DNA from: Deltaproteobacteria bacterium RBG_13_61_14
GTDB lineage: Bacteria; RBG-13-61-14
Direction: 5' to 3'
Length of the DNA: 8,604 nucleotides
NCBI GenBank assembly: GCA_001797815.1
Contig: MGQK01000101.1
Location: 1-8,604 of the forward strand
Of the stretch, positions 1 through 8,604 are shown in pieces. The notes under the pieces were generated by a model. The model made no database searches and was not told the origin of the DNA. It worked only from the letters and a program-made list of their open reading frames with translations. Within the stretch, counting starts at the first letter, position 1, and each line of letters opens with the position of its first letter. The position numbers were made by a program, and so were the translations under genes.

Positions 1-861
1 CAGGCCCTCGCCCTCCGCGACCGGCCTGACTTTCCGGAGCGGAGGCAGGCGGTCACACTCCTGCCCACTATCCACTGGAAGACCGGGACCAGCTACGGCC
101 GCAAGGACGCCTGGGCTATTGGTTACGATTCCGAATACACGGTCGGGGTCTGGCTCGGCAACTTTGACGCCGCCCCCTCCGCCGCCCTCGTCGGCGGCGA
201 GCGCGCCGGACCGATCCTCTTTGATCTGCTGGAAGCGCTTGCCGGCCGCGGCCTGGCCGCGAAACTGCCCGAGCCGGCGCCGGCCGAGCTCATCGAAATC
301 GAGGTCTGCGCCTATTCCGGCCGGCTGCCCAACCCCTTCTGTCCCCGGCGGGTGCGGACGCTGGCGCCGAAGAAGAATCTGCCCACTGAGACCTGTCCTT
401 TTCACGCCGGCTTTCAAATTGACGACCTGACCGGCCATGCCCTTTGCCCCATGTGCCGGAGGGGAAGGGCCTATCACCAGGAGGTCTTCACCCTGCTCCC
501 GGCCACGGTGCGCCGCTGGATCTCCGACCAGCGCCTGATCGCGCCCCAGCCGGCCTCGCACCTGCCGAGCTGTCCCTACGTGACCGCCGGCGCTCCGCCC
601 CGGATCGTCTCGCCCCAGGCTGGCGCGATCTACTTCCTGGTCCCGGGCCTGGATCCCTCGCAGCAAGAGATCCCTTTGGAAGCGGAAGCCTCGAACCGGG
701 AGAGCGAGCTGGCGTGGTTCATTGACGGCCGCTTCTTCAAGACCACCGGCCCGGCCGAGCGGGTGTGGCTCCGGCCCGAGCCGGGCGAGCACGAGATCCG
801 GGTGGTGGACAGCGCCGGCCGGTTTGCCCGGGTCCGCATCCGGATTGTCAATGCCGGCTAA
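1..861 (+). CDS. pbpC: Penicillin-binding protein 1C, C-terminal part (5' end outside window)
   Basis: The reading frame is open from base 1 to the TAA at 859-861, giving 286 residues. It is the C-terminal end of a bifunctional class A PBP (peptidoglycan glycosyltransferase plus transpeptidase), a periplasmic enzyme anchored in the inner membrane. The visible part starts just before the transpeptidase KTGTS motif (residues 27-31), the third active-site box that follows the catalytic serine. The segment VGVWLGNFD (about 48-56) is typical of the end of this domain. A linker with six cysteines follows (103, 114, 132, 149, 152, 191), as seen in PBP1C proteins. From about residue 199 (PPRIVSP) to the end is a beta-rich domain of the PBP1C C-terminal type. 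The glycosyltransferase domain and the SxxK and SxN boxes must lie upstream of the window. The gene converges with the response regulator gene, and the stop codons are only 21 bases apart. Family assignment is firm; the PBP1C subclass rests on the C-terminal domain and cysteine linker. Confidence 0.9.
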   Translation, partial: QALALRDRPDFPERRQAVTLLPTIHWKTGTSYGRKDAWAIGYDSEYTVGVWLGNFDAAPSAALVGGERAGPILFDLLEALAGRGLAAKLPEPAPAELIEIEVCAYSGRLPNPFCPRRVRTLAPKKNLPTETCPFHAGFQIDDLTGHALCPMCRRGRAYHQEVFTLLPATVRRWISDQRLIAPQPASHLPSCPYVTAGAPPRIVSPQAGAIYFLVPGLDPSQQEIPLEAEASNRESELAWFIDGRFFKTTGPAERVWLRPEPGEHEIRVVDSAGRFARVRIRIVNAG

Positions 862-882
862 GTGCCGGCGGCCCTTCGGCTT

Positions 883-884
<2 letters not shown>
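853..884 (+). terminator. Possible weak terminator hairpins between convergent genes
   Basis: GCCGGC (853-858) and GCCGGC (864-869) can pair around the loop TAAGT, which contains the pbpC stop codon. An alternative hairpin pairs GCCGG (864-868) with TCGGC (876-880), including one G-U pair, and is followed directly by TTTT (881-884). The second form is the more terminator-like one for pbpC. The first could also form in the response-regulator transcript, downstream of its stop, but has no U-run on that strand. The stems are short, so this is a modest call. Confidence 0.35.
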
Positions 885-2253
<1,369 letters not shown>

Positions 2254-2276
2254 TTATCCTCCTCCTGGAAGAAAGA

Positions 2277-2314
2277 GTTTCACGCAAGGGCGTCTTGGCG
2301 ACTTGGCGTGAAAC
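2277..2314. repeat. Hairpin repeat between kinase and regulator genes
   Basis: GTTTCACGC (2277-2285) and GCGTGAAAC (2306-2314) form a perfect 9-bp inverted repeat with a 20-base loop. The loop contains GTCTTGGCG and CTTGGCG, related in style to the CTTGGTG/GTCTTTGTG repeats at 6440-6534 and 7964-8120. It is therefore probably a diverged member of the same dispersed family. It lies 12 bases after the kinase stop codon on the transcribed (minus) strand and ends about ten bases before the ribosome site of the response regulator. It could affect processing or relative expression of the two cistrons, though that is inference. It has no U-run and is not a convincing terminator. Confidence 0.6.
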
Positions 2315-2325
2315 CTCTTCATCTC

Positions 2326-3951
2326 TTATCCCATCGGCTCCGGCAAATAGATGCGGAAGCTCGCGCCCTGGCCGGGCTCGCTTTGCACCTCGATCGCGCC
2401 ATGATGTTCCTCCACCACCCGCTTGACTATGCACAGGCCCAGGCCCACGCCGCCCCGCTTCCGGGTGAAGAACGGCTCGAACAGCCGCGCCCGCACCCCC
2501 GGCTCAAGGCCCGGCCCGTCGTCCGCGACCTCCAGCAAGATCCGGCCGGCTCCCCTCGTCGGCTGGCGTTCGCTTTTCACCCGGACCGTGCCTTTACCCC
2601 CGCACGCCTGGGCCGCGTTCAACAAGAGGTTGTAAAGCGCGCTTTCGAGCATGGCCGGATCGCCCAAGACCGTCAGCCCCTCAGGCAGGGAGAGCTCGAT
2701 CTTGAGCTCCGGGGTAAAGGCCGGGTTGAAGCGGAAGAGCGCCGCGGTCTGCTCGACCAGCCGGCGCAGGTTGACTTCCTCCCGCAGCGGGGCCGCGGGC
2801 CGGCTGAACTCCAAGAGGCTCTCCACCCGCTCGTCAATCTTCTTCACTTCCTCGGCGATGATAGCCAGGCCCTTGCGCATCAGCTCCGGGTCCGGAGGGT
2901 TTTTCATATCGGCCGAGAGGAACATCTGGGCGTAGCCTTTGATCGGGCCGAGGGGGTTGCGGATCTCGTGCGCGACCGCGGCGGCCATCTCGCCGAGCAC
3001 GGCCAGGCGCTCGACCTGCTGGAGGCGGAGCTGCATCTGTTCGAGCTCCTGCTCGTAGCGCTCGATCCTGCGGCGGTATTCGTATTTTTCCGGGAAGAAG
3101 GCGCGCTCGATGAAAGAGCGGACCTGGTCGCGGGCCGCGGCGATAAGCAGGGTGGAGAGCGCGGTGAGGGAGAGCACGATCAGGAACTGGGCGGGGGAGA
3201 AGTCCAGGCCGGGGATGCGGTCGAGGAGGAAGAGGAGGAGGGCGACGATGCCGCTGACCAGGACCAGGTAAGCGAGGTAGGCCATGCCTTCGTGGAGGAG
3301 TTCATCGGCCTGGACCCGGCCGGAGCGGAGGAAGGAATAGACGACCAGCTCGGCGCCTAAAACGACGGCCAGGCTGAGGTTGGAAGCCGGGAATTGGGGA
3401 AAGACCGGGTTCAAGGCGGCCTGGAGCAAGAGAGCCAGAAAAGGAAGGGCGGTCACCCAGAACTCGAACCGGACCTGGCGGAGCGGTTCCGGGTGCTCCG
3501 TTTTCCTGAGCAGATGGCGAAGGCCGAGGAAAAACGCCAGGTAGAAAAAGGCCAGATAGAGACCGACAACCGCCAGACCGATGATGTAGGCCTGGGATTC
3601 GGAGAGGCCGAGATTCTTCCAGGGGAAAATCCAGGCGGCAAAAGTGAAAGCGACCAGCAAGACCAAGACCGGCAGACGGCGGAAGCCGCGGCGAAGTTGG
3701 TAGCCTTCGGCCAGGTAATACTGATAGATGGCGGGGATGAGCAGGACGCCGAGCAGGGCCGACTTCAGCCAGGGGTCTTTGTCCGCGGACAAGAAGTAGC
3801 CGATGCCTACCGCGCACCAGATGCTGACCGCGAAACAAAGGGCGGAGAAAACCCGGGCCGAGACCTCGTGCCGGCGCCTTACCAGGACAAAGATGCCCAG
3901 GAGGAGGTTGATCTCCAGGGTCACCAGCAGGGGTATGAAGCGGAATTCCAT
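2326..3951 (-). CDS. Membrane sensor histidine kinase with N-terminal multi-TM sensor
   Basis: A 541-residue kinase. Roughly the first 275 residues are hydrophobic, with about eight or nine membrane segments (near 5-25, 33-54, 62-81, 93-110, 120-144, 165-182, 190-207, 224-243, 252-272). This resembles the 7TM-type sensor regions of some histidine kinases and leaves little room for a periplasmic domain. A short coiled linker rich in Glu, Gln and Arg (about 290-318) leads to the HisKA domain. The H-box is AHEIRNPLG with phospho-acceptor H328. The ATPase domain has N-box NLLLNAAQ (N445), G1 DDGPG (477-481), F-box FEPFF (491-495) and G2 GGVGLGL (500-506). No PAS, GAF or HAMP domain is evident. 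A TTG at 3975 is in frame, but it is part of the -12 box of the predicted sigma-54 promoter, so the ATG at 3951, preceded by GGCAGG, is preferred. The kinase probably phosphorylates the downstream regulator. PrsK-like kinases are comparable but normally carry a GAF domain, and no exosortase genes are seen here. Confidence 0.92.
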   Translation of the reverse strand: MEFRFIPLLVTLEINLLLGIFVLVRRRHEVSARVFSALCFAVSIWCAVGIGYFLSADKDPWLKSALLGVLLIPAIYQYYLAEGYQLRRGFRRLPVLVLLVAFTFAAWIFPWKNLGLSESQAYIIGLAVVGLYLAFFYLAFFLGLRHLLRKTEHPEPLRQVRFEFWVTALPFLALLLQAALNPVFPQFPASNLSLAVVLGAELVVYSFLRSGRVQADELLHEGMAYLAYLVLVSGIVALLLFLLDRIPGLDFSPAQFLIVLSLTALSTLLIAAARDQVRSFIERAFFPEKYEYRRRIERYEQELEQMQLRLQQVERLAVLGEMAAAVAHEIRNPLGPIKGYAQMFLSADMKNPPDPELMRKGLAIIAEEVKKIDERVESLLEFSRPAAPLREEVNLRRLVEQTAALFRFNPAFTPELKIELSLPEGLTVLGDPAMLESALYNLLLNAAQACGGKGTVRVKSERQPTRGAGRILLEVADDGPGLEPGVRARLFEPFFTRKRGGVGLGLCIVKRVVEEHHGAIEVQSEPGQGASFRIYLPEPMG

Positions 3952-3970
3952 GAGCCTGCCAGAAAAGATG

Positions 3971-3986
3971 AGCAATTTCGATGCCC
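3971..3986 (-). promoter_or_regulatory. Predicted sigma-54 promoter of the kinase-regulator operon
   Basis: Read on the minus strand, GGGCAT (3986-3981), N5, TTGCT (3975-3971) matches the sigma-54 consensus TGGCAC-N5-TTGCW. The GG and GC are exactly 10 bases apart. The predicted start is near 3960, which leaves a very short leader beginning at the GGCAGG ribosome site before the ATG at 3951. The boxes are the same GGCAT and TTGCT found upstream of the neighbouring protease gene. The first base of the -24 box is G rather than T. Confidence 0.6.
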
Positions 3987-4011
3987 CATTTTGATTTTTC
4001 TGTTATTTTCA

Positions 4012-4024
4012 TAACTAGCTGATT
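4012..4024 (-). promoter_or_regulatory. Possible IHF-type bend site
   Basis: On the minus strand AATCAGCTAGTTA matches the IHF consensus WATCAR-N4-TTR. It lies between the sigma-54 element (3971-3986) and the upstream dyad (4110-4127), where a bending protein is commonly used at sigma-54 promoters. The motif is short and the region AT-rich, and IHF itself may be absent from this lineage, so confidence is low. Confidence 0.25.
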
Positions 4025-4070
4025 TTGAAATATATTTATTTTGCGAACAAGAAATGGGCTGCGACAGAGT

Positions 4071-4107
4071 ATGTAAATTTTTACATATAATGAGATATTT
4101 TTACATA
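4071..4107. repeat. AT-rich palindrome and 11-bp direct repeat in kinase promoter region
   Basis: ATGTAAATTTTTACAT (4071-4086) is a palindrome with 7-bp arms and a TT centre. Its right part, ATTTTTACATA (4077-4087), recurs exactly at 4097-4107, a period of 20 bases or about two helical turns. The block sits between the predicted regulator dyad and the sigma-54 promoter of the kinase gene, within an intergenic stretch much richer in A and T than the genes around it. It may be an operator for another regulator or an intrinsically bent segment. No binding protein can be named. Confidence 0.45.
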
Positions 4108-4109
4108 GC

Positions 4110-4127
4110 TGGGTAATTTCTTGCCTA
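4110..4127. promoter_or_regulatory. Putative activator-binding dyad upstream of kinase operon
   Basis: TGGGTAATTTCTTGCCTA contains the dyad GGNAA-N4-TTNCC flanked by T and A. It aligns with the dyad at 5139-5156 in 12 of 18 positions, including every base of the symmetric half-sites except one. It is centred about 158 bases upstream of the predicted transcription start, a usual distance for enhancer sites of NtrC-class activators. Assigning it to the adjacent response regulator is inference. Confidence 0.45.
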
Positions 4128-4156
4128 GTATTGAAATCAGAGATATTAAGAAGCCT

Positions 4157-4987
4157 TTAGCTGAATATGATGATGCCATAGAACAGGCCGATCAGGGCAT
4201 GCAGGATGGCCGGCGCGGCGATGCCCTCGGTATGATCTCGCACCCAGCCGAAGATCAATCCCTGCAGACCGGTGATCGCGGCCGCGTGCCCGGCGAAGGT
4301 GAAATGGGACCAGCCGTCTTTTTCGCCGAAGGGATTGAAAAAGCCGAGCCCGTGGCCGAAGCCGAAGAGCGCGGCGGAGAGGAAGAGTCCCCAGCCGATG
4401 CGGGTGCCGCGGATGGTCCAGGGCCGGCCGAAGGCGGCATTGAGCCGGCCCTGGATGTAGCCCCGGAACATGACCTCCTCGCCCAGCCCGCAGAACACTA
4501 CCTCGAAGACCAGGGTCAGCGCCACGCCGATCAGGGTGATCCAGGTTTCGTTGACCGGCCAGGTTTTCGCGAACCATGCATCCGGCAGGTTGAGGCTGAG
4601 CTGGTAGCCTCCTACCTGGAGCAGGGTCCCGGCCAGGACCAGCCAGACCGCGGCCAGGATGACCGAGGCCGCGATCGCGAGCTGGATCGCCTCCGGCTCC
4701 CGCAACTGGCGGAGGCTGATCCCGTAGTCGCGGAGCCGCTGCCGGCGGAGCTTGATTAAAGCGATGGGGACGACTGCCATCAGGGCATGGGCGAAGAAGT
4801 CCCAGCCCACCAGCCGAAACTGGATCAAGGGGATGGGAGTCAGCACCAGGGACTTGATCAGGAAATAGAAGGCGGGCACCAAGAGCGTGACTTCGGCCAC
4901 GGCCGTTAGTTGCCGCCAGGGGGATCCTCTGGTCCCTTTTGTTTCATTCGCCATTGCATCCGTAAGCTGAAGCAGAGCCTCTTTCAT
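4157..4987 (-). CDS. CPBP-family (CAAX-type) intramembrane metalloprotease
   Basis: A 276-residue multi-spanning membrane protein. It has the CPBP/Abi family signatures: EEVMFRG (E170, E171, R175; the EExxxR motif), FGFGH (F208, H212; the FxxxH motif) and a third motif HALIG (H263). Relatives are Rce1-type intramembrane glutamate/metal-dependent proteases acting within the cytoplasmic membrane. Bacterial members have varied and mostly unknown substrates, and some give immunity to peptide toxins. In the third motif the family usually has Asn four residues after His; here it is Gly267, so that motif is not fully canonical, though the two main catalytic motifs are intact. Hydrophobic stretches lie near 29-50, 62-80, 100-121, 148-166, 196-214, 233-248 and 257-275. 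The ATG is preceded by AAGGGG at good spacing; a second in-frame Met at residue 12 is less likely. A sigma-54 type promoter lies about 60 bases upstream, and the kinase operon follows 205 bases downstream on the same strand. Proteolytic activity is inferred from the motifs. Confidence 0.88.
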   Translation of the reverse strand: MKEALLQLTDAMANETKGTRGSPWRQLTAVAEVTLLVPAFYFLIKSLVLTPIPLIQFRLVGWDFFAHALMAVVPIALIKLRRQRLRDYGISLRQLREPEAIQLAIAASVILAAVWLVLAGTLLQVGGYQLSLNLPDAWFAKTWPVNETWITLIGVALTLVFEVVFCGLGEEVMFRGYIQGRLNAAFGRPWTIRGTRIGWGLFLSAALFGFGHGLGFFNPFGEKDGWSHFTFAGHAAAITGLQGLIFGWVRDHTEGIAAPAILHALIGLFYGIIIFS

Positions 4988-5046
4988 TTTCCACCCCTTC
5001 TTTAGATAGCGGGAAGTTTTCTCAAGTCCATTTGCCTCTTCAGTTT

Positions 5047-5062
5047 AGCAAGTGAGATGCCA
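5047..5062 (-). promoter_or_regulatory. Predicted sigma-54 promoter of the CPBP protease gene
   Basis: Read on the minus strand, TGGCAT (5062-5057), N5 (CTCAC), TTGCT (5051-5047) matches the sigma-54 consensus TGGCAC-N5-TTGCW at all but one position, with the invariant GG and GC 10 bases apart. The predicted start is near 5036, giving a leader of about 49 bases before the ATG at 4987. The element is intergenic and correctly oriented toward a gene beside a sigma-54 activator gene, which makes a chance match less likely. Confidence 0.7.
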
Positions 5063-5138
5063 AGCCAGTGAAATGACCTAATGCCCCGAGAATCCGGGCC
5101 TTTTTCCAGTCCGGGTGCCGCCGGCGCCTTCAAAGGAA

Positions 5139-5156
5139 TGGGAAAGCCCTTACCCA
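5139..5156. promoter_or_regulatory. Putative activator-binding dyad 1 upstream of protease gene
   Basis: TGGGAAAGCCCTTACCCA is an 18-bp dyad whose arms pair at all positions except the fifth on each side and the two central bases. It shares the TGGGNAA-N4-TTNCCYA pattern with 4110-4127 upstream of the kinase gene. Its centre is about 111 bases upstream of the predicted sigma-54 start, typical for an enhancer-binding protein. The adjacent NtrC-class regulator is the obvious candidate to bind it, by inference. Confidence 0.5.
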
Positions 5157-5200
5157 GGTAGGCACTGCCGGACATAACAAGCCCTCTCTAGCCGAGAACC

Positions 5201-5220
5201 CGGGAAAAGGGACTTGCCCG
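5201..5220. promoter_or_regulatory. Putative activator-binding dyad 2 upstream of protease gene
   Basis: The half-sites CGGGAAA (5201-5207) and CTTGCCCG (5213-5220) repeat the GGGNAA/TTNCCC pattern of the dyad at 5139-5156, but with a spacer two bases longer. The two centres are 63 bases apart, close to six helical turns, which would put them on the same face of the DNA. NtrC-class proteins often bind paired sites as oligomers. The longer spacer makes this copy weaker than the other two. Confidence 0.35.
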
Positions 5221-5252
5221 CTTGCTCCGGGCAGAGCCTTTTCTCAGAAATC

Positions 5253-5283
5253 TTGCCGCGGCCGGGGAAAATGATGTTAGAAT
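5253..5283 (+). promoter_or_regulatory. Possible sigma-70 type promoter of the acyltransferase gene
   Basis: TTGCCG (5253-5258) and TAGAAT (5278-5283) resemble -35 and -10 boxes with a 19-base spacer, slightly long. The predicted start falls near 5290, about 25 bases before the ATG at 5316. The -10 match is good and the -35 match partial. Confidence 0.35.
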
Positions 5284-5315
5284 AGCGTTTAGTCTTCCCA
5301 GGAAAGGAACAAGAC

Positions 5316-6437
5316 ATGATCATGACCGTGCGCCGCGTCGAGTCGGCCGGTGACCTCAAGACCTTCCTCCGCCTGCCCTGGAAGATTTACTCCAATGACC
5401 GGAACTGGGTGCCGCCCCTGCTCTGGGACTTCTCTCGCAAGCTCGATAAAAGCCATAACCCCTACTTCCAGCACGCGGAAGCCGAATATTTTCTGGCCTT
5501 TCGGGGCGACGAGGCGGTCGGCCGGATCACCGCCCAGAAGGACAAGAACTATGAGGCGCATTGGAAAGAAAAGGTCGGACACTTCGGGTTCTTCGAATGC
5601 GCGGACGACCCGGCCGCGGCCCAGGCCCTGTTGGAAGCCGGCTGCGCCTGGCTCAAGGGCAAAGGCTGCATCAAGGCCCAGGGGCCGTTCAACCCCAACG
5701 TCAACGACGAGTGCGGGCTGTTGATCGCCGGCTTTGACACCCCGCCCATGTTCCTGATGACCCACAACCCGCCTTATTATCAAAAGCTCCTTGAGGGCCA
5801 GGGCTTCGCCAAGGCCATGGACCTCCTGGCTTATCGGCTCGACGCCGTGGCCGAGGCGCCGCCCGACGTGGCTAAATACGCCGAGACGATCCGGCACAAG
5901 GAAGGCATCACCGTCCGCCAGTGGGACCTGGGCCGGTTCGAGCGGGAGATGGAACTGTTCCGCGAGGTTTACAACTCGGCCTGGGAGCGGAACTGGGGCA
6001 TGGTCAAGCTCACCGACGCCGAGCTCAAGGCCCACACCGTCGAGCTCCGGACCTTAGTCTGGCCCGAACTGGCTTTCTTTGCGGAGATCGAAGGCAAGGT
6101 CATGGGCGCTTCCCTCTCGCTCCCCAACTACAATGAGGTGATCATCAAGCTCAACGGCCGCATCTTCCCCTTGGGCGCGCTCCGCATCGGCCTGGCCCGC
6201 CTGCGCAAGAGCCTGAAGAGTTGCCGGGTCTTTGCCCTGGGCGTCAAGCAGGAATATCGCCGCTCCGGCGTGGGCGCGGTCTTTTACTACGACACCCTGA
6301 TGGCGGCCAAGCGCCTGGGCCTCCAGTGGGGCGAGATGAGCTGGATCCTGGAAAACAATGTGGCGATGAACAAGGCCATCCAGCACATGGGCGGCAGGGT
6401 TTACAAGACCTATCGCATTTTCGAGAAGGCTTTATGA
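5316..6437 (+). CDS. GNAT-fold N-acyltransferase, YghO-like group
   Basis: A 373-residue soluble-looking protein with two GNAT-like halves. The N-terminal part has the segment FLRLPWKIYSNDRNWVPPL (18-36), then FFQHAEAE-like PYFQHAEAEYFLAF (49-62), GHFGFFEC (88-95), GPFNPNVNDECGLL (123-136) and MTHNPPYY (148-155). I associate this pattern with the YghO-like family, often annotated simply as GNAT or hypothetical. The C-terminal half has a recognisable acyl-CoA site, VFALGVKQEYRRSGVG (305-320), with the RRxGxG loop, and a final motif ENNVAMNKAIQHMGGRVYK (346-364). From memory, bacterial ceramide synthases of the Caulobacter type belong to GNAT-like proteins of this general kind, so an N-acyltransferase acting on a lipid amine is possible but unproved. 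No serine palmitoyltransferase gene is in the window. An AGGAAAGGA ribosome site seven bases upstream supports the ATG at 5316 over the one at 5322. It is divergent from the protease gene and followed by a hairpin repeat. Confidence 0.8.
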   Translation: MIMTVRRVESAGDLKTFLRLPWKIYSNDRNWVPPLLWDFSRKLDKSHNPYFQHAEAEYFLAFRGDEAVGRITAQKDKNYEAHWKEKVGHFGFFECADDPAAAQALLEAGCAWLKGKGCIKAQGPFNPNVNDECGLLIAGFDTPPMFLMTHNPPYYQKLLEGQGFAKAMDLLAYRLDAVAEAPPDVAKYAETIRHKEGITVRQWDLGRFEREMELFREVYNSAWERNWGMVKLTDAELKAHTVELRTLVWPELAFFAEIEGKVMGASLSLPNYNEVIIKLNGRIFPLGALRIGLARLRKSLKSCRVFALGVKQEYRRSGVGAVFYYDTLMAAKRLGLQWGEMSWILENNVAMNKAIQHMGGRVYKTYRIFEKAL

Positions 6438-6439
6438 AG

Positions 6440-6534
6440 AAGATTTAAACACCAAGGCACAAAGACACGAATATAAATGATTTAAATTATGGTTTTTTAG
6501 CTTAGTGACTTTGTGTCTTGGTGGTAAAAATCTT
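6440..6534. repeat. Dispersed inverted repeat, copy 2
   Basis: CACCAAGGCACAAAGACAC (6450-6468) is complementary at 17 of 19 positions to GTGACTTTGTGTCTTGGTG (6505-6523). Pairing continues outward through AAGATTT (6440-6446) against AAATCTT (6528-6534). The 36-base AT-rich loop has no gene. The element fills almost the entire gap between the acyltransferase and glycosyltransferase genes. It shares GTGTCTTTGTGCCTT (in one arm) and the trailing TAAAAATCTT with the element at 7964-8120. It could act as a transcription barrier, though no function is shown. Confidence 0.8.
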
Positions 6535-6551
6535 GAAAAATCGGAAAGCAC

Positions 6552-7946
6552 GTGAAAATTCTTCTGGTCGTCCATTATTACCTGCCCCGGCACCAGGCCG
6601 GGACCGAGATCTATACCCGCAACCTGGCCCGGGCGCTGAGCCGGGAGCACGAGGTGCGGATCTTCACCAGCGAAGACGGCGTCGCGGCCGGCGGCCGGTT
6701 TGAAGTGAAGGACGATATGCATGAGGGCATTCCGGTCCGCCGGCTCATCCACCCCGGCCCGCCGGATTTCGAGCGCAGTTACTCCGACCCGGAATTCGAC
6801 GCCGCCTTCGGAAAAACCCTGGACGAATTCTCGCCCGACCTCGTCCACTTCCTCCACCTCTTCCGCCTCTCCCTCGGCTTCCCCGCCGAGGCCAAACGCC
6901 GCAAAATCCCCGCGCTCCTCACCCTCGCCGACTTCTGGTTCCTCTGCCCGCCCATCCTGCTCCTCAAGCCCGACTTCGAGCTTTGCCCTGGCCCAGATGA
7001 CGCCGAGCGCTGCGCCGCCTGCGGCAACGCCATCGGCCATTTTTATTCCGGCGAGGTCTCTTCCCTGCTCCTCGGCCAGGAGCGTCTGGCCGAGCGGCTC
7101 CTGCAAGCCGGCCATGCCCTCAAGCGCAAGCTGCCCGCCCCGCTCCTCGACCGCGTCCGCGCCTGGCGCGCGCCCGCCCAACAAGCGGAACTGGAACAGC
7201 GCCGCGCGCAGCTCCGCGGCCGCCTGGCCTATGCCCGCGGCGCGCTCAAAAACCTCGACCTCGTGCTCTCGCCCTCCCGCTTCCTGCGGCAAAAGATGAT
7301 CGAGGCCAAGCTGGTCCCGCCCGAAAAAATCATCCATTCCGATTACGGCTTTGACCTGGAACCCTTCCGCCACCTCGCCCGCACTTCCTCCGACCACCTC
7401 CGCCTCGGCTTCATCGGCACCCTGGTCGAGCACAAGGGCGCGCACGTCCTGATCGAGGCCATGAACCGCCTCGCCGACACCCCGGCCACCCTGGATATCT
7501 TCGGCGACCTCGCCATCTTCCCGGCCTATGCCCAGCGCCTGAAAAAGCTATCCCGCAACCCCCGCGTCCGCTTCGCCGGTCGCTTCGACAACCCCGACGT
7601 GGGCCAGACTCTCTCCTCCCTCGACGCTTTAGTGGTGCCCAGCCTCTGGTATGAGAACTCGCCCCTCACCATCCACGAGGCTTTCCTCGCCGGAATCCCG
7701 GTGGTCGCCTCCAACCTCGGCGGCATGGCCGAGCTGGTCATTGACAACGTCTCCGGGCTGCTCTTCCAGCCCGGCGACGCGGCCGACCTGAGCCGCATGC
7801 TCCGCCGGCTGGCGGCCGAGCCCGGCCTGCTCGAGCGGCTGCGCCGGGGCATCCCCCCGGTCAAGTCCATCCAGGAAAATGTGATCGAGCTTACGGAGAT
7901 CTACCGCCGGCTCAAATTGGGGGTCGGTGCTTCAATTTTCAATTAA
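6552..7946 (+). CDS. GT4-family glycosyltransferase
   Basis: A 464-residue retaining glycosyltransferase with a GT-B fold, probably cytoplasmic or loosely membrane-associated. The N-terminal domain opens with MKILLVVHYYLPRHQAGTE (1-19), the usual GT4 acceptor-domain start including the GG/AG-T loop, followed by DLVHFLHLF (96-104). The C-terminal nucleotide-sugar domain begins near LRLGFIGTLVEHKG (283-296), and the E-x7-E motif is at E368 and E376 in YENSPLTIHEAF. GIPVVASNLGGMAELV (381-396) follows. Four cysteines in the N-terminal domain (132, 145, 154, 157) form a C-x12-C-x8-C-x2-C cluster that could bind a metal or form a structural site; I recall similar cysteines in some related GT4 proteins. 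Such enzymes commonly build exopolysaccharide, O-antigen or glycolipids, but donor and acceptor cannot be read from the sequence. The start is GTG, preceded by GGAAAG. No sugar-biosynthesis or export genes adjoin, so the pathway is unknown. Confidence 0.92.
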   Translation: MKILLVVHYYLPRHQAGTEIYTRNLARALSREHEVRIFTSEDGVAAGGRFEVKDDMHEGIPVRRLIHPGPPDFERSYSDPEFDAAFGKTLDEFSPDLVHFLHLFRLSLGFPAEAKRRKIPALLTLADFWFLCPPILLLKPDFELCPGPDDAERCAACGNAIGHFYSGEVSSLLLGQERLAERLLQAGHALKRKLPAPLLDRVRAWRAPAQQAELEQRRAQLRGRLAYARGALKNLDLVLSPSRFLRQKMIEAKLVPPEKIIHSDYGFDLEPFRHLARTSSDHLRLGFIGTLVEHKGAHVLIEAMNRLADTPATLDIFGDLAIFPAYAQRLKKLSRNPRVRFAGRFDNPDVGQTLSSLDALVVPSLWYENSPLTIHEAFLAGIPVVASNLGGMAELVIDNVSGLLFQPGDAADLSRMLRRLAAEPGLLERLRRGIPPVKSIQENVIELTEIYRRLKLGVGASIFN

Positions 7947-7963
7947 CCCGGAAAATGCAATTA

Positions 7964-8120
7964 GGATTTAACCACAAAGACACAAAGGCTCTAAGTCAGA
8001 ATGATTTCTTGCCGATTCGGCTGAAATTTTATTCGCAATCCAAGTTGACCTCTCGCGCCCGTGCTCAGTGGTCTCAACCCGTTTATTCTTGGTGTCTTTG
8101 TGCCTTTGTGGTTAAAAATC
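7964..8120. repeat. Dispersed inverted repeat, copy 3, with long loop
   Basis: AACCACAAAGACACAAAG (7970-7987) is complementary to CTTTGTGCCTTTGTGGTT (8096-8113) at 17 of 18 positions. The roughly 108-base interior contains no complete gene. The right arm shares GTGTCTTTGTGCCTT and TAAAAATCTT with the repeat at 6440-6534. The structure, with terminal inverted repeats and a noncoding core, resembles a small non-autonomous element, but no target-site duplication is evident. The arm is read as protein-coding by the minus-strand remnant that overlaps it. Confidence 0.75.
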
Positions 8121-8482
8121 TTTTTTCCAACTGCACGATTCGGGATTAAGGAATTGGGCGGGCTTTTCAAGCTGACCAACCGGCCCAGGAATAAGTTGAA
8201 GAAGCGGCCGGCGTCGAGGCGGAAGGGCGCACGGGTGAGCGAGCGGGGTTCGCGACCTGCGGTATCCGCCGAGTTCAGAGTCCGATTTTTTTCCATCCAG
8301 ACTTGCAAAACCTTGATTTCCGAGAACAGGGAGGGATCAATCAGGTAAGCGGCGGCGATGCCGTCCCAGGGGAAGAAGCCGCCAGCCGGGATCTCGGGGT
8401 ATCGGAGTCGGATGAGGCTGAAGATGAACCGTTGCCATCTGAGCCAGCGGCGGATGACGGGCAGGTAGCGGGCCAGGCAATT
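7991..8482 (-). pseudogene. C-terminal remnant of a probable inosine-uridine-type nucleoside hydrolase
   Basis: On the minus strand an open frame without a suitable start runs from the palindrome at 8483-8540 to the TAG at 7991-7993. Counting from the codon at 8482-8480, fragment residues 38-53 read PWDGIAAAYLIDPSLF and a later segment reads DAGRFFNLFLGRL. These resemble the end of nucleoside hydrolases, where a (H)D-AAAYLLDP-like segment carries a calcium-binding Asp and a late FFxLFLxRL helix closes the protein. Here Trp stands where many members have the catalytic His before that Asp. The N-terminal part, which would contain the DxDxxxDD substrate/metal motif, is missing: just upstream the frame meets the palindrome and then a stop. 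At its other end the frame runs through the arm of the repeat at 7964-8120, adding a tail of about 40 residues not expected in the family. I read it as a truncated, non-functional gene. Family recognition is from two motifs only. Confidence 0.55.
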
Positions 8483-8540
8483 AGGGGTCAGAGCTTCACT
8501 TGGAAGATAACTGAGTTAAGTTTCATGTGAAGCTCTGATA
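8483..8540. repeat. Palindromic element (GGGGTCAGAGCTTCAC type)
   Basis: TCAGAGCTTCAC (8488-8499) and GTGAAGCTCTGA (8527-8538) are a perfect 12-bp inverted repeat. After one mismatch the stem extends by five more pairs, including one G-T, leaving a 15-base loop (8506-8520). It is preceded by AATTAGGGG. From memory, AGGGGTCAGA-type hairpins are common near Y1/REP-associated transposase elements, so this may be one end of such an element or a solitary REP-like unit. No transposase gene is visible before the window ends. Confidence 0.6.
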
Positions 8541-8604
8541 TCATGAAGCCGCGAGATCGCTAAGAGAAGGCCTCCCGATGGTAAAATGAGGGTTAAGCAA
8601 AACC
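8541..8604. other. Window end, nothing supported
   Basis: The last 64 bases carry no frame that can be called. An ATG at 8586 opens six codons before the window ends and lacks a clear ribosome site, so it is not annotated as a gene. Confidence 0.4.

Follow-up and report, generated by a model that had tools for sequence, protein, structure and literature searches.

For the window analysed here, which is the entire contig C101 (8604 bases) of a 4.74 Mb draft genome, the question is whether a membrane histidine kinase and its NtrC-class regulator control, through sigma-54, both their own operon and an adjoining gene encoding an intramembrane protease. The initial annotation had described this arrangement as a self-contained circuit. 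We consider it likely that the locus belongs to a small sigma-54 regulon driven by its own two-component system, comprising that system's operon, the CPBP protease and a pilin-like protein encoded on C80. The circuit is thus probably real yet not self-contained, with a regulon of at least three transcription units. The relatives compared were two genomes of the same order (the order-mates) and further genomes sharing only the domain with the source. The features of the window are as follows.

883-2253, minus strand: NtrC-class response regulator P0003, 456 aa, with receiver, AAA+ domain carrying GAFTGA, and HTH_8
2326-3951, minus strand: membrane histidine kinase, 541 aa, about eight predicted membrane helices followed by HisKA and HATPase_c
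3971-3986, minus strand: predicted sigma-54 site of the kinase-regulator operon, GGGCATCGAAATTGCT, predicted start near 3960
4070-4087, strand not applicable: perfect AT-rich palindrome, TATGTAAATTTTTACATA, upstream of the kinase only
4110-4127, minus strand: kinase copy of the shared dyad, TAGGCAAGAAATTACCCA, candidate regulator binding site
4157-4987, minus strand: CPBP (Rce1-like) intramembrane protease P0001, 276 aa, assigned from Pfam and residues
5047-5062, minus strand: predicted sigma-54 site of the protease, TGGCATCTCACTTGCT, predicted start near 5036
5139-5156, plus strand: protease copy of the shared dyad, TGGGAAAGCCCTTACCCA, candidate regulator binding site
5316 (start), divergent: gene for a GNAT-type acetyltransferase, assigned from Pfam

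The Pfam matches and coordinates confirmed that the protease, kinase and regulator genes lie together on the minus strand, as had been proposed. The kinase matched HisKA and HATPase_c, and no Pfam family was matched by its sensor half. P0003 matched Response_reg, Sigma54_activat and HTH_8, which places it in the NtrC class; the GAFTGA loop reported earlier is present, together with a Walker A motif (GESGTGKE). One clear copy of rpoN was found in the genome, which also encodes at least 12 further NtrC-class proteins. The recognition helix of P0003 is unlike that of the regulator paralogue C16, a protein with similar proteins in both order-mates and with a helix that we take to be associated with PilR.

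To our knowledge, most bacterial CPBP proteases have no assigned function. P0001 is an Rce1-like member of PF02517 (55.1 bits, cut-off 22.4), and in its active-site motifs (EExxxR, FxxxH, HxxxN) the residues E170, E171, R175, F208, H212 and H263 are kept, with Gly at the Asn position. Since the Asn after the last His is counted among the critical residues in other CPBP proteases (PMC11980579), the putative activity of P0001 is treated with caution. The protein shares the CPBP family and the Glu-Glu and His residues with the myxosortase MrtX and other CPBP proteases (PMC11980579), but differs from them in lacking the usual Asn and in scoring under the cut-off of the myxosortase core model NF040914 (Mrt_core; 64.7 against 100). 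Among solved structures, nothing above chance level was matched to P0001 by sequence. The other CPBP protein found in the genome by similarity, a paralogue of P0001 on C17 (L053, C17:20831-21142), scores 124.5 with Mrt_core, above the cut-off of 100, so that a C-terminal sorting system may exist in the source lineage.

The sigma-54 promoters claimed ahead of the protease and the kinase were both recovered, and among all GG-N10-GC sites of the window TGGCATCTCACTTGCT and GGGCATCGAAATTGCT take the top two ranks. The protease promoter (core GGCATCTCACTTGCT at 5061-5047, extended at 5062-5047) is a perfect match with normal geometry, its predicted start lying 49 nt ahead of the ATG. The kinase promoter (core GGCATCGAAATTGCT at 3985-3971, extended at 3986-3971) has one mismatch, with no T at -26, and its geometry is tight, leaving a leader of only 9 nt that begins with GGCAGG; so short a distance between promoter and gene is unique to the kinase among the confident sigma-54 sites of the genome. 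Of the two, the kinase promoter is the weaker claim. No sigma-70-type site was found on the minus strand of 3900-5330. Between protease and kinase no clear terminator was found, so read-through from the former into the latter is possible.

Across the genome, the pattern GGCAYN5TTGCW gave 34 matches against 3 for the reversed control pattern, and its intergenic matches sit before, among others, glnA, pilin genes, a gene for an ECF sigma factor and genes for activators. This enrichment, together with such typical downstream genes, indicates that the genome has genuine promoters of this type. About one third of all matches lie inside long reading frames, and matches within genes are mostly noise. 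On C99, one sigma-54 site recurs unchanged, near flanks included (TTTGCTCTGGCATAGCGTTTGCTCCTTC), at a distance of 5.4 kb (L039 C99:35291 and L040 C99:40738), which suggests a duplicated promoter.

Matching dyads upstream of both promoters had also been reported, and this claim stood in part. The most conspicuous palindrome of the window, TATGTAAATTTTTACATA, was rejected as a shared operator; it is absent at the protease and has no close genomic copy, none being found with fewer than two mismatches. When palindromy and similarity were sought jointly in both gaps, the best element was a different dyad, TRGGNAAGNNNTTACCCA, of which the protease and kinase copies are identical at 13 of 18 positions. 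The joint palindrome-plus-identity score was reached by 2, 0, 8 and 3 of 300 dinucleotide shuffles in four arm and spacer geometries. The fifth geometry, with 8-bp arms and no spacer, favoured another pair of segments, whose score was attained by 27 of 300 shuffles. The kinase copy, in which 5 of 8 pairs match, is the least palindromic, and its orientation is reversed. Two other repeats were observed upstream of the protease: a 13-nt direct repeat (CCGAGAATCCGGG and CCGAGAACCCGGG, 12 of 13 identical, at 5086-5098 and 5192-5204, 106 nt apart), and, in the gap that separates the divergent protease and acetyltransferase genes, an imperfect inverted repeat at 5206-5242 with a perfect core TGCCCG-N7-CGGGCA and AAAAGG/CCTTTT-like ends.

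To look beyond the window, the genome was searched with TRGGNAAGNNNTTACCCA, the pattern derived from the kinase and protease copies. Besides these two founders, four places with at most one mismatch were found. The copies on C117, C12 and C63 were rejected, being located within genes (alpha-2-macroglobulin-like, pilO-like and a transposase neighbour, as named from translations) and having no sigma-54 site in range. The fourth, C80:42263-42280, is intergenic and is followed, after 103 nt, by a perfect sigma-54 promoter, TGGCATAAGGCTTGCT. The intergenic copies with at most one mismatch are therefore those of the kinase, the protease and C80 only, and all lie 100-146 nt upstream of a -12 element (centre to element, 146 nt for the kinase, 100 for the protease and 116 for C80), a spacing that is normal for enhancers. 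The protease and C80 sites agree at 21 of 26 bases, and the chance of the C80 coincidence is about 0.006 (32 other strict sites x 220 nt / 4.74 Mb x 4 places). The combination of a -24/-12 promoter and a shared upstream dyad that marks a sigma-54 regulon was thus found, and the third dyad and promoter before the C80 gene contradict the description of the circuit as self-contained. At the two-mismatch dyad sites examined, no sigma-54 site with at most one mismatch was in range. A looser composite of dyad and promoter gave, besides the protease, two genome matches, both rejected as lying within long reading frames.

The C80 target gene encodes a pilin-like protein of 196 residues with two predicted membrane helices, whose C-terminal part is 40% identical to another protein of the genome, a pilin with the prepilin motif. 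The C80 protein itself is without this motif, and its Pfam pilin score is 27.1 against a cut-off of 28.5. Relatives are encoded in the order-mates, and the start of one of them, in G002, coincides with a perfect sigma-54 site. No dyad with at most one mismatch was found before the pilin-like genes of the order-mates, G002 included; its absence at the G002 relative is consistent with the lack of clear orthologues of the kinase or regulator in the two order-mates. Pilin-like C-terminal domains on non-pilin anchors, without the G/FTLIE motif, were observed at L078:1664-2254 (C80:42426-43016), L131 and L138. They occur in the source genome and both order-mates, and such membrane-tethered pilin-like proteins look, by sequence, like a family.

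As a separate observation, a pair of clpX- and lon-like genes on C100 is directly followed by a gene for an ECF sigma factor (L116:4152-4766). The promoter of this gene matches the strict sigma-54 pattern, and a dyad with three mismatches lies 139 nt upstream of that promoter. A sigma cascade via this gene is possible; such weak dyads number three among about 30 sigma-54 sites, near chance expectation.

The conservation searches covered 385 other genomes for the sensor domain of the kinase and recovered no orthologue of it. Scans of GTDB contigs, which were seeded by short exact peptides and detect close relatives only, gave no relatives of the protease, and for the kinase these scans and plasmids gave kinase cores alone. 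No two-component genes were found beside those CPBP relatives elsewhere whose flanks were read (about 1.5 kb). The circuit may be confined to the source lineage, or its relatives may lie outside the genomes searched.

NtrC-type circuits that regulate themselves are common, and in function PrsK/PrsR and PilS/PilR come close as precedents; the novelty lies in the target set. The PrsK/PrsR system combines a membrane kinase, an NtrC-class regulator, sigma-54 promoters, an enhancer motif and a membrane sorting enzyme (PMC1569441), and a PEP-CTERM gene is RpoN-dependent (PMC9850573). The present locus resembles it (PMC1569441, PMC9850573) in the tandem multi-helix membrane kinase and NtrC-class regulator, in sigma-54 promoters with a shared enhancer motif and in a membrane-embedded processing enzyme. 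It differs in that the kinase and regulator score under the cut-offs of TIGR02916 (PrsK; 113.9 bits against 300) and TIGR02915 (PrsR; 370.1 against 502.6), in that the membrane enzyme is a CPBP protease, and in its dyad, TGGGNAAG-NN-CTTACCCA, whereas the PrsR motif ends with TTTACA. PilS/PilR controls pilin through sigma-54, and the likeness to it comprises the membrane kinase, the NtrC-class regulator, the pilin-type target and sigma-54 (PMC6058289). Here, in contrast, the pilin-like target is without the prepilin cleavage motif and a protease is co-regulated. In Desulfovibrio vulgaris, 21 sigma-54 response regulators had a found target; for 8 of them binding lay upstream of the regulator's own gene or operon, and for 7 at adjacent operons (PMC3333781). 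The autoregulated ones resemble the circuit proposed here in their own and adjacent targets and in palindromic sites near sigma-54 promoters; no CPBP protease target is noted in the passages of that survey considered. Since targets of this kind are usual for such regulators (PMC3333781), the layout was counted in favour of the circuit. Among titles and abstracts, no description of a pairing of sigma-54, CPBP protease and two-component system was found.

Several observations were counted against a regulon driven by its own two-component system, namely the missing T at -26 and short leader of the kinase promoter, the poor palindromy and reversed orientation of the kinase dyad, the presence of other NtrC-class regulators that could bind the dyad, and the failure to find an orthologous locus. 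In a rival explanation, which we regard as rather unlikely, the protease and C80 sigma-54 promoters are real and share another NtrC-class protein as activator, and the kinase-regulator pair is transcribed otherwise, from the protease promoter or another one, and controls something else. The number of further NtrC-class proteins would allow this, as would a kinase promoter that is the weakest of the three and the lack of a clear terminator behind the protease, but the kinase operon has its own copy of the dyad and its own sigma-54 site, both rare genome-wide.

We think it very unlikely that the pair is just the form that PilS/PilR or PrsK/PrsR takes in this lineage, with the protease an ordinary member of that known regulon. 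One target is indeed pilin-like, the kinase core and the regulator partly match the PrsK and PrsR models, and both known systems work via sigma-54 (PMC6058289, PMC1569441). Against this stand the shortfalls in both model scores and the genome, 95% complete, in which exosortase (PF09721) had no match. In addition, the helix that we associate with PilR belongs to C16 and not to P0003. Chance, by which both sites would be accidental and the protease and kinase promoters unrelated, is the most improbable of these explanations; the third of strict-pattern matches inside reading frames is probably accidental, but the two sites here are intergenic, correctly oriented and the best of the window, and the dyad common to them leads to the promoter on C80.

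In the favoured regulon, a signal would reach the membrane kinase, which would phosphorylate the adjacent P0003; phosphorylated P0003 would bind the dyad about 100-150 nt upstream of the promoters and drive sigma-54 polymerase at its own operon, giving positive feedback, and would also activate the adjoining CPBP protease gene and the C80 pilin-like gene. The genes, the predicted promoters and the shared operator-like dyads are present at the level of the sequence, and binding to the dyad and activation by phosphorylation would be expected of P0003 from its family. The proposal that the system activates itself and the protease is supported by the regulator class, rpoN and the shared promoters and dyads, but that P0003, rather than another NtrC-class protein, is the dyad binder and activator is what we infer, as is the direction of control. 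As its output, the system would probably remodel proteins of the inner membrane or the envelope, pilin-like ones perhaps among them; the role in membrane or envelope quality control suggested at first gained no direct support.

A bolder extension, which we consider improbable, is that the CPBP protease has the co-regulated pilin-like protein as its substrate and cuts it within the second membrane helix or close to it. If true, pilin-like proteins without a prepilin peptidase site would be matured or released by a pathway that sigma-54 induces. The placement of a CPBP protease in a small regulon with a defined candidate operator, alongside a pilin-like membrane protein as a further target, provides it with a candidate partner and a candidate signalling pathway, and an operator pattern taken from one window recovers an unlinked putative regulon member in an uncultivated lineage.

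Follow-up and report, generated by a model that had tools for sequence, protein, structure and literature searches.

A probable sigma-54 promoter upstream of a CPBP protease gene, next to an NtrC-type two-component system, in Deltaproteobacteria bacterium RBG_13_61_14

Results

The window, meaning the whole stretch of DNA analysed here, is an entire contig of 8604 bases (C101) from a genome of 4.74 Mb in 132 contigs. Three of its genes follow one another on the minus strand in the order CPBP, kinase, regulator. The CPBP gene (4157-4987) encodes a CPBP/Rce1-like (type II CAAX) membrane protease of 276 aa, assigned by its match to Pfam PF02517 (55.1 bits against a cut-off of 22.4) and by its motifs: EEVMFR at residue 170 (EExxxR), FGFGH at residue 208 (FxxxH), and the final H, which lies within HALIG and not within HxxxN. 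The protein gave no meaningful sequence match to solved structures.

The CPBP gene is separated by 205 nt from a membrane histidine kinase gene (2326-3951, minus strand), with HisKA and HATPase_c domains (Pfam) and a HEIRNPL box. The N-terminal ~280 aa of the kinase are hydrophobic, with about 8 hydrophobic segments in the hydropathy profile, and this region matched no Pfam family and displayed weak relatives only. The regulator gene (883-2253, minus strand) encodes a receiver domain, an AAA+ domain, and a Fis-type helix-turn-helix (HTH_8), all found with Pfam, and contains a receiver aspartate and Walker motifs, with VILDLKLPG at residue 51, Walker A at 172, and GAFTGA at 219. A receiver, an AAA+ domain with GAFTGA, and a Fis-type HTH define an NtrC-type bEBP response regulator, and the protein matched the NtrC-family structure 4l4u with E = 2.5e-93.

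No RNA family was found when the window was searched against Rfam. A stem-loop in the leader region of the divergent GNAT-type acetyltransferase gene (AAAAGG..TGCCCG-N7-CGGGCA..CCTTTT, 5206-5242) resembles a terminator on both strands, although its position coincides with no gene end. The intergenic stretches 6449-6530 and 7968-8125 hold inverted and repeated copies of 'accaca/gacacaaaggc' and its complement, and resemble a dispersed repeat that forms hairpins.

Upstream of the CPBP gene lies the -24/-12 element TGGCATCTCACTTGCT (5047-5062, minus strand). The original prediction described it as TGGCAT-N5-TTGCT with a single mismatch to the consensus and exact GG-N10-GC spacing, and the sequence read from 5062 to 5047 bears this out: one position departs from TGGCAC-N5-TTGCW (C to T), and two depart from the longer consensus in the literature, YTGGCACG-N4-TTGCW (the C to T and a G to C; PMC2725144). 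It was also said to be intergenic with a plausible leader, which agrees with its place between the CPBP gene (ATG at 4987, minus strand) and the GNAT-type gene (5316, plus strand). Standard sigma-54 geometry would put the transcription start at 5036, 12 nt downstream of the -12 C, giving a predicted leader of 49 nt with the Shine-Dalgarno-like GAAGGGGTGG (4991-5000, minus strand) ahead of the ATG.

A second sigma-54 element, GGCATCGAAATTGCT (3971-3985, minus strand), was retrieved both by pattern match and as the top score of the window, and lies directly upstream of the kinase gene. The kinase leader from this element would be only 9 nt, with a predicted start at about 3960. Neither this element nor the adjacent NtrC-type activator was part of the original prediction, and together they supply a likely mechanism. 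The genome encodes RpoN (Sigma54_AID, E = 1.9e-16, in a 478-aa frame). We also scanned both intergenic regions, upstream of CPBP and upstream of the kinase, and no sigma-70-type site was found on their minus strand.

At the genome level, TGGCAYN5TTGCW had 13 perfect matches in 4.74 Mb, TGGCATCTCACTTGCT among them, and the reversed pattern had 1. The looser GGCAYN5TTGCW had 34 matches (33 distinct), with 3 for its reversed control. Reversed patterns were dropped as sole control, since at spacer 5 they are misleadingly low (3, where the two other pairs of spacers gave 22 and 56). When GGCAY and TTGCW were set at wrong spacers, N3 and N4 gave 45 matches (17 and 28 distinct) and N6 and N7 gave 61 (20 and 41 distinct). 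With wrong-spacer counts this similar, the looser-pattern count proves little alone; raw counts were therefore dropped as evidence and the sites were classified by position.

For this position test, the flanks of the control hits were retrieved and all sites were classed with a simple home-made gene finder that applies the codon usage learned from this genome. Outside predicted genes lay 29 of the 33 distinct N5 sites, vs. 25 of the 106 at wrong spacers (3, 4, 6, and 7; Fisher p = 4e-11). The same was true of all distinct TGGCA-type sites at N5 (12/12), vs. 7/12 at wrong spacers. For TGGCAY-TTGCT, 11 sites outside genes at N5 compared with 2 over the four wrong spacers combined, so we estimate a false rate of about 5% for this form. 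Intergenic position, and not count, was thus decisive in telling true from chance sites.

The GGCAT form occurs in 19 of the 29 intergenic N5 sites and is the commonest -24 form in this genome, so the T of TGGCATCTCACTTGCT is no defect but the local norm. Nineteen of the 29 sites also have a predicted same-strand gene start at most 300 nt downstream, which is absent for the other 10. The genes that follow other N5 sites include glutamine synthetase (glnA), type IV pilin (pilA), two NtrC-type regulators, a Cache-type histidine kinase, two sigma-70-family sigma factors, and thioredoxin-like [2Fe-2S] (NuoE-type, hydrogenase-type) subunit(s). Hydrogenase-type subunits are counted among the classical sigma-54 targets. 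So are glutamine synthetase, pilin, and NtrC-linked genes, as described in Geobacter (PMC2725144).

Some of these sites deserve separate mention. Those before the sigma-70-family genes (locus L023, 1501-1515; locus L012, 1501-1516) lie 33-35 nt upstream of one factor of the region 2/3/4 type and one of ECF-like type, which suggests sigma-factor cascades. Two promoter copies 5.4 kb apart (L009 and L010, both 1501-1516; G000 C99:35291 and C99:40738) are identical and are followed by the same sequence for 120 nt or more; a receiver-domain gene follows at least the first copy (L009), and the pair suggests that a sigma-54 locus was duplicated recently. An additional intergenic sigma-54-like site, GATCCTGGCAAATTTCTTGCA (L083, 2605-2631), scored 17.8 bits with the matrix described below; since it falls outside the search pattern, the regulon exceeds 29 sites.

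The scoring matrix has 27 columns and was trained on 27 intergenic sites of the same genome, with the window's own sites excluded. The CPBP site scored 21.5 bits and GGCATCGAAATTGCT 23.9-24.0 bits, and no other position in the window rises above 9 bits; each of the two precedes one neighbouring transcription unit, on the strand of that unit. The original prediction had proposed looking for equally good scores at coding positions, and none appeared: the best position within any predicted gene reached 14.1 bits among 0.94 million positions on both strands of 480 kb of loci, a background picked by site hits and not a random sample. Altogether, the gap between 21.5 and at most 14.1 bits, the intergenic placement of every distinct TGGCA-type N5 site, and an encoded RpoN justify calling the element a strong candidate, and a genuine sigma-54 (RpoN) promoter almost certainly lies in the DNA preceding the CPBP gene.

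Three other CPBP genes are present in the genome, and their examined flanks lack a comparable site, so it belongs to this locus and not to CPBP genes generally. Among the three genomes of the phylum that were compared, this one included, neither relative has an orthologue of the CPBP protein. Its nearest homologue (33%) is in G001 in a different gene context, and an own-genome copy on contig C17 looks like the counterpart of that homologue. The CPBP-kinase gene pair was seen in no relative examined; on the named relatives' contigs the CPBP scan was empty and the kinase scan gave the conserved kinase core only.

Upstream of each promoter there are repeats that could serve as enhancer sites. On the kinase side, the inverted repeat TATGTAAA-NN-TTTACATA (4070-4087) is a candidate activator site that precedes the promoter by about 85 nt. 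It is the sole perfect copy in the genome, but since a dyad of equal arm length arises in 5.6% of shuffles, it is suggestive only. A repeated half-site, ATTTTTACATA (4097-4107), lies 20 nt from its copy within the inverted repeat, and an 11-nt exact repeat of this kind appeared in 2 of 100 shuffles. On the CPBP side, CCCGGATTCTCGG (5086-5098, minus strand) and CCCGGGTTCTCGG (5192-5204, minus strand) are the two copies of a 13-nt direct repeat, a weak enhancer candidate with equivalents in 6 of 100 shuffles. The CPBP-side repeats and the dyad are within reach of chance. The kinase-side inverted repeat is absent upstream of CPBP, and no convincing binding motif common to the two upstream regions was found.

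Discussion

We consider it likely that the CPBP gene has a functional sigma-54 promoter, whose opening most likely depends on the neighbouring two-component system, which would also regulate itself. RNA polymerase with RpoN would wait at the CPBP promoter as a closed complex. The adjacent membrane histidine kinase would phosphorylate the NtrC-type regulator, encoded two genes downstream of CPBP, and we infer that the phosphorylated regulator most likely opens the CPBP promoter. The same regulator would probably drive its own kinase-regulator operon from the promoter at 3971-3985. In Desulfovibrio, targets were found for 21 regulators, of which 8 bound in front of their own gene or operon and 7 in front of neighbouring operons (PMC3333781).

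The regulator that opens the CPBP promoter could also be another one, because the genome holds about 30 matches to this kinase query and several other NtrC-type regulators. The promoter would then be a true one activated by a bEBP encoded elsewhere, with the adjacent regulator serving its own operon or other genes only. Besides the number of such regulators, this is consistent with the failure to find the kinase-side inverted repeat before CPBP, and with Geobacter, where EBPs are not always adjacent to their targets (PMC2725144). However, the adjacency, the matching strand, and the paired promoters point to the neighbour, as does the binding of own or adjacent operons by 15 of the 21 mapped Desulfovibrio regulators (PMC3333781), and we regard an activator from elsewhere as rather unlikely. 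Less probable still is a single transcript that starts at the CPBP promoter and covers all three genes, in which case the element at 3971-3985 would be incidental. The three genes do share a strand, the 205-nt gap has no terminator clearly above chance on the minus strand, and the second element implies an unusually short leader; against this, the gap is long for co-transcribed genes and the supposedly incidental element scores highest in the window. A shared CPBP-driven transcript and a separate promoter at 3971-3985 are compatible and could both be true.

A chance match, with a housekeeping promoter transcribing CPBP and an inert sigma-54-like element, seems very improbable to us. The loose-pattern counts were no higher than the wrong-spacer counts, and each wrong spacer has about 6 intergenic matches, which suggests a false rate of roughly 20% for the loose pattern. 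For TGGCAY-TTGCT, the form present here, that rate is near 5% even before the leader length and the neighbouring activator are weighed, and neither intergenic region offers a sigma-70-type site on the minus strand for a housekeeping promoter.

The arrangement resembles known systems. In the QseE/QseF-glmY system of Escherichia coli, a sigma-54 target also lies directly upstream of an operon for a membrane kinase and an NtrC-type regulator (PMC6075780). The E. coli target is a small RNA that carries TGT-N12-ACA enhancer sites (PMC6075780), whereas at the present locus the target is a CPBP protease gene, sites of that type were not recognised, and the operon lacks a QseG-like gene. The PrsK/PrsR system, which controls PEP-CTERM genes, likewise combines a membrane histidine kinase, an NtrC-type regulator, and sigma-54 promoters, and is tied to cell-surface protein sorting (PMC1569441). 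It differs in that the promoter here controls a CPBP protease and the window has no EpsH/exosortase gene. Identity with PrsK/PrsR was rejected, both NCBIfam matches being far below their equivalog cut-offs (kinase to TIGR02916, 113.9 vs. 300 bits; regulator to TIGR02915, 370.1 vs. 502.6 bits).

The RpoN regulon of Geobacter sulfurreducens is alike in having TTGGCAC-type promoters before glnA, pilA, and flagellar genes, and some activators that adjoin their targets, but its -24 form is GGCAC whereas GGCAT is the commonest here; the main text of that paper mentions no CAAX or protease gene (PMC2725144). The CPBP protein has weak similarity to the Mrt core models of myxosortases, which are CPBP-type sorting proteases; a myxosortase identity was rejected, with all Mrt hits far below their cut-offs (Mrt_core, 64.7 vs. 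100 bits). By title or abstract, no open-access paper was found about sigma-54/RpoN control of a CPBP/CAAX protease, which is weak evidence of absence.

Sigma-54 promoters beside NtrC-type two-component systems are well known, and the regulator mechanism proposed here is standard; the target is slightly unusual. To our knowledge, neither a trigger nor a substrate is usually known for CPBP proteases, and this locus offers a testable regulator-target pair for one of them. The locus may represent a dedicated sigma-54 circuit: its membrane-sensing two-component system would activate both itself and the neighbouring CPBP intramembrane protease, and the protease would be its main output in a response of the membrane or cell envelope; we put this forward tentatively, at somewhat less than even chances. 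The two sites of the window, together with the genome-wide set, provide a usable sigma-54 promoter model for a thinly sampled phylum, in which three genomes were compared.
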